DNA from: Brachyspira hyodysenteriae ATCC 27164
GTDB lineage: Bacteria; Spirochaetota; Brachyspiria; Brachyspirales; Brachyspiraceae
Direction: 5' to 3'
DNA: 64,000 nt
Assembly: GCF_001676785.2 (NCBI RefSeq)
Contig: NZ_CP015910.2
Span: 2,108,001-2,172,000 of the forward strand
In this document: positions 1-64,000 of the stretch, one piece after another
Position numbering within the stretch: the stretch's first letter is position 1
How the letters are laid out: every line of letters begins with the position of its first letter
Program-made: the position numbers and the translations under genes
Notes under the pieces: model-generated
What the model saw: only the letters and a program-made list of their open reading frames with translations
Told to the model about the DNA's origin: nothing
Databases searched by the model: none

Positions 1-1964
1 TTAATATAATTAACTATAGAATCAGGATCTATTTTATATATATTTTTTATAAATATTGTCCAAACATATATACCAAATATTTCTCTTCCAGAATAATCTA
101 ATGCATTTGAAATTTCAATATAATTTTCTATAGATAATTCATCTTTTTTTATAATATCTAGTAAACTATTAGAATAAGTTAATGTCAATCCTGATTTTTC
201 ATAATGATTATTAAATAAATATTTTTCCATTTTTATAAGCAATTCTGTTTTATCTGAAATTAATTCAATATCCTTATTAAAAATATCTGCCAATATTGTA
301 TAATTATTTTGATTTATATGAGATAAAGTATCAGATAAAGCTAAAAAAGCGATTATTTCATCATCATTTTTTAATTTATTATATTTTTCAATAAAACCAT
401 TTATATTATTTTTTAATACATAATCTATACTATTATTTTCTATATCATCTACTAAATATTTAATATATTTATTTTTGTATTTATTTTTATTATTTTTAAT
501 AACATCTTTCATATTGAAAAACTCAATTGAATTATTTAATATATTATAAATATATTCTCTTAATTTATCATTTTTTAATATATCAATATATAATACTCCA
601 AGAGGATATTCTACCATAACAGAGTTAATACTATTTGTAAGAGAATATAATAATACATTATTTCCTCTTTTTAATAATAAATACCTATCATGCATTTTTA
701 CATTGTTTATCGTTTTTAATATTACATTAGTATTTGTTAATTCAAATAATTTATAAATATTTGACAATTGAGATGATAAATAATCACTATTTTTTGAAGT
801 AGTAATTATTGTAATATTTCCAACAAGTCTATTAATCAATACCATCATATTTTGAGTAGAATTCATATTATTATCTTTATTATTTAAATCATCAAATGCA
901 TCAAAATACGGATCTATAAAAATTGCCTCATCTGATTCTTTAACAAGTTCTATCATCTTATTCACACATTCTGTACTATTTATCTTTTCAAACCAATAAC
1001 TTTCTGATGCATTAAACTTTGTATAATCACATCTATCATTTATAAATTTATCTTTTATGTATTGATTATAAATGATATAATCTTTTAATTCAGTATTATT
1101 TATTTTATCAATATAACTTATTTTTGAATGTATAGTATTATCTTTTAATGATATATTTCTTAAATCTTTATTTTTTTTACTTAGAATATCAGTTATACTC
1201 AATATATTTTGCATAATATGCATTTTTAAATCTATCTCTAATAATAGGTGATAATTTTCATAATATATAGATTCTCCAGTTTCATCAAATATTTCTAAAC
1301 TATACCCAGTTGGCAGCATTGATACAGTAATATTTTTTAAATAATCAATATTAACAATGTTAATAATACTATCAAAAATTATTTCATCATAAGAATAAAT
1401 GATAAGCCTTGCTATATTACCCAACACACTATCATCAAATGATAAATGGACTTCAGATGAATATATATCTATATTTATTTTAATAGGAGTATTATAAAAT
1501 AAAATATTATTCTCCATAATATAAAAAGTTCCAATAGGTATAGAATCATTATAAAAAAATGGAGCAGCATATTTTTTTAATTTTTCTACAATATTACTCA
1601 TATCAATATTACCAAAGTCATAATCATTAATAAATAATTTTTTAAATTTATGTAAACTAATAAAAGAATATAAATTTTTTGATTTATTTAATTTAGCCTC
1701 TGATATATATTTTATATCCATATCATTACCATTTTGTTTAAGTAAATCAAATGAAAAAATATTATCATTGATATATTTATTAATGAATTCATTATATTCA
1801 TTTTTATCTAAAATACTAAAAGATATTTCTATTTCAGAATCATTAAAAACAGGTAATTTATCTAAAAAACAAAAATTATCACACTTTATTACAAATCCAA
1901 AAAGAAATATTTTATCATTACCTAAAATTAAGTTATAAATATAACAAATATATTTTTTTTCCAT
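1..1964 (-). CDS. Large protein with phospholipase-D-like motifs, cut by left edge
   Basis: The minus strand is open without a stop from an ATG at 1964 to the left edge, giving 654 codons with no end in view. Start is preceded by a weak AGGAT-like site. Residues 349-355 read FIDPYFD and residues 425-431 read HDRYLLL followed by basic and glycine residues. An acidic-proline strand followed by an H-x-R/K block is the pattern of phospholipase-D-like catalytic modules, here with Arg in place of Lys. The N-terminal 330 residues and the C-terminal 200 residues resemble nothing I can name. No signal peptide or membrane segment is evident. Proteins of this build (for example the VPA1262 family) occur in defence-related loci, but that link is a guess. 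Codon use matches the neighbours. Function is unassigned; that it is a real gene is nearly certain. Confidence 0.8.
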   Translation of the reverse strand, partial: MEKKYICYIYNLILGNDKIFLFGFVIKCDNFCFLDKLPVFNDSEIEISFSILDKNEYNEFINKYINDNIFSFDLLKQNGNDMDIKYISEAKLNKSKNLYSFISLHKFKKLFINDYDFGNIDMSNIVEKLKKYAAPFFYNDSIPIGTFYIMENNILFYNTPIKINIDIYSSEVHLSFDDSVLGNIARLIIYSYDEIIFDSIINIVNIDYLKNITVSMLPTGYSLEIFDETGESIYYENYHLLLEIDLKMHIMQNILSITDILSKKNKDLRNISLKDNTIHSKISYIDKINNTELKDYIIYNQYIKDKFINDRCDYTKFNASESYWFEKINSTECVNKMIELVKESDEAIFIDPYFDAFDDLNNKDNNMNSTQNMMVLINRLVGNITIITTSKNSDYLSSQLSNIYKLFELTNTNVILKTINNVKMHDRYLLLKRGNNVLLYSLTNSINSVMVEYPLGVLYIDILKNDKLREYIYNILNNSIEFFNMKDVIKNNKNKYKNKYIKYLVDDIENNSIDYVLKNNINGFIEKYNKLKNDDEIIAFLALSDTLSHINQNNYTILADIFNKDIELISDKTELLIKMEKYLFNNHYEKSGLTLTYSNSLLDIIKKDELSIENYIEISNALDYSGREIFGIYVWTIFIKNIYKIDPDSIVNYI

Positions 1965-2321
1965 ATAACAATCCTAATTTAATTAATAACAATTATAAAT
2001 GATATTAATAAAAATAAACAATATATAGTACACAATACTACAATTATAGTAAATAAAATTTATAAAAGATATTTTTATGCTATAAAATAATAAAACACAA
2101 TAATTACAAATTAGAAATTACATAGAATATGATAATAAATAAAGAACTTAATAATGAAAGAAAACAAAATATTTTAAATCTCCTAAATAAATGCAAAGAA
2201 ACAGATAAAAGTTCAAACAATTAGCATCAGAAAATTATAAATATAAATTGAATACTAATATAAATAAGTATGAATTCAAACTTCTATATAAAAATAATTA
2301 TTTTTGGCATTATCTTATAAA
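1965..2321. other. Gene-free AT-rich gap with a possible broken small ORF
   Basis: This gap separates two minus-strand genes. It is almost entirely A and T and must hold the promoter of the left-edge gene, but no convincing -35/-10 pair stands out. The only coding-like stretch is on the plus strand, listed separately. Confidence 0.5.
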
Positions 2322-2325
2322 TTAA
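2129..2325 (+). pseudogene. Possible frameshifted small ORF remnant
   Basis: An ATG at 2129 opens 31 codons ending at TAG 2222-2224. A second frame, open from about 2212 to TAA 2323-2325, continues with coding-like composition (KYEFKLLYKNNYFWHYLIN). Joined by one frameshift near 2210 they would make about 65 residues rich in Lys, Asn and Tyr. The end overlaps the stop of the convergent TPR gene by a few bases. I do not recognise the product. It may be a decayed gene end or chance in AT-rich sequence. Confidence 0.25.
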
Positions 2326-4304
2326 TAATCAATATTATTATTTTTTAAAAACTCTATTGCAGGTTCTATATTTTCAGCTGCTAATTCTTTCATATTATCC
2401 ATAATTGCATTTATTTCATATTCATCATTATTTTTTAAAGCTGTTTGATAAGATTTATTAAAATACTCTAATGCTTCGCTGTTTAATTTATTATAATTTT
2501 CTATATTGTTTTTTTCTTTTAAAGCCAATCTTGATTTTACTTCGCCTATATTATTATAAGGCAAAGAAAGTTCAGAATTTATTTCCAATGCCTTATAAAA
2601 ATTTTCCAATGCTTTATCATATTCCTTTAATCTCACATAATAGCTTCCCAAATTATTAAAAGCATAATCATGTTGTTCATTTAATTTTACAGTCATTTTA
2701 TAATCTTTAAAAGATTCTTCATAATTTTTCAAAGCATCATTAGCAATGCCCCTATTATAATATGCCTCATCAAAATTGGGATTTAACTCTATAGCTTTGT
2801 CAAAATCCTTAATAGCTTCTTCATACAAACATAAATCAAGTTCAGCATTTCCCTTATAACTATATATTTCATAATTATCAGGCTCTAAATCTATAGCCTT
2901 ATTATAATCATCAATAGATTCTTTTACTAATCCTGCATTATGTTTGGCAATGGCTATCTTATAATAACAATCATTTCCAAGTTCTATAGCATTAGTATAA
3001 TTTTCTATAGCCTCATCATATTTTTTTAATATTTCATATACAATAGCTTTTAAATAAAATAAATAAGCTCTATCAGAATCTGAATCTATATTATATAAAG
3101 CTTCATCAAAATCTTTAATTGCATCATCATATAAATTCAAATTAATCTTTACCATAGCCCTTTCATAATAAGCATCTATATAAAGTTTATCCAATTCCAA
3201 AGTTTTATTATAATCATCAATAGCCTCTTCATAATGTTTTAAATCATACTTAGCATTTCCTCTGTAAAAATACGCATCAGGATAATCAGGATTGAGTTTT
3301 ATAAATGCATCAAAGTTATCAATAGCTTCTTCATATCTTTCTAATTCTAAATAACATATACCTAAACTATAATAAACAAATATATTATCAGAATCAATAA
3401 TATTATTAAAATCTTTTATAGCTTCTTCAAATAACTCTAAATTCTGTTTGCATAAAGCCATATTATAAACAGCTTCTTTATCATTAGGATTTAACTCTAA
3501 AACTTTATTGTAATCTTCTATAGCTTTATCATATTCTTCCAACTTAGAGTATGTTAAAGCCCTATTATAATAAGAATCAATATCATTTTTATTTAACTCT
3601 ATAACTCTATTATAATCATTTATAGCATTTTCAAACATATTTAAATTAGAATAAGCTAAAGCCCTATCATAATATATATAACTCTCATTAGGCAAATCAT
3701 CTAATGCAATACTAAAGTCTTTAATAGCCTCTTCAAATAAATTCAAATTAAATTTTGACAAACCTCTATAATAATAATATATATAATTAATTTCATCATA
3801 CTCTATTAATAGTTTATTAAAATCATCAATAGCTTCATTATGACTATTAATTTTAGCATAAGATAAAGCCCTAATAAAATAAGCATCTTTAAAATCAGGA
3901 TCTAATTCTAAAGTTTTATTAAAATCTTTTATAGCCTCTTCATATAATCCTAAATTATATTTAGAAACTCCCCTGCTATGATAAGCATTTCCATATTTAT
4001 CATTAAGCTCTAAAGTTTTATCAAAATATTTTAAAGACTCTTTATACATTTTTAAATTGCATTTAGAAGTACCTATATTATAATAAGCACTTATTAAAAT
4101 ATTATGCATATTATCAATTTCTTCATCGCTTGTTTCATCATCATCACTGCTGTAAATAATAAATTCATTATCAGAATAAAAAACTAAATCTTTATTATAA
4201 ATATCAATTATTTTTTCTAAGTTATAAATAGCTTCTTCATATCTTTTTTCTATAAAAGCATTTTTTCCTAATTCAAATAACTGCTGTATTTCTTCTTTTA
4301 TCAT
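2322..4304 (-). CDS. Tetratricopeptide repeat protein
   Basis: This 660-residue protein is almost entirely TPR repeats, about 15 units of 34 residues with the pattern YxxxGxxxxxLxxYEEAIxDFxxxLELNPxxxxA. An acidic insertion near residues 45-65 (SSDDDETSDEE) interrupts the first unit. There is no signal peptide, lipobox or membrane helix, so it is probably cytoplasmic. TPR arrays form superhelical scaffolds for protein-protein contacts; no enzymatic domain is attached, so the partner is unknown. The start at 4304 is preceded by an AGGAT-type site in its leader. Brachyspira genomes carry many such TPR genes (established knowledge). Real gene, function not determined. Confidence 0.9.
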   Translation of the reverse strand: MIKEEIQQLFELGKNAFIEKRYEEAIYNLEKIIDIYNKDLVFYSDNEFIIYSSDDDETSDEEIDNMHNILISAYYNIGTSKCNLKMYKESLKYFDKTLELNDKYGNAYHSRGVSKYNLGLYEEAIKDFNKTLELDPDFKDAYFIRALSYAKINSHNEAIDDFNKLLIEYDEINYIYYYYRGLSKFNLNLFEEAIKDFSIALDDLPNESYIYYDRALAYSNLNMFENAINDYNRVIELNKNDIDSYYNRALTYSKLEEYDKAIEDYNKVLELNPNDKEAVYNMALCKQNLELFEEAIKDFNNIIDSDNIFVYYSLGICYLELERYEEAIDNFDAFIKLNPDYPDAYFYRGNAKYDLKHYEEAIDDYNKTLELDKLYIDAYYERAMVKINLNLYDDAIKDFDEALYNIDSDSDRAYLFYLKAIVYEILKKYDEAIENYTNAIELGNDCYYKIAIAKHNAGLVKESIDDYNKAIDLEPDNYEIYSYKGNAELDLCLYEEAIKDFDKAIELNPNFDEAYYNRGIANDALKNYEESFKDYKMTVKLNEQHDYAFNNLGSYYVRLKEYDKALENFYKALEINSELSLPYNNIGEVKSRLALKEKNNIENYNKLNSEALEYFNKSYQTALKNNDEYEINAIMDNMKELAAENIEPAIEFLKNNNIDY

Positions 4305-4397
4305 TTATTTATCCTGAATAAAAAGTTCTAATTTGTATATTAGAATATTTTAATAATTTTTCAAGTAAAACAATAATTAAAAAATAAATACTAATAA

Positions 4398-4533
4398 TAA
4401 AAAGCAATTTTCGTTAAACTTTTAGGAGTAACCGATTCAGAGCTTAATGCTATATAATAAAAAAATCACCGTAAAAGAATTAGCCAAAAATATAACTAAT
4501 ATAACAAATTATAATAAAAATTCTTTATTCTAA
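4398..4533 (+). pseudogene. Possible degraded gene tail
   Basis: Two short adjoining plus-strand frames look coding. The first, after a run of TAA codons, reads KAIFVKLLGVTDSELNAI and then stops. The second, from ATG 4447 to TAA 4531-4533, reads MLYNKKITVKELAKNITNI and onward for 28 residues. A one-base shift near 4455 would join them. The fragment lies in the gap between two minus-strand genes and ends against the stop of the flavoprotein gene. Its family is not recognisable; chance is possible. Confidence 0.25.
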
Positions 4534-6165
4534 TTAATTATAAATTCTCTCAGCTATTGTTTTATTATTTTCTCTTTTTAGCTGAACTTTATAAATTTTA
4601 TCCGAAGAATATTTGAAATCCTCTCTGTAATGAGCCCCTCTGCTCTCATCTCTTTCAAGCATACTTAAAGCAATCATCTTAACACTTTCAAGAATCAAAT
4701 AAATTTCTATAGAACCATCTTTAATATTTTCTTTTATACTGTAATTGCTTCTAATCTCATAAATATTTCTTAAAAAAATTTCTATTTTTTCTTTGCTTCT
4801 CACAACTGATAAATTTTCACTTACTAATTCTCTTATTTTATCAAGTACTTCATTTTTTGTAAGCGTATTTTCTTTATCATCTTTTGAAATATCATCTATC
4901 CAATCATTAAACTCTTTTTCTATACTATTTAATTTTTTATTATTATGAAATTTATTATTTTTAATATATTTATAAGCATCTTTAACAGCATTGTTTCCAA
5001 ATACCAAAGCTCCGCCCACAGAATTTCCGCCTAGCCTATTAGCCCCTTCTATACCAGATGATAATTCTCCAATAGCATAAAGTCCATTAACACCGGTAAA
5101 TCCATTGCTGTCTATTTTTATGCCTCCATTACAGCTATGAGCAAAATGGGTTATTAAAGTTTCATCTTTAAGTAAATCAATATTCATTTCTTTCTTAAGC
5201 CAATCCAAATAAACAGTATAAAATTCTTCTTTGTCTTTATACAAATCTTCAGAATATTTTAATTTTACTCCGCTGTAAGGTATTTTTAAATCTATTTCAC
5301 TGCTTTCAAAATCTATGCTGAAAGGAGCATAAGCACTTCTTTCAATCCATAATTTTTTATTGTTATCATTGTTTATTCCGTCAAAAATTAATTTATTATC
5401 TTCATCATACATGCCAATACAATATTTTAAAGTATGCTCTCCAAACAAAACATTATATTTAGGTTTTAAATATGCAGGTATAAATTGAATAAACTCCATA
5501 TTTTGTGCATAAGCTCCAGCATCTAATGCAGTTATATGACAAGTACCATTAATTTTTTTGGGATACAAGCTATTTTTATAATTTCCTGCAATTCCTCCTG
5601 CAGCTAAAATTATCACTTTAGATTTTATAAAGAAAAATTTATCTTTATTTTGAAATATAGCTCCATAAACTTTATCATTATTTTTTATGATTCTTATTAA
5701 AGAACTTCCTTCAAATATTTTAAGTCTTTTATTTTTTCTGAAAATTTTATTAGCTCTTTTTCTAGCCCCATTCCAATCATTAATCAAAAAAATATTTCTT
5801 GAGTATTTAGCAAAACAAGCAGGTCTTGAATCTTTTCTAAGCCAAGGTTTAAAACCGATTCTTTTTAGAAGATAAACATCTCTTTTAATATTCTTAATAT
5901 AAGTTTTTATAAGCTCTGGATTTTCAACACCTTTACCCATATTAGTTATATCTTCATAATATTTATCATAATCATTTTCATCTTTTGTTGCCTGTATGCC
6001 TAATGTAGCCTTTAAAGGAAAATAAGAAGCTCCAAAACAAATCTTAGAAGAATCAGCAATGCATACTCTTTTAAAAACTTTCAATGCTCTTTCAGCAGCA
6101 ATAAGTCCAGCTATTCCTCCGCCTACAATCAATACATCACAATAAAATTCTTTGTTTATATTCAT
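4534..6165 (-). CDS. FAD-binding flavoprotein, fumarate reductase/L-aspartate oxidase type
   Basis: This 543-residue protein starts with a dinucleotide-binding fold (VLIVGGGIAGLIAAE, residues 11-25) and has the second FAD signature of the succinate dehydrogenase/fumarate reductase flavoprotein family near residues 360-378 (GLYAIGE, then GANRLGGNS). The HSCNGGIKI block near 340 corresponds to the substrate-side His region. The C-terminal helical domain ends with the RGAHYRED motif typical of these subunits. There is no signal peptide, flavocytochrome haem domain, or neighbouring iron-sulfur or membrane-anchor subunit, so a soluble oxidoreductase is more likely than a respiratory complex. L-aspartate oxidase, or a fumarate or related enoate reductase, are the main options. 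A decayed gene of the same superfamily lies at 18117. Confidence 0.85.
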   Translation of the reverse strand: MNINKEFYCDVLIVGGGIAGLIAAERALKVFKRVCIADSSKICFGASYFPLKATLGIQATKDENDYDKYYEDITNMGKGVENPELIKTYIKNIKRDVYLLKRIGFKPWLRKDSRPACFAKYSRNIFLINDWNGARKRANKIFRKNKRLKIFEGSSLIRIIKNNDKVYGAIFQNKDKFFFIKSKVIILAAGGIAGNYKNSLYPKKINGTCHITALDAGAYAQNMEFIQFIPAYLKPKYNVLFGEHTLKYCIGMYDEDNKLIFDGINNDNNKKLWIERSAYAPFSIDFESSEIDLKIPYSGVKLKYSEDLYKDKEEFYTVYLDWLKKEMNIDLLKDETLITHFAHSCNGGIKIDSNGFTGVNGLYAIGELSSGIEGANRLGGNSVGGALVFGNNAVKDAYKYIKNNKFHNNKKLNSIEKEFNDWIDDISKDDKENTLTKNEVLDKIRELVSENLSVVRSKEKIEIFLRNIYEIRSNYSIKENIKDGSIEIYLILESVKMIALSMLERDESRGAHYREDFKYSSDKIYKVQLKRENNKTIAERIYN

Positions 6166-6233
6166 ATTATCACTCTTAGATAATTTTTATAATTGAATAT
6201 ACTAAAAATTTTTAAGTTTGTCAATTTTTTGTT

Positions 6234-6298
6234 GTTCTTTTTCCCACCGCACGCCACAGGCGGACTTCGTCAAAGAACCAAAAAGTGCAAGGATAAAA
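6234..6298. repeat. GC-rich structured intergenic element
   Basis: A GC-rich island in an otherwise AT-only gap. GTTCTTT (6234-6240) pairs with AAAGAAC (6272-6278). Inside lie CGCC-aca-GGCG (6252-6262) and, directly abutting, GAC-ttc-GTC (6263-6271), giving a compact three-stem fold. The core CCGCACGC is shared with sequence beside the ankyrin-flanking repeats at 13210. A dispersed element is suspected; only one full copy is in the window. Confidence 0.5.
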
Positions 6299-6439
6299 TT
6301 AGTACTAAATAATACTAAAGTTGTCTTACATATAAGATAATTTATTAAATTAAAAAATTATTTTGAAAAAATATAGTTGTTTGGTATATATTAACATTTC
6401 ATTATATCATTACAATATTAGAATAATTTTATAAAATAA

Positions 6440-7783
6440 TCATTCTGTAAGTAATATATCAGCACTTCTATTTTTATATAATGCAAAAGATACTATCAAA
6501 GTAGCTATCTCGCTTATAGGCAGAACCAAAACCAAACCTATAAATCCGAAAATATTTGGAAGAGTTAATACCAATACAACAGGAAGAATCATACTCCTTA
6601 AAGCAGCAACAATTGCAGAAGCCCCAGCCTTTTGAACTGAAGTATAATATGCACTCATTATGATATTTATTCCAACCCCTATGAATGTAGGTATAGAGGT
6701 TCTTACAAAAAATAAAGCATCATCAAAAGTTTGATTATCAACATCTTTTAAAAGCGTATTAACAAGAAGACTAGGATTAATTAAAAGTATAATAGAACTT
6801 AATACCGATATAAAAGTAATTAAAAATACAGATATCTTTAAAAAATCTTTCATTCTGTTTTTATTTTTAGCACCATAAGAAACACTTACTAAAGGCTCTA
6901 ATGCCTCGCCTATTGAATATGCAAGCATTATAAAAAACATTATTGCATAATTAGCAACTGAATATACTAGTATGCCTCTGTTTCCTGAAATATTATATGC
7001 TGTTATATTAAAAAGCCAAGGAATGAGTCCTGATGAAAAATTGCTTAAAAACTCAGAAAATCCATTAAATGCAGCTTTTAGTATATATATCCAGCCTCCA
7101 TAAATTTTTATTATCTTTAATCTGCAATTAGGTTTGAAGAAATATAATAATCCCATTAAAAAAGCTATCATCTGAGATATTGCGGTAGCCCAAGCAGCTC
7201 CGGCAATTCCAAAATTAAAAACTATAATAAAAAGAGGATCTAAAACCATATTAGCTAAAGATGATACTATAAACATTGCAGAAGCAAATTTAGGGGAACC
7301 ATTAAGCCTTACAAACTGACTTAAAACATAAGCCATTCCCCAAAAAAATGTTGCAAATAGTACACCCTCTACATAATCCAATGATAATTCATAAACCTCA
7401 CCATGGGCACCAAAAAAAGGAAGAAGACTTTCCCTAAATATATACGCTATAATCAAAGGAAAACTAGCTATAGTAAGAACTACAATCAAAGTTTGAGTAA
7501 ATATTAAATTGGCACGTCTTATATTATTCTCACCTATACATTTTCCGGCAAGAGCAACAGAACCTATAGTAAGCATTACATAAATACCGAAAGACAAAGC
7601 AGTTATAGGCCATACTATATTTATTGCAGTAAAAGCCTCTGCCGATATAAAATGTGCTACAAAAAAACCGTCTACAAATACGGCAGCACTTCCCATTATC
7701 ATACCTAATATGCTGGGTATTGCAAATTTTGAAAATAAATTAATACTGCTGTTTTCTATTAAAGTTTTATTATTAAGTTCCAT
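6440..7783 (-). CDS. MATE family efflux transporter
   Basis: A 447-residue, very hydrophobic protein with about 12 predicted membrane helices in two related halves. This is the size and layout of multi-antimicrobial extrusion (MATE) pumps of the inner membrane, which export cationic drugs using a Na+ or H+ gradient. The N-terminal LFSKFAIPSILGMI segment and the DGFFVAH stretch in helix 1-2 fit the family. The start at 7783 follows an AAGGAAT ribosome site. A consensus promoter lies 124 bases upstream. The gene stands alone, with a GNAT gene divergent beside it. A second, only distantly similar MATE gene is at 58330. Substrate cannot be told from sequence. Confidence 0.92.
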   Translation of the reverse strand: MELNNKTLIENSSINLFSKFAIPSILGMIMGSAAVFVDGFFVAHFISAEAFTAINIVWPITALSFGIYVMLTIGSVALAGKCIGENNIRRANLIFTQTLIVVLTIASFPLIIAYIFRESLLPFFGAHGEVYELSLDYVEGVLFATFFWGMAYVLSQFVRLNGSPKFASAMFIVSSLANMVLDPLFIIVFNFGIAGAAWATAISQMIAFLMGLLYFFKPNCRLKIIKIYGGWIYILKAAFNGFSEFLSNFSSGLIPWLFNITAYNISGNRGILVYSVANYAIMFFIMLAYSIGEALEPLVSVSYGAKNKNRMKDFLKISVFLITFISVLSSIILLINPSLLVNTLLKDVDNQTFDDALFFVRTSIPTFIGVGINIIMSAYYTSVQKAGASAIVAALRSMILPVVLVLTLPNIFGFIGLVLVLPISEIATLIVSFALYKNRSADILLTE

Positions 7784-7906
7784 TAATTATTCCTTTAAAA
7801 TAAAAAGAAAAAATATTATAAGGATTATAAAAACATATACTAAAGAAAATTATTAAGATATAAAATAAACAACAAATTATTAATAGTATGTTTTTTGACT
7901 AAATAT

Positions 7907-7935
7907 ATTATATTCATATTATTATTTTATGTCAA
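7907..7935 (-). promoter_or_regulatory. Sigma70-type promoter of the MATE gene
   Basis: On the minus strand TTGACA (7930-7935) is followed by a 17-base spacer and TATAAT (7907-7912), a perfect consensus match. The transcript would have a leader of about 115 bases before the ATG at 7783. Confidence 0.75.
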
Positions 7936-8013
7936 GCTGATAATATATAATACTATATTTATAATTAATTAATAATAATATATAATAATTCTATATTATT
8001 AAAGGAAATCAAA

Positions 8014-8496
8014 ATGGAAACAATAAAATATAATGAAAAATATATTAAAGAAGTTATGAATATATGGAATGATACTATAAAAGAAGGTATATATTTTCCA
8101 CAAATAGAAACATTAAACAATGAAGAAGAAGCTCATAAATATTTCAGCTCACAAGACTATACAGGAATTTCTATATACAATGAAAAAGTTCTAGGAGTGT
8201 ATATACTTCATCCAAATAATATAGGAAGATGCGGACATATATCAAATGCCTCCTATGCTGTAAGTAAAGAATATAGAGGAAGAGGAATTGGAGAAATATT
8301 GGTAAGAGATTCTATTAAACAGGCAGCTAAATTAGGATATAAAATACTTCAATTTAATGCTGTAGTAATATCAAATACAAATGCTCATAAATTATATGAA
8401 AAAATCGGATTTAATAAAATAGGCATTGTAAAAAATGGATATATGAATAAAAACAATGAATATAAAGATATTGTACTCTATTATATAGATTTGTAA
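8014..8496 (+). CDS. GNAT family N-acetyltransferase
   Basis: A 160-residue protein of single-domain GNAT size. The acetyl-CoA pyrophosphate-binding loop is visible as EYRGRGIGEILVRDS near residues 88-102, and the C-terminal Asn/His/Tyr block (NTNAHKLYEKIGF) is the usual motif B. It transfers an acetyl group from acetyl-CoA to an amine; the acceptor is unknown. The start follows AAAGGAAATCAAA, a good ribosome site. It is monocistronic, divergent from the MATE gene and convergent with rnfB, with a shared terminator at 8521. The length and C-terminal IGIVKNGYMNKN-like ending resemble ribosomal or antibiotic acetyltransferases, but nothing settles this. Confidence 0.9.
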   Translation: METIKYNEKYIKEVMNIWNDTIKEGIYFPQIETLNNEEEAHKYFSSQDYTGISIYNEKVLGVYILHPNNIGRCGHISNASYAVSKEYRGRGIGEILVRDSIKQAAKLGYKILQFNAVVISNTNAHKLYEKIGFNKIGIVKNGYMNKNNEYKDIVLYYIDL

Positions 8497-8520
8497 TTAA
8501 ATATTATTAATGATATAAAA

Positions 8521-8557
8521 AAACAAGGATAATAATTATTAATTACTATCCTTGTTT
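8521..8557. terminator. Bidirectional hairpin terminator
   Basis: AAACAAGGATA (8521-8531) pairs with TATCCTTGTTT (8547-8557) around a 15-base loop. A-rich and T-rich flanks on both sides let it serve the acetyltransferase gene and the convergent rnf operon. Confidence 0.8.
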
Positions 8558-8578
8558 ATAATTTTCAATTAAATAGTC

Positions 8579-9421
8579 TTACGCTTTTTTTAAAGGTACA
8601 GGAAGGCTTTTTACTGAATTTACTTTTTCATCAGTAATAGCTTTAGTAGGACATTTAGCTATACTTTCATTTGTAACAGCATAATCCTCATAATTAACTA
8701 TAGCAAGATAATTATCAACTTTCATACCGCCTTCTTTAGTATTTTTAACACATATATTACAACCTATACATGCTTTGTCGCAAGCTTTTTTAGCAATAGG
8801 ACCTTTATCTTTAGATTTACAGTAAACATGTATATCTTGAGAAACAGGGTGAATTTCGATAAGTTTCTGAGGACAAGCTTTAACACAAGCACTGCAAGAA
8901 ACACATTTATCTTCAACTATAACAGGCATTCCTGTTTCTTCATCTTTAATAATTGCACCAAAATCGCAAGCTTTCATACAATCATAAAAGCCAACACATC
9001 CATAAGAACATTCTTTATTTCCGCCAGCCATAACAGCAGAAACACAAGTAGGAGCACCTTTATAAACTCTATTAGATTTAGCTATTCCATTATGTCCATG
9101 GCAGAAAATATATGCTCTTGTTCTTTCTTTTTGTTCAGGAGCTACTTTACCTAAAAAATCAGCAACTTTAGAAGCAGTATTAGCACCTCCTACAGAACAG
9201 CCGTCTACAGGAGCTTTATCATCAACTAAAGCCTTAGCAAACTGAGCACAACCTGGGAAACCGCATCCTCCGCAGTTAGCACCTGGAAGCATTTCAGTAA
9301 GTGTTGTAACTCTTTCATCAACTTCAACTTTGAAAATTTTTGAAGAAAATATCAATAAAACAGCCAATATCAAAGCAATTAAGCCTGAAGATATTGAAGC
9401 TACTAAAACAGATGTCATCAT
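8579..9421 (-). CDS. rnfB: Rnf complex iron-sulfur subunit B
   Basis: A 280-residue subunit of the membrane Rnf ferredoxin:NAD oxidoreductase, which couples electron transfer to Na+ or H+ export. An N-terminal membrane helix (residues 7-27) is followed by the conserved Cys cluster CGGCGFPGC plus Cys75 (C50, C53, C58, C75) typical of RnfB. Then come several ferredoxin-like 4Fe-4S motifs, including CVGFYDCMKAC, CVSCSACVKAC and CIGCNIC. It is the last gene of rnfE-rnfA-rnfB, 38 bases after rnfA, and ends at the terminator at 8521. Start at 9421 has AAGGAT upstream; a second Met follows immediately, so the exact start may be one codon later. Confidence 0.95.
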   Translation of the reverse strand: MMTSVLVASISSGLIALILAVLLIFSSKIFKVEVDERVTTLTEMLPGANCGGCGFPGCAQFAKALVDDKAPVDGCSVGGANTASKVADFLGKVAPEQKERTRAYIFCHGHNGIAKSNRVYKGAPTCVSAVMAGGNKECSYGCVGFYDCMKACDFGAIIKDEETGMPVIVEDKCVSCSACVKACPQKLIEIHPVSQDIHVYCKSKDKGPIAKKACDKACIGCNICVKNTKEGGMKVDNYLAIVNYEDYAVTNESIAKCPTKAITDEKVNSVKSLPVPLKKA

Positions 9422-9459
9422 TTTTATTATCCTTATTAAATACTTCTAACACTTAATAA

Positions 9460-10041
9460 TCATATTTTTATTATTCCGGAAAAACCATAGAAAATAAGTG
9501 CAAGTATACCTGCTGTAATGAAAGGCATAGCAGGTCCTTTAAAAGCTTCCGGTATATCTGCAGTCATCAAACGTTCTCTTATACTAGCCATTATAACTAA
9601 AGCTAATGTAAAACCAACGCCTGCACCTAAAGCAAATACTATGTTCTGTATAAAATTGTATTTATATAAAACACCGAATAAAGCTAATCCCAATACGCAG
9701 CAGTTAGTAGTAATTAATGGAAGGAAAATACCTAAAGCCAAATATAAACTTTCACTAGTCTTTCTTACTACCATCTCAACAAACTGCACTAAAGCTGCAA
9801 TTACTATGATGAAAAGTATAGTTTGTAAAAATTCGATTTTAAAAGGAACTAATATATAATACTGTATCATCCAGCTAACAGCAGCAGTTAAAACTAATAC
9901 GAAAGTAACAGCAATACCCATACTAATTGCTGAATCTAACTTATTGGATACACCTAAGAACGGACATATACCCAAAAATTTAGTTAAAACGAAATTATTA
10001 ACTAAAACAGTAGCTATAAATAATAAAATTAAATTAACCAT
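9460..10041 (-). CDS. rnfA: Rnf complex membrane subunit A
   Basis: A 193-residue integral membrane subunit with six hydrophobic helices, homologous in fold to RnfE and inserted in opposite topology. The LTKFLGICPFLGVS segment near residues 19-32, with its conserved Cys, and the TTNCCVLG stretch are the family marks; these Cys residues contribute to the intramembrane iron-sulfur site of the complex. An upstream in-frame start at 10062 exists, but ATG 10041 is preceded by GGAGGAAAAGCTA, a very strong ribosome site, and overlaps the rnfE stop by 8 bases, which suggests translational coupling. I therefore use 10041. Confidence 0.94.
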   Translation of the reverse strand: MVNLILLFIATVLVNNFVLTKFLGICPFLGVSNKLDSAISMGIAVTFVLVLTAAVSWMIQYYILVPFKIEFLQTILFIIVIAALVQFVEMVVRKTSESLYLALGIFLPLITTNCCVLGLALFGVLYKYNFIQNIVFALGAGVGFTLALVIMASIRERLMTADIPEAFKGPAMPFITAGILALIFYGFSGIIKI

Positions 10042-10693
10042 TAGCTTTTCCTCCTCTAGCATCTATAGCTCTTTTAATTGCAATTAATGTTCCTAAAGTA
10101 AAGAACGCACCAGGAGCCATAATCATAACAACCCAAGGAGTAGTAATTTCATTATATGCATTCAAAGCGAAAGGCATAGCAGACTCAAAGAAACCTCTTA
10201 AAGTACCTACTATATCAAAACCTAGCCAAGTACCATTACCCAAAACTTCTCTAATAGAAGCAAGTAATGTTAAAGCAATAAAGAAACCTACGCCATTACC
10301 TAAAGCATCAAAAATACTAGGTATAATACCATTTTTATTAGCAAAAGCCTCTGCTCTTCCCAATATAATACAGTTTACAACTATAAGCGGTATATATGGA
10401 CCTAATGCCAAAGATAATGTATAAAACTTAGCTTTCATAACAATGTCTGTCAAAGTAACGAAAGCTGCTATAACCACTATGTATCCCATGATTCTAACTT
10501 CATTAGCATAAATCTTCTTAATAAGAGATATTAAAGCAGACGAGCAAACCAAAACGAATATAGTAGCTACTGACATACCTATAGCATTCATTACGCTGCT
10601 TGTAACTGCTAAGCTAGGACACATACCAAGAACCTGAACGAAGGTAGGATTATTTTTCCAAACACCTTCCATAAATACTTGAGAATTTTTCAT
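10034..10693 (-). CDS. rnfE: Rnf complex membrane subunit E
   Basis: A 219-residue membrane subunit with six helices. VLGMCPSLAVTSSVMNAIGM near residues 21-40 and IVVNCIILGRAEAFA match RnfE and its relative NqrD, including the paired Cys residues thought to bind an iron-sulfur centre with RnfA. It is the first visible gene of the operon; the gene upstream is an unrelated chemoreceptor, so rnfC, rnfD and rnfG are not adjacent as they are in the classical rnfCDGEAB cluster. The 151-base gap upstream probably holds the promoter. Start at 10693 lies after an AAGGTT-type site. Confidence 0.94.
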   Translation of the reverse strand: MKNSQVFMEGVWKNNPTFVQVLGMCPSLAVTSSVMNAIGMSVATIFVLVCSSALISLIKKIYANEVRIMGYIVVIAAFVTLTDIVMKAKFYTLSLALGPYIPLIVVNCIILGRAEAFANKNGIIPSIFDALGNGVGFFIALTLLASIREVLGNGTWLGFDIVGTLRGFFESAMPFALNAYNEITTPWVVMIMAPGAFFTLGTLIAIKRAIDARGGKANG

Positions 10694-10844
10694 AATAATT
10701 TAACCTTGATTTAATTAAGATTACACTTAATAATTCTACCATAAATTATAATTTTTTCAAGTGAAATTATGATTTACAGCGTTTTAATTATTATTTTAAC
10801 ATACATAAAATTATGTACTATACTCATATTTTATTATATATATA

Positions 10845-12776
10845 TTACTGCTTATTGTCATTTTTTATCTTAAAGAAGGACATAGCATCTTCTAATTTGA
10901 TGGATAATTCCTCTAATTCTTCAGAAATTTCGCTTACATCTTCTGCTAATTTAGTGTTATTTTTAGAACTATCTTCTATATTTATGATATGAGAATTAAT
11001 AGAATCTATACCATCTTTTTGTAATTTTAAAGCACTGCTGAAGCTGGAAAGCAAAGAATATGCTTTTTCTATTTTTCCTTTCATATCATTAAATAATTCT
11101 TTAGACTGATTAGTAGATTTTGCTGCAAGTTCTATACGTTTTTGACTTTCTTCGATAAGAGAAGATATATCTTTAACCGATCCGGATGTACTTTGAGCTA
11201 AATTTCTAACTTCATTTGCTACAACAGAAAAACCTCTTCCATTTTCTCCGGCACGCGCCGCTTCAACAGAGGCATTCAAAGCTAATATATTTGTTTGAAA
11301 TGCAATATTTTCTATAACATTTGTAATATCTTTTATTTTATTACTAGCCTCACTAACAGAATTAGCATTATCAGCGGCCTCTGTAATACTGCTGTCTGCC
11401 ATATCTATAGAATTATTGGCTTCTTTCATTATATCAATAAGTTCATTGGCATAATTAGTAGTTTCTAATACAGAATTTCCTATATTATTAGTTATACTTG
11501 AAGTTTCCTGCATTTTATAAGAATTGCTCTCTGTTTCCGCATGAAGCTTACTATTTTTTGATGATATCTCGCCGGCTTTATCCTTGGCATCAACGGCTAT
11601 ACTATTAGCTACCTTAACGGCCTCTATTAATGCAGCTTTCATATTATAAAAACTACACATTAAACTGCCTATTTCATCTTTTCTAACATTGCATGAAATA
11701 TTAGTATTATTATTGTCTATATATCCTTTAGATATATTATCAGCCTCATTTACAACCATATTTAAAGGTAAAATTATAGATCTTGCTATCAATTTACCAA
11801 TACAACAAATTATAACAGACATAATTACAGCTATAATTATAACTATCTTTGTAAGTTTGTTTTTATCACCATAAATTTCATTCTGACTATAGCTCACTAT
11901 TAAATACCAAGGAGTATTATTTATAGGATTAAATAATGCTATTTCAGATACATTATCATCATCTACATATTCCAAAATACCTTCTTTAGTATCCAATACA
12001 TATTGAAAGAATTTATCCTCTTTTTCTCTTATAGTTTCAGGTTTTCTTTCATAAGCTGATGTGCCTATTATATTACTTTCATAGATGTATAATTTATTAG
12101 TATCATTATGGGCTATTATATTTCTATTTTTATCTATTATCATTATAGAGCCTGTTTCCCCCAATTGACTAGGCATAATGTAATCTGCTATAAATTTCAT
12201 CCAATTAATAGAACTATTTAAAACTCCTACAACCCTTCCATTTTCATCTTTAACACCTTTCCATATAACACATATAGCATTAAGAGGATTAGCCGAAGAA
12301 GGCTGAATTAAATCTCTTCCCGCAAAATCGAATCCTGTATCTCTGAATCTAATCCAATCCGGAGAATCTTTACCATAATTTATATGAAGTAATTTTCCGC
12401 CTATAGAATCAAGTATTATGTTAGCATTAAAATTAACAAGGGAATAATTATAAAAAACTTGAGTATCAGCAACCTCTCTCGTAAATTCTTTCAATGATTC
12501 TTCTGCTGCCAATTTATTCTCTTCGGTGGGATTAACAAGATATCTTGATAGATTAGGGTCTTTAGAATATAAATCCATAACTAATCTTTTTTCAGTAAGA
12601 TACAAATCTATCATATCTGAATATGATTTTGCCGCAACTCTTAATCCCTTTATAGCAGTATCTTCTATAGAATTGGAACTTATTATTGTAATTATTAATA
12701 CAATAATTGACATACATAATATAAACATAATAGAAATTATAAAAGGTATCCTAAAAGAAAGATTATTTATTCTCAT
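10845..12776 (-). CDS. Methyl-accepting chemotaxis protein with Cache sensor
   Basis: A 643-residue chemoreceptor. A membrane helix (about residues 12-32) is followed by a periplasmic region of about 270 residues with double-Cache character, a second membrane helix (about 308-328), a HAMP linker, and a methyl-accepting helical hairpin. The hairpin tip [20 protein letters not shown] followed by GENGRGF is intact, so it should bind CheA/CheW. It differs from the array at 51865-58200 in tip context ([13 protein letters not shown] rather than [13 protein letters not shown]) and lies alone, so it is an independent receptor. Ligand unknown; amino acids or carboxylates are common for dCache sensors. 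Monocistronic. Confidence 0.93.
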
Positions 12777-13083
12777 AATAATAAAACCATGCTAAAAAAA
12801 ATTTAGATATTTTTCAAAAAACTAATTAATTTTTATATGCTATAATATAATCGAAAAATGGAAAAAAATCAAATTCCAAATTTAAATAATTTAATTATAA
12901 TACATAAACAACACTATCAGTAATAACTTATATACAAAATAGATACTTAACGTAAATAAAAATCACAAATAATAAATTAAAATTAAAATTTGATTACTTA
13001 AATATGTAATTCAGAAAAATAATATAAAATTTTAAGAAAGAATTTGTAAACATACAGGTTTAGAATGAAAGTATATTTAAAAC

Positions 13084-13193
13084 TTATTTACATACCCCAC
13101 CCCATAAACTTTAAAATCTATTTAGAATAGTAAAATGCATTATCTTTTTATATATCAACTTAGAAAAAGCACACCCACCCAAATTTTATTTAA
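13084..13193 (+). repeat. GC-edged dispersed repeat, copy A
   Basis: Opens with TTTACATACCCCACCCC and closes with TTAGAAAAAGCACACCCACCC followed by AAATTTTATTTAAATT, with an AT-rich middle of about 65 bases. The edges match copies C and E closely. Just downstream is CACCGCACGCAGAGTAA, which echoes CGCACGGTGAATA after copy C. Confidence 0.75.
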
Positions 13194-13319
13194 ATTAACA
13201 ATTTCCACACCGCACGCAGAGTAAGGCTATAAATATATGCTAATTATCAATTCTAATTTTTATTATATTTGAAATTTTACTAACCGTGCGTAGATAGCAT
13301 TTTTTAATTTAAAAAATCT

Positions 13320-13410
13320 AGGGTGGGCAGCTATAATCTCTAAATAAAACATTAAAAAAATTGTAAGTAAAAATGTTAAAATATATGACAAACCTAAAGG
13401 GCGGGGAATG
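13320..13410 (-). repeat. GC-edged dispersed repeat, copy B (inverted)
   Basis: Read on the minus strand it opens with CATTCCCCGCCC and closes with AGAGATTATAGCTGCCCACCC. It shares this second-edge variant with copy D. It lies 18 bases from the stop of the ankyrin gene and faces copy A. Confidence 0.72.
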
Positions 13411-13427
13411 AGAAAAAATTAAAAAAC

Positions 13428-15560
13428 TTATTTACTGTATTTTTTGAATATGCTTTCCATTTCATCATTGCAAACTATCATCAACTCTATATCTTTACTT
13501 ATAGATAGATCTGCCCCATTTTTTAATAGAAGCTCAAATATGTAGGCATTTTTCTTTTGGGCGGCTATAACTAATGCAGTATTTCCTTCAGGGTCTGTAA
13601 TATTAATATCAGCATTATTTTTTATAAAGAATTCGGCAAGTTTCATATGGTTTTTCTTAATAGCAACCATTAGAGGAGTATATCCATATTTTCCTCTTTT
13701 ATTAATATCTGCATTATTATCCAATAACATTTTTGCAATTTTTCTCTTTTCAACAAGAGTTAAAGGCGTATCTCCAAAATCATCTTGAAAGTTAACATCT
13801 ATTCCTTTTGATATATATTTAGCTACCTTATTGATTTCTCCATCTGAAACAAAATCAAGAAATCTAGAATTTCTCTTATATTCTTTATCATGATAGATTG
13901 TAAAAATGTCAAACATATCATAATTTTCATTTCTGCTAACATAATATAAGACTCTTCTTCCATAAGCATCTCTTGCAAATACATCAGCTTTATTTTTTAT
14001 TAAAATTTTTACTATATTAATATGATTATGCATAGCAGCAAGAATTAAAGCATTAAAACCAGATTTACTTTGAATATTGATATCAGCATTATTTTCTATT
14101 AATAAATTTAATATTTTTTCAGCATTATAAGAAGCAGCATACATTAAAGGTGTAATGCCATCATTATCAATAGCATTTACATCAGCCCCTCTTTTTATAA
14201 ACTCTAAAGCTATATCAAAATTATTATCATTATTAGAAATATATTCTAAAGCGGTATTATTTGAACAACTTTTGAAATTAACATCAGCATTATGTTCTAA
14301 TAATATTTTTATTATTTCTTTATAATGATTACGTGAAGCTAAAAGCAATGCATTAAATCCGTCTGTCCCATATATGGTATTATTAATGTCAACTCCTTCA
14401 GAAATATATTGCAAAACATCATGTATTTTATTTTCAATAACTGCATATAAAAATTTTATTTCTTTAGACGAAGCATCTAGTATCAATTTTCCTATTTTCT
14501 CTTTATAATGATTTTGATTGTATGCCATATCTAATGCAGTTTCTCCATATTTATTTTTTAATGTTAAATCAGGATTATACTTTAAAAGAAGCTCAACCAT
14601 TTTCACATTACTTTCATATACAGCATACATTAAAGGAGTTTCTTTTCTGTGATCTGACAAATTAACATCAGCATTATGCTCTAACAATATTTTTACCATA
14701 TCATAAGAATCATAATCACAGGCAATTATCAAAGGAGTTTTATCCAATTTATTTTGTACATTTGGACTTGCATTATATTCAAGTAAAGTTTTAAGCATAT
14801 CAATATTTCTGCCTTCACATGCATATAATAAGGCAGTATTTTTTTCATTATTACTTATTTCTGTATCAGCATTATGCTCTAATAAAGCTCTTACAAAATC
14901 AATTTTTCTAGAATAAGAAGCATATATTAATGCTGTAGAACCTTTATTGTCCTTTGCATTTATATCTGCTCCATACTCTAATAATATTTTTATTATTTCT
15001 GTACTAGGTTTATCATTTTTTATAAAGGCAGAATATATTAAAGCTGTTTCTCCTTTTTGATTTTTATAATTAGGGTCATAGCCATTTTCAAGTAATATTC
15101 TTACTATTTCAGCATAATTTTGACTGCAGGCTATCATCAATGCAGTTAAATGATTATTTTCTAATTTAGTCTCTATATACATATCTGCTTTGTGTTTAAG
15201 AAGAATTTTTACCACATCTGCTCTGCCATAAATACATGCATATATCAAAGCTGTATAATTATCTTTGTTAGTTATATCTACAGAGGCATTATATTCTAAT
15301 AAAAGTTTTACTATATCAGTATTTCCTTTATAAGAGGCAATCATTAAAGGAGTATATCCATCTTTATTCTTAAAATCAATTTCAATATCTTTTTTTTCAA
15401 TAACATTTTTATTATTTTCATGCTCAATTAATATTTTTGCTATTCCAAATACATCTATATTTATATAATTATTTTTATCCAATAAATATTTTATTTGCTG
15501 AATATCTCCATCTTCTACAGCATTGAAAAATTCAATTTTTTCTTTATTTGTAAACATCAT
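13428..15560 (-). CDS. Ankyrin-repeat protein
   Basis: A 710-residue protein consisting of ankyrin repeats, roughly 18 units of 33 residues with the core pattern TALIYACxxGxxDIVKILLEHNADVN. Two slightly shorter spacer regions (around residues 360-390 and 545-590) divide the array into three blocks. There is no signal peptide, lipobox or membrane helix. Such arrays bind other proteins; the target is unknown. It is monocistronic, with no partner gene, and is bracketed on both sides by inverted pairs of the GC-edged repeat (A/B and D/C), which may mean it was copied or moved with them. Start at 15560 has a second Met next to it, and AGAGGT lies 9 bases upstream. Confidence 0.9.
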   Translation of the reverse strand: MMFTNKEKIEFFNAVEDGDIQQIKYLLDKNNYINIDVFGIAKILIEHENNKNVIEKKDIEIDFKNKDGYTPLMIASYKGNTDIVKLLLEYNASVDITNKDNYTALIYACIYGRADVVKILLKHKADMYIETKLENNHLTALMIACSQNYAEIVRILLENGYDPNYKNQKGETALIYSAFIKNDKPSTEIIKILLEYGADINAKDNKGSTALIYASYSRKIDFVRALLEHNADTEISNNEKNTALLYACEGRNIDMLKTLLEYNASPNVQNKLDKTPLIIACDYDSYDMVKILLEHNADVNLSDHRKETPLMYAVYESNVKMVELLLKYNPDLTLKNKYGETALDMAYNQNHYKEKIGKLILDASSKEIKFLYAVIENKIHDVLQYISEGVDINNTIYGTDGFNALLLASRNHYKEIIKILLEHNADVNFKSCSNNTALEYISNNDNNFDIALEFIKRGADVNAIDNDGITPLMYAASYNAEKILNLLIENNADINIQSKSGFNALILAAMHNHINIVKILIKNKADVFARDAYGRRVLYYVSRNENYDMFDIFTIYHDKEYKRNSRFLDFVSDGEINKVAKYISKGIDVNFQDDFGDTPLTLVEKRKIAKMLLDNNADINKRGKYGYTPLMVAIKKNHMKLAEFFIKNNADINITDPEGNTALVIAAQKKNAYIFELLLKNGADLSISKDIELMIVCNDEMESIFKKYSK

Positions 15561-15656
15561 AAACCTCTAATATATATTACCTCACTATAGTATAGTAAAA
15601 TTAATAATTTTAGTCAATTCAATTAAAAATATAATAAACATAATATATTTAATTAA

Positions 15657-15748
15657 AGCTTGGGTGGACATCTATAATTTCTTAATAAAGCATCAAAAAA
15701 AATTTATCAAAAATCTCAAAGCAGATAAAAGATATAAATGGCGGGGAA
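15657..15748 (-). repeat. GC-edged dispersed repeat, copy D (inverted)
   Basis: On the minus strand it opens with AATTCCCCGCCA and closes with AGAAATTATAGATGTCCACCC followed by AAGCTTTAATTAAAT. The closing edge is the same variant as copy B. It lies about 100 bases upstream of the ankyrin start. Confidence 0.72.
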
Positions 15749-15764
15749 TTAAAATAGATTTAAA

Positions 15765-15875
15765 ACCTATTTACACACCCCACTCTTTTATCTTTATTAC
15801 TTTATTTTTTAATCATAACTTTTATTTGTTTTATAAATAAATTAGAAAAAGCATCCCCGCCCAAGTTTTTATTAT
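15765..15875 (+). repeat. GC-edged dispersed repeat, copy C
   Basis: Opens with CTATTTACACACCCCACTC and closes with TTAGAAAAAGCATCCCCGCCC followed by AAG. Together with copy D it forms an inverted pair with a very short gap, able in principle to fold into a long imperfect hairpin. Confidence 0.75.
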
Positions 15876-16111
15876 AAATATAAATTTATTAAGCGCACGG
15901 TGAATACATCATTAAAGAGGGAATAAATAAAAAAATATAATTTTTTATTTACATAGTAATACTCTGGATGCGTAATTAAAATAAATTTATAATAGATAAT
16001 ATATATAAGAAGCTAAGTTATTTTAGATTAACATAATAGTATTAACATAATATTAGGGTATATTTTTTTATAAAACTGAAGAAAAAAATTTTTATTTAAC
16101 TAAAAAAAAAT

Positions 16112-16138
16112 TAATAATTAAAAAGCGATAACCGATAA
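16112..16138 (+). promoter_or_regulatory. Sigma28 (FliA)-type promoter of flaB
   Basis: TAAT (16112-16115), a 15-base spacer and ACCGATAA (16131-16138) match the flagellar sigma28 consensus TAAA-N15-GCCGATAA with one mismatch in each element. The predicted start near 16145 leaves a leader of about 45 bases before the flaB ATG. Confidence 0.7.
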
Positions 16139-16189
16139 TAAATGTGTGTTCAGGGAAGAATACATACAAATAATTCATGGAGGAACCAT

Positions 16190-17062
16190 ATGGTTATCAA
16201 CAATAATATAAGTGCTATAAACGCACAACGCACTTTAAAATTCCGCCAAGTAGATCTTAAAAAAGATTCTGCTATGATTTCTAGCGGTATGAGAATCAAT
16301 CAAGCTGGAGATGATGCTTCTGGTTTAGCAGTTTCTGAGAAAATGAGAACTCAGATTCGTGGTTTACGTATGGCTGAAAGAAATACTCAAGACGGTATAT
16401 CTTTCATTCAAACTACTGAAGGATACTTAGAAGAAACTACTAACATTCTTCAAAGAATTCGTGAATTAGCTATACAAGCTGCTAACGGTATCTATACTGA
16501 CGAAGATAGACTTTATGTACAAATCGAAGTTTCTCAGTTAGTAGACGAAATCGACAGAGTTGCTTCACAAGCTCAATTCAACAAACTTAACATGTTAACA
16601 GGAAGATTCGCTAGATCTACAGGTGAAAACACTCCTACAGCTTCTATGTGGTTACACATCGGTGCTAATATGGACGAAAGAAAACGTGTTTATATCGGTA
16701 CTATGAACAGCCAAGCTCTTGGACTTAAAAACCCAGTAGGACCTGCTGTTACAGCTACATTTATCAGTGTTTCTAGCCCAGCTAAAGCTAACTCTGTTAT
16801 CGGTATGGTAGACGAAGCTCTTCTTAAAGTATTAAAACAAAGATCTGACTTAGGTGCTTATCAGAACAGATTAGAAATGACAGCTCAAGGCTTAATGGTT
16901 GGATTCGAAAATATGCAGGCTTCTGAAAGCAGAATTCGTGATACAGATATGGCTGAAGCATCAGTTAAACTTGCTAAAGATCAAATTCTTAACCAAGCTA
17001 ACTTGTCTATGCTTGCTCAAGCTAATCAGTTACCACAAGGTGCTCTTAGATTATTACAATAA
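16190..17062 (+). CDS. flaB: Flagellar filament core protein FlaB
   Basis: A 290-residue flagellin of the spirochaete periplasmic filament core. The N-terminal D0/D1 segment ([14 protein letters not shown], then [14 protein letters not shown]) and the C-terminal segment ([19 protein letters not shown]) are conserved; the short middle domain lacks the surface-exposed D2/D3 of enteric flagellins, as usual for FlaB, which has no outer exposure. There is no signal peptide, consistent with type III flagellar export. I place the start at ATG 16190, directly after GGAGGAACC; an upstream in-frame extension to 16142 lacks any ribosome site. Codon use is more GC-rich at third positions than in neighbours, as expected for a highly expressed gene. 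Spirochaetes carry several flaB paralogues; which one this is cannot be told here. Confidence 0.95.
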
Positions 17063-17100
17063 TTAATATTCAATTAGTTTTGTAATATTAACCATATTAT

Positions 17101-17141
17101 AAAGGGGGACATTCTTAATTGAATGCCTCCCCTTTTTATTT
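17101..17141 (+). terminator. flaB terminator
   Basis: AAAGGGGG-ACATTC (17101-17114) pairs with GAATG-CC-TCCCCTTT (17121-17135) around a 6-base loop, with a small internal loop, and is followed by a T-rich run. Confidence 0.85.
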
Positions 17142-17176
17142 TTAAACTTCTTATAAAATTTCAATAATAATATTAA

Positions 17177-17554
17177 TCATATATTTATTACCATATTAAA
17201 CTGCTTTGATATCTCACGTTTTATGGCACTTAAATACTGAGACACTGCCGACTGAGTTACATTAAGCATTTTGGCTAATTCCTCCTGACTTTTTCCTTCT
17301 GAAAATAATTTCATTATCATTTTTTGTTTAGGCGTAAGTATGGCTATTATTAAATTTGAAACTCTGCTGTACTCACTCTCTGTCAAAGCATTTGCATATA
17401 GTATATTATCTAAATCATCATTCGTTAATATACTTTCTCTGCTGTCAGTTCTATCAGAGTTAATTTTCCTAGTACCTAAACTCTTATTAATTTCTTTCAA
17501 AACATCATTACAAAGTTTTTTACAAGTATCATATTTAGAACATAAATGACACAT
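17177..17554 (-). CDS. Small sigma-region-4-like HTH protein with N-terminal Cys cluster
   Basis: A 125-residue protein. Residues 2-15 hold four Cys (C2, C5, C11, C15), a possible metal-binding knuckle. Residues of about 73-115 (LTPKQKMIMKLFSEGKSQEE, then LAKMLNVTQSAVSQYLSAIK) form a helix-turn-helix of the sigma-70 region 4 / LuxR type, so it probably binds DNA. It lacks sigma region 2 and cannot be a full sigma factor. It follows the 74-residue gene at 17559 with a 4-base gap, so the two are one operon behind a perfect palindrome at 17796, a plausible autoregulatory site. Phage activators of similar size exist, but no phage genes are nearby. Confidence 0.8.
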   Translation of the reverse strand: MCHLCSKYDTCKKLCNDVLKEINKSLGTRKINSDRTDSRESILTNDDLDNILYANALTESEYSRVSNLIIAILTPKQKMIMKLFSEGKSQEELAKMLNVTQSAVSQYLSAIKREISKQFNMVINI

Positions 17555-17558
17555 TATA

Positions 17559-17783
17559 TCAATACTCCTTTAAAATATATAATATTCTCTCTAAAACTTC
17601 TGGTTTATAATTGCTTATATCAATATCATCTAATTTGCTTATTGCATTATTAATATCAACACGCATTATAACCCATTCCTCCCAATTAGTTTTTTTGTTA
17701 TAAAAATAATCATCCTCCTTTATATTATCTAATATGTTTTTTATAAGTTTTTTGTAATAGATTCTGTTTTGAAATTTTCTCAT
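17559..17783 (-). CDS. Small protein of unknown function
   Basis: A 74-residue protein, basic in its first third (MRKFQNRIYYKKLIKN) and acidic later, probably all-helical. No family recognised. The start at 17783 is preceded by GGGGAAGTTA, a strong ribosome site, and the stop is 4 bases before the HTH gene, so the two are co-transcribed. Its role is probably linked to that regulator, by position only. Confidence 0.7.
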   Translation of the reverse strand: MRKFQNRIYYKKLIKNILDNIKEDDYFYNKKTNWEEWVIMRVDINNAISKLDDIDISNYKPEVLERILYILKEY

Positions 17784-17795
17784 TAACTTCCCCTT

Positions 17796-17821
17796 TATAC
17801 AGTATATCTAAATACTGTATA
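17796..17821. promoter_or_regulatory. Perfect 10-bp inverted repeat, probable operator
   Basis: TATACAGTAT (17796-17805) and ATACTGTATA (17812-17821) are exact inverted copies with a 6-base spacer, 13 bases upstream of the start of the small operon at 17783. It has no T-tract and no gene ends here, so an operator for a dimeric regulator is more likely than a terminator. Confidence 0.65.
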
Positions 17822-18057
17822 AATATCTTATATATCCAAAACGAATTTATTTCAACCAATTATAGTATATATTTGTATATTATATTAACATATTATAAGA
17901 TTATAATATAAATACTATACATTTTATACGAAAAATATAAAATTTATTTGCATTCTTAAAAATAAATAGATAATTATATGATTTTATCTATATAAGAATA
18001 AGCTTTTAATTTAATAATATAATTATAAAATAGAATAAAATAATAAGACAATATAAA
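17822..18057. other. Gene-free AT-rich stretch
   Basis: Between the palindrome and the decayed flavoprotein fragment the sequence is almost purely A and T. I see no gene, RNA or clear promoter in it. Confidence 0.5.
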
Positions 18058-18090
18058 TAAAAAAGCCTGCAAAATTATATACTGCAAGCC
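18058..18090 (-). terminator. Terminator left behind the decayed flavoprotein gene
   Basis: On the minus strand GC-t-TGCA (18083-18089) pairs with TGCA-g-GC (18065-18071) around an 11-base loop and is followed by a run of T. It lies just downstream of the flavoprotein remnant stop, where the intact gene would have ended. Confidence 0.45.
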
Positions 18091-18116
18091 AAATATTTTA
18101 TAAATCAATAAAAATT

Positions 18117-18290
18117 TTAATTAGCTGATTGAGAATAAATAGCAGCATTTTTTACCTGCCTGTCTTCCAAAAATAATAATATCAGCTATTGTATTTCCAC
18201 CAAGTCTATTAGCACCATGTATACCGCATGTAACCTCTCATGCTACATAAAGTCCTCTTTCTTTAGCACTTAAATCAGGATTTATACCAG
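18117..18290 (-). pseudogene. Remnant of a fumarate-reductase-type flavoprotein gene
   Basis: Minus-strand translation gives GINPDLSAKERGLYVA, a TGA stop, then [19 protein letters not shown] and [10 protein letters not shown]. This is the C-terminal FAD-binding signature ([15 protein letters not shown]) of the succinate dehydrogenase/fumarate reductase superfamily. The stop replaces the invariant Gly (GGA to TGA). One extra A in a six-A run then shifts the frame; undoing it restores [10 protein letters not shown] and a TAA at 18117-18119. The rest of the gene is absent upstream, so this is a deletion remnant with two further lesions. It is not a recent copy of the gene at 4534, whose matching region differs at many positions. 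Confidence 0.85.
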
Positions 18291-18378
18291 ATTATCGATA
18301 CATGTTTGTAATAATATTTTTATATTGAATATTATTTATATAACTCAAAGTACATCTAGAAAAAATAAAATTTAAAAA

Positions 18379-18490
18379 ACTATTTACATACCCCGCCCTC
18401 TATACTTTTTTATATAAATTTGAATTTTTAATTTTATTTATATTTGATACTTACATAGAAAAAGCATGCCCGCCCAAGCTTTATTTAAAT
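18379..18490 (+). repeat. GC-edged dispersed repeat, copy E
   Basis: Opens with CTATTTACATACCCCGCCC and closes with CATAGAAAAAGCATGCCCGC then CCAAGCTTTATTTAAATT. It is the clearest match to copies A and C and lies between the flavoprotein remnant and the rpoD terminator, close to where the decayed gene was cut off. Confidence 0.75.
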
Positions 18491-18509
18491 TTAAGACTTT
18501 GCACAAAAA

Positions 18510-18535
18510 AAGGAAGCAGATATTCCTGCTTCCTT
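18510..18535 (-). terminator. rpoD terminator
   Basis: AAGGAAGCAG (18510-18519) pairs perfectly with CTGCTTCCTT (18526-18535) around a 6-base loop. On the minus strand it is followed by seven T, ending the dnaG-rpoD transcript. Confidence 0.9.
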
Positions 18536-18560
18536 ATAGATTTCAATTTTCTAATCGATA

Positions 18561-20324
18561 TTAAGAGTCAAGAAAATCTTTTAACTCTTTTTTCTTAGAC
18601 TGAGCTCTTAATCTTCTTATAGCTTTTGCCTCTATCTGACGAATACGTTCTCTAGTAACCTTGAATACATATCCAACCTCTTCAAGAGTATGAGAATAAC
18701 CATCAACAAGCCCAAAACGCATTCTGATAACTTTCTGTTCTCTGTCCGGCAAACTGTCAAGTATAGAATCGATTTGCTTTCTTAAAATTTTGAAAGTAGT
18801 AATATTCTGAGGACTTTCAAATTCTTTATCTTCTATAAGTTCACCTAAGATAGTATCCTCTTCATCGCCTATAGGAGCATTCAAAGATACAGGGTCTTTA
18901 GCAACATTTCTTACGCTTTTTACCCTACTTTCAGGCCAGCTTAATGCTTTTGCAATCTCCTGAATAGAAGGCTCTCTTCCATGCTGCTGCATATACTGTC
19001 TTAATACCCTCTGAACTTTATTAATCTGCTCTATCATATGAACAGGAACCCTTATAGTTCTAGCCTGATCGCTTATAGAACGAGTAATTGCCTGACGAAT
19101 CCACCAAGTAGCATATGTAGAAAATTTATATCCTTTTTTATATTCAAATTTATCTACAGCCTTGATAAGCCCTATATTTCCTTCCTGAACTAAATCGAAG
19201 AAATGAAGACCTCTATTAACATACTTTTTGGCTATAGCAATAACAAGTCTTAAATTAGCCTTAACAATATGATCTTTAGCCTGAGCAATTTTTCTTCTTG
19301 ATGAGTCTATTTTACGCACCCATTCTACCAAAGTTTCTTTATCAATACGAACTTCATCATAAATATCAGCCATACGAACCTGTGCTTTATGGAAGCTAGT
19401 TATAACAGCCTCTATAGCTTCAGGAGTAATATTAAACTCATCTACAAGTCTTATATATATGTCCTTGTTTCCAGATTCTATCTCTTTATAATAATTTTCA
19501 AAATCTGATATTTCTTTATAGTATCTTTTTTTAAGCTTTTCAAAATACTCTTCTATCTGATTTATTCTGTGTAAATAGAACTTTAACTTTTCAGCTATTC
19601 TGTCTATTTCCATTCTGTTTAATCTTACTTTGCTTAAAAGTTTAACTATACTGTCTTTAACTTCCTCTTGTTCTTTAGTAAGAGCTTTTATTGTTTTTTG
19701 AGTAGTAATCTTTTTTATTCTCTTATCCAAAGATAAATATTTTTCAGCTAATGCTACATACTCTTTTTCAAAGTTTTTATATTTTCTTTCTAATTTTCTT
19801 TTTTCCTGAGTAGAAACATTATATATTCTAGGAGGTTCTAGTATTTCATGTATAGAAACTTTACCTATCTGTACATTTTTGATTGTATTTAATACTTCCC
19901 CTACTACAAGATGAGTATTTAATATTATATTTTCAATTTCAGATTCTCCGGATTCAATCTTCTTTGAATAATCTACCTCATCATCATGAGTAAGCAGACT
20001 AACCTTTCCAATTTCTTTAAGATAAAGTCTTATAGGATCATCATTATTTCCAACTTTATCTTCTACATGTATAAATTTAGCAGCATCATCAATTTTATTT
20101 TGGTTTTTAGAAAGGCTTTCAAACTCTCTTTTGTCTTCAACGATAACAATTTTTCTTGCAGCTAATAATTGAAAAAGTATATCCATTACATCAGTATCCA
20201 TATTATCAATGGCACCGTTGATCTCTTTAAATGTAAGATATTTATTAGTATTTCCTTTTTCAAGTAATTTTCTAATCTTTTCATTATTTTTAATCAAAAG
20301 ATCGCAATCTTCTTCTGTCATCAT
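18561..20324 (-). CDS. rpoD: RNA polymerase primary sigma factor RpoD
   Basis: A 587-residue sigma-70 factor. Region 1.2 is seen at [13 protein letters not shown] (about residues 96-108), region 2 at [19 protein letters not shown] followed by [15 protein letters not shown] (about 370-410), region 3 at [10 protein letters not shown], and region 4 at [13 protein letters not shown] and [18 protein letters not shown] near the C terminus. A non-conserved, Lys/Glu-rich region of about 150 residues sits between 1.2 and 2, as in other primary sigmas. The start overlaps the dnaG stop by 4 bases (ATGA), so translation is coupled; a second Met follows directly. It directs housekeeping transcription. Confidence 0.97.
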
Positions 20325-22135
20325 AAATCACTTCCTTGATGTAATTTTTCTTTTTGCTTATTAAGTAAACTAATTTTACGTGCTGCTTCATAAATATTAT
20401 CTAAATTATCCAAATTTATATTATTTTGTAATTCTTTTTTTTCGGAGTCTATGCAGCCGCTTTTAATTTTAATAATAAGCTCCTCCAATTTTTCATATAT
20501 ATTTTCACTATATAGTTTCTTCTTGCTTAAAATCTGATTAGCTATATACTCATTACCTAATATATTAAGAGCATCTTCAACACTTGCTTCTTTATTAAGA
20601 GTTAAGAGCCTTATATAAAATTCTCTTGTTATATCTTTCTTAATAAGATCAACACTAATTTCTCTTTCAGCCTCTTTAATTAAAGAAGGATTCAAAGCAA
20701 GTAAATATATCAAACTATTTTCATAGTGAAATTTATTATCTATATTTTTTACTTTTTTATCATATTTTATACCGGAAGCATACTGATTTGCATTATATGT
20801 ATTTAAATAGTCTTTGTTAAAAGCTTCCCTATCAACATTAAGTTTAGAAGCTACGTATGAAATTATCATCTGTTTCTCTGTTTCACTTTTCACAGCGTCT
20901 AAATATTTATAAAAACTATTAATAACATTTAATTTTTCTGCTATAGATAAAGAAGAAATATCTTTTTTTATTTCAGTATCTATAACAAAATCATACCAAT
21001 TAAGTTTATTATTATACAATATATCAAACCGGCTTCTACCATAAACTGTAAAAAATTCATCTAAATCTTTAGTTTCTTGTATAGAAAGTATAGTAAGTTT
21101 TAAATCAAACTTCAACAGTGTAATTACAGCCATTTTAGCAGCTTTTATGCCTGCTTCATCGCTATCTAATGCTAATACTACATTTTTAGTGTATTTTTTT
21201 ATCTCTTTTGCATGCTCTTCTGTGATTGCAGTACCTAAAGTGCCGACAACATTCTTTATACCCATTTTATGGCATGCTATAGTATCCATATAGCCTTCAA
21301 CCAACATTATTTCATCTTGCTTCATTATGTATGATTTAGCAATATTTATACCATATAATGAAGATTTCTTTTTAAATATGAGGCTTTCTTTGGAATTTAA
21401 ATATTTAGGTTCTTTACCGTCTATACTTCTGCCTCCGAAACCTACTATTTCCTCTCTTTCATTTATTATAGGAAACATTATTCTATTAACAAAAGTATCA
21501 TAATAATGATTAGGATTATTCTTGCTTACGCTTACTAAACCTAATATATTCATATTATTTACTGTAATTTTGTTCTCGGCTAATGCATTCATTAAAGCAT
21601 TCCAACTAGGAGGCGCATACCCTATTCTAAATTCTTTTATAATGCTGAATGGTATTTTCCTTGATTTTAAGTATTTTTCAGCATCTTTATAAAAATAATC
21701 ACCATTTTTATCTTTTAAAAACAGGCTTTTTCCAAAAAAGTTGCATGCTATTCTGTTAATTCTTCTGCTTTCTAAATATATTTTATCTTTTTGGGTAGTT
21801 TTAGCAGAAAAGAAACCGCTTACATCAACTGAAAACCTATTGCCTAAATACTGTACAGCCTCTTTAAATGACTTGTTTTCTTTTTCTTTAAGATATGTAA
21901 TAACATTGCCTTTAGCACCGCATGTAAAGCATTTATATATACCTTTAGCATCATCAACAGACATAGAAGGATTTGTTTCCTGTCCGTCTTTATGAAAAGG
22001 ACATTGAACGGTATATTGACTTCCGCCTCTATGTATTACTTTATATCTATCCCTTAATATATCAATAAGAGATACTCTAGACAATAGATTATTTAATTTT
22101 TCAATAAATAAATTATCCACAATAAATAAGCTCAA
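20321..22135 (-). CDS. dnaG: DNA primase DnaG
   Basis: A 604-residue primase that makes RNA primers at the replication fork. The N-terminal CHC2 zinc finger is visible (CPFH near residue 45, then CFTCG near 70), followed by the catalytic core (SREI-type region FRIGYAP near 173) and the TOPRIM fold (MLVEGYMD, then ALDSDEAG), whose acidic residues bind the catalytic metals. The C-terminal DnaB-binding domain is weakly conserved, as usual. It forms the dnaG-rpoD part of the macromolecular synthesis operon; rpsU, usual first gene of that operon in many bacteria, is absent upstream, where a divergent gene lies instead. Confidence 0.97.
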
Positions 22136-22210
22136 ACATTAAATATCCGTATATTAATCGGATATAAAAATATTAAAAATTACAATTATCCCCATAAATA
22201 AATATCCATA

Positions 22211-22238
22211 AATATAAAAATATTTTAAAAAAAGTCAA
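22211..22238 (-). promoter_or_regulatory. Probable dnaG-rpoD promoter
   Basis: On the minus strand TTGACT (22233-22238), a 16-base spacer and TATATT (22211-22216) precede dnaG, giving a leader of about 70 bases. The tpx promoter at 29801 has the same two hexamers and spacing. Confidence 0.5.
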
Positions 22239-22304
22239 GTATTTTTAATGATTATTGATAAAAATAATATGATTCAAAATCAATTTATTTTATATATTTA
22301 TCAC

Positions 22305-22335
22305 TTGACAAAATTCTGTTTTTTATTATTATAGT
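22305..22335 (+). promoter_or_regulatory. Probable promoter of the hypothetical gene at 22362
   Basis: TTGACA (22305-22310) and TATAGT (22330-22335) are separated by 19 bases, slightly long. The predicted transcript begins near 22342, about 20 bases before the GTG start. Confidence 0.5.
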
Positions 22336-22361
22336 GTGAATATGTTTTGCGGAGACTTATC

Positions 22362-23408
22362 GTGTTTAGTTATTTTCAAAAAAGTCAGAGAAGAAGAAGG
22401 ATCTTAAATAACATAAAATCAAGAAGGATTATAATAGATAAATTTAATATTCCATTGGGTATAGTACCTAGCGAATATGTTTACCCTATAGAGGGTACAA
22501 AAATAGAATTAAAAAATACTGATAACGGAGATATGTATTCATACAAAATATCCGTTTCAGCTGAAAAAATATTTTCATTATATATGAAATTATTAAAATT
22601 ATTTCCATCTTATGGAACTATGATCATAGAAAGAATTAGCGAAGATGTAAACAGAGATTTCGATGTTCTTATGAGTGATCCGGATGTTTCATTAAATGAG
22701 ATAAGGAAAGTATTTAAAAGATATAATGAATTATGGGTTGAGTGCGGATTTGTAGGATTCGGTGTAATAGATGAACTTACAGAGTTTGAAATATTTATTA
22801 ATTTAGATAAAGAAATAGAAATAAACACTTCATATAAAAATATGAAAAAAATTAATCGTATACTACATTCATATAAACTTCTTAATGATAAAGTTTCTTT
22901 TATAAGCGACTATGAGCATATGCATTATTCCCTATCATCTATAGTTGCAGATGAAGGCTGCTCTGAAGCAGATGAATATGTTTTTGATTATTATGATATT
23001 ATAAATAATCTTAAATCTACTTATGGGTTTACAACTATTAATTTAAATGACAATAATAATATAATAAAAACGCCGAAATGGTGGAATGTTACAGTTAAGG
23101 GTTTGGGTAAATGTCAGAAGAGAACTTTTATATCTACATATTACATAGTGGCAAATACAATAGAAGAAATGGAAACTCTAATAGATGAAAAAATGAACAA
23201 TATGAATGTTGATTATTATTATATATACGATTTCTATAATGTTGATCCTAATGATTATAATTATGAAAGCGTAAATGTATCTAATATTCATAATATATCT
23301 TTTGAGAAAGCACCTTTTGGTATATGGGGACAATCTGATGTATTTATATGCAAAGCTAAAAATATAGCTTCGTATTATATTAATAAGAATTATGCAAGAA
23401 CATACTGA
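22362..23408 (+). CDS. Hypothetical protein
   Basis: A 348-residue protein without recognised domains. I place the start at GTG 22362, with GGAG seven bases upstream, rather than the in-frame TTG at 22347. It begins with a strongly basic stretch (SQRRRRILNNIKSRRIIID) and is acidic later, with many Tyr and Asn. No membrane helix or signal peptide. Its end overlaps the NUDIX gene by 17 bases, so they are translated from one message, together with the signal peptidase gene. It may be restricted to Brachyspira. No function can be assigned. Confidence 0.75.
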   Translation: MFSYFQKSQRRRRILNNIKSRRIIIDKFNIPLGIVPSEYVYPIEGTKIELKNTDNGDMYSYKISVSAEKIFSLYMKLLKLFPSYGTMIIERISEDVNRDFDVLMSDPDVSLNEIRKVFKRYNELWVECGFVGFGVIDELTEFEIFINLDKEIEINTSYKNMKKINRILHSYKLLNDKVSFISDYEHMHYSLSSIVADEGCSEADEYVFDYYDIINNLKSTYGFTTINLNDNNNIIKTPKWWNVTVKGLGKCQKRTFISTYYIVANTIEEMETLIDEKMNNMNVDYYYIYDFYNVDPNDYNYESVNVSNIHNISFEKAPFGIWGQSDVFICKAKNIASYYINKNYARTY

Positions 23409-23958
23409 TTACAATTTCAAAAATGCTTTAAAAATAAAAGAACATATTAAATATCAATTTAAATATTGTCCTTACTGCGGTGAAAAAGATTCTTTTATTT
23501 TTAACGATATAAAAATTTTTCAATGCTCAAAATGTAAAAGAACTTATTTTACGAATCCTGCATCTGCTGTAGGAGTTGTTATAGAAACTCCAAATGGAAT
23601 AGTATTTGTAGAAAGAAAATTTGAACCTAAAAAGGGATATATAGATATGCCTGGGGGTTTTTGCGAGCCTTATGAAAGAGCTGAAGATAGTGCTGTCAGA
23701 GAAGTTTTTGAAGAAACTAATATAAAATTAAATAAAGTAAATTTTCTTATTAGCGGATATAATGAATATATATATGATGGTATAATGTATATTACAACAG
23801 ATATATTCTTTTATTCAAATCTAGATTATATCCCAGAGACAGCTGCAAATGATGATGCTTCAAAAGTTCTTTTTATAAAAAGAGAAAATATTGATTTAGA
23901 AAAAATAGCTTTTGAATCTGCAAAAGAAGCTCTTTCTTATTATATAAATAATTTTTAA
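23392..23958 (+). CDS. NUDIX hydrolase with N-terminal zinc ribbon
   Basis: A 188-residue protein. Cys pairs CPYC (C26, C29) and CSKC (C45, C48) form a zinc ribbon, and the NUDIX box is visible as GGFCEPYERAEDSAVREVFE followed by ETN near residues 84-106, matching GX5EX7REUXEEXGU apart from Asn where the final Gly normally stands. The layout, ribbon then NUDIX, is that of NADH pyrophosphatase (NudC)-like enzymes and some ADP-ribose hydrolases, but the NudC-specific SQPWPFPxS motif is not evident, so the substrate is open. It overlaps the hypothetical gene upstream and is followed 37 bases later by the signal peptidase gene. Confidence 0.9.
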   Translation: MQEHTDYNFKNALKIKEHIKYQFKYCPYCGEKDSFIFNDIKIFQCSKCKRTYFTNPASAVGVVIETPNGIVFVERKFEPKKGYIDMPGGFCEPYERAEDSAVREVFEETNIKLNKVNFLISGYNEYIYDGIMYITTDIFFYSNLDYIPETAANDDASKVLFIKRENIDLEKIAFESAKEALSYYINNF

Positions 23959-23995
23959 TTTTTTTTATTAACAATAAGATTTAAATATTTTGATT

Positions 23996-24535
23996 ATGAC
24001 GAATAATAAAAAACAAATTATAGAAATAATATTAGCTTCTTTAAGTGCTGTTTTAATAGCAGGATTTATTAGAATATTTTTCTTTGATACTTATATTGTT
24101 ACTAATAAATCTATGGAGCCTACATTTTTTGAGGGTGATCAAATACTTCTTTTAAAAAAGAATTTTATCTTTAATAGAGTTAAAAATTTCGATGTTATAG
24201 TATTCAATTATAATGATACAAATCTTGTTAAAAGAGTTATAGGAATAGAAGGCGATAAAGTAGAAATAAGAGACGGCGGACTTTATTTAAATGATGAACT
24301 AATAGAACATAAATATTATATATTTTCAAATGAAGATAACGGACTTTATATTTTAGGAAATAATCAGTATTTTGTTTTGGGTGATAATATAAAGGTTAGC
24401 GAGGACAGCAGGTATTTTGGTCTTATAGATGAAGAAGATATAAAAGGACAAGTTATACTTATATTTAGCCCCAAAAAAAGATTTCAGCTATTTAATAATA
24501 TTTTTCATCATAATGATAATAATATTTCTGAATAA
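23996..24535 (+). CDS. lepB: Signal peptidase I
   Basis: A 179-residue membrane-bound type I signal peptidase, which cleaves signal peptides from exported proteins. One N-terminal membrane helix (about residues 8-28) anchors the catalytic domain. The Ser-Lys dyad is Ser39 (NKSMEPT) and Lys79 (LVKRVIG). The GDN...SEDSRYFG motif (box E) is present, with the usual Arg after GDN replaced by Ile-Lys. At 179 residues it is of the short Gram-positive-like size class. Start at ATG 23996 is chosen over an in-frame TTG six bases upstream; neither has a strong ribosome site, so coupling to the upstream gene is possible. Confidence 0.93.
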   Translation: MTNNKKQIIEIILASLSAVLIAGFIRIFFFDTYIVTNKSMEPTFFEGDQILLLKKNFIFNRVKNFDVIVFNYNDTNLVKRVIGIEGDKVEIRDGGLYLNDELIEHKYYIFSNEDNGLYILGNNQYFVLGDNIKVSEDSRYFGLIDEEDIKGQVILIFSPKKRFQLFNNIFHHNDNNISE

Positions 24536-24540
24536 ATTTA

Positions 24541-24870
24541 TTATACAAATATCACCTGAACTAAAAACATATAAATTACAGTACCTGCCCCTATACTTAT
24601 AAGTACATTTCTTTTTATTATATGCAAAACTACTATAACTGCTATAGATATTAATTCAGGTATGGCATAAGGAAATTTTATAATATTAATATCTTTAAGA
24701 CAATACACTACAAGAAGTGCTATCATAGAATAAGGAAGTACTTTACCTAGAAACTGAACATATTTATTTTCAGATAATGATTTATTTATTATAAGAAAAG
24801 GAAGAAACCTAAGAAAAGCAGTTCCAATTACAATCATCAAAGCAGTTATTAACATTTCTGTATTATTCAT
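24541..24870 (-). CDS. azlD: AzlD-type branched-chain amino acid export subunit
   Basis: A 109-residue membrane protein with about four helices, the size and pattern (TFLRFLPFLI near residue 20) of AzlD, the small partner of AzlC in branched-chain amino acid export. Earlier in-frame starts at 24888 and 24882 exist, but ATG 24870 has GGAA eight bases upstream and overlaps the azlC stop by 8 bases, so I prefer it. Last gene of cutC-azlC-azlD; it converges with lepB with only 5 bases between stop codons. Confidence 0.9.
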   Translation of the reverse strand: MNNTEMLITALMIVIGTAFLRFLPFLIINKSLSENKYVQFLGKVLPYSMIALLVVYCLKDINIIKFPYAIPELISIAVIVVLHIIKRNVLISIGAGTVIYMFLVQVIFV

Positions 24871-25582
24871 ATATTTTTCCATCTTCATTATTATTATATT
24901 TATAAACTATGCTTATAGATATAAAAATTAACACCATAGCAAGTATTATAAATATATTAGTTTTAAATATTAAAATCGGTATTGAGCATAAAAGCCCAAT
25001 CAAAGCACCTCTATGATCCTTACTTTCAAGCCATTGTTCTGTAAATATCACAACGAATAAAGCAGTTAAAACAAAATCAAGCCCTTTAGTATTGAAAGTT
25101 ATAAAAGAGCCTATTAAACAGCCTAATAATGTACCTATATTCCAATACATATGATTTATGAAAGACACAAAGAAAAGAAATGCATTTTTATTTATATTTT
25201 CTGGTATATCGGCAGAGCATAGTATTGAAAAAGTTTCATCGCTTAGAGCAAACATCAAATAAGGCTTTATAATTCCTGTATTTTGAAATTTTGACACAAG
25301 AGATATTCCATAAAACCCTACTCTTGAATTAACTATTAATGTAAGTATAAAAGCGTATAGAGGATTAAAAGGTGCTAAAAATAAATAATTAATAGCCGTA
25401 TACTGCATGCTTCCGCAATAGGCAAATAAACTTAAAAAAACAGCAAGCCAAGTATCAAGCCCTTTAGCTTTCATAAGTACTCCATAAGCCATACCCAAAA
25501 ATATATACCCTACAAGAACAGGTATAGTATAAGGAAATGCATATTTTAATGCTGAAATCAAATCATGTTTTTTAGTATTCAT
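24863..25582 (-). CDS. azlC: AzlC-type branched-chain amino acid export permease
   Basis: A 239-residue membrane protein with about seven helices. The N-terminal ALKYAFPYTIPVLVGYIFLG and the YCGSMQYTAINYL segment match the AzlC/YgaZ family, which with AzlD exports branched-chain amino acids or analogues such as azaleucine. Its start lies one base after the stop of cutC, and its end overlaps azlD. Ribosome site upstream is weak, consistent with translational coupling to cutC. Confidence 0.92.
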   Translation of the reverse strand: MNTKKHDLISALKYAFPYTIPVLVGYIFLGMAYGVLMKAKGLDTWLAVFLSLFAYCGSMQYTAINYLFLAPFNPLYAFILTLIVNSRVGFYGISLVSKFQNTGIIKPYLMFALSDETFSILCSADIPENINKNAFLFFVSFINHMYWNIGTLLGCLIGSFITFNTKGLDFVLTALFVVIFTEQWLESKDHRGALIGLLCSIPILIFKTNIFIILAMVLIFISISIVYKYNNNEDGKIYE

Positions 25583-25583
25583 A

Positions 25584-26321
25584 TTATAACTTTGATTTTA
25601 TATTCTTTACTTTGTTTTCATCAGTATATTTAATGCTAAACTCAGGAGGTCTTAAAGCAGCACCCATAAATACATTTTCATTTCTGTATTCCATTAAACT
25701 ATTAACTGTTTTATTTGATGTCATATGATATTCATTAGCTTTTACATTGTCTTTTATATATTCAATATTTCTTTCATTTATTCCGCTTCCTGGCATTATT
25801 ATTATTTTATCATTGTATTTTTCAACCAATTCTTTTAATTTTATTATGCCACTCATAACATTAGCCTCGCCTCCGGAAGTGAGTATTCTCTCAAAACCAA
25901 GCGATATAATATCTTCGCATGCTTCATTTAAATCACGGCTTACATCTATTGCCCTATGAAAAGTAGCCTTACTGCTTCCCCATAAATCTAATAATTTAGA
26001 ACATCTTTCTTTATCAACCCTGCCCTCTTTTGTAAGTATGCCGAATACTATTCCATCAATTTTTAATTCTTTCATGAGTTTTATTTCTTTTTTCATTATT
26101 TCAAATTCAATATCATCATAGCAAAAATCTCCGCCCCTAGGACGAACCATTGCATATATTGCAGCATTTACTTTTTCTCTTGCTAATTCTAAAACGCCAT
26201 AACTAGGAGTAGTGCCTCCCTCAAACATATTGCCGCAAAGCTCAAGTCTGTCAGCTCCGCCTTTTTCAGCATTTATGCAAGACTGAACAGAATCAACACA
26301 TATTTCTATTTTTGTATTCAT
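25584..26321 (-). CDS. cutC: CutC family protein (copper homeostasis)
   Basis: A 245-residue TIM-barrel protein of the CutC family. The ADRLELCGNMFEGGTTPS segment near residues 24-41, the MVRPRGGDFCY segment near 60-70 and the FHRAIDV segment near 141 are the family's conserved loops. CutC was first linked to copper tolerance in E. coli; that role is disputed and its enzymatic activity is unclear, so the name is family-level. First gene of an operon with azlCD, driven by a strong promoter at 26357. Confidence 0.93.
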   Translation of the reverse strand: MNTKIEICVDSVQSCINAEKGGADRLELCGNMFEGGTTPSYGVLELAREKVNAAIYAMVRPRGGDFCYDDIEFEIMKKEIKLMKELKIDGIVFGILTKEGRVDKERCSKLLDLWGSSKATFHRAIDVSRDLNEACEDIISLGFERILTSGGEANVMSGIIKLKELVEKYNDKIIIMPGSGINERNIEYIKDNVKANEYHMTSNKTVNSLMEYRNENVFMGAALRPPEFSIKYTDENKVKNIKSKL

Positions 26322-26356
26322 AATAATGCCTTTTATAAATTAATTAAAACATATAG

Positions 26357-26384
26357 ATTATACTAGAAATTTGCCAATTGTCAA
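26357..26384 (-). promoter_or_regulatory. Promoter of cutC-azlCD
   Basis: On the minus strand TTGACA (26379-26384), 16-base spacer, TATAAT (26357-26362). Its -35 lies in the quasi-palindrome TTGCCAATTGTCAA, which also supplies the -35 of the divergent promoter. Confidence 0.75.
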
Positions 26385-26399
26385 AATATACTATATAAT
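26371..26399 (+). promoter_or_regulatory. Promoter of the exported protein gene at 26435
   Basis: TTGCCA (26371-26376), 17-base spacer, TATAAT (26394-26399), overlapping the cutC promoter back to back. Confidence 0.6.
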
Positions 26400-26434
26400 A
26401 CCCGCCTCATCTATTTATAATAAGGACTAGGTTT

Positions 26435-27526
26435 ATGAAAAAATTATTTATAATGTTACTGCTCAATATAATGTACATATCTGCTTTTGCCGACACCATC
26501 AATATAACGAAGCATTTATTTTTTACTCTTGAAGGAAGCATTGATAAATACCCTATTACAATAAATATACATATTGAAAATCCTGATAATATTACAGAAA
26601 ATAAGAAGTCTTATATAGACGGATATTATAAATACAATAATTTTAATACTCCAATACCTATAAACGGAGAAATGGATAAAAATACTATTAAATTTACTGC
26701 CTTTGATTATGATAATTCTAATAAAAAAGAAGAATTCAGCTTTAAAATAAATAATAGTCAGTTAAATAATATTATTAATTTAGGAAACGGAAAAAAGAGT
26801 ATTGATTTAAAAGGAAGCTGGAAAAATAATAATAAAAAATTAAGCTGTAATATAGATACTATAAAACCTTTAGGGGATAAAATACATACTGTTTATGATA
26901 TATCTGTTTCTAAAGAATATAAAGATAATACTTATGGTTTATCTGCACTTTATATAGAAAATTTAAAATCATCTATATATGAAGGTGAAATCATAAACAA
27001 AATAAACAATACCAATGAAATGATTAAAAAGATTAATGATGATATTGCTAAAGTAAATCTTAATGAAGAAGAAATTTTTCACGAAGTTAATTTTTATAAT
27101 TTTTATAACAAATTTTTTAATGATAATATTTTATGTTTTACAAGCAGTACAGAATACTATTATGGAGGAGCATATCCTGATACTGCAATATCACATTTGA
27201 CATTAGATATTAATAAATTAGAAACAAAAATATTAACTTTATCAGATTTCGTAAATGACAGCGATAAATTTAGAAAAACTTTGCAAAGCGAAATTGATAA
27301 ACATTATAAAGAAATTGGAGAAGATGATTTTACTATTGATGTAATAAATAAATCTGATAGTTTTTATGCTGAAACTTTAATGTCAAGAAATGTTGCAATT
27401 AACAGATATTCTGACGGCATCAGTTTGCATATAAGGTTTGAGCTTCCTCATGTTGTTAGAGCACTTGATGATTTTGAAATATCTTTTGAAAAATTAAAAC
27501 CTTATTTAAAAAAGAATATTTATTAA
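26435..27526 (+). CDS. Exported DUF3298/RsiV-like protein
   Basis: A 363-residue protein with a signal peptide (hydrophobic residues 4-17, cleavage probably after AFA). The C-terminal half has the pattern of the DUF3298/RsiV family: YYGGAYPDT followed by an alternating strand region with LTLSDFV. In relatives these domains are extracytoplasmic, for example in anti-sigma factor RsiV, which binds lysozyme, and in peptidoglycan deacetylases. There is no deacetylase or membrane domain here, so it is a free periplasmic protein with possible cell-envelope binding. Start follows AAGGACTAGGTTT. Monocistronic. Confidence 0.75.
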   Translation: MKKLFIMLLLNIMYISAFADTINITKHLFFTLEGSIDKYPITINIHIENPDNITENKKSYIDGYYKYNNFNTPIPINGEMDKNTIKFTAFDYDNSNKKEEFSFKINNSQLNNIINLGNGKKSIDLKGSWKNNNKKLSCNIDTIKPLGDKIHTVYDISVSKEYKDNTYGLSALYIENLKSSIYEGEIINKINNTNEMIKKINDDIAKVNLNEEEIFHEVNFYNFYNKFFNDNILCFTSSTEYYYGGAYPDTAISHLTLDINKLETKILTLSDFVNDSDKFRKTLQSEIDKHYKEIGEDDFTIDVINKSDSFYAETLMSRNVAINRYSDGISLHIRFELPHVVRALDDFEISFEKLKPYLKKNIY

Positions 27527-27559
27527 TTATTTACCGCTTTAATAATAAATAATCAAAAC

Positions 27560-27588
27560 TTTACTTTTATAGTTATTTTTTGTATAAT
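27560..27588 (+). promoter_or_regulatory. Promoter very close to the Rpn gene start
   Basis: TTTACT (27560-27565), 17-base spacer, TATAAT (27583-27588). Transcription would begin only 1-3 bases before the ATG at 27597, so the message may be leaderless. Confidence 0.5.
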
Positions 27589-27596
27589 AAAATTAT

Positions 27597-28502
27597 ATGA
27601 AAGATTTAGACAAATTAAAACAAATATTAAATGAACCAGTTACCATTGAAAATTTAAATAGAATTAATGATTATTTTGTACGCTATTTATTTTCACATGA
27701 AGGCAATGAAAATATAGCTTTAAATTTCATTAATGCCGTATTTAAAGATTTAAACTTTGAAATTTTTAATAAAATAGAAATACTTAATCCTTTCAATATT
27801 GCAGAAAATTATGATGAAAAAGAAAGTATTGTTGATATCAAGGCTACTACAGAAACAGGTATAACTGTTTTAATAGAAATACAATCTAAAGGAAATGAGG
27901 ATTTTATAAAAAGAGCTTTATATTATTGGGCTTATAATTATAGTTCTAGTTTAAATAGAGGTTCTTTTTATGATGAGTTAAAACCTGCTGTAAGTATTAA
28001 TATTACAAATTTCGTTTTAACTGATGAGGATAAAGTACATAGCTGTTATATATTAAAAGAATTAAATAACAATAAAATTCTAACTGATCATTGTCAGCTT
28101 CACTTTGTTGAACTTCCTAAATTCAATTTAAAAAATATTTCTGCAATAGAAAATTTAGATAATATACATAAAGAATTCATTTCTTGGGTAAAATTTTTTA
28201 AGGGGGAAGACATGTCTATTTTAATGAAAGAAAATACTATATTTGAAGAAGTAGAAAAGAAATGCCGTATTTTTGTTAATGATAGTCCTGTAATGGATAA
28301 GTATAAAAAACGAGAAGTAGATACATATTTCTTTAATAAGAGTATGGAATTAGATATAAAAAAGGCTAAAGAAGAAGGTATTAAAGAAGGTATTAAAGAA
28401 AATCAAATTATAATAGCTAGAAATTTAAAAAAATCTGGTTTAGATATAAACTTCATAAGCGAAAACACAGGACTAAGTATAGAAGAAATAAAAAAATTAT
28501 GA
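27597..28502 (+). CDS. Rpn/PD-(D/E)XK nuclease family protein
   Basis: A 301-residue protein of the Rpn (recombination-promoting nuclease, formerly transposase_31) group. The catalytic PD-(D/E)XK residues are visible as D80 (SIVDIKA) and E94/Q96 (IEIQSK). The motif FINAVFKDL near 42-50 and the YYWAYNYSSSL block are typical. The C-terminal part carries the short repeat KEEGIKEGIKEN and a helical tail (GLSIEEIKKL) that varies in family members. In E. coli relatives cut DNA and promote RecA-independent recombination; some restrict phage. Not a mobile element by itself. No ribosome site precedes the ATG. Confidence 0.88.
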   Translation: MKDLDKLKQILNEPVTIENLNRINDYFVRYLFSHEGNENIALNFINAVFKDLNFEIFNKIEILNPFNIAENYDEKESIVDIKATTETGITVLIEIQSKGNEDFIKRALYYWAYNYSSSLNRGSFYDELKPAVSINITNFVLTDEDKVHSCYILKELNNNKILTDHCQLHFVELPKFNLKNISAIENLDNIHKEFISWVKFFKGEDMSILMKENTIFEEVEKKCRIFVNDSPVMDKYKKREVDTYFFNKSMELDIKKAKEEGIKEGIKENQIIIARNLKKSGLDINFISENTGLSIEEIKKL

Positions 28503-28593
28503 GTGTATAATAAATTAGCAGAATGCGTACAAGTCATTTGCCAGACATAAACATAAAATAATTTTTATAAATCAAAAAACATTTAAATTATAA

Positions 28594-28633
28594 AAGAGCT
28601 TTTATATATAAAAAATCATATATAAAAGCTCTT
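28594..28633. terminator. Bidirectional terminator between rpn-like gene and gpx
   Basis: AAGAGCTTTTATATAT (28594-28609) pairs perfectly with ATATATAAAAGCTCTT (28618-28633) around 8 bases; T-rich on the plus side (aattttttatt) and on the minus side. Confidence 0.88.
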
Positions 28634-28639
28634 AATTTT

Positions 28640-29125
28640 TTATTCTTTTTTTAATAATTCGGCTACTATCTCATCAAGTTCTTCAGGCTTTACTCTAGGA
28701 TCATAGCGTCCAACTATATTTCCTTGCCTGTCTATTAAAAACTTACCGAAATTCCATCTTATTTTATCAACGCCTTCTTCAGTAGGCTTTTCTGTTCTTA
28801 AATAAGTAAATAAAGGATCAGCATTCTTGCTATTAACTTTAACTTTGTCAAATAGCTTGAAAGTAATGCCGTATTTCTCCTTTCTAAACTCAGCAATTTC
28901 TTCAATAGGTTCTTTAGCCTGTCCGCCGAATTGATTACAAGGGAAGTCTAATATTTCAAAACCTTCCTTTTTGTATTTTTTGTATAAATCCTGCAACGCA
29001 GAATATTGTTTTGTGAATCCTCATTTAGTAGCAGTATTAATTATAAGTAATACCTTTCCCTCATACTTTTTTAATTTAACATCTTTACCTTCAGCATCTT
29101 TCACTGTGTAATCATATATGCTCAT
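28640..29125 (-). CDS. Glutathione peroxidase with in-frame TGA at the active site (probable selenoprotein)
   Basis: Full-length glutathione-peroxidase family protein of 161 residues if the TGA at 29021-29023 is read through. ATG 29125 follows GGAGGATAAG. Residues 24-34 read [11 protein letters not shown], then TGA where the catalytic Cys or Sec of the family stands (NxAxKCGFT), then [10 protein letters not shown]. All other key parts are intact: NQFGGQ near 64-69 and the WNFGKF block (W124, N125) that completes the catalytic tetrad. Directly 3' of the TGA is a 7-bp hairpin with a GUU loop (28988-29004) at SECIS-like distance. If annotated by standard rules, the gene would be called from an internal TTG and lose its active site. 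It reduces peroxides, in bacteria usually with thioredoxin. Alternative: a point-mutated pseudogene. Confidence 0.85.
28988..29004 (-). promoter_or_regulatory. Candidate bacterial SECIS hairpin
   Basis: In the mRNA, AUUCUGC pairs with GCAGGAU (one G-U pair) around a GUU loop; the loop begins 24 bases after the UGA. A short stem with G first in the loop, at 16-37 bases from the UGA, is the known consensus for bacterial SECIS elements bound by SelB. Confidence 0.6.
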
Positions 29126-29164
29126 CTTATCCTCCGTTTATAATAATATTTTATGGAAAATAAA

Positions 29165-29204
29165 AAGGCATAGTACATTAATTAAATATTAATTACCATG
29201 CCTT
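29165..29204 (-). terminator. tpx terminator
   Basis: AAGGCATAGTACATTAAT pairs imperfectly with ATTAATTACCATGCCTT. It lies between tpx and gpx and would end the tpx transcript on the minus strand, followed there by a short T-run. Confidence 0.75.
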
Positions 29205-29233
29205 ATATATTTCAATTATAACTTAATCAAAAA

Positions 29234-29731
29234 TTATAAAAGAGCTTTAGCAGCATTTAAAGCAGCATCATAATCTGGTTCATTAGTGATTTCAGGAACA
29301 TACTGAACATATTTAACAACATTGTCTTTGTCAAGTACGAATACAGCACGAGTAAGAAGCTGTAATTCTTTTAATAAAGTACCAAATTTTCTTCCGAAAT
29401 CTTTTTGATTGTAGTCAGAAGCTACGATATGAGAATCAGCATTAGCAGCAGCACACCATCTAGCTTGAGCGAATGGTAAGTCAACTGATACTGTTACAAC
29501 TGTTACTCCTTTAAGAGAAGCAGCTTCTTTATTAAATCTTTTAGTTTGTACATCACATACTGGTGTATCCAAAGATGGTACAGAAGAAATGATTTTTACT
29601 GTATCACCTGCATCTTTTAAAGACCATGGACTTAAATCTGTTTTTAATACTGTGAAATCTAAAGCTTTAGCTCCAACTGTTAATTGAGAACCTTCTAAAT
29701 TTTGTGTTGCACCTTGAAATGTAACTGTCAT
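29234..29731 (-). CDS. tpx: Thiol peroxidase (Tpx, atypical 2-Cys peroxiredoxin)
   Basis: A 165-residue thiol peroxidase that reduces hydrogen peroxide and alkyl hydroperoxides with thioredoxin. The peroxidatic Cys59 lies in SLDTPVCDVQTKRF and the resolving Cys93 in AQARWCAAA, the spacing expected of Tpx. I choose ATG 29731, six codons inside the longest frame, because AAGGAGTTAAAT stands directly before it. It is probably highly expressed, judging from strong ribosome and promoter signals. It neighbours the glutathione peroxidase; the two have separate transcripts, so this is a peroxide-defence pair rather than an operon. Confidence 0.95.
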   Translation of the reverse strand: MTVTFQGATQNLEGSQLTVGAKALDFTVLKTDLSPWSLKDAGDTVKIISSVPSLDTPVCDVQTKRFNKEAASLKGVTVVTVSVDLPFAQARWCAAANADSHIVASDYNQKDFGRKFGTLLKELQLLTRAVFVLDKDNVVKYVQYVPEITNEPDYDAALNAAKALL

Positions 29732-29800
29732 ATTTAACTCCTTAAACAATTATTTATTATGTTAAAATGAAAATAATTATTAATTTAATTATTTAAAGAA

Positions 29801-29828
29801 AATATATAATTATTAAAAAAAAAGTCAA
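29801..29828 (-). promoter_or_regulatory. tpx promoter
   Basis: On the minus strand TTGACT (29823-29828), 16-base spacer, TATATT (29801-29806), with a leader of about 60 bases. Confidence 0.6.
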
Positions 29829-29844
29829 TAAAAAAATATTACAA

Positions 29845-30498
29845 TTATATTCTTTTTGAGGATTCTAGTAATTTTAGTCTTATTAAAAATTCTTTATTGT
29901 ATTTTATATTTATATCAATATCTTTTTTTGTGAAAGGATGAACAAAATGAATCTCCTTAGCTATTAAAGCAAAACCTTTCATTTTGTAAATATCAGCATT
30001 TTTTGAATATATTTTATCTCCTATAATAGGATGTCCAATATATGAAAGATGCACTCTTATTTGATGAGTTCTGCCTGTTAAAGGTTTTAATTCAAGCAAA
30101 GTATGTTCATTCAATCTTTTTAAAACCTTGTAATGAGTTATTGCTGATTCTCCGCCTTCTTTTATAGACAATGGAATTCTCCTATTAGGATTTTTTTTGT
30201 CAATACCTATGGATATATCTATTGTACCATTTTCTTTTTTTACTTTTCCATTAACTATAGCATGATATACTTTATTAATGGTTTTATTTTTAAATGCATC
30301 TTCAAAGTATTTTTTTGTTTCTTCATCTCTTGCAAGAATAACTATTCCTGAAGTAAATTTATCTATTCTATGAACTAAATATAAATTATCAATATGACTA
30401 TATTCTTTTTTTATAATATTGATTAAATTATCATCAACTTCAATTCCTGCTTCTTTATCAATAGCGATAAAATAATTATCTTCATAAATAATTTTCAT
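29845..30498 (-). CDS. RluA family RNA pseudouridine synthase
   Basis: A 217-residue enzyme that isomerises specific uridines in rRNA or tRNA to pseudouridine. The catalytic Asp is in LVHRIDKFTSGIV near residue 45, and the TGRTHQIRVHLSYIGHPIIG block near 142-161 is the RluA-family signature. It lacks an S4 domain and is shorter than RluD, so it is of the RluA/TruC-like minimal kind. The target site cannot be told. The gene follows the Maf-like gene with a 21-base gap, so the two may be co-transcribed. Confidence 0.92.
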   Translation of the reverse strand: MKIIYEDNYFIAIDKEAGIEVDDNLINIIKKEYSHIDNLYLVHRIDKFTSGIVILARDEETKKYFEDAFKNKTINKVYHAIVNGKVKKENGTIDISIGIDKKNPNRRIPLSIKEGGESAITHYKVLKRLNEHTLLELKPLTGRTHQIRVHLSYIGHPIIGDKIYSKNADIYKMKGFALIAKEIHFVHPFTKKDIDINIKYNKEFLIRLKLLESSKRI

Positions 30499-30519
30499 TT
30501 TATATTCACTTCATAGTTT

Positions 30520-32247
30520 TTATAATTTTTCTATAATCAAAGATATTCTAGTAAAAAAATAATTTACATTCCTCAAACTTTCAGCAATAAGAAATATCAA
30601 TTTTTCTCTAGTTTCTCTTTCTCCCCTTTCGCACATAAGTATAGTTGCCGATAAAATGGTTTGAAGTATGCTAGCCTTTTTTTGATACTCTTTTACAAGA
30701 TTCATAGTTTCATTATACAAATCATCTATATTATTCAAATTATTATTTATGTTATTATATGTGTTTGATAAAATATTTCTAAACTCTTCTAATGTACTTT
30801 TTAATTCTATATATGCTTTTTTTATATCAGTATCATTATCTTTTTTATATATGCTATTAGCAATATTCAATGCTTTTTCTCTTATATTATCAATAGAAAA
30901 ATTTTCAATACTTCCCTCTTCTATTGAATCTATTTTTACAGCTTCCTTAGTTATTCTCTTTATTTTCATATTTGAATATTTATCTTTAAATTCATTGAAA
31001 TATTCCATCTGACTTTCAAATACAAATTCTGTAGGAGGATAATTATCTATATTAGTATTATTTTTTATAGCATTGAAATAATATGATTCATAAGTTTTTA
31101 ATTTATTAGTTTTATTCACCATATATTCATAAGAAAGAGCATGTTTAATATGTCTTTCATAAAAAGGATAGCTATTATCAAATCCCATTAATAATACTTC
31201 ATCTAAACCAATATAATTAGCAAAATCTATCATAGTAGTTGCTACAGTGCTTGAAGTGGTAAGGCATGATAATTCAGTGAAACCTTGAATATATTTTATT
31301 ATTCCTAAATCTTCAGAAGAAGTAAATCTTATAATATCAGCATTTATATTTCTAGGTATTATTTTATTTGCAGCTATATCCATAACTAAATATGGGAATT
31401 CTTTATTTTCATAAACAAAATCCAAAGAATTAAAAAATCCTCCGTCTACAGTAATTACAAAATCAGGAATTATACCATGTTTACATAATACACTATAACT
31501 AGTATCCACACATATAATAAAAAAGTTTTCTCTTTCTTTTTTTATATATTCTATGCTATGCTTTAATGTAGGACCAGGACATATAAGTAAAGCCTTAAAA
31601 CCTTTAAATGCATTTTTAAAATGAATTATATCCAATGATTTTTTTATATATTCACTATTAAATATTATATTTTTAGTCCATATATTTTCAAAATACATAT
31701 TAGTAAATATATTGGATATTTCCTTCTCCATTATATTTAATATATTGGTATAAAATATATTAGCATTATCCTTTTCATCTTTGGTAAGCGATGGAAGAAG
31801 AACTAAATTAATACCATTTATACTTTTATAATCAATGATTTTGTTTATATAATTAATACTGTCCTCTTTATATACAAAAAATATATTATTATTATCAGTA
31901 TTATATATATTATAATATGAGTATTTAAAAACTGCCACATCTTCTATAACAACTATTATTTTAAGAGTCTTTATGATTTCTTTACTGAAATAGTTATCAA
32001 TATTTTCAAGCAAATATTTTAAAATATATCCTAAGCCATATCCATATATTATTAAAAGATTTTTATTTTTATTTATATTTTCTAATGCTCTTTTACATTC
32101 ATTATTTATATTATATTTACTATGTAAAGCTCTTCCATTTTTAGAAATTATTGTAATATTATCTTTATTTTTCTCTATTTTGTATGAAGCGTCTAGTTCG
32201 CTTTTTTCTTCTTTTAACAAATTATGCAGTTTCACAGATATATTCAT
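30520..32247 (-). CDS. Maf-like flagellin glycosylation protein (DUF115)
   Basis: A 575-residue protein with the MAF_flag10/DUF115 domain (6-hydroxymethylpterin pyrophosphokinase MptE-like fold). The core is KALLICPGPTLKHSIEYIKK near residues 214-233, PDFVITVDGG near 265-274 and LLMGFDNSY near 345. In Campylobacter, Helicobacter and Aeromonas, Maf proteins are needed to attach nonulosonic sugars to flagellin; spirochaete flagellins are also glycosylated. The link to the flaB of this window is inference. The C-terminal 150 residues are helical. No start ambiguity of note. Confidence 0.8.
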   Translation of the reverse strand: MNISVKLHNLLKEEKSELDASYKIEKNKDNITIISKNGRALHSKYNINNECKRALENINKNKNLLIIYGYGLGYILKYLLENIDNYFSKEIIKTLKIIVVIEDVAVFKYSYYNIYNTDNNNIFFVYKEDSINYINKIIDYKSINGINLVLLPSLTKDEKDNANIFYTNILNIMEKEISNIFTNMYFENIWTKNIIFNSEYIKKSLDIIHFKNAFKGFKALLICPGPTLKHSIEYIKKERENFFIICVDTSYSVLCKHGIIPDFVITVDGGFFNSLDFVYENKEFPYLVMDIAANKIIPRNINADIIRFTSSEDLGIIKYIQGFTELSCLTTSSTVATTMIDFANYIGLDEVLLMGFDNSYPFYERHIKHALSYEYMVNKTNKLKTYESYYFNAIKNNTNIDNYPPTEFVFESQMEYFNEFKDKYSNMKIKRITKEAVKIDSIEEGSIENFSIDNIREKALNIANSIYKKDNDTDIKKAYIELKSTLEEFRNILSNTYNNINNNLNNIDDLYNETMNLVKEYQKKASILQTILSATILMCERGERETREKLIFLIAESLRNVNYFFTRISLIIEKL

Positions 32248-32370
32248 TTAATTATAATAACAAAAAAAATATAAAAATCAAATATATAGCAAAATATATA
32301 ATAAAAAAATAATTGACAATATTGATAATTATTATAAATTATAGGGGTATAACATTTATGGGGTATTTTT

Positions 32371-32796
32371 ATGTCAACTTCACCATTAGGATATAATACA
32401 AAAACAGGTAAATCATATAAAGTAATGGTTATAGATGATTCTAGTACTATAAGAATAGCTGAAAGAAAGATATTATTATCAGAAAATTTTGATGTAATAT
32501 TGGAAGCTGACGGTGCTATGGATGCTTTAACAAAGCTTAGAGAAGCAGTAGATAAACCGGATATAATAATGATGGATTTTGAGATGCCGCAGATGAACGG
32601 AATTGATTTGCTTAAAAGAATAAGAGCATTAAATATAGATGCAAAGATAATAGTTGTTACTTCTTATGCCAATAAAGGCGTATTAATGGAATTCTTGAAA
32701 TTAAAAGTAGACGGATATATTGTAAAACCAGTTCAGCGACAAACGGTAATGCATCATTTAGCTAAGGTAATAGGAAGAGAAGATTATTTAAGATAA
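32371..32796 (+). CDS. CheY-like single-domain response regulator
   Basis: A 141-residue receiver domain without output domain. Acidic pocket D22/D23 (VIDDSS), phospho-acceptor D69 (IIMMDFEMP), switch T97 (VVTSY) and K119 (YIVKPV) are all present. A 14-residue N-terminal extension precedes the fold. Such stand-alone receivers signal to the flagellar switch or act in phosphorelays; chemotaxis is likely given the number of receptors here but the gene is not in a che cluster. The ATG follows GGGGTATTTTT; TTGACA at 32313 is a probable -35. Confidence 0.9.
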   Translation: MSTSPLGYNTKTGKSYKVMVIDDSSTIRIAERKILLSENFDVILEADGAMDALTKLREAVDKPDIIMMDFEMPQMNGIDLLKRIRALNIDAKIIVVTSYANKGVLMEFLKLKVDGYIVKPVQRQTVMHHLAKVIGREDYLR

Positions 32797-32922
32797 TATT
32801 CATCTATTTAAATCTTTAATTTATTTTTATAATAGTATCCGAAATCTATTTTCAGAAATAAAAAACTGCAGTAATTCAAATATAATTATATATTTTCTTC
32901 TTTATTATAGTATATTGATATA

Positions 32923-32951
32923 TTGATAATTTTACGATAAAATGTTATAAT
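32923..32951 (+). promoter_or_regulatory. gyrA promoter
   Basis: TTGATA (32923-32928), 17-base spacer, TATAAT (32946-32951). A second set (TTGATA at 32915, TAAAAT at 32938, also 17 apart) overlaps it 8 bases upstream, so two staggered start sites are possible. Confidence 0.65.
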
Positions 32952-32982
32952 TGTAGGAATATTTTTTTAAGGATATAAATAT

Positions 32983-35487
32983 ATGGCAGTAAAAAAGAAT
33001 AAAGAAGATAATTCGGAAGAAAGACAATATTCCACACTGACAAAAGATATCTTGAAAAGAGTAGATCATATTTCAATAGAAAATGAATTAAGAGAATCTT
33101 ATTTAACTTATGCTATGAGCGTTATTGTATCTAGGGCATTGCCTGATGTTAGAGACGGTTTAAAACCTGTTCATAGAAGAATCCTATATGCTATGTATGA
33201 TGCTAATCTTACTCATGATAAACCATATAAGAAGTCTGCAGCCACTGTAGGTGAAGTTTTAGCACGTTATCACCCGCATGGAGATGCTGCTGTTTATGGT
33301 ACTATGGTAAGAATGGCTCAGGATTTCTCTATGCGTTACTTGCTTGTAGACGGACAGGGAAACTTCGGTTCTATAGATGATGACCCGCCTGCAGCAATGC
33401 GTTATACTGAAGCTAGAATGACGCGTTTTGCTGAAGAAATGCTTAATGATATAGAAAAAGAAACTGTAAAATTTGTACCAAACTTCGATGATTCCAGAAC
33501 TGAACCTTCTGTATTACCAGCAACAGTACCTCAGCTTTTAGTTAATGGAAGTATGGGTATTGCTATAGGTATGGCTACTAATATGCCTCCTCATAATTTA
33601 AAAGAAGTTGTAAATGCTATAGTTTATTATATAGATCATCAGGATGCAGAAATTAAAGATTTAATGCGTTATGTACAAGGTCCTGACTTCCCTACTGCTG
33701 GAATTATATACGGTAAAGAAGGAATAAAAGAGGCTTATACCACAGGAAAAGGCAGAATTAAATTAAGAGCCAGACTTGAAGTAGAAGAAACTAAAAGAGA
33801 CAGAGAAGCTATAGTAGTAAAAGAACTTCCTTACGGAGTTGTAAAAACTACTTTGCATGAAAAAATAGCAGATTTAGTTAAACAGGGAAAAATTGAAGGT
33901 GTAGCAGATATAAGAGATGAATCAAGCAACAGAGCAGGTATTCGCCTTATAATAGAGCTTAAAAAAGGCGTTGCTACACAAATAGTACTTAACCAATTAT
34001 GGAAGCATACTGATTTAGAAACAACTTTTGGTATAATAAATCTTGCTTTGGTAAATGGAGAGCCTAAAGTATTAAATTTAAAAGAACTTATCAAATATTT
34101 TGTTGATCACAGAGTTGAAGTAATCACAAAAAGAACAGAATATGATTTGAATCAAGCCAAAGCTAAAGCACATATATTAGAAGGCTTATTAATAGCACAG
34201 GCTAATATTGAGGAAGTTATAAGAATAATAAGAGAAAGCGAAAATACCGATGCTGCTAGAACTACTCTTATGAATAGATTTAAACTTTCTGAGAAACAAG
34301 CTCAGGCTATATTAGATATGCCTCTTAAACGCTTAACTGCTTTAGAAAAATTAAAAATAGAACAAGAATTACAGCAATTAAGAGAATTTATAGCTTATTG
34401 TGAAGATTTGCTTGCTCATCCTGAAAAAATACTTGCAGTTATTAAAGATGAACTTAAAAAGATATCTGAAAAATACGGCGATGACAGAAGAAGCGAAATA
34501 ATAGGTAAAACAAATGATACTGAAATAGATGAAGAAGATTTGATACATGATGAAGATGTTGCTGTATCTATAACTACTCAGGGATTCATTAAAAGAGTAC
34601 CTGCTTCAAGTTATCGTACTCAGGGAAGAGGCGGCGTAGGTGTTCAGGGTGGAAAATCCCAAGGAGAACATTATATAGAACATTTATTCGTTGCTTCTAC
34701 TAAAGACTATTTATTCATATTTACAGACAGAGGTAAGGCTTTCTGGATGAAGGTGCATGAAATACCTGCTTTAAGTAAGATATCTCAGGGAAAAAGTATT
34801 AAATTTATACTTAATTTAGCCCCTGAAGAAAAGATTACAAGCTACTTTACAGTATCCGAATTCGATCCTAAACAATCAATAATTATGGTTACTAAAATGG
34901 GTACTATAAAGAAAATGGAATTAAAGCATCTTGAAAACGCTAAAAAGAGAGGAATACTTGCTTTAACATTAGAAAATAATGATGAATTAGTTGCCGTTTC
35001 ACCTGTACAAACTGGAGATGATTTCATCATGACTACTGCTGCAGGACTTGCTTTGAGAATCACTGAAGAGAAAATCAGAAAAATGGGAAGAGCTGCTGCC
35101 GGAGTTAAAGGAATATCTCTAGATGATGATGATATTTGTGTATCAGGAAATGCTATACATAAAGGAGAATCATTAATAGTTATTACAGAAAATGGTATAG
35201 GAAAGAGACTTTCTTCAAAACAATTTAATGTTAAAGGAAGAGGCGGTAAAGGACAGATATATATCAAACCTGATAATAAAACAGGAAATGTTGTCAGCGT
35301 AAAAACTGTAGGAGACAAAGATGAAATAATGGTTGTTACTACTGATGATATGACTATAAAAATCAAAGCAGATTCTATACCTGAACTTGGAAGAAATGCT
35401 AAGGGTGTAAAAATCGTTAATATTTCTGATGGTGCTAGAGTTAGCGATTTAGCTGTTGTTCCTGCTGATAATGAAGAAAAGAAATAA
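32983..35487 (+). CDS. gyrA: DNA gyrase subunit A
   Basis: An 834-residue type IIA topoisomerase subunit that cuts and rejoins DNA during negative supercoiling. The catalytic Tyr141 is in [10 protein letters not shown], and the winged-helix region [19 protein letters not shown] spans residues 95-113. The C-terminal six-bladed beta-pinwheel follows from about 530. Where the GyrA box QRRGGKG is expected, the sequence is QGRGGVG, so DNA wrapping may differ. In the quinolone region, Ala102 and Gly106 stand at the positions of E. coli Ser83 and Asp87. gyrB is not in the window. The start follows AAGGATATAAAT. Subunit type (GyrA rather than ParC) is judged from length and pinwheel. Confidence 0.94.
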
Positions 35488-35514
35488 AAAATAATTTTTA
35501 TTACTGTATATTTT

Positions 35515-35552
35515 AAGCCTGTATGTATTTATATATACAGGCTTAATTTTTT
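35515..35552 (+). terminator. gyrA terminator
   Basis: AAGCCTGTAT (35515-35524) pairs with ATACAGGCTT (35535-35544) followed by a T-run. Confidence 0.9.
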
Positions 35553-35755
35553 TAAAAAATTTGTAATTTTCTAAATTTTTGTTATATTAGTAGTATAAGT
35601 GAATATGTATTCAGAAAAATTTGGAATAAAAGATATTTTATTTCTTAAATCTTTAATTTTAATTAATTACAATTTTTTATGTTAAAGAAAAAAATTACTT
35701 ATTAAATATATAAAAATATAGATAATATTAATATGTTATTTTTTGGGGTTAAATT

Positions 35756-36106
35756 ATGGATACTACACTAGAACTTCCCTATGAGGCAGAAATATTTATA
35801 AAGAGTAAATTTCTTAAAGCGCAAATAGTAGAAATCGAAAAAGAAGATAATATCTTCAAAGTAGAACTTGATAATGAAGTATTCATCACATTCGATGAGA
35901 ATGGCAATTGGATATCTATTAACAGCCAAACAAGGCTTCCGGAAGATGTCATTCCTGATGTAGTTCAGAATAAAATAAGTAAATTAAAAAGATTTGAAAC
36001 AAAATATAAATACGAAAATTTAGATATTAATGAAATAAGGAAAATCATTAATTCGTATAGAGTAATATTAGATCATTATTTGGAAATGCATATATACAGC
36101 AATTAA
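35756..36106 (+). CDS. Small protein, PepSY-like fold suspected
   Basis: A 116-residue protein without signal peptide. The segment VELDNEVFITFDENGNWISI near residues 39-58, then LPEDVIPDVV, has the strand-turn pattern of PepSY-like (DUF2874) domains, normally found in exported proteins, so the assignment is tentative. The ATG follows TTGGGGTTAAATT. Its stop codon touches the stop of the convergent ABC gene with no intervening base, leaving no room for a separate terminator. Confidence 0.6.
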   Translation: MDTTLELPYEAEIFIKSKFLKAQIVEIEKEDNIFKVELDNEVFITFDENGNWISINSQTRLPEDVIPDVVQNKISKLKRFETKYKYENLDINEIRKIINSYRVILDHYLEMHIYSN

Positions 36107-36781
36107 TTATTTCAAACAACGAACTATTTTGCCATTAGACATCTCATAAACATTATTAGCATAAGCTGCTATATTATGAGCATGTGTAACCATAACTATA
36201 CTAGTTCCTTGTTTATTAATGGTTGTAAGTATCTCCATCAAAGTTTTTGTAGTTGCAGGATCAAGATCACTTGTAGGCTCATCTGCTATTAAGCATTTAC
36301 ATCCATAAGCCAAAGCCCTTAATATAGCAACTTTTTTCATTTCACCGCCTGACAAATTAGATGCTTTAGAATATATCTTATCTTTAAGAGAAAATAATTC
36401 TATATTTTCTTTAGTTTGATTTATTTTTTCTTCTGTAATTTTATGTTTAAAAGCCAAAGGCATTAATATATTATCTATAACACTTATTGTTGGTATAATA
36501 ACAGGATATTGAAATATATATGAAAAATATTCTCTTCTAAAACTTGCAAGAACATCTTCATTAGCTCCATTCAATTTGAAAGAGTCATAATATATAGTTC
36601 CGCTTGTAGGTTTAAGTATGCCGCCTATTATACTAAGGAGCGTACTTTTTCCGCTTCCTGTATGCCCTACAAAACTTATAAAATCGCCTTGATTAATATC
36701 TAAACTAATATCTTCACAGGCATTGCATTGATTAACTCCCAAAGGGAAAACCTTTGATACATTGATTATTTTTATATTCAT
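36107..36781 (-). CDS. ABC transporter ATP-binding protein, LolD/MacB type
   Basis: A 224-residue ATPase. Walker A is GHTGSGKST (residues 39-47), the signature is NLSGGEMKK, and Walker B is CLIADEPTSDLD followed by the H-loop in VMVTHAH. These and the size put it with LolD/FtsE/MacB-type ATPases that drive mechanotransmission rather than transport of small solutes. It overlaps the FtsX-like gene upstream by 4 bases (ATGA), so the pair is translationally coupled. Probable role: lipoprotein release or peptide export; the lipoprotein gene upstream (37473) may be related. Confidence 0.92.
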   Translation of the reverse strand: MNIKIINVSKVFPLGVNQCNACEDISLDINQGDFISFVGHTGSGKSTLLSIIGGILKPTSGTIYYDSFKLNGANEDVLASFRREYFSYIFQYPVIIPTISVIDNILMPLAFKHKITEEKINQTKENIELFSLKDKIYSKASNLSGGEMKKVAILRALAYGCKCLIADEPTSDLDPATTKTLMEILTTINKQGTSIVMVTHAHNIAAYANNVYEMSNGKIVRCLK

Positions 36782-37341
36782 AGTGTTCCCCTCAAATCGT
36801 CATAAGGATCTTTGTGTAAAAGTATAGAATTAGAAATAAAAGCTCCGATCATAAATCCTATTATTAATGCAGCATTTGCCAATAATACTACATAAGCCCC
36901 ATTGATTACATCGGAAAATTCTATTAAAGTTAATATGTATGAACTGTATCTTAAATATAAGATAAGCATTTCTATAATACAAATTAAAAATGATACTAAA
37001 GGATACAAAAGGCTTATCAATATAGCTAATTTTCTTATAGCTAATTTAGTAGCTCCAAATATACGCAAAGTAGAAAACATTCTGCTGTTCTTTGAAAATA
37101 TATATGAACTAGATATTGCAGAATATAATACTCCTATTATTAATATTCCTATAAATAAAGCATATATAGAAAACTCTCTAAAAAAAGGTATATTTTCATT
37201 TAATAATATTTCATATTTCCATACCAAGCTGAATATAGAAGTTACAGCCATAAGCTGAGATAATGAAATAAATATGATTATTGAAAAAACAATACTTCCT
37301 TTAATAAGTTTTGAAGCATATCCTATAGTCGAATTATACAC
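36778..37341 (-). CDS. Short FtsX-like ABC permease
   Basis: A 187-residue membrane protein with four hydrophobic segments. The pattern FSTLRIFGATKLAIRKLAIL near residues 88-107 is the coupling helix region of FtsX/MacB-type permeases, so this is the C-terminal FtsX domain alone. Family members are usually 300-800 residues with a large periplasmic domain, which is missing here. It is paired with the ATPase by a 4-base overlap. It may work as a homodimer or with another permease elsewhere. Confidence 0.75.
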   Translation of the reverse strand: MYNSTIGYASKLIKGSIVFSIIIFISLSQLMAVTSIFSLVWKYEILLNENIPFFREFSIYALFIGILIIGVLYSAISSSYIFSKNSRMFSTLRIFGATKLAIRKLAILISLLYPLVSFLICIIEMLILYLRYSSYILTLIEFSDVINGAYVVLLANAALIIGFMIGAFISNSILLHKDPYDDLRGTL

Positions 37342-37472
37342 AATAAAAACCTTTTATTTTTTTTAACCTATTAGTAGTATCTTTGTAAAATATAATACAG
37401 GTACTTCTGAATTCAATATCGATATTATTTACAATTACTTAAGCAAATTTATTTTTTGGTATTAATTAGTAA

Positions 37473-37994
37473 TTATCTTAATGTTCCAAATTTTATTGTG
37501 TTAAAATTATCTACTTCTTCTATCAAAGGTATAGGATATTCAGACATATCTTTTCCTTCTCTTAAAGTATTGTATATAGTTAAATTGCTTTTTTTCCAAT
37601 CAGATAATCTTTGTTTGTATGCTTTAGTATATCCTGCGGTCATTTCCAATTTACCATTATTCAAAATAAAGCCTACAAGCATATTTACTTTATCATCAGG
37701 TATAGAACCTTTTACATCATAAGCGACATAATTTAACGGCATTTTTTCATAATAATAAGCATTAGTCGGACTTTCTGCATATAAAAATATTCCAGTACCT
37801 CTTTTCATACCATTTATCTTATATTCTACATTTCCATTTTCTTTGAATGTATATAAATATCCGTTAGGAGCTAATACACTTTTACCCTTAACCGCTTTTA
37901 TCCACACGCTATTATATTTGCTTTCGGAAACCTTAACATTAGATGCACAAGATGTTATTATAAACAACAAAACTACTATACTATAGAATTTCAA
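37473..37994 (-). CDS. Putative lipoprotein
   Basis: A 173-residue protein with a lipoprotein signal: LKFYSIVVLLFIITSC, where the Cys would be lipidated. I take the TTG at 37994 as start because AAGGA lies eight bases before it, and an upstream ATG at 38051 would add an uncharged-poor tail before the signal peptide. The mature part has no recognised domain. It lies upstream of the FtsX-like/ABC pair on the same strand (gap of 131 bases), so a shared role is possible. Confidence 0.72.
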   Translation of the reverse strand: MKFYSIVVLLFIITSCASNVKVSESKYNSVWIKAVKGKSVLAPNGYLYTFKENGNVEYKINGMKRGTGIFLYAESPTNAYYYEKMPLNYVAYDVKGSIPDDKVNMLVGFILNNGKLEMTAGYTKAYKQRLSDWKKSNLTIYNTLREGKDMSEYPIPLIEEVDNFNTIKFGTLR

Positions 37995-38170
37995 AATAAA
38001 AGTCCTTGATAAAATATTTTCTATATTCTCGGCATAAAAATTAATTACCATATAAAATTATATTTATGATATTTTTCATAGTCTTTGCATTATAAACTAT
38101 TGCTATTTAATAAAATAATATTTATTATATATTAACATTTTTAATACCTTATATAAACGGTAAAAGTAAT

Positions 38171-41100
38171 ATGCATAATAATGAATCAATATATAGTGAA
38201 TTAATAGAAAGATTTTCAAAAAGCGAAGAATTTTTAAATTTCGATATTAAAACAGTTAAAAGTTTAACAGGACTAAAAGGCGGAAGTGATTCTTTATTTT
38301 TTGCTTCTCTTTTCAATAAAAATGAAAGTATTTTAATAATTAAAGAAAATGAAAGCGATGCTATGCTTCTAAGCCAGTCTTTAAATTTTTATAATATACC
38401 TAATTACTATTTTCCTGATTATGATACAGTTCCTTTTACCAAAATGTCGCCTGTTAGTGATATAGCACAGGATAGAATAAATATTTTATATAAATTAATA
38501 AATAAAGAAAAATGTATAATAATAACAACTGTAAATGCTGTAACTAGAAAATTACCTAATAGAGATGATTTGAAAAAACTGCCTATACATTTAAATGTAG
38601 GCGATAAATTGGATTTGGATAATTTAAGATTAACATTATACGATTTGGGATATGTTATAGAAAGAGAAGTTGCTGAAAAAGGTACGGCTTCTGTTAGAGG
38701 AAGTATAGTAGATATATTTTCTGTTGAATATAATAACCCTATTAGAATAGAATTATTTGATGATGAAATAGAAAGCATAAGATTATTTAATATAGAAGAC
38801 GGAAGATCTTTTAAAAGTGTAGAAAATATAATCATTTATCCTGTAAGAGAAACTATTTACAGTGATTCGGCGGTGAGTGAATTTCTAAATAATAATGAAA
38901 TCGAAGATGAACTTAAAGACAATATAATAAAAAGAAAGTATTTCGCCGGAAGTGAAAATTTACTGCCTATTTTTTATAAAGATTTAGAAACTATATTTGA
39001 TTATTTTGATTATGGTTATGTATTCATTGATGATGCTTTAAAATTAAAAAATAAATTTATTAGTATAATAGACACTATAAAAGAAAATTTCAATGATATA
39101 GATAATATGTTTACTATAATAGAAGATATTTATAAACTATATATAGACAATAATTATTTTTCTGAAATAGTAAAAAAAGCAATAAATATTTCCCCTTTCA
39201 TAACAGATATAGATATATATAAATTTCATTTTGAAGAAGGTATTTCTTTTAAATCCAGATTAACAGATTTTCTTGATTATGTTAAAGAATATAGAGAAAA
39301 AGATTATTTAATCATTCTATCTACAGGACATAATGATCAGGCATTGAGATTTTATAAGATAATGCAGGATTTATCTCCTACTATTATAACTGAAAATGAT
39401 ATTGAAGATACAGAAGATATTAAAGATAAGGAAGAAAATTCTGATAATAAAGAAATAAACAATGATATTAAAGAAAACGATGATAATAATGAAGATAATA
39501 AAGAGATAATTCTTGAAGATACTAATAAAAAAGAAGAAATAAAAAAAGATTATTCAAAAAATGAAAATAATTTTTATATAATAACAGCACAATCATCATC
39601 TGGCTTCATAAAAGATGATATAAAAACAATATTCATAGCAGACTGGGAAGTATTCGGAAGAAAAAGAAAAAAGGTAAGAAAGATACCTAAAGTCAATAAA
39701 AACTTAATAGAAACATTTGTAGATTTGAATGTAGGAGATTATGCTGTTCATGTCAATTATGGTATAGGAAAGTATTTAGGTCTTACAAGAAAAATGTCCA
39801 ATGGAAAAGAAAAAGACTATATAACATTGGAATATGCCAAAGGAGATAAACTTTATATACCTGTAGAACAGATGAACTTCGTGCAGAAATATATATCAGG
39901 GCATGGTGAAGCTCCTAAATTAACTCAGTTAGGCGGAAGTGCTTGGGATAAAATAAAGAGCAAGGCAAGAGAAGATGCATTAGCTACTGCAAGGGAATTA
40001 ATAAAACTTTATGCTATAAGATCTAATATCAGAGGAAATGTTTATGGGCCTGACACTCAATGGCAGGACGATTTTGAAGCTTCGTTTCGTTATGAGGAAA
40101 CTGTTGATCAGTTAAGGGCTATTAATGATATAAAAGATGATATGGAAAGCGGAAAGATGATGGATAGACTTGTATGCGGTGATGTTGGATTTGGAAAAAC
40201 AGAAGTGGCATTCAGAGCTGTATTTAAAGCTATAATGGCAGGAAAGCAATGTGCTATATTATGCCCTACTACAATATTATCACAACAGCATTATAATAAC
40301 GCTAAAAAAAGATTTGAAGATTTTCCTATAAAAATAGAAGTTTTAAATAGATTCGTTACAAGCAAACAAGCAAAAAGAAATAAAGAATTATTAAAAGAAG
40401 GTTCATGCGATTTGATAGTAGGAACTCATATGCTTTTATCAAAAGATATAGAGTTTAAAAATCTAGGACTTATAGTTATAGACGAAGAGCAAAGATTCGG
40501 AGTTAAGCATAAAGAGGCATTAAAAAAATTAAGATTAGAAACTGATGTTCTTACTCTTTCAGCTACTCCTATACCTAGAACTTTAAATATGGCTTTAACA
40601 GGAATAAGAGATATAAGCATAATAGAAACTCCTCCATTAAATAGAATACCTGTAAAAACTTTCGTTACTGAGTTCAGCGAAGATGCTGTTGTAAATGCTA
40701 TAGAGAGAGAATTGAAAAGAGAAGGACAAGTATTCTATCTTTATAACAGAATAGATACTATAGAATCATTCGCACTTATGATAAAAAAACTTTGTCCTAA
40801 AGCAAGAATATGCGTTGCCCATGGAAGAATGACAGGACATCAGCTTGAAAAAATAATGGGCGATTTTATTAACCATAAATATGATATATTAGTATCAACT
40901 ACAATAATAGAAAATGGAATAGATATACCTAATGCCAATACCATACTAATAGATAATGCAAATAAATTAGGATTATCCGAACTTTATCAATTAAGAGGAA
41001 GAGTTGGAAGAAGCGACAGAGAGGCTTATGCTTATATGTTCTATCCTAGTGATTTAGCATTAACAGAAGTTGCATATAAAAGACTTGAAGCTATATCCGA

Positions 41101-41914
41101 GCATACTGATTTAGGGGCAGGATTCAAAATAGCTATGCGTGATTTAGAAATAAGAGGAGCTGGAAATATTTTAGGCAAAGAGCAATCCGGTATGATATAT
41201 CAGGTTGGCTATGAATTATATACTCAAATGCTTGAAGAAGCTGCAAATGAATATAAAGGTGAAATAAAAGAAGTAACATTCGATACAGTTATAGACTTAA
41301 AACATAATTTATTTATTCCTGATTCTTATATAGCAGATTCAAAAGAAAAAATATCCGCTTATAAATTAATAATGCGTTCTCAAAGCGATGAAGATATTGA
41401 ATATTCTAAAGAGTTTATGATTGATAAATATGGAAAACTTCCGAAAGAATTGGAAGATATTTTTGATATAGCAAAAGTAAAAATCATATTAAAAAGAATG
41501 AGAATATTATCTGTTATAGAAGGGCATTACAATATATATCTTAAACTTGATAAACTTTCAAAAATAGATACTGATAAACTTATAAATTTAATCAATACAA
41601 AAAATTCAGGAGTTTATTTTGATAAGGATAATCTTAATCAATTAATAATACCGGTTATACATGAAAAAGAAAATGATATTGAATGGAAATTAGAAAAAAT
41701 AAGAAATGTTATTCTGGCAATAGAAAGTGAAAATTATACAGCAGATACTGATTCTAAAAATGAAAATAATGAAAGCAATACAAATAAAGAAGATAATAAA
41801 AAAGAAAACTCTAAAATGAGCATAGCAGAAGCTAATCTAAAAAATAATAAAACAAATAAAAAAAGAACAATATCAAGAAAATCTCCCAAATTAATAAAAG
41901 TAAATAAAAAATAA
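38171..41914 (+). CDS. mfd: Transcription-repair coupling factor Mfd
   Basis: A 1247-residue SF2 translocase that removes stalled RNA polymerase and recruits UvrA. The order is: UvrB-like damage module (residues 1-400), RNA polymerase interaction domain (VGDYAVHVNYGIGKYLG near 520-536), helicase motif I GDVGFGKTEVAFRA near 670, motif II VIDEEQRFG near 769, motif VI QLRGRVGRSDR, and TRCF domain (near 1055-1150). Two lineage-specific, Asn/Glu/Lys-rich disordered stretches stand out: residues of about 408-466, between the UvrB-like part and the RID, and the last 60 residues. Monocistronic, ending at a strong terminator. Confidence 0.97.
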   Translation: MHNNESIYSELIERFSKSEEFLNFDIKTVKSLTGLKGGSDSLFFASLFNKNESILIIKENESDAMLLSQSLNFYNIPNYYFPDYDTVPFTKMSPVSDIAQDRINILYKLINKEKCIIITTVNAVTRKLPNRDDLKKLPIHLNVGDKLDLDNLRLTLYDLGYVIEREVAEKGTASVRGSIVDIFSVEYNNPIRIELFDDEIESIRLFNIEDGRSFKSVENIIIYPVRETIYSDSAVSEFLNNNEIEDELKDNIIKRKYFAGSENLLPIFYKDLETIFDYFDYGYVFIDDALKLKNKFISIIDTIKENFNDIDNMFTIIEDIYKLYIDNNYFSEIVKKAINISPFITDIDIYKFHFEEGISFKSRLTDFLDYVKEYREKDYLIILSTGHNDQALRFYKIMQDLSPTIITENDIEDTEDIKDKEENSDNKEINNDIKENDDNNEDNKEIILEDTNKKEEIKKDYSKNENNFYIITAQSSSGFIKDDIKTIFIADWEVFGRKRKKVRKIPKVNKNLIETFVDLNVGDYAVHVNYGIGKYLGLTRKMSNGKEKDYITLEYAKGDKLYIPVEQMNFVQKYISGHGEAPKLTQLGGSAWDKIKSKAREDALATARELIKLYAIRSNIRGNVYGPDTQWQDDFEASFRYEETVDQLRAINDIKDDMESGKMMDRLVCGDVGFGKTEVAFRAVFKAIMAGKQCAILCPTTILSQQHYNNAKKRFEDFPIKIEVLNRFVTSKQAKRNKELLKEGSCDLIVGTHMLLSKDIEFKNLGLIVIDEEQRFGVKHKEALKKLRLETDVLTLSATPIPRTLNMALTGIRDISIIETPPLNRIPVKTFVTEFSEDAVVNAIERELKREGQVFYLYNRIDTIESFALMIKKLCPKARICVAHGRMTGHQLEKIMGDFINHKYDILVSTTIIENGIDIPNANTILIDNANKLGLSELYQLRGRVGRSDREAYAYMFYPSDLALTEVAYKRLEAISEHTDLGAGFKIAMRDLEIRGAGNILGKEQSGMIYQVGYELYTQMLEEAANEYKGEIKEVTFDTVIDLKHNLFIPDSYIADSKEKISAYKLIMRSQSDEDIEYSKEFMIDKYGKLPKELEDIFDIAKVKIILKRMRILSVIEGHYNIYLKLDKLSKIDTDKLINLINTKNSGVYFDKDNLNQLIIPVIHEKENDIEWKLEKIRNVILAIESENYTADTDSKNENNESNTNKEDNKKENSKMSIAEANLKNNKTNKKRTISRKSPKLIKVNKK

Positions 41915-41935
41915 TATAGTTATTTAATTTATTTA

Positions 41936-41991
41936 ATCTATATTAAGTATAATAATATGCTACAAATTATACTTAATATAGATTTTTTTTA
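41936..41991 (+). terminator. mfd terminator
   Basis: An 18-bp perfect stem, 41936-41953 with 41966-41983, around a 12-base loop, followed by eight T. Confidence 0.9.
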
Positions 41992-41997
41992 TATTTT

Positions 41998-42037
41998 TTG
42001 ATTGAAATTGATTATTTTTGATTGATTTTGATTGATT
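41998..42037 (+). repeat. Four tandem 10-bp repeats, probable operator of the fru operon
   Basis: TTGATTGAAA, TTGATTATTT, TTGATTGATT and TTGATTGATT begin at 41998, 42008, 42018 and 42028, exactly 10 bases apart, and end at the -35 region of the fru promoter. They are the natural candidate for the binding site of the DeoR-type regulator encoded next. Confidence 0.75.
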
Positions 42038-42059
42038 TTTATCGTTTTTTTGCTATAAT
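42032..42059 (+). promoter_or_regulatory. Promoter of fruR-fruK-fruA
   Basis: TATAAT at 42054-42059 preceded by TGC gives a perfect extended -10. A weak -35 (TTGATT, 42032-42037, 16-base spacer) lies inside the last tandem repeat. Confidence 0.7.
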
Positions 42060-42094
42060 TATTAGCATAAGGATAAAAGAAAGGGATAATAAAA

Positions 42095-42835
42095 GTGCTG
42101 AAAGTAAGCAGATATGAATTAATTTTTGAAGTTATAAAAGAAAAAAAGAATATCAAAATTGAAGAATTGATTGAAAGGCTTAATGTTTCAGAGGCAACAA
42201 TTAGAAGAGATTTAACATTTCTTGAAAAAGCAGGAAAGATAAGAAGAGTTCATGGCGGTGCTATATTAGTTGATACACAGGAAGAAAGTTTAATATACAA
42301 AAAAGAAATATACTCAGAAGAAAAAGAAAAAATAGGAAAGTTTGCTGCTTCATTAGTTGAAAGCGGTAGTACAATATATTTAGATGCGGGAACAAGTGTT
42401 TTTGCTATGATTAAATATTTAGCTGGAATAGAAAATATAAAAGTAGTAACTAACGGACTAAGCCATATAGAAGAGCTTTATAACAAAAAAATAGAAACAT
42501 ACTTAATAGGCGGAAAAATGAAAATGCTTACAGGTGCTTTAGTTGGATCTAGTGCTGTTTTATCAATAAAGAATTTTAATTTTGATTTAGCATTTATGGG
42601 AGCAAATGGAATAGATATTAACGGCTACTCTACTCCTGATAGTGAAGAAGCATTAATAAAAAATGAGGCATGCACTAAAGCAAATAAAACATATTTTCTA
42701 TGCGATGAATCTAAATTCAACAAAAAAAGTTTTGTAAATTTTTGTAATTTAGAGGATTCATATTTAATAACAAATGCTAAAGAAATAAATGAAAATATAA
42801 AAAATAAATTAAAATACTTATATATTGTTAATTAA
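42095..42835 (+). CDS. fruR: DeoR family regulator of fructose operon
   Basis: A 246-residue DeoR-type repressor. The N-terminal winged helix is visible (LIERLNVSEATIRRDLTFLE followed by KAGKIRRVHGGA, residues of about 25-56), then the DeoR sensor domain with the sugar-phosphate-binding pattern (IYLDAGTSVFAM, VTNGLSH, LIGGKMK, and DLAFMGANGID). The start is GTG, preceded by AGAAAGGGATAATAAAA. First gene of an operon with fruK and fruA, as in many fructose operons, where fructose-1-phosphate is the usual inducer. It probably represses its own operon through the tandem repeats at 41998. Confidence 0.9.
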   Translation: MLKVSRYELIFEVIKEKKNIKIEELIERLNVSEATIRRDLTFLEKAGKIRRVHGGAILVDTQEESLIYKKEIYSEEKEKIGKFAASLVESGSTIYLDAGTSVFAMIKYLAGIENIKVVTNGLSHIEELYNKKIETYLIGGKMKMLTGALVGSSAVLSIKNFNFDLAFMGANGIDINGYSTPDSEEALIKNEACTKANKTYFLCDESKFNKKSFVNFCNLEDSYLITNAKEINENIKNKLKYLYIVN

Positions 42836-42855
42836 TAAAAAGTGAGGGATTATTT

Positions 42856-43773
42856 ATGATATATACTTTAACATTAAACCCGGCTATAGACTATTATATA
42901 GACATGAATAACTTTGAAGAAGGAGAATTAAACAAAGTTAATAATGCCTATACATTAGCCGGAGGAAAAGGAATAAATGTTTCTAAAGTTTTAAAAAATT
43001 TTAATATTGATTCTGTTGCTTTAGGATTCTGCGGAGGCTTTACAGGAGATTATATAAAAAAGCATATTAAAGAATACGGAATTAAAGAAAACTTTATTTA
43101 TTTAGAAGAAGATACAAGAATCAATATAAAATTAAAAACAAGTAAAACAGAAAGTGAAATAGCAGGAAAATCGCCTAATATTTCAAAAGAAAAAGTTAAT
43201 GAACTTTTAAATTATATAAAAAATAATATAAAAGAAAATGATATATTAGTATTATCAGGAAGTGTTCCTAATTCTATAGAAAGCAGTATATATAAAGATA
43301 TAATATCAAGTGCAAATAAAAATATGAAGGTAATACTTGATGCAAGAGATGAGGCATTCAAATTCGGATTAAAAGAAAAAGTATTTCTCACAAAACCTAA
43401 TAAAAAAGAGTTAGGAGAATATTTCAATAAGAAAATAGAATCTACAGAAGATATCATAAAATATGCTAGAGAATTAATAAAAGAAGGAAGTGAAAATGTT
43501 ATAGTTTCTCTAGGCAAAGATGGTTCCGTACTTATAACAAAAGATGAAGCATATATTGGAAATGCTCCTGAAGGAAAATTAATAAGTTCTGTAGGTGCGG
43601 GGGATTCTATGGTTGCAGGTATAGTTTACGGCATAAGCAATAATTTAAATATAATAGATGCTTATAAATATGCTATAGCAAGCGGAAGTTCTACTGCATG
43701 CTCTGAAGGATTGAGTACATTTGAAAACATGAAAAAATTTCTAGAAAAAGTAGAAATAAAAAAAATTAATTAA
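42856..43773 (+). CDS. fruK: 1-phosphofructokinase
   Basis: A 305-residue PfkB-family kinase that phosphorylates fructose-1-phosphate to fructose-1,6-bisphosphate. Near the N terminus NPAIDYYID and GGKGINVSKVL (residues 36-46) bind the sugar, and near the C terminus VGAGDSMVAGIVYG (about 250-263) carries the catalytic Asp and anion hole. The gene starts 20 bases after fruR, with AGTGAGGGATT before the ATG, and is followed by fruA; the product of FruA is its substrate. Tagatose-6-phosphate kinase (LacC) is the only serious alternative, made unlikely by the neighbours. Confidence 0.93.
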   Translation: MIYTLTLNPAIDYYIDMNNFEEGELNKVNNAYTLAGGKGINVSKVLKNFNIDSVALGFCGGFTGDYIKKHIKEYGIKENFIYLEEDTRINIKLKTSKTESEIAGKSPNISKEKVNELLNYIKNNIKENDILVLSGSVPNSIESSIYKDIISSANKNMKVILDARDEAFKFGLKEKVFLTKPNKKELGEYFNKKIESTEDIIKYARELIKEGSENVIVSLGKDGSVLITKDEAYIGNAPEGKLISSVGAGDSMVAGIVYGISNNLNIIDAYKYAIASGSSTACSEGLSTFENMKKFLEKVEIKKIN

Positions 43774-43798
43774 AGTTTATATAAATGGAGGCTAAAAA

Positions 43799-45679
43799 AT
43801 GCTAAAAGATGTTATAACTTTAGATTGTATTAATATTGATCTAAAGGGAAAAACTAAAATGGAAATTATAGATGAAATGGTAGATATTCTCTATAATAAT
43901 GGTAAATTAAATGACAGAGAAAAGTATAAACAAGAAATACTAAAAAGAGAATCTCAAAGCTCAACAGGTATGGAAGAAGGAATAGCAATACCGCATGGTA
44001 AAACTAATGCAGTAAAAATTCCTACTGTTGCAATAGGTATTTCAAAACAGGGTGTTGATTATGAATCATTAGACGGAAAGCCTTCTCATTTATTTTTTAT
44101 GATAGCAGCTCCTGAAAATTCAAATGATTCTCATATAGAATTATTATCAAAAATAACTACTATGCTTCTTGAAGATGATATAAGAGAGGCACTTCTAAAT
44201 GTAAAAAGCAAAGAAGAAGTTTTGGATATATTAATAAAAAATGCTGAAAAAGATAATGAAAACTCATCATTAAATCAGGAAAGCAGCAGCAGTAATAATT
44301 CATATCAAGTATTAGCAGTAACAGCTTGCCCTACAGGAATAGCACATACTTATATGGCTGCTGATGCCTTGCTTAAAAAAGGTAAAGAACTCGGCATCAC
44401 TATCAAAGTAGAAACTAACGGTTCAAGCGGTGTTAAAAATGAACTTACAAAAGATGAAATAAAAAATGCAAAAGGTATAATAGTAGCTGCTGATAAAAAT
44501 GTTGCTATGGAAAGATTTGCAGGAAAGAATGTTGATATAGTAGGAGTAAAAGAGGCTATAAAAGATCCTGAAAGATTAATAAACAATGCTGTAAATCAAA
44601 CTGCTCCTATATATCATAGCAATGAAGACAACAGTCAGGCTTCAAATAAATTTGCTAAGAAACCAAAAACAGGTGTATATAAACATTTGATGTCAGGGGT
44701 ATCAAATATGCTTCCATTTGTTGTAGGCGGAGGTATATTAATAGCATTTTCATTTATGTTCGGTATTAATGCAAGCAATCCAAATGATCCTTCATACAAT
44801 GCATTTGCCAAACTTTTAAATGATATAGGCGGCGGAAATGCATTCTTCCTAATGGTTCCTGTAATGGCTGCATTCATTGGTATGAGTATAGCTGACAGAC
44901 CAGGATTTGCTCCTGCTATGGTTGGAGGATTAATATCATTAAATAGCGGCGGCGGATTTTTAGGCGGTTTAATAGGAGGTTTTTTAGGCGGATATATAAC
45001 TCTTTTATTTAAGAAAATATTCAGCAAATTGCCTGAAAGTTTGGAAGGAATTAAGCCTGTTTTACTATATCCTTTATTCGGTATATTCTTTACTGGTGCA
45101 ATAATGTATTTATTCATTGTTGATCCAATAGCTGCTATTAATTCAGGACTTTCTGATTTCTTAAAGAATTTAGGAACAGGAAATTTAATATTCTTAGGTG
45201 CTTTACTTGGTGCTATGATGTCAACTGATATGGGAGGCCCTATAAATAAAGCTGCTTTCACTTTCGGTATAGCTATGATAGCTTCAGGACAATATGCTCC
45301 TCATGCTGCAGTTATGGCTGGCGGAATGGTTCCTCCTTTAGGAATAGCATTGGCTACTACAATATTTAAAAATAAATTCACAGCCGATGAAAGAGATGCT
45401 GGAAAAACTTGCTATGTTATGGGACTTTCATTTATAACTGAAGGAGCGATACCATTTGCTGCATCAGATCCTATAAGAGTAATTCCTTCTTGTATAATAG
45501 GTGCTGCAATCTCTGGTGCTTTGACTATGGCTTTTCATATAGAACTTAGAGCTCCTCATGGAGGAATATTTGTTCTTCCTATAGTTAATAATCCTATAAT
45601 GTACTTACTTGCTATTGTGATAGGTTCTGTAATCACTGCTGTTTTACTTGGATTTATTAAGAAACCTGTAGAAAATTAA
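43799..45679 (+). CDS. fruA: PTS fructose transporter, fused EIIA-EIIB-EIIC
   Basis: A 626-residue phosphotransferase transporter that imports fructose as fructose-1-phosphate. Domains in order: EIIA with phospho-His66 (AIPHGKT), a Ser/Asn-rich linker, EIIB with phospho-Cys177 (TACPTGIAHTYMAADAL), and EIIC with about nine helices (residues of about 300-620; PFVVGGGILIA, GGPINKAAF and ITEGAIPFAASDP motifs). The fusion order A-B-C is common in Firmicutes and spirochaetes. HPr-like domain is not fused. The ATG follows GGAGGCTAAAAA. Last gene of the operon, ending at the terminator at 45698. Confidence 0.96.
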   Translation: MLKDVITLDCINIDLKGKTKMEIIDEMVDILYNNGKLNDREKYKQEILKRESQSSTGMEEGIAIPHGKTNAVKIPTVAIGISKQGVDYESLDGKPSHLFFMIAAPENSNDSHIELLSKITTMLLEDDIREALLNVKSKEEVLDILIKNAEKDNENSSLNQESSSSNNSYQVLAVTACPTGIAHTYMAADALLKKGKELGITIKVETNGSSGVKNELTKDEIKNAKGIIVAADKNVAMERFAGKNVDIVGVKEAIKDPERLINNAVNQTAPIYHSNEDNSQASNKFAKKPKTGVYKHLMSGVSNMLPFVVGGGILIAFSFMFGINASNPNDPSYNAFAKLLNDIGGGNAFFLMVPVMAAFIGMSIADRPGFAPAMVGGLISLNSGGGFLGGLIGGFLGGYITLLFKKIFSKLPESLEGIKPVLLYPLFGIFFTGAIMYLFIVDPIAAINSGLSDFLKNLGTGNLIFLGALLGAMMSTDMGGPINKAAFTFGIAMIASGQYAPHAAVMAGGMVPPLGIALATTIFKNKFTADERDAGKTCYVMGLSFITEGAIPFAASDPIRVIPSCIIGAAISGALTMAFHIELRAPHGGIFVLPIVNNPIMYLLAIVIGSVITAVLLGFIKKPVEN

Positions 45680-45697
45680 CATATATCTTCTTAAAAA

Positions 45698-45735
45698 AGG
45701 CTGTATCCTTAAATAAAGATACAGCCTATTTTTAT
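45698..45735. terminator. Bidirectional terminator between fruA and the OppA-like gene
   Basis: AGGCTGTATC (45698-45707) pairs perfectly with GATACAGCCT (45718-45727); A-rich before and T-rich after it. Confidence 0.9.
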
Positions 45736-45752
45736 ATTTTAATAAAATAAAA

Positions 45753-47351
45753 CTATTCTAAATAACAATGATGGAATTTATGAAATCCTAGAGAATCATA
45801 ATAAACATCTTTTAATTTAGGAGATACAAGTAAAGGTTCTGTATAATAATATATGGGTATTATAGCTTCTTCTCTCATTAGCATTTCCTCTGCTTTATGC
45901 ATAGTCTGCATCCTGAATTTCTGATCTCCTGAAAGCATAACCTCATTTATCATATCATCATAAGCCTTATTACTATAAACACTGTAATTATTAGGAGAAT
46001 AACTCAAACATAAAGCCATAAAGTTTACAGGATCATCAAAATCTCCATTCCAAGCTCCCCTAGCCATAGTTATATTTCTATCATATCTTGTCTGCAAAAA
46101 TACAGCCCATTCTTCCTGAGTTAAAGTTACATCAATACCAAGATTTTCTTTCCACATCTGCTGAACAGCTTCAAATATTTTTACATGTAATCCAGGATCT
46201 GCTTTAAACTCCATAACAGGAAAACCTTCTCCATTAGGATATCCTGCCTCAGCCATCAATTTTTTGGCTTCTTCTACATTCTTAACATATCCGTCTTTAG
46301 TTATATCTATATATTCTCCTCCGTTTTCTCTGAAATCTCCTTCATAGTCTGATATTCCGAAAGGAACTAAAGCCCCCGCAGGTTTCTCTCCGCCTCTTGT
46401 AATCTGCTCTACTATATAATTTCTGTCAATAGCAAGAGATAATGCTCTTCTTACTCTTACATCTTTTAATATTTCATTAGTTAAATTTAAGCAGTAATAA
46501 TATGATGATATTCTAGGCTTTATTACTATAAGTCCTTCATTTTGAAGTGTCTTTATATCCTGTCTTGGGAAAGATCTTGCAAAATGCAAAGAACCAGCTT
46601 TGACACCTGCAACAGAAGCAGTTTCATTTTCCATAAGAACAAATGTTATTTTATCAGGAACTATATCTTCTATATTCCAATAATTAGTATTTTTTACCAT
46701 TACAAGGCTTTCATCTCTGTTTCTTTCTATAAGTTTGAAAGCTCCGTTTCCTATATAAGTATCAGCATTTAAAGTCCATTCATCTCCGTATTGTTCTATA
46801 ATATCCTTTCTAAGCGGATAAAATGTAGGGAAAGTTAAAAGTTCTAAAAAATATGCTGTAGGAGCTTCTAACTGAACTTCCAAAGTATAATCATCTATTG
46901 CTTTTATACCTAAACTTTCTTTAGGCATATCTCCTGCAGTTATTGCTTTAGCATTTTTTACAGGCTCATGCTGATATCCATATTGACTGCCTGTAGCAGG
47001 ATCAACAACTCTTTGCCAAGAATATACAAAATCACCAGCAACAACTGTTTTTCCGTCTGTCCATTTAGAATTAGTTCTAAGCTTGAATGTATAAGTAAGT
47101 CCGTCTTCGCTTATCTCCCAACTCTCAGCAACTCCTGGAATCAATTTTCCATTCATATCCTTCTCTAGCAATCCCTCAAATGTATGCATCAAATAAAATA
47201 TTGCATCTGAAGTTACATTTATACTAGGATCTATAGTGTTTGGTTCAGGTCCTGTATTAATAAATATAGATATACCATCTTCTGATTTATTATTAGAACA
47301 TGATATTATAAATGATATAAAAATCATAAATAAAATAAATATTTTTTTCAT
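45753..47351 (-). CDS. oppA: Oligopeptide ABC transporter substrate-binding lipoprotein
   Basis: A 532-residue OppA/DppA-type (family 5) solute-binding protein. Signal peptide with lipobox FISFIISC (Cys18), so it is membrane-anchored. The family signature region AESWEISEDGLTYTFKLR near residues 79-96, the WTDGKTV strand and the DPVNFM element near 435 are present. It delivers peptides to an ABC importer whose permease and ATPase genes are not in the window, so it may share a transporter encoded elsewhere. It lies 35 bases downstream of a paralogue (47387), from which it arose by tandem duplication. Confidence 0.94.
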   Translation of the reverse strand: MKKIFILFMIFISFIISCSNNKSEDGISIFINTGPEPNTIDPSINVTSDAIFYLMHTFEGLLEKDMNGKLIPGVAESWEISEDGLTYTFKLRTNSKWTDGKTVVAGDFVYSWQRVVDPATGSQYGYQHEPVKNAKAITAGDMPKESLGIKAIDDYTLEVQLEAPTAYFLELLTFPTFYPLRKDIIEQYGDEWTLNADTYIGNGAFKLIERNRDESLVMVKNTNYWNIEDIVPDKITFVLMENETASVAGVKAGSLHFARSFPRQDIKTLQNEGLIVIKPRISSYYYCLNLTNEILKDVRVRRALSLAIDRNYIVEQITRGGEKPAGALVPFGISDYEGDFRENGGEYIDITKDGYVKNVEEAKKLMAEAGYPNGEGFPVMEFKADPGLHVKIFEAVQQMWKENLGIDVTLTQEEWAVFLQTRYDRNITMARGAWNGDFDDPVNFMALCLSYSPNNYSVYSNKAYDDMINEVMLSGDQKFRMQTMHKAEEMLMREEAIIPIYYYTEPLLVSPKLKDVYYDSLGFHKFHHCYLE

Positions 47352-47386
47352 TGTGATTAACTCCTAACAATTATATTAAATGTAAA

Positions 47387-49027
47387 TCAATCTTCTAAAT
47401 ATGCTTTCACAAAACTATGCTGTCCCATAGAATCATACAAAACACCCTTCAATTTCGGTGATACTAATATAGGTTCAGTAGAGAAATATATAGGTATTAT
47501 TGCCATATCATTAATTAATAATTCTTCAGCCTTATGCATAGTCATCATTCTATGAGATAAATCAGTAATTAATGTAGCTGTCTTTATCAAATCATCATAC
47601 CTTTTATTACTATAAAGACTATTATTATTAGGAGATGTACTTAAAAATACAGAAAGGAAATTTATAGGATCATTAAAATCTCCATTCCAGCCTCCGCTTG
47701 CAATTTCAAAATTTTTATCGAATCTTTGATTAAATAAATCTGATAATTCTAATTCTTCTATATTTACTTCAATACCTAAATTTTCTTTCCACATTTTTTG
47801 TATTGCTTCAAATATATTTTTATGTACTCCATAAGTAGTTTTTAAAGTCATTACAGGAAAACCATTTCCATTTGGATACCCAGCAAGTATCATAAATCTT
47901 TTTGCTTCTTTGATATTATTCTCATAATTTTTTTGATCTATGTCTATATAGTCTCCGCCATTTTCTCTAAAATCTCCAAAAAATCCAGGTATACCATAAG
48001 GTACAAAAGCAGCAGCCGGCCTTTCTCCATTTTTAGTAATATTTTCAACTATATAATTTCTATCAATTGCAAGTGATAATGCCTTTCTTACATTTATATC
48101 AGATAATGCTTTATTAGTTGTATTTAAAAAGTAAAAATATGTTGATATTCTAGGAACACTATGTATATATCCGGCTCTTTGCAATGATATTATATGCTCT
48201 ATAGGAAAGTTTCTTGAGAAATGGAGCAATCCGTTTTTCATAGAATTTAAAGAATATTGCGGATCATTTTTCAATATAAACTCTAATCTGCTTGGTATAA
48301 CTTCTTTATTATTCCAATAAAATTCATTTTTTTCCATTATAATAACTTCACCTATTTTTCTATCTACAACTTTAAATGGACCGTTTCCTATAAAAGTATC
48401 AGGATTTTCAGTCCAATTATCTTTATATAGATTTATTATATCCTCTCTCAAAGGATAAAATGTAGGATAGGATAAAATTTCAAGAAAATAAGTTAATGGC
48501 ATATCCAAAACTATTTCTAATGTATAGTCATCTATAGCTTCTACACCTAAATATTTAGTTTCCATTTCACCATTAAGAATATTTTTAGAATTATTAATAA
48601 AATTATATTGATATGCAAATTTACTTTTAGTATTAGGATCAAATAGTCTTCTGAAAGAATAAACAAAATCTTTTGCTAAAACAGGATTGCCGTCAGACCA
48701 ATAAGCATCTTGTCTAAGATTAAATGTATATACAAGACCATCAGAACTTATATTCCAACTTTGAGCAGCTGCCGGTATGATTTTACCGTCTTTATCTTTA
48801 CTTACTAAACCTTCAAATATATGATTCAAATATATTAAACTGTCACCTGTTACATTTTTACTAGGATCCATAGTATATGGTTCTTGTCCTATATTTATGA
48901 GCAATGAAAAATACTTGCCTGAAGGAGCACTATGATTAATAGTTTCTTCTATTTTTGTACAAGATATAGTTACAGACATCAAAATAATTATGAAAATATA
49001 ATATTTTTTAAACATTCTATTATCCAA
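47387..49027 (-). CDS. oppA: Oligopeptide ABC transporter substrate-binding lipoprotein, paralogue
   Basis: A 546-residue protein closely related to the 45753 product along its length (same WSDG, LAIDRNYIVE and AEELL elements). Lipobox IILMSVTISC, with the lipidated Cys at residue 23. Residues lining the pocket differ between the copies, suggesting different peptide preference. No permease genes adjacent. It is followed by its twin and preceded, on the same strand, by the chemoreceptor array, whose sensors could in principle report on peptides bound by such proteins; that is inference from position. Confidence 0.93.
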   Translation of the reverse strand: MDNRMFKKYYIFIIILMSVTISCTKIEETINHSAPSGKYFSLLINIGQEPYTMDPSKNVTGDSLIYLNHIFEGLVSKDKDGKIIPAAAQSWNISSDGLVYTFNLRQDAYWSDGNPVLAKDFVYSFRRLFDPNTKSKFAYQYNFINNSKNILNGEMETKYLGVEAIDDYTLEIVLDMPLTYFLEILSYPTFYPLREDIINLYKDNWTENPDTFIGNGPFKVVDRKIGEVIIMEKNEFYWNNKEVIPSRLEFILKNDPQYSLNSMKNGLLHFSRNFPIEHIISLQRAGYIHSVPRISTYFYFLNTTNKALSDINVRKALSLAIDRNYIVENITKNGERPAAAFVPYGIPGFFGDFRENGGDYIDIDQKNYENNIKEAKRFMILAGYPNGNGFPVMTLKTTYGVHKNIFEAIQKMWKENLGIEVNIEELELSDLFNQRFDKNFEIASGGWNGDFNDPINFLSVFLSTSPNNNSLYSNKRYDDLIKTATLITDLSHRMMTMHKAEELLINDMAIIPIYFSTEPILVSPKLKGVLYDSMGQHSFVKAYLED

Positions 49028-49082
49028 ACAGTATTTTATTTAAACTAAGTATATATTTTATAACATTTAATGTCAAACAATA

Positions 49083-50405
49083 TTATTTTATTAGTTTGAA
49101 ATATTCTATAATATTTTTTAATTCTTCTGATTCCTCAGAAAGTGATTTAGAGTTTTCAGAAGCCTCATTTACAAATTTATAATTGCTGTTTGATTTATGT
49201 TGTTCATGTAGCACTTCTGATTTAGAATAATAAATTTTTCCTTTTACTGCTTCAATAATATCATTTAAATATTTTATAGTCTTGCCTTCATCTGTATTCA
49301 TATCTATAATTTTATCATCAGTAAATATATAATCTGATTTAACTTTAGTTTTATTAAAAAAATTTATTACAGGTATTACTTTCTTATTTATGATATTAGG
49401 TACTATAATTATTATTAAAATAATCATTATAGAAACCATAATTCCAATCATTATAGCAATTTTATAATTATTTTTTAATACCATAATTGACGGTATCGCT
49501 ACTTCAATTCCCCAATATACATTATCAAATAGATTAATAGGTTTTATAACATGAAAATATCTATTTAAATTTTTAAAATTATATTTTTCTACTATTAAAC
49601 TTTCATTAGAATTAATTATATCTAGTACATTGTAATTATTATAAGGATGATATAAATTAGTAAAATTTTCACCTATAATTTCAATATCATTATTGCAGTA
49701 AATAATATTTCCTCTTTCATCGAATAAAGTAGTTGTAATATTTTCTCCTTTATTGAAATTCATACTATCTGAACTTACATCCAAACCAATTACTCCTATA
49801 ATTTCATCATCATTTGAAAATATAGGCATCAAACAAGTTTGTACTTGCTTGTATCCGTTTTGTGTCTGAATAGTATATATAGGAGTTATACACATCTCTT
49901 TTTTTTCTATTGTATCATCTATAAATGATAATTTTAAATATAAATTTTCAGCGCTGAATCTTGATATATTACCATTTTCATCTTTGGCCATGTATATTCC
50001 AAATTGTCCGTTTATATTTTTATATAGACTATTATTTTTATACATACTGTCATTATCAATAACATTTGGAAGAAATATTAAAAAAACTGCCTCAACATTT
50101 TTACTTATTTTTTTAGAGAATTTATACATAAAATTTTCGTATATATTTCTATTTTTTATATTACTGCTGTATAATTCTTCAGCAACAAGTTTTATACTTT
50201 TCATATAATTTAATTCATTATTAATTAAATCTCTCATATTTAATAATTCAACTTCAGATATATGCTCTACCGTTACTAATGAATCTTTTTTAGAAATATT
50301 AAAAGTATGTATAATGGCCACAATGCCTGATATAACTATTATTATTATTGTAGGTATTATAACAAATAAACTTGCTTTTATATTTAAACTATTTTTGCTA
50401 TTCAT
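49083..50405 (-). CDS. Chemoreceptor-like sensor lacking the signalling module
   Basis: A 440-residue relative of the receptors at 51865-58200. It has the first membrane helix (about residues 10-30), the periplasmic Cache sensor and the second helix (about 316-338). Only about 100 cytoplasmic residues follow: a degenerate HAMP, then directly the receptors' last segment (SLSEESEELKNIIEYFKL matches [18 protein letters not shown]). The methylation helices and the tip that contacts CheA and CheW, about 190 residues, are missing. The frame is intact, so this is an in-frame internal deletion, not a simple nonsense pseudogene. Could act as a decoy or heterodimer partner, or be decaying. Confidence 0.85.
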   Translation of the reverse strand: MNSKNSLNIKASLFVIIPTIIIIVISGIVAIIHTFNISKKDSLVTVEHISEVELLNMRDLINNELNYMKSIKLVAEELYSSNIKNRNIYENFMYKFSKKISKNVEAVFLIFLPNVIDNDSMYKNNSLYKNINGQFGIYMAKDENGNISRFSAENLYLKLSFIDDTIEKKEMCITPIYTIQTQNGYKQVQTCLMPIFSNDDEIIGVIGLDVSSDSMNFNKGENITTTLFDERGNIIYCNNDIEIIGENFTNLYHPYNNYNVLDIINSNESLIVEKYNFKNLNRYFHVIKPINLFDNVYWGIEVAIPSIMVLKNNYKIAIMIGIMVSIMIILIIIIVPNIINKKVIPVINFFNKTKVKSDYIFTDDKIIDMNTDEGKTIKYLNDIIEAVKGKIYYSKSEVLHEQHKSNSNYKFVNEASENSKSLSEESEELKNIIEYFKLIK

Positions 50406-50445
50406 AATATTATAAAATTTAATCCCAAAAATATTTTTTATATTT

Positions 50446-51843
50446 TTATTCTCTTAGTCTAAAATATTTTATTATTTTTTGTAAATCCCTTGACTCTTCT
50501 AAAAGAGACTTTAAATTTTCATTTACATTACTTACAATCCTTGAATTTTGATTTTGTTCCATTTCATTGTTATTGCTTAAGTCATTAATTTTATATACAA
50601 ACTCAGATATATTATTTGAGTTTTCAGAAATTTTATTAGCACTTCCTTTTACAGCAGTAATCAAATCATTTAAATATACTACTGTATTATCAATTTCTCT
50701 GCTCATATCTCCAATTTCATCATTCATATTTAAATAGTTTTCAGAAACGCTCCAAGATATATCGCCTTCCTTTATTTTTGTAATATTATCATTTAAATTA
50801 TTCATTATTGATAATACCCTTTTATTAATAATAAATGGTACAGTAATAAATATTAAAATAATTGTTACCGCTATAATAATCCATATCATTATTATAATTT
50901 CATAATGATTAAAGAATTCTGCCTTACTATCAACAGCTAATTCTATTCCCCAATATAAATCATCAAAAATATGAAGAGGCTTATAAAAATTGAAATATTT
51001 ACTTGAATTTTTTTTATTATATGATTCCTTCAAAATAGTATTATTAGAATATATTGTATTTTCTAAATCACTGCTTTTATATACATCTGATAAATTAGTA
51101 ATGTTTTCTCCTATACTATATATATCTGTTGTACAGTACATAATATCACCATTTTCATTAAATAGCGATATTGTAAATCCGTTTGTATCTTCATAAAAAA
51201 TTATATTCTCTAAAGATATTTTTAATGAGGATACAGCCGCAACATTACCATCTTTGGAAAATATTGGTATTGAGTATGTATACATAGGCATATATTTTCC
51301 AAGTATAGGATAATAATTCAATTTTGTAATATAAGGTTTTCTAGTTTCTACAATGGTATCAAAATAAGTGAACTGCAAATCTGACATATCCATATTGATT
51401 CTATCTATATTATTTTTATCTTTAAAAAAAGATATTCCCAATCTGCCTTCAATATCTTTATAAAGAGGATTATTAATATACATATTATCGTTATCAACAG
51501 CATTATCCGAAAAGATTAAAGATACAGAAACAGCATTAGTACTCATTTCATTTGCAAGACTATTCATTAGATATTCATATAAACTTCTTTGTCTTACATT
51601 ATAATTATATAGATTTTCTACAGAATATTTTACATTATTAAGATAATTTAATTCCAAGTTAATAATACTTTCTATTTCATATACTTCTTTTTCAGCCATT
51701 TGAGATATTATAAATAATGTCATTTGTTTTGTCATTTTATATGTATATATTGTATTTATAACACCAAATACTAATATTATTATTGTAATAGGTATTAAAA
51801 TAAATAAACTTATTTTTATATTTAAACTCACTTTATTATTCAT
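50446..51843 (-). CDS. Chemoreceptor-like sensor lacking the signalling module, second copy
   Basis: A 465-residue protein built like the one at 49083: membrane helix, Cache sensor with the DNMYINNPLYKD element, second helix (about 325-346), and here a well-kept HAMP (KIKEGDISWSV, then LNMNDEIGDMSREIDNTV). After about 40 residues it jumps to the receptor terminus (NENLKSLLEESRDLQKIIKY). The kinase-control hairpin is absent. The deletion end points differ from those of the 440-residue copy, so either two deletions occurred or they diverged after duplication. It sits 21 bases after the intact receptor gene at 51865, probably in one transcript. Confidence 0.85.
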   Translation of the reverse strand: MNNKVSLNIKISLFILIPITIIILVFGVINTIYTYKMTKQMTLFIISQMAEKEVYEIESIINLELNYLNNVKYSVENLYNYNVRQRSLYEYLMNSLANEMSTNAVSVSLIFSDNAVDNDNMYINNPLYKDIEGRLGISFFKDKNNIDRINMDMSDLQFTYFDTIVETRKPYITKLNYYPILGKYMPMYTYSIPIFSKDGNVAAVSSLKISLENIIFYEDTNGFTISLFNENGDIMYCTTDIYSIGENITNLSDVYKSSDLENTIYSNNTILKESYNKKNSSKYFNFYKPLHIFDDLYWGIELAVDSKAEFFNHYEIIIMIWIIIAVTIILIFITVPFIINKRVLSIMNNLNDNITKIKEGDISWSVSENYLNMNDEIGDMSREIDNTVVYLNDLITAVKGSANKISENSNNISEFVYKINDLSNNNEMEQNQNSRIVSNVNENLKSLLEESRDLQKIIKYFRLRE

Positions 51844-51864
51844 AATATACTGTATTTTTCCTCA

Positions 51865-53814
51865 TTACTGCAATTTAAAGTATTCAATAACATCTATAAG
51901 TTCATTAGCCTCCTTGAGTAGTGCCTGAGAAGCTGCTGTGGCCTCCTCTACTAAAGCTGCATTCTTTTGTACAGAAGAATCCATATTTGTAATTGCAAAA
52001 TCCACCTGCTCTATTCCCTTCTGCTGCTCTTGAGAAGCTACATTAATTCTATCCATTATATTAGAAGCACTATCCATTTTTACAGATATATCTTCAAATA
52101 TTTCCTTAGATTCTTTTACACTTTTAGAAGCTAAATTAGTTTTTTCATTACTGTCAGTTATTAAAGCTGTAATACTTTTTACTGATTCCTGAGTATTCTG
52201 TGCTAAATTTCTTACTTCACTAGCTACTACAGCAAAACCTCGTCCCTGATCTCCAGCACGAGCCGCCTCTACTGAAGCATTAAGTGCAAGTATATTAGTT
52301 TGAAAAGCGATATCTTCTATAAGTTTAGTAATATCCATTATTTTAGTGCTGGCTTCATATACATCATTCATTTTATTAACACTATCCTCTACTATAGCAC
52401 CAGCCTTATTCAAAGATTCTTTGGCATCTGATACCATAGAAGTACTTTCTGCAACACTCTCTGCAGATTCCTTTATAGTACTAGCCATTTGATTCATAGA
52501 TGCTGCTGTTTCTTCCAGACTTGAAGCCTGAGATTCTGTTCTCTGTGCTAAATCATTATTACCTTCTAAAACTTGATTTGCTTCGGTAGAAACCCTTTCA
52601 GCAGCACTTTTTACTGTTCTTACAACTTTATTCAAATTATTAACTATATTATCTAAACTCTTAGCTATATCTCCCCATTCATCATTCATATTAATAAATG
52701 TAGGTGATATTCTGAATGATATATCTCCATTAGAAATTTTCTGCATATCTTCTGATAAGAATACTATTATTCTTACAACCTTATTTCTAATTATAATAGG
52801 TATCATTATAGATGCTATTATAATAATAAGAAGAGATATAATTATCATAACATTTCTTATAATATTACTGTCTTTGAAAATATCTTTATTAGAAGCCATT
52901 ATTTCAAGTATCCAATATTGTCCGGTTGATACTTCTAATGGTACAAAAAAATATGTTGCTTTTCCTTTATAATAACTAGTATAATTTTCAAATGATACTG
53001 TACCTCCGCTGGACAATTTCTCAAATACATTATAATTTTTATATTGAGAATATAAATCATACATATTCTTACCCAAATTTTCAGTTTCCCCAGCATCATA
53101 CAATACATTGCCATAATGATCATACAATAATCCTTCTGAATTTTCAAAAGGTTTTATATTATTCATAGTAGGATTTAATGTTTCTATTTTTATGTCGGCA
53201 GTTATAACACCTATAGGTTTATTTTGATACATTATAGGTATAGCCCAAGTATACATTTTTACTACATCATTATTTCCTAAATCAAAATCATATATACCTG
53301 ATAAATACTCTTTCATTTTTGATATAGGCTCTGTATAATAATCAGCATTTATATCATTAGCAGATAAAGCCCTCTCCTCAATATTATTTCCAGATGATCT
53401 TGATATATAATAAGTTTGCTGTCCTTTTGTTAAAGGATAAACATTGCTGTATGCCGCATCATTACCAACTATATTAGGCTCAAAAGCAAGCATAACACCA
53501 ACTACTGTTTGAGGAAGTATTCCAAAAAAATTTTTAGTTACAATCTCATAAGCATTTCTATCCATAACACCTGAATTATACATATTTTCTATTGTATATT
53601 TTAATCCAGTTATTTGATAGAGATCTTCTTTCACTACAGCAGTTAATTGATTCCCTTCTCCCTTTGCAACCTCTTCTAATATTTTATATGATAATTTAGT
53701 ACTAGCATTCTGTACATAGATAATATTAACTATATTTGATATTGCTATCATTATCAATAATGGTATTAATATAATTAAACTAATTTTTATTTGAAGACTT
53801 ACTCTTTTAAACAT
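51865..53814 (-). CDS. Methyl-accepting chemotaxis protein, array member 1
   Basis: A 649-residue receptor. Helix 1 (about residues 9-30), periplasmic dCache region with the [11 protein letters not shown] element, helix 2 (about 320-342), HAMP ([25 protein letters not shown]), first methylation helix ([19 protein letters not shown]), hairpin tip ([20 protein letters not shown]) and second helix ending in DVIEYFKLQ. No CheR-tethering pentapeptide is seen at the C terminus. The start has AGAGGTTTATTT before it. The signalling half is nearly identical to those of the next two genes, the sensor half is not, a pattern of duplication with sensor divergence or gene conversion. Confidence 0.95.
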
Positions 53815-54028
53815 AAATAAACCTCTATATCAAATTAATTTTTAATTCATAAAATATAATTATTAATTATATAATTTATTAAAATAGTATTGATACAGTT
53901 AAACAAATTTTATATTAATAAAAAATAACCATAATATTTTTATGCGAATATTATACATAATTCAGATATATATTTCAATTATAAAAAATAAATTAAATAA
54001 TTTTTTTATAATTAAAATCTTATTTGAA
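53815..54028. other. AT-rich gap in the chemoreceptor array
   Basis: A gap of 214 bases made almost wholly of A and T. It separates receptor genes 1 and 2 and probably gives the first its own promoter. I see no sigma28-type CCGATA element in it. Confidence 0.4.
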
Positions 54029-55981
54029 TTAAGATTTCAGCTTAAAATATTCTATAGCTTTAATTAAATCATTAGCCTCACTGAGAAGAGATTCAGAAGC
54101 AGAAGTAGCCTCTGACACTAAAGAAGCATTTTTCTGTACAGATGAATCCATATTATCAATAGCCATATTAACTTGATCAATACCTTTTTCTTGTTCCTGT
54201 GATGCAGTATTAATCTTATCCATTATATTGGAAACATTATCCATCTTTTCTAATATTTCATTGAATATAGTCTGTGATTCTTGTACACTGCTTGCCGCTA
54301 ATTTTATCTTATTATTACTGTCTGTTATCAAAGAAGTAATATTTTTTACTGATTCCTGAGTATTCTGTGCCAAATTTCTTACTTCACTAGCTACTACAGC
54401 AAAACCTCGTCCCTGATCTCCAGCACGAGCCGCCTCTACTGAAGCATTAAGTGCAAGTATATTAGTTTGAAAAGCTATTCCTTCTATAAGTTTGGTAATA
54501 TCCATTATTTTAGAGCTTGATTCATAAACAGCATCCATTTTGTTTACACTATCTTCTATTATAACACCAGCTTTATTTACGCATTCTTTTACATCCATTA
54601 CCATAGATGTACTTTGCGATACACCTTCAGCTGATTCTTTTATAGCACTAGCCATTTGATTCATAGATGCTGCAGTTTCTTCCAAACTAGAAGCCTGAGT
54701 TTCTGTTCTCTGAGATAAATCATTATTTCCTACTAAAACTTCATTTGCTGCATTTGAAACTTGTTCTGCTGATTTTTTTACAGTAGAAACTACATTTCCT
54801 AAATTTTTTAAGGTGTTTTCTAATCCTCTTGCAATATCACCCCATTCATCATTCAATTGTAAAAAGTCCTTTGAAATATGAAAAGATATATCGCCGTTAG
54901 ATATTTTAGTAATATCTCTAGCTGTATATCCTATTAATTTTGTTACTTTTCTCTTTATTATAAAAGGAACTATTACAGCACTTATTATAACTATTAATGC
55001 TGATATTATAAACATTATATTTTTTATTATATTTGACTCTCTCAATATAACATCATTAGGAGCAGTTATTTTTAATCCCCAATATTTTCCTTTTGATATT
55101 TCTACTGGAGTAAATGAATAAGTGTAGAATTTTTTTAATGTTCCGCTGAAATTCTCAAATAGTAAATTTTCTCCGCTTATTATTTTATTGAATACATTAT
55201 GTTTATTGTAGTATGGGTATATTTCATCAAGTGTTTTAGATATATAATCGGCTTTATCACTATCATATACTATAGTTCCTGCATTATCAAATAATGTAAT
55301 TGTTGTTCCTTCAAAAGGTTTTATTTTAGATAATGAATCATAAAGAGAATTCGCAAATACTTCCAAACATATTACACCTATTACTTTATTTGACACTTTT
55401 ATTGGCAAAGACCAAGTATAGAATAAATCTTTATCATTAACAGGTGATTTATATACATCGGATATATATGTTTCTCCTGTACTTAAAGCTTTTGTATATG
55501 ACTCATTTTGAAAAATCTTCATATCAAAATATGAAGCTTGAATTTTAAAGTTGTTGTTTCTTGATAAATAATAATTAAAACGTCCATTTGCAGGACCATA
55601 TTTTTCTGAATTAGTATAATCTGCATCATTGCCTATCATATTAGGCTCAAATGCTATAAGCAAGCCATTAACTTTTTGAGGAAGTTCATCAAAAAAACTA
55701 TATAAAAGTCTTTCATAAAATGGTCTGCTTAAGGTACCATCATTATATAATCCTCTTATAACCCTTTCTAATCCAACAAGAGAATATAAATCCTCATTCA
55801 TATATGATAATAATTGAGCAGCTTCTCCTTTTGAGCTCTCTTCTAATACTCTGTGTGATAAATTCTTACTGGCAGATTTTACATATACAATATTTATAGA
55901 ATTTGAAATAATAAGCATAATTAGTAAAGGAACTAATATAGCCAAACTAATTTTTATTTGAAGACTAAATTTCTTAACCAT
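54029..55981 (-). CDS. Methyl-accepting chemotaxis protein, array member 2
   Basis: A 650-residue receptor of the same layout. I use ATG 55981, with AGGG six bases upstream, rather than the TTG two codons earlier. Its sensor is closest to that of array member 3: both carry [11 protein letters not shown]- or [11 protein letters not shown]-type elements, GRFNYYLSR, and [11 protein letters not shown]- or [11 protein letters not shown]-type strands, so these two are the most recent pair. HAMP, methylation helices and tip ([20 protein letters not shown]) are intact. The C terminus reads AIEYFKLKS. Confidence 0.95.
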
Positions 55982-56247
55982 AATCAACCCTATAAAACTT
56001 ATTTTTTATCTTCATAATAATTATTATACATTTTATATTTGCAATTTCAATAACAAAAAAATTTTATTTATCATTGTTCAAAATATAGCTATAGATATCA
56101 TTATTTTAATAAATTATTAATTTTATTCTCTATTTTATGTAGAATAGTCGATTATATTGATTTATAAAATAAAACACATTAAATATTAATTAATTAATTT
56201 CAGCACATTATTTATCTAGAAATTAATAATGAACTGAAAATTCTATT
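55982..56247. other. AT-rich gap between receptor genes 2 and 3
   Basis: 266 bases without an open frame. Nothing recognisable beyond AT richness; a promoter for array member 2 is expected here but not clearly visible. Confidence 0.4.
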
Positions 56248-58200
56248 TTAATCATTTTTTAAATTAAAATATGCTATAGCTTTTAATAAATCATTAGCCT
56301 CGCCTAATAAAGACTCTGAAGCTGAAGCAGCTTCAGATACTAAAGCAGCATTTTTCTGAACAGAAGCATCCATATTACTGATAGCTGCATTAACTTGATC
56401 AATACCTTTTTCCTGTTCCTGAGCTGCAATATTAATTCTATCCATTATAGATGAATCTCTATCCATTTTTTCTAATATTTCATTGAATATAGTTTGAGAT
56501 TCCTGTACACTGCTTGCAGCTAATTTTATCTTATCATTACTATCTGTAATTAATGAAGTAATACTCTTTACTGATTCCTGAGTATTCTGTGCTAAATTTC
56601 TTACCTCACTAGCTACTACAGCAAAACCTCGTCCCTGATCTCCAGCACGAGCTGCCTCTACTGAAGCATTAAGTGCAAGTATATTAGTTTGAAAAGCTAT
56701 TCCTTCTATAAGTTTGGTAATATCCATTATTTTAGCGCTAGCTTCATATACATCATTCATTTTGTTTACGCTATCTTCAATTATTACTCCAGCCTTATTC
56801 AAAGATTCTTTGGCATCTGATACCATAGAAGTACTTTGAGAAACACTTTCTGCAGATTCCTTTATGGCACTAGCCATCTCATTCATAGATGCTGCTGTTT
56901 CTTCCAAACTAGAAGCTTGAGTTTCTGTTCTCTGGGATAAGTCATTATTTCCTACTAAAACTTGATTTGCTGCTGTAGAAACTTGCTCTGCTGAATGCTT
57001 TACCGTATTTATTATATTATTAAAGTTATACATAGCTTTAGTCCAGCCTCTTGCTATATCTCCCCATTCATCATATCTTTTTTCAAATCCCTTAGGTATC
57101 TCAACAGTTAAATCTCCTTGAGACATAGAAGTAATATCATTAGCTAAAACCTTTATTAAATTTGATACTTTTGTTTTAATTATTATAGGAACTATTATAG
57201 AAATTATAATAATTATCATTAAAGATATTGAAATCATAACATTTCTTATAATATTACTTTCTCTTAATACTTCATCATCAGGAGCTGTTACTTTTAATCC
57301 CCAATATTTATTTTTTGTTATTTCCATAGGAGTAAATGAATATGTATAATATTTTTTCAATGTACCGCTGAAATTTTGGAATAATACATTCTTTCCATTT
57401 ATAATATTTTCAAATACATTGTGAACCCTATAATAAGGATATATATCATGAAGTTCTTTAAATATATATTCTTTTTTATCACTATCATAAACAATAAATC
57501 CAGAATTATCAAAAAGTGTTGTTGTTGTACCTTTAAATAATTTTATATTTTCTAATATATCGTAAATAGATTCTATAAGAACATCTATAGAAATTACACC
57601 TATAGTTCTATTTCCTGATTTTATCGGTACAGACCAAGTATAAATCATAGCATTATTATGCAAAGGAGAACTATATACATCTGTAATATATAATTCTCCG
57701 CTTTTTAAAGTTTCTGTATAATGCTTTTCCTGAAATATTTTATTATCAAAATAATTACCTTTAATAGTATCATTATCTCTTGATAAATAATAATTGAATC
57801 GTCCGCCTGAAACACCATATTTCTCAGAGTTTATATAATCATTATCATTTCCAATTATATTAGGTTCGAATGCTATTAATAATCCATTTACTCTATTAGG
57901 TAAATTATTCAAAAAATTGTATGATGTTTTTTCATAAAAATTTCTATCTAAAATATTATCATTATAAAATCCAGATAAAGTATTAGCTAAACCCATTATA
58001 TGTTCAGCATCTTTATACATAAAAGACTTTAACATCACTACTTCATATTTAGCTTTATTGTCAAGTACACTATATATAAGTTTTATAGTTGATTTTCTTA
58101 CATAGATAATATTGACAATATTTGATATTATAAGCATTATTATTAAAGGCAATAATATAACTAAACTAATTTTTATATTTAAATTTAATTTTTTTAACAT
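56248..58200 (-). CDS. Methyl-accepting chemotaxis protein, array member 3
   Basis: A 650-residue receptor. The longest frame starts at 58254 and would add 18 hydrophobic residues before the normal [19 protein letters not shown] use ATG 58200, preceded by AGGATTATTT, which also gives exactly the length of member 2. Same sensor family, HAMP ([15 protein letters not shown]), methylation helices and intact tip. It is the first gene of the minus-strand array. The gap to member 2 (266 bases) is AT-rich and may hold a promoter. Confidence 0.95.
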
Positions 58201-58329
58201 AATAAATAATCCTAAAACAATTATCAAAATATAGTATAGTATAAATAATACCATTTTTCAATATTAAATTAATTATGCTATAATATTTATTAATAATAAA
58301 ATATATTCAATATTTATAAATAATAATTA

Positions 58330-59715
58330 TTATAAAGAACTGCTTTTAAGTAATCTTTTGAATGAAATAGTGAATAATGTTACAGTTGTACAAACAGCCA
58401 AAAAATCAGCTATAGGCTCTGCTAAAAGTACTGACATTACTTTATTTTCCATAAATATAGGCAATATAAATATAAGCGGTATCAATAATATTACTTTTCT
58501 TAATATAGCTAAGAATGCGGATATTTTAGCATTTCCCAAAGCGACAAATGTTTGCTGGCATGCAGTTTGCGCCCCAAATATTAGTGAAGCTGCCATATAT
58601 ATTTTTAAAGCCCAAATAGCATAATTAATTAATTCCTCATCGCTTGTAAATATTCTAACGAAAAGATAAGGAAAAAATTCTGATATAAACCACATTAAAA
58701 AAGAAAATGAAAGACAGCTTATTAAAAGTATTTTAAAAGCTGACTTAACCCTATTTAAATTATTTGCTCCGTAATTATAACTTATAATAGGCTGAGCTCC
58801 TTGAGTAAGTCCCATTATCGGAAGAAAAGAAAATTGCATAATACTGCTTAATATTGTCATAGCACCAACAGCTAAATCACCGCCATATTTTAAAAGCGAA
58901 GTATTGAAAGATACAAATAAAATACTTTCTGTAAACTGCATTATAAACGGAGAAAACCCTAAAGCTAAGCATGGCAGTATTATATTAGGAGATATTTTGA
59001 AATTTTTTAATTTCAATTTTAATATCGTTCTCTTAGATGTCATAAAAGAAAGTATCCATATACATGATATAGCCTGAGATATAATAGTGGCAAGTGCTGC
59101 TCCTCTAACATCCATATCAAATACAAATATAAATATAGGATCTAATATTATATTGGTAACTGCCCCTATTAAAACTGTAAACATACTTGTTTTTGCTTTT
59201 CCCTGAGCAGTGATAAAAGCATTGAGTCCTAAAGCTAATTGAACAAATATAGTACCCATAGAATATATTCTTAAATATCTTAATGCATATATGATAGTAT
59301 TTTCACTCGCACCAAAAACCATAAGGAGAGGCTTTGAAAATAATAATAATATTATAGTTAAAGTTATTGAAATAATTATCAATGTCATAGCACAGTTACC
59401 GACTATTTCTTCTGCTTTATCATAATCCTGCTTTCCCATCATAATAGAAGCACGTGGAGAACCTCCCATACTGATAAGATATGCAAATGCAGATACAGCC
59501 ATTATAACAGGCATCGTTACTCCTACACCTGTTAAAGCCATTGCCCCTATATCAGGAATATGTCCTATATACATTCTGTCTACAACATTATATAGCACAT
59601 TTATTATTTGAGCTGCTATGGCAGGAAGTGCTAATTGAAAAAGCAATTTTCCTACAGGTTTATTAGCAAGATCATTTGATTTTGAATTATTATTTAGAAC
59701 TGCTTCATTACTCAT
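58330..59715 (-). CDS. MATE family efflux transporter, second copy
   Basis: A 461-residue, 12-helix exporter. The NVVDRMYIGHIPDIGAMALT segment near residues 42-61 and FSPFIMQFTESI near 257 are typical of the NorM/MepA-like branch, so it is closer to MepA-type drug exporters than the gene at 6440. A 30-residue hydrophilic N terminus (SNEAVLNNNSKSN) precedes helix 1. Monocistronic, divergent from the nucleotidase gene. Substrate unknown. Confidence 0.92.
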   Translation of the reverse strand: MSNEAVLNNNSKSNDLANKPVGKLLFQLALPAIAAQIINVLYNVVDRMYIGHIPDIGAMALTGVGVTMPVIMAVSAFAYLISMGGSPRASIMMGKQDYDKAEEIVGNCAMTLIIISITLTIILLLFSKPLLMVFGASENTIIYALRYLRIYSMGTIFVQLALGLNAFITAQGKAKTSMFTVLIGAVTNIILDPIFIFVFDMDVRGAALATIISQAISCIWILSFMTSKRTILKLKLKNFKISPNIILPCLALGFSPFIMQFTESILFVSFNTSLLKYGGDLAVGAMTILSSIMQFSFLPIMGLTQGAQPIISYNYGANNLNRVKSAFKILLISCLSFSFLMWFISEFFPYLFVRIFTSDEELINYAIWALKIYMAASLIFGAQTACQQTFVALGNAKISAFLAILRKVILLIPLIFILPIFMENKVMSVLLAEPIADFLAVCTTVTLFTISFKRLLKSSSL

Positions 59716-59856
59716 AATTATTCCATTATTATTTTTTTATAATATATCATACAACTTATATATCATAAACCTATTTATATTTTAGTCAAACTTTAAATTA
59801 TTGACTTTAAAAGTTAATGTTATATCATTAAATTATTATATGTTAGGATATAAAAA

Positions 59857-61374
59857 ATGAAAAACTTATATATATTAATTATTTCAATTTTAATTTTATC
59901 ATGTTCTAATAAAGCTAACGATCAAAAAGTATTTACAATAGTTCATATGAATGATACGCATTCAAAAGATAAAGAATTTATTACTGTATCAAAAGAAGAT
60001 GGAAGTACAAACAGATACGGCGGTGCTGCCAGAAGAAAAACTTTTATTGACAATGTAAAAAAAGAAAATGAAAATGTCATAGTAATGCATGCAGGAGATA
60101 CTATTACAGGAAGCGTATTTTCTATAGTTTATCAGGGTATGGATGAAACAGAACTTATGAATGATATTGGAGTTAATGTATCAACATTAGGCAATCATGA
60201 ATTTGATTTTGGAATAGAACAATTAAATAATATTATGAGTAATAGAAATTTCCCTACAATAGCCTGCAATGTTAAAGTAAAAGCAACAGGAGAAAATTAT
60301 GTTCCGCCATATATAATAACAAATATTAAAGGCGTACATGTTGCTATAATAGGTGTTTTGCAAAGCGAAAAAATGAATATAATTCAGGGACTTGATTATA
60401 TAGATATAGAAGAAGAAGTATCATCTTTAAAAAAACTTTTAGAAGAAATACCATTAAATACCACAAATGATATAACAATTTTATTAAGTCATGCAGGATT
60501 TGATACTGATAAAAGAATAGCACAGGAAATACCAGATACTTTTAATATTATAATAGGAGGACATACTCATACTCTATTAAAGAACCCTGTTATTATAGGA
60601 AAAACAACAATAGTTCAGGCAGGACAATATGGAGAGTATATAGGCACTATTGATGTAATATTCAAAAATGGTAAATATGCTTATCCTAAATATACACTTA
60701 CTAGATTAGATGAAAATATAAAGGAAGATGAAACTATATTGGCAAAAATAGAAGAAATGCAGCTTGAAGTTGATAAAGAGTTTAATATTGAAATAGCAAA
60801 ACTTCCTTATGAATTAACTGATGAAAATGTTAGAAATAAATCCACTGCTTTAGGAAATTTTGTTTCTGATATAGTAGCTTCATCTCAAAATGGTATTGAT
60901 ATAGCATTAATAAATTCAGGTTCTTTGAGAGGACAGCTTCCAAGCGGAAAAGTAACATTAGGAAATATGTATGAGTTTTTCCCATTCGATAATTTAATAA
61001 TACTTACAACTTTAAACGGAAAAGATTTAAAAAATATATTAGAATTATCAGCCTCAAGAAAAGGAGAAGGTGCATTTTTACAAGTTTCAAAAGACTGCAT
61101 TATTAATTTTGACAGTAATGGAAAACTTTTAGAATCATCTATAAAAGGAAGAACTATAAATGACAATGAAAAATATGTGGTTGCTGTTGCTGACTATATA
61201 TTTAACGGAGGCGAAAAATATATCGATGAAAGCGGAAAGCCTTTATTTCAATATGGTGAAAATGTTATACATACAGGACTCGATATAAGAGATTTAATAA
61301 TAAAAACTTTAAAAGAATATAAAAATGTTCCTGAAAATGCTATTGACAATACAGAACGTATAATATTTAAATGA
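59857..61374 (+). CDS. 5'-nucleotidase/UshA family lipoprotein
   Basis: A 505-residue periplasmic metallophosphoesterase. The signal ends in the lipobox ISILILSC (Cys16), so it is lipid-anchored. The N-terminal domain has the metal-binding motifs HMNDTHS, HAGDTITGS, LGNHEFDFG and GGHTHTL in order, and the C-terminal domain has the substrate stacking region (FFPFDNLI, then YIFNGGEKY). Such enzymes hydrolyse nucleotides or UDP-sugars outside the cytoplasm to salvage nucleosides. The ATG follows TTAGGATATAAAAA. Monocistronic. Confidence 0.93.
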   Translation: MKNLYILIISILILSCSNKANDQKVFTIVHMNDTHSKDKEFITVSKEDGSTNRYGGAARRKTFIDNVKKENENVIVMHAGDTITGSVFSIVYQGMDETELMNDIGVNVSTLGNHEFDFGIEQLNNIMSNRNFPTIACNVKVKATGENYVPPYIITNIKGVHVAIIGVLQSEKMNIIQGLDYIDIEEEVSSLKKLLEEIPLNTTNDITILLSHAGFDTDKRIAQEIPDTFNIIIGGHTHTLLKNPVIIGKTTIVQAGQYGEYIGTIDVIFKNGKYAYPKYTLTRLDENIKEDETILAKIEEMQLEVDKEFNIEIAKLPYELTDENVRNKSTALGNFVSDIVASSQNGIDIALINSGSLRGQLPSGKVTLGNMYEFFPFDNLIILTTLNGKDLKNILELSASRKGEGAFLQVSKDCIINFDSNGKLLESSIKGRTINDNEKYVVAVADYIFNGGEKYIDESGKPLFQYGENVIHTGLDIRDLIIKTLKEYKNVPENAIDNTERIIFK

Positions 61375-61388
61375 TTTTTTATAATAAA

Positions 61389-61415
61389 AGAGGGGCTGTA
61401 ATAAACAGTCCCTCT
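61389..61415. terminator. Terminator of the nucleotidase gene, shared with the rhodanese gene
   Basis: AGAGGGGCTGT pairs with ACAGTCCCTCT (one G-T pair), followed by T7 on the plus strand. Its core is almost identical to the hairpin at 62045. Confidence 0.88.
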
Positions 61416-61436
61416 TTTTTTGGTTTTAATTAATAA

Positions 61437-61868
61437 TTATTTTTTTAAAGCAGCATTTAATTCACTATATCCTGCATCTTTAAGATAGTTTACATTTTTA
61501 AATCCATTATCAAGCAAATACTGAACTGTTTTTCCTGAACGTCCGCCGCTCTTACAATAGAAGAAATATTTTTTAGTTTTATCTAATGATAATATTTTTT
61601 TGCTGTAGCCTTTAGCTCTATAGTCAATATTCATAGCACCTTTTATAGTTCCTGTTTCTTTAATTTCCTGAGGTGTTCTGACATCAACTAATATTATATT
61701 AGGATCAGCTTTCCATGATGATATAAAATCATTAAGAGCTAGGCCGTTTTTATTAACAACTTTTACATTGTCAAGTTCGTATACAGCCTCATTAGTTTTT
61801 GCTGTTTGTGCATTACATACTATTGTTGTTAATAATAATGCGATAATAATAAAAAGATTCCTTTTCAT
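61437..61868 (-). CDS. Exported rhodanese-domain protein
   Basis: A 143-residue single rhodanese domain with a signal peptide (hydrophobic residues 5-17, cleavage probably after CNA). The active-site Cys105 lies in the loop CKSGGRSG, and the VDVRTPQEI strand near 61-69 is typical. It transfers or binds sulfane sulfur; in the periplasm it could serve thiol or sulfide handling. The start follows GGGGTAAACC. Monocistronic. Confidence 0.9.
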   Translation of the reverse strand: MKRNLFIIIALLLTTIVCNAQTAKTNEAVYELDNVKVVNKNGLALNDFISSWKADPNIILVDVRTPQEIKETGTIKGAMNIDYRAKGYSKKILSLDKTKKYFFYCKSGGRSGKTVQYLLDNGFKNVNYLKDAGYSELNAALKK

Positions 61869-62044
61869 AAGGTTTACCCCCGTATAGTATTTATTATATT
61901 AGACGAATACAACATATAAAAGTTCCTTACAATATAATTTTTTATTATTTTTTTAGGAAAAATTTAATTTTTTTTGTATTTTTCATAGTTATTTAATGAT
62001 TTGAGGCAATAAATTTAAATATTTTAATTGGTTTTATAATAAAA

Positions 62045-62073
62045 AAAAGGGGCTGTAATGAACAGTCCCTTTT
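62045..62073 (-). terminator. Terminator of the OLD-family gene
   Basis: AAAAGGGGCTGT pairs with ACAGTCCCTTTT around 5 bases; on the minus strand it follows the stop at 62095 and ends in a long T-run. Confidence 0.88.
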
Positions 62074-62094
62074 TTATTACGGCATCATTTTTTA

Positions 62095-64000
62095 TTAATC
62101 TATTTCTCTAATAACCTTGAAGAAATTATCAATAGTTGACTGAGATATAAGCTTTTTTTCATAATAGTCTATTATATTATTTTTAAACAAAGCAGAATCT
62201 AGGGCATCTTTATTATTTTTATCTATTTTATGAATTTGTTTATCATTATCATCGAATAAATCTTCTATTGTAACAAAATTAGAACTTATATCTTCAAGCT
62301 GAGTTATTCTTAAATTTGTTCCTTCTGCTAACTCTGTAAATTGATCTGCTGAAATATCGCTGTCAATTAATAGTATAGGCTTATCAGAAAGTTTACATAA
62401 TGAATCTATTATATCATTTTTCTTTCTTTCATCATTAGGTCTTCCAACGCCATTAATAGGCATGAATGCTGTGTTTATTTCTCTATTTTCTATATGCTCC
62501 ATTAACAATTTAAAAGCTGTAAGATAATTATAATCTGTAATACCTTCAACATATACTATTTTGGTATCTCTCATAATATCTATATGCTTAACACCAAATG
62601 CATTTATAATTTTTTCTAATGTATCCACTTTACCATAAGTAGCAGAGAAGTCATTTTCTATTTTTACTCCTATTCCGTCTTGTTTTGGCTCTACTATTTT
62701 TAATTCATCTAAATAATGAATATCTGCAAAATAAGGAATCTGAGTAGATGTGATTATAGTAACACCATTATCTTTTGCAAACTCTTTCAAAAATTTTCTT
62801 AATTCTTTTATTAAAGGGACTGATAAATGCTGTTCAGGCTCATCAATTATTATTATATCACCTTTCTTTAATTCATTAGGATTTATTGTATTGAAAAATA
62901 AACTGAAAAACCAATTAAAGCCTTCTGATTCATTTTCTAAATTTGTAATACCATTTTTAGTTTCAAAATATATTTTTATAAAGTATTCGTCCAATGCTAT
63001 TTTAAATTTATATTCATTATTTGATTTATATAGTTCATTGAATTTCTTTGATACAGTATTGTCAAAAAGTTTATTTATTTCATTTTCTGTCTGTTTGGCA
63101 AAAGCAACATCAGATAATATATTAGTATAGTTTTTTATTAAATTATTATACATCTCCATATTATCTGCGGCTTTGAATAATGAACGCAAAAAATGCGATT
63201 GGGTTATAATATTTCTGGTTTTATCATGATAATGTCCATTACTAGCATAACATCCTACAGTAAGTTCGCTGTTTTTTATATTTTCTCTATGAACATATAC
63301 ATTTATATTTACAGACTCGATTTCTGCTAAAATTTCTAATAGGTATTTTACATCATTTTTATTAATCTGATTTTCATCAATATTGAATTCACGATACCCA
63401 GTATTTTTATTTTGTTCATAAGATTCATCATCAAGCAAACTTATTAATAATTTTAATTTATCTATATTTTCATTTTCTTTATATTTAGAAATTATATCCA
63501 TTATTTTTGATACGGTATAATTTAATATATCTTCATAAGCATATTCTGTCTTTGATTTATTATCATATTTATAATTATATTCATAAACAAAGTATATACT
63601 GCTGCCGTATTTTGAACTAACATTATTTGTAGCATTATATATATAATCCAGTATTTTTAATAAATAATTTTTACTTAAAATAATATCTGCATTAATTTTA
63701 TTTTCTTCTAATTCCCATACAAGTTTATCTTTATATTCATCTTTTTCGCTATATCCAGTTTTTTTTATCCTAATAGTTTTACATTTGCCTTTATATACAA
63801 GTCCGCTGTCTGCTTCAATAAATATTTCTAACTCTGGTTTACACCCTATAAAACCATCTATTTTAGGATTATCTTTTCTACCGTTTATGCCACCTTTAAA
63901 TGATTTTTCTATTGCTGATAGTATATTACTTTTACCAGTGCCGTTTGCTCCTATTATGCTTATTAATGCTCCTTGCTCTATATCACCATTAAGATATAAT
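62095..64000 (-). CDS. OLD-family ATP-dependent endonuclease (AAA ATPase + TOPRIM), cut by right edge
   Basis: The minus-strand frame stays open from the stop at 62095 to the right edge, giving 634 visible residues; an internal Met at 63501 is not the start. Only about 24 residues from the edge lies Walker A, GANGTGKS (63928-63951), so little of the N terminus is missing. The ABC-type ATPase continues with Walker B IIIDEPEQHLS (near 62850) and a switch region (IITSTQIPYFAD). A TOPRIM nuclease follows (YVEGITDYNYL near 62555, LIDSDIS near 62360). This ATPase-TOPRIM order is the OLD/GajA architecture of phage-defence and DNA-processing nucleases. No UvrD-like helicase (GajB) follows, so it is not a Gabija pair; genes beyond the right edge could be partners. 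Confidence 0.85.
   Translation of the reverse strand, partial: LYLNGDIEQGALISIIGANGTGKSNILSAIEKSFKGGINGRKDNPKIDGFIGCKPELEIFIEADSGLVYKGKCKTIRIKKTGYSEKDEYKDKLVWELEENKINADIILSKNYLLKILDYIYNATNNVSSKYGSSIYFVYEYNYKYDNKSKTEYAYEDILNYTVSKIMDIISKYKENENIDKLKLLISLLDDESYEQNKNTGYREFNIDENQINKNDVKYLLEILAEIESVNINVYVHRENIKNSELTVGCYASNGHYHDKTRNIITQSHFLRSLFKAADNMEMYNNLIKNYTNILSDVAFAKQTENEINKLFDNTVSKKFNELYKSNNEYKFKIALDEYFIKIYFETKNGITNLENESEGFNWFFSLFFNTINPNELKKGDIIIIDEPEQHLSVPLIKELRKFLKEFAKDNGVTIITSTQIPYFADIHYLDELKIVEPKQDGIGVKIENDFSATYGKVDTLEKIINAFGVKHIDIMRDTKIVYVEGITDYNYLTAFKLLMEHIENREINTAFMPINGVGRPNDERKKNDIIDSLCKLSDKPILLIDSDISADQFTELAEGTNLRITQLEDISSNFVTIEDLFDDNDKQIHKIDKNNKDALDSALFKNNIIDYYEKKLISQSTIDNFFKVIREID

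Follow-up and report, generated by a model that had tools for sequence, protein, structure and literature searches.

Two adjacent genes of Brachyspira hyodysenteriae ATCC 27164, here called A and B, belong, to judge from their sequences, to one Brachyspira-specific family of tip-less chemoreceptors. We put the probability of this family and its retention at about 0.93. B is a working accessory sensor, its partner unproven, rather than a decaying gene: its sensor, its HAMP domain and both stubs of the former signalling hairpin are under strong purifying selection, and the turn between the stubs is relaxed. Our proposal for how B acts, by pairing with intact receptors, is tentative and falls somewhat short of even odds.

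Gene layout and the missing signalling module

The window, a stretch of 64,000 nucleotides (contig NZ_CP015910.2, positions 2,108,001 to 2,172,000), carries the receptor cluster on its minus strand in the gene order E, D, C, B, A, SBP2, SBP1. The genes around the locus are receptors, OppA-like lipoproteins, a MATE gene and fructose-PTS genes.

56248..58254, minus strand: E, intact dCache receptor with an MCPsignal match
54029..55987, minus strand: D, intact dCache receptor with an MCPsignal match
51865..53814, minus strand: C, intact dCache receptor with an MCPsignal match, 21 bp upstream of B
50446..51843, minus strand: B, open frame of 465 aa
49083..50405, minus strand: A, open frame of 440 aa
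49048..49076, minus strand: promoter-like TTGACA-17-TATACT between A and SBP2, conserved in 17 species and in G011
47387..49027, minus strand: SBP2, OppA-like lipoprotein
45753..47351, minus strand: SBP1, OppA-like lipoprotein
45698..45727, minus strand: intrinsic terminator after SBP1

The initial annotation had described A and B as open frames that keep the membrane helices, Cache sensor and C-terminal segment of their full-length neighbours. Both frames are indeed open at the positions listed, and alignment with C, D and E agrees that TM1, the Cache sensor, TM2 and the C-terminal ~30 residues have been kept. The protein encoded by B is divided as follows.

51742..51822, minus strand: TM1, residues 8-34, approximate limits, placed from a modelled helix (7-80) and the hydrophobic stretch
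50929..51741, minus strand: double-Cache sensor, residues 35-305, from AlphaFold and Foldseek
50827..50928, minus strand: TM2, residues 306-339
50650..50826, minus strand: HAMP, residues 340-398, with conserved GD and NDExG
50575..50649, minus strand: N-helix remnant, the start of the descending helix, residues 399-423
50557..50574, minus strand: turn, residues 424-429, standing in for ~190 residues of signalling hairpin and lying within the relaxed region 421-434
50449..50556, minus strand: C-helix remnant, the end of the ascending helix, residues 430-465, ending in IIKYFRLRE

Alignment and model both place the sensor of B between two membrane helices and give its periplasmic part a double-Cache fold. 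B falls under the Pfam cut-offs for Cache families, and its sensor model resembles the dCache domains of MkcA, PctD, TlpQ and Tlp1 in the PDB with E values down to 1.5e-17 (Foldseek). Pfam reports no HAMP in B; by alignment the domain is complete, with both its GD and NDExG motifs. The AlphaFold model, a monomer built from a 67-sequence alignment (mean pLDDT 79, tail about 50-75), predicts a long helix running through HAMP AS2 (376-423), a turn and a return helix (430-459), which together would make a mini-hairpin. A passes PF22673 and, in the alignment, is without the HAMP connector and the GD/DExG motifs. It ends in a segment that is invariant over 16 residues in seven species.

49086..49133, minus strand: C-terminus of A, residues 425-440, ESEELKNIIEYFKLIK

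The MCPsignal domain (PF00015), which C, D and E all match, has no match in A or B. From the NDExG of the HAMP to the terminal YF[KR]L there are 86 residues in B versus 268 in C, a net loss of 182 that comes close to the figure of about 190 first proposed. The cut is near-symmetric around the hairpin tip, with ~92 residues gone before it and 98-99 after it. A methylation consensus occurs zero times in A, zero times in B and twice in C. The suggestion that both methylation helices had been lost thus holds for the consensus sites and less so for the helices themselves, since B retains ~25 aa of the start of the N-helix and ~30 aa of the end of the C-helix. B also has no NWETF-like motif corresponding to the CheR/CheB pentapeptide, an optional feature of MCPs defined as a C-terminal pentapeptide on a flexible linker (PMC7390727). 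IIKYFRLRE ends directly on the helix, and we reject a role as CheR/CheB tether because the pentapeptide is absent. By the defining tests of signalling hairpin and methylation, A and B are chemoreceptors by descent and not functional MCPs.

Two places where the lost hairpin might have been found were considered and rejected. It is not encoded in another frame nearby, as there is no MCPsignal match between C and SBP2, and it is not supplied in trans by a separate tip-only protein, as the genome is without a short intact MCPsignal protein; its two shortest MCPsignal proteins are halves of broken receptors. The genome from which the window comes gave ~39 Cache and 50 MCPsignal matches, and these include no intact short Cache protein other than A and B. 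Because of this, and because the layout of B is identical in 15 species, chance or misassembly is ruled out, on the sequence comparison, as the source of the A/B layout.

Distribution, origin and selection

B is open in 15 of 26 Brachyspira genomes (15 species, B. innocens and B. alvinipulli included) with lengths of 462-476 aa, ~465 aa being typical. A sixteenth copy (G029, Brachyspira sp. G79) has one frameshift and extends into a gap in the assembly. A full-length orthologue of B was not found in the 26 Brachyspira genomes. Beyond the genus, no tip-less relative was detected, either in 296 Spirochaetota genomes or by scanning 84,980 species for the pattern; two short candidates outside Brachyspira are genes cut by contig ends. 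Of the nine species with A, seven have an open frame and two, both represented by MAGs, a broken one: several disruptions are seen in G032 and a single frameshift in G033.

The surroundings of the short genes vary among the carriers. In G003, A alone is left at the locus, without B and the other receptors, and G024 and G026 have retained B with its neighbour C either reduced or deleted. C is intact in 13 of 17 carriers, compared with 15 of 17 for B. In G011 (L135, 7527-7664) the entire receptor cluster is cleanly absent between SBP2 and the MATE gene, both flanks being intact. The AT-rich genome of G003 has a GC-rich stretch just upstream of A (L034, at most ~260 bases upstream of position 9010), which may be a deletion scar or a repeat.

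A and B had been regarded at the outset as two independent survivors. This is contradicted by a maximum-likelihood tree built from the sensor region alone. In it the second copy of G010, a genome with its own tandem pair of tip-less copies, groups with A and B in a single clade (99/99), and every intact receptor in the comparison falls outside; the same tree leads us to reject two separate deletions in A and B. Because these three sequences form one clade, a single tip loss followed by duplication is the parsimonious history of A and B, which are paralogues ~41% identical to each other. In this history an ancestral dCache receptor lost ~92 residues before and ~98 after the hairpin tip. The remnant is a short bundle below the HAMP, closed by a turn, and lacks the CheA/CheW site, the trimer-of-dimers contact and the methylation sites. 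Duplication of the gene followed, after which, as the comparison among species shows, B stayed intact and A kept eroding. The deletion end points do differ between the two genes, as first noted, but the difference reflects later erosion of the HAMP in A.

We estimated omega for each segment by a pooled codon-model likelihood fit over near-independent species pairs. For B this gave 0.069 for the sensor, 0.135 for TM2, 0.069 for the HAMP, 0.135 for the N-stub (399-420) and 0.115 for the C-stub (435-465), with 0.61 for the turn region (residues 421-434); some of the species pairs are near synonymous saturation and the absolute values, here and below, are rough. The corresponding values for A are 0.115 (sensor), 0.26 (HAMP) and 0.10 (C-stub), and those for the intact receptor C are 0.042 (sensor), 0.069 (HAMP) and 0.026 (the hairpin missing from B). 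All segments except the turn of B are far below 1, and the HAMP of B is as constrained as that of C.

The proposal of a retained function is supported by these data, and the support is stronger for B, whose frame is intact in 15 species and whose sensor and HAMP have omega of about 0.07, than for A, which is broken in two of nine. Full-length relatives together with strain-specific stops or frameshifts had been named as the sign of decay, and at the species level B does not show this pattern. Stops, frameshifts and relaxed selection, taken as marks of a pseudogene, are absent from B in 15 species and present in A in only two of nine. Conservation and omega together lead us to reject decay of B.

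Decay of receptors as such is common in the genus Brachyspira. In the window's own genome two other Cache receptors are split by in-frame stops or frameshifts (G000:C1:1082371-1083699 and 1794026-1795650), and in-frame TAA codons interrupt receptors in G002 and G012 too. A itself contains a poly-A tract on the coding strand (window 49899-49906, at about residue 167), and the frameshift of G033 falls at the same tract (L074 near 11269). Phase variation or simple decay are both possible explanations of that frameshift. The tract has 8 A's in this genome only and is shorter or interrupted elsewhere, and one frameshift in one MAG is insufficient to argue for phase variation of A.

The gap between C and B measures 13-80 bp in all 13 species with both, and that between B and A 13-40 bp. 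Because of these short conserved gaps we infer that C, B and A probably form one operon. No intrinsic terminator was found in the C-B, B-A or A-SBP2 gaps. The SBP genes are probably a unit separate from the receptors, which makes their adjacency to A and B weak evidence of joint function.

Possible modes of action of B

We propose that B would still dimerise and that its HAMP would still switch upon ligand binding. Without a tip of its own it would work sideways, pairing with tip-bearing dCache subunits through the HAMP and the membrane-proximal bundle, and such pairing would lower or re-tune the output of intact receptors, making B a built-in attenuator. With about 50 receptors encoded in the genome, its partner could be one other than C. 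Indeed, the earlier suggestion that A and B modulate their intact neighbours is weakened for C, D and E themselves by the three species described above, in which A stands alone or B is accompanied by a reduced or deleted C. The truncated copies persist where adjacent receptors are lost or broken and thus can do without these neighbours. A dedicated partnership with the adjacent C is weakened for the same reason.

Several observations bear on pairing in general. B and C are 0.38 identical in the HAMP and 0.41 in the C-stub, compared with 0.24-0.26 in the sensor, and at 26 of the 36 invariant HAMP and stub positions of B the residue is the one usual in intact receptors. This likeness in the cytoplasmic part fits lateral pairing a little better than it fits an entirely new partner in the cytoplasm; the ten B-invariant residues that differ could mark another partner. 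The probable co-transcription of B with C also speaks for pairing. RetS, which inhibits GacS via a heterodimeric interface (PMC12148439), is a general precedent, as are PDB entries titled as YvaQ-McpB and McpB-McpC cross-linking models. Against pairing, B and C share only 26% identity in the periplasmic helix, through which receptor subunits usually pair. The description of native MCPs as homodimers (PMC4692393) also counts against it, as do the persistence of B or A in genomes with a lost or reduced C (G003, G024, G026, and possibly G029 with its copy at the assembly gap) and the survival in seven species of an A that has lost its HAMP.

A rather unlikely alternative is that B forms a homodimeric transmembrane sensor and uses its HAMP and mini-hairpin to signal to a non-Che cytoplasmic partner. 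The equality of HAMP constraint with an intact receptor fits this reading, as do the B-specific invariant residues W364, Y370, S381, Y390 and I419 and the persistence of B without its receptor neighbours; at the same time the locus has no conserved gene that could be a candidate for such a partner, and most invariant residues of the tail are those of ordinary receptors. It is unlikely, too, that A and B are membrane-anchored periplasmic ligand binders that buffer or present a ligand, perhaps with OppA-like lipoproteins. Strong constraint on the sensor and the survival of A without a HAMP are in its favour, but a pure binder would have no need of a HAMP at omega 0.069. The same reading could draw on SBP2, which directly follows the receptor genes in all 17 carriers and is missing from eight of nine non-carriers. 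This co-occurrence is confounded by shared descent, however, and SBP2 has its own conserved promoter, which is retained in G011, where the receptor genes are missing and the upstream gene is a different one, so that the adjacency may be passive and a functional link between A/B and SBP2 is weakened. OppA-like solute-binding proteins are a large family in Brachyspira, with 8-19 per genome in this search.

Mixed A/B dimers, in which A and B would work mainly together and A would modulate B, are suggested by the closeness of the two paralogues in sequence and position and by the tandem pair in G010. We consider such dimers quite improbable, given that B occurs without an intact A in nine species (eight if the second copy in G010 is counted as A) and that G003 has A without B. 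That both genes are decaying remnants is more improbable still. The breaks in A in G032 and G033, its eroded HAMP, the frameshifted B of G029 at the assembly gap and the loss of the whole cluster in G011 point that way, but the frame of B is unbroken in 15 species, its omega lies far below 1 outside the turn, and it is intact in more carriers than the full-length C beside it.

Relation to known systems and biological meaning

A and B share with the dCache MCPs PctD, TlpQ, MkcA and Tlp1 the two membrane helices around a dCache sensor and, in B, the HAMP, and with the neighbouring receptors the YFKL helix end at the C-terminus; they differ from these MCPs in having no MCPsignal hairpin, CheA/CheW site, trimer contact or methylation sites. 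RetS of P. aeruginosa is alike only in the proposed logic, a receptor-like protein pairing with a related intact sensor (PMC12148439); it is a histidine kinase with cytoplasmic domains rather than a chemoreceptor. SMP_2 is a Cache-superfamily sensor without known output (PMC4822843), but it belongs to another Cache family, is reported from proteobacteria only, and the layout of dCache, HAMP and receptor tail is not described there. We found no precedent for a natural tip-less chemoreceptor in the open-access literature, most subscription journals lying outside this coverage.

According to a published survey, Cache sensors apart from SMP_2 had been seen only in proteins that carry an output signalling domain (PMC4822843). 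A dCache-HAMP protein that has had its output removed and is under selection in about 15 species is an exception to that survey. If B pairs with intact receptors, methylation would not be the only means by which bacteria tune receptor output, the composition of subunits being another; should B signal elsewhere instead, a receptor-type HAMP would have an output as yet undescribed. On sequence grounds it is conceivable, if unlikely, that the tip-less class as a whole consists of dedicated ligand-gated subunits that silence or re-tune tip-bearing receptors in mixed dimers, a layer of control undescribed in other bacteria. B. hyodysenteriae is attracted to mucin, and 46 receptors have been reported for it (PMC2650404). 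The effect could bear on the navigation of mucus by gut spirochaetes.
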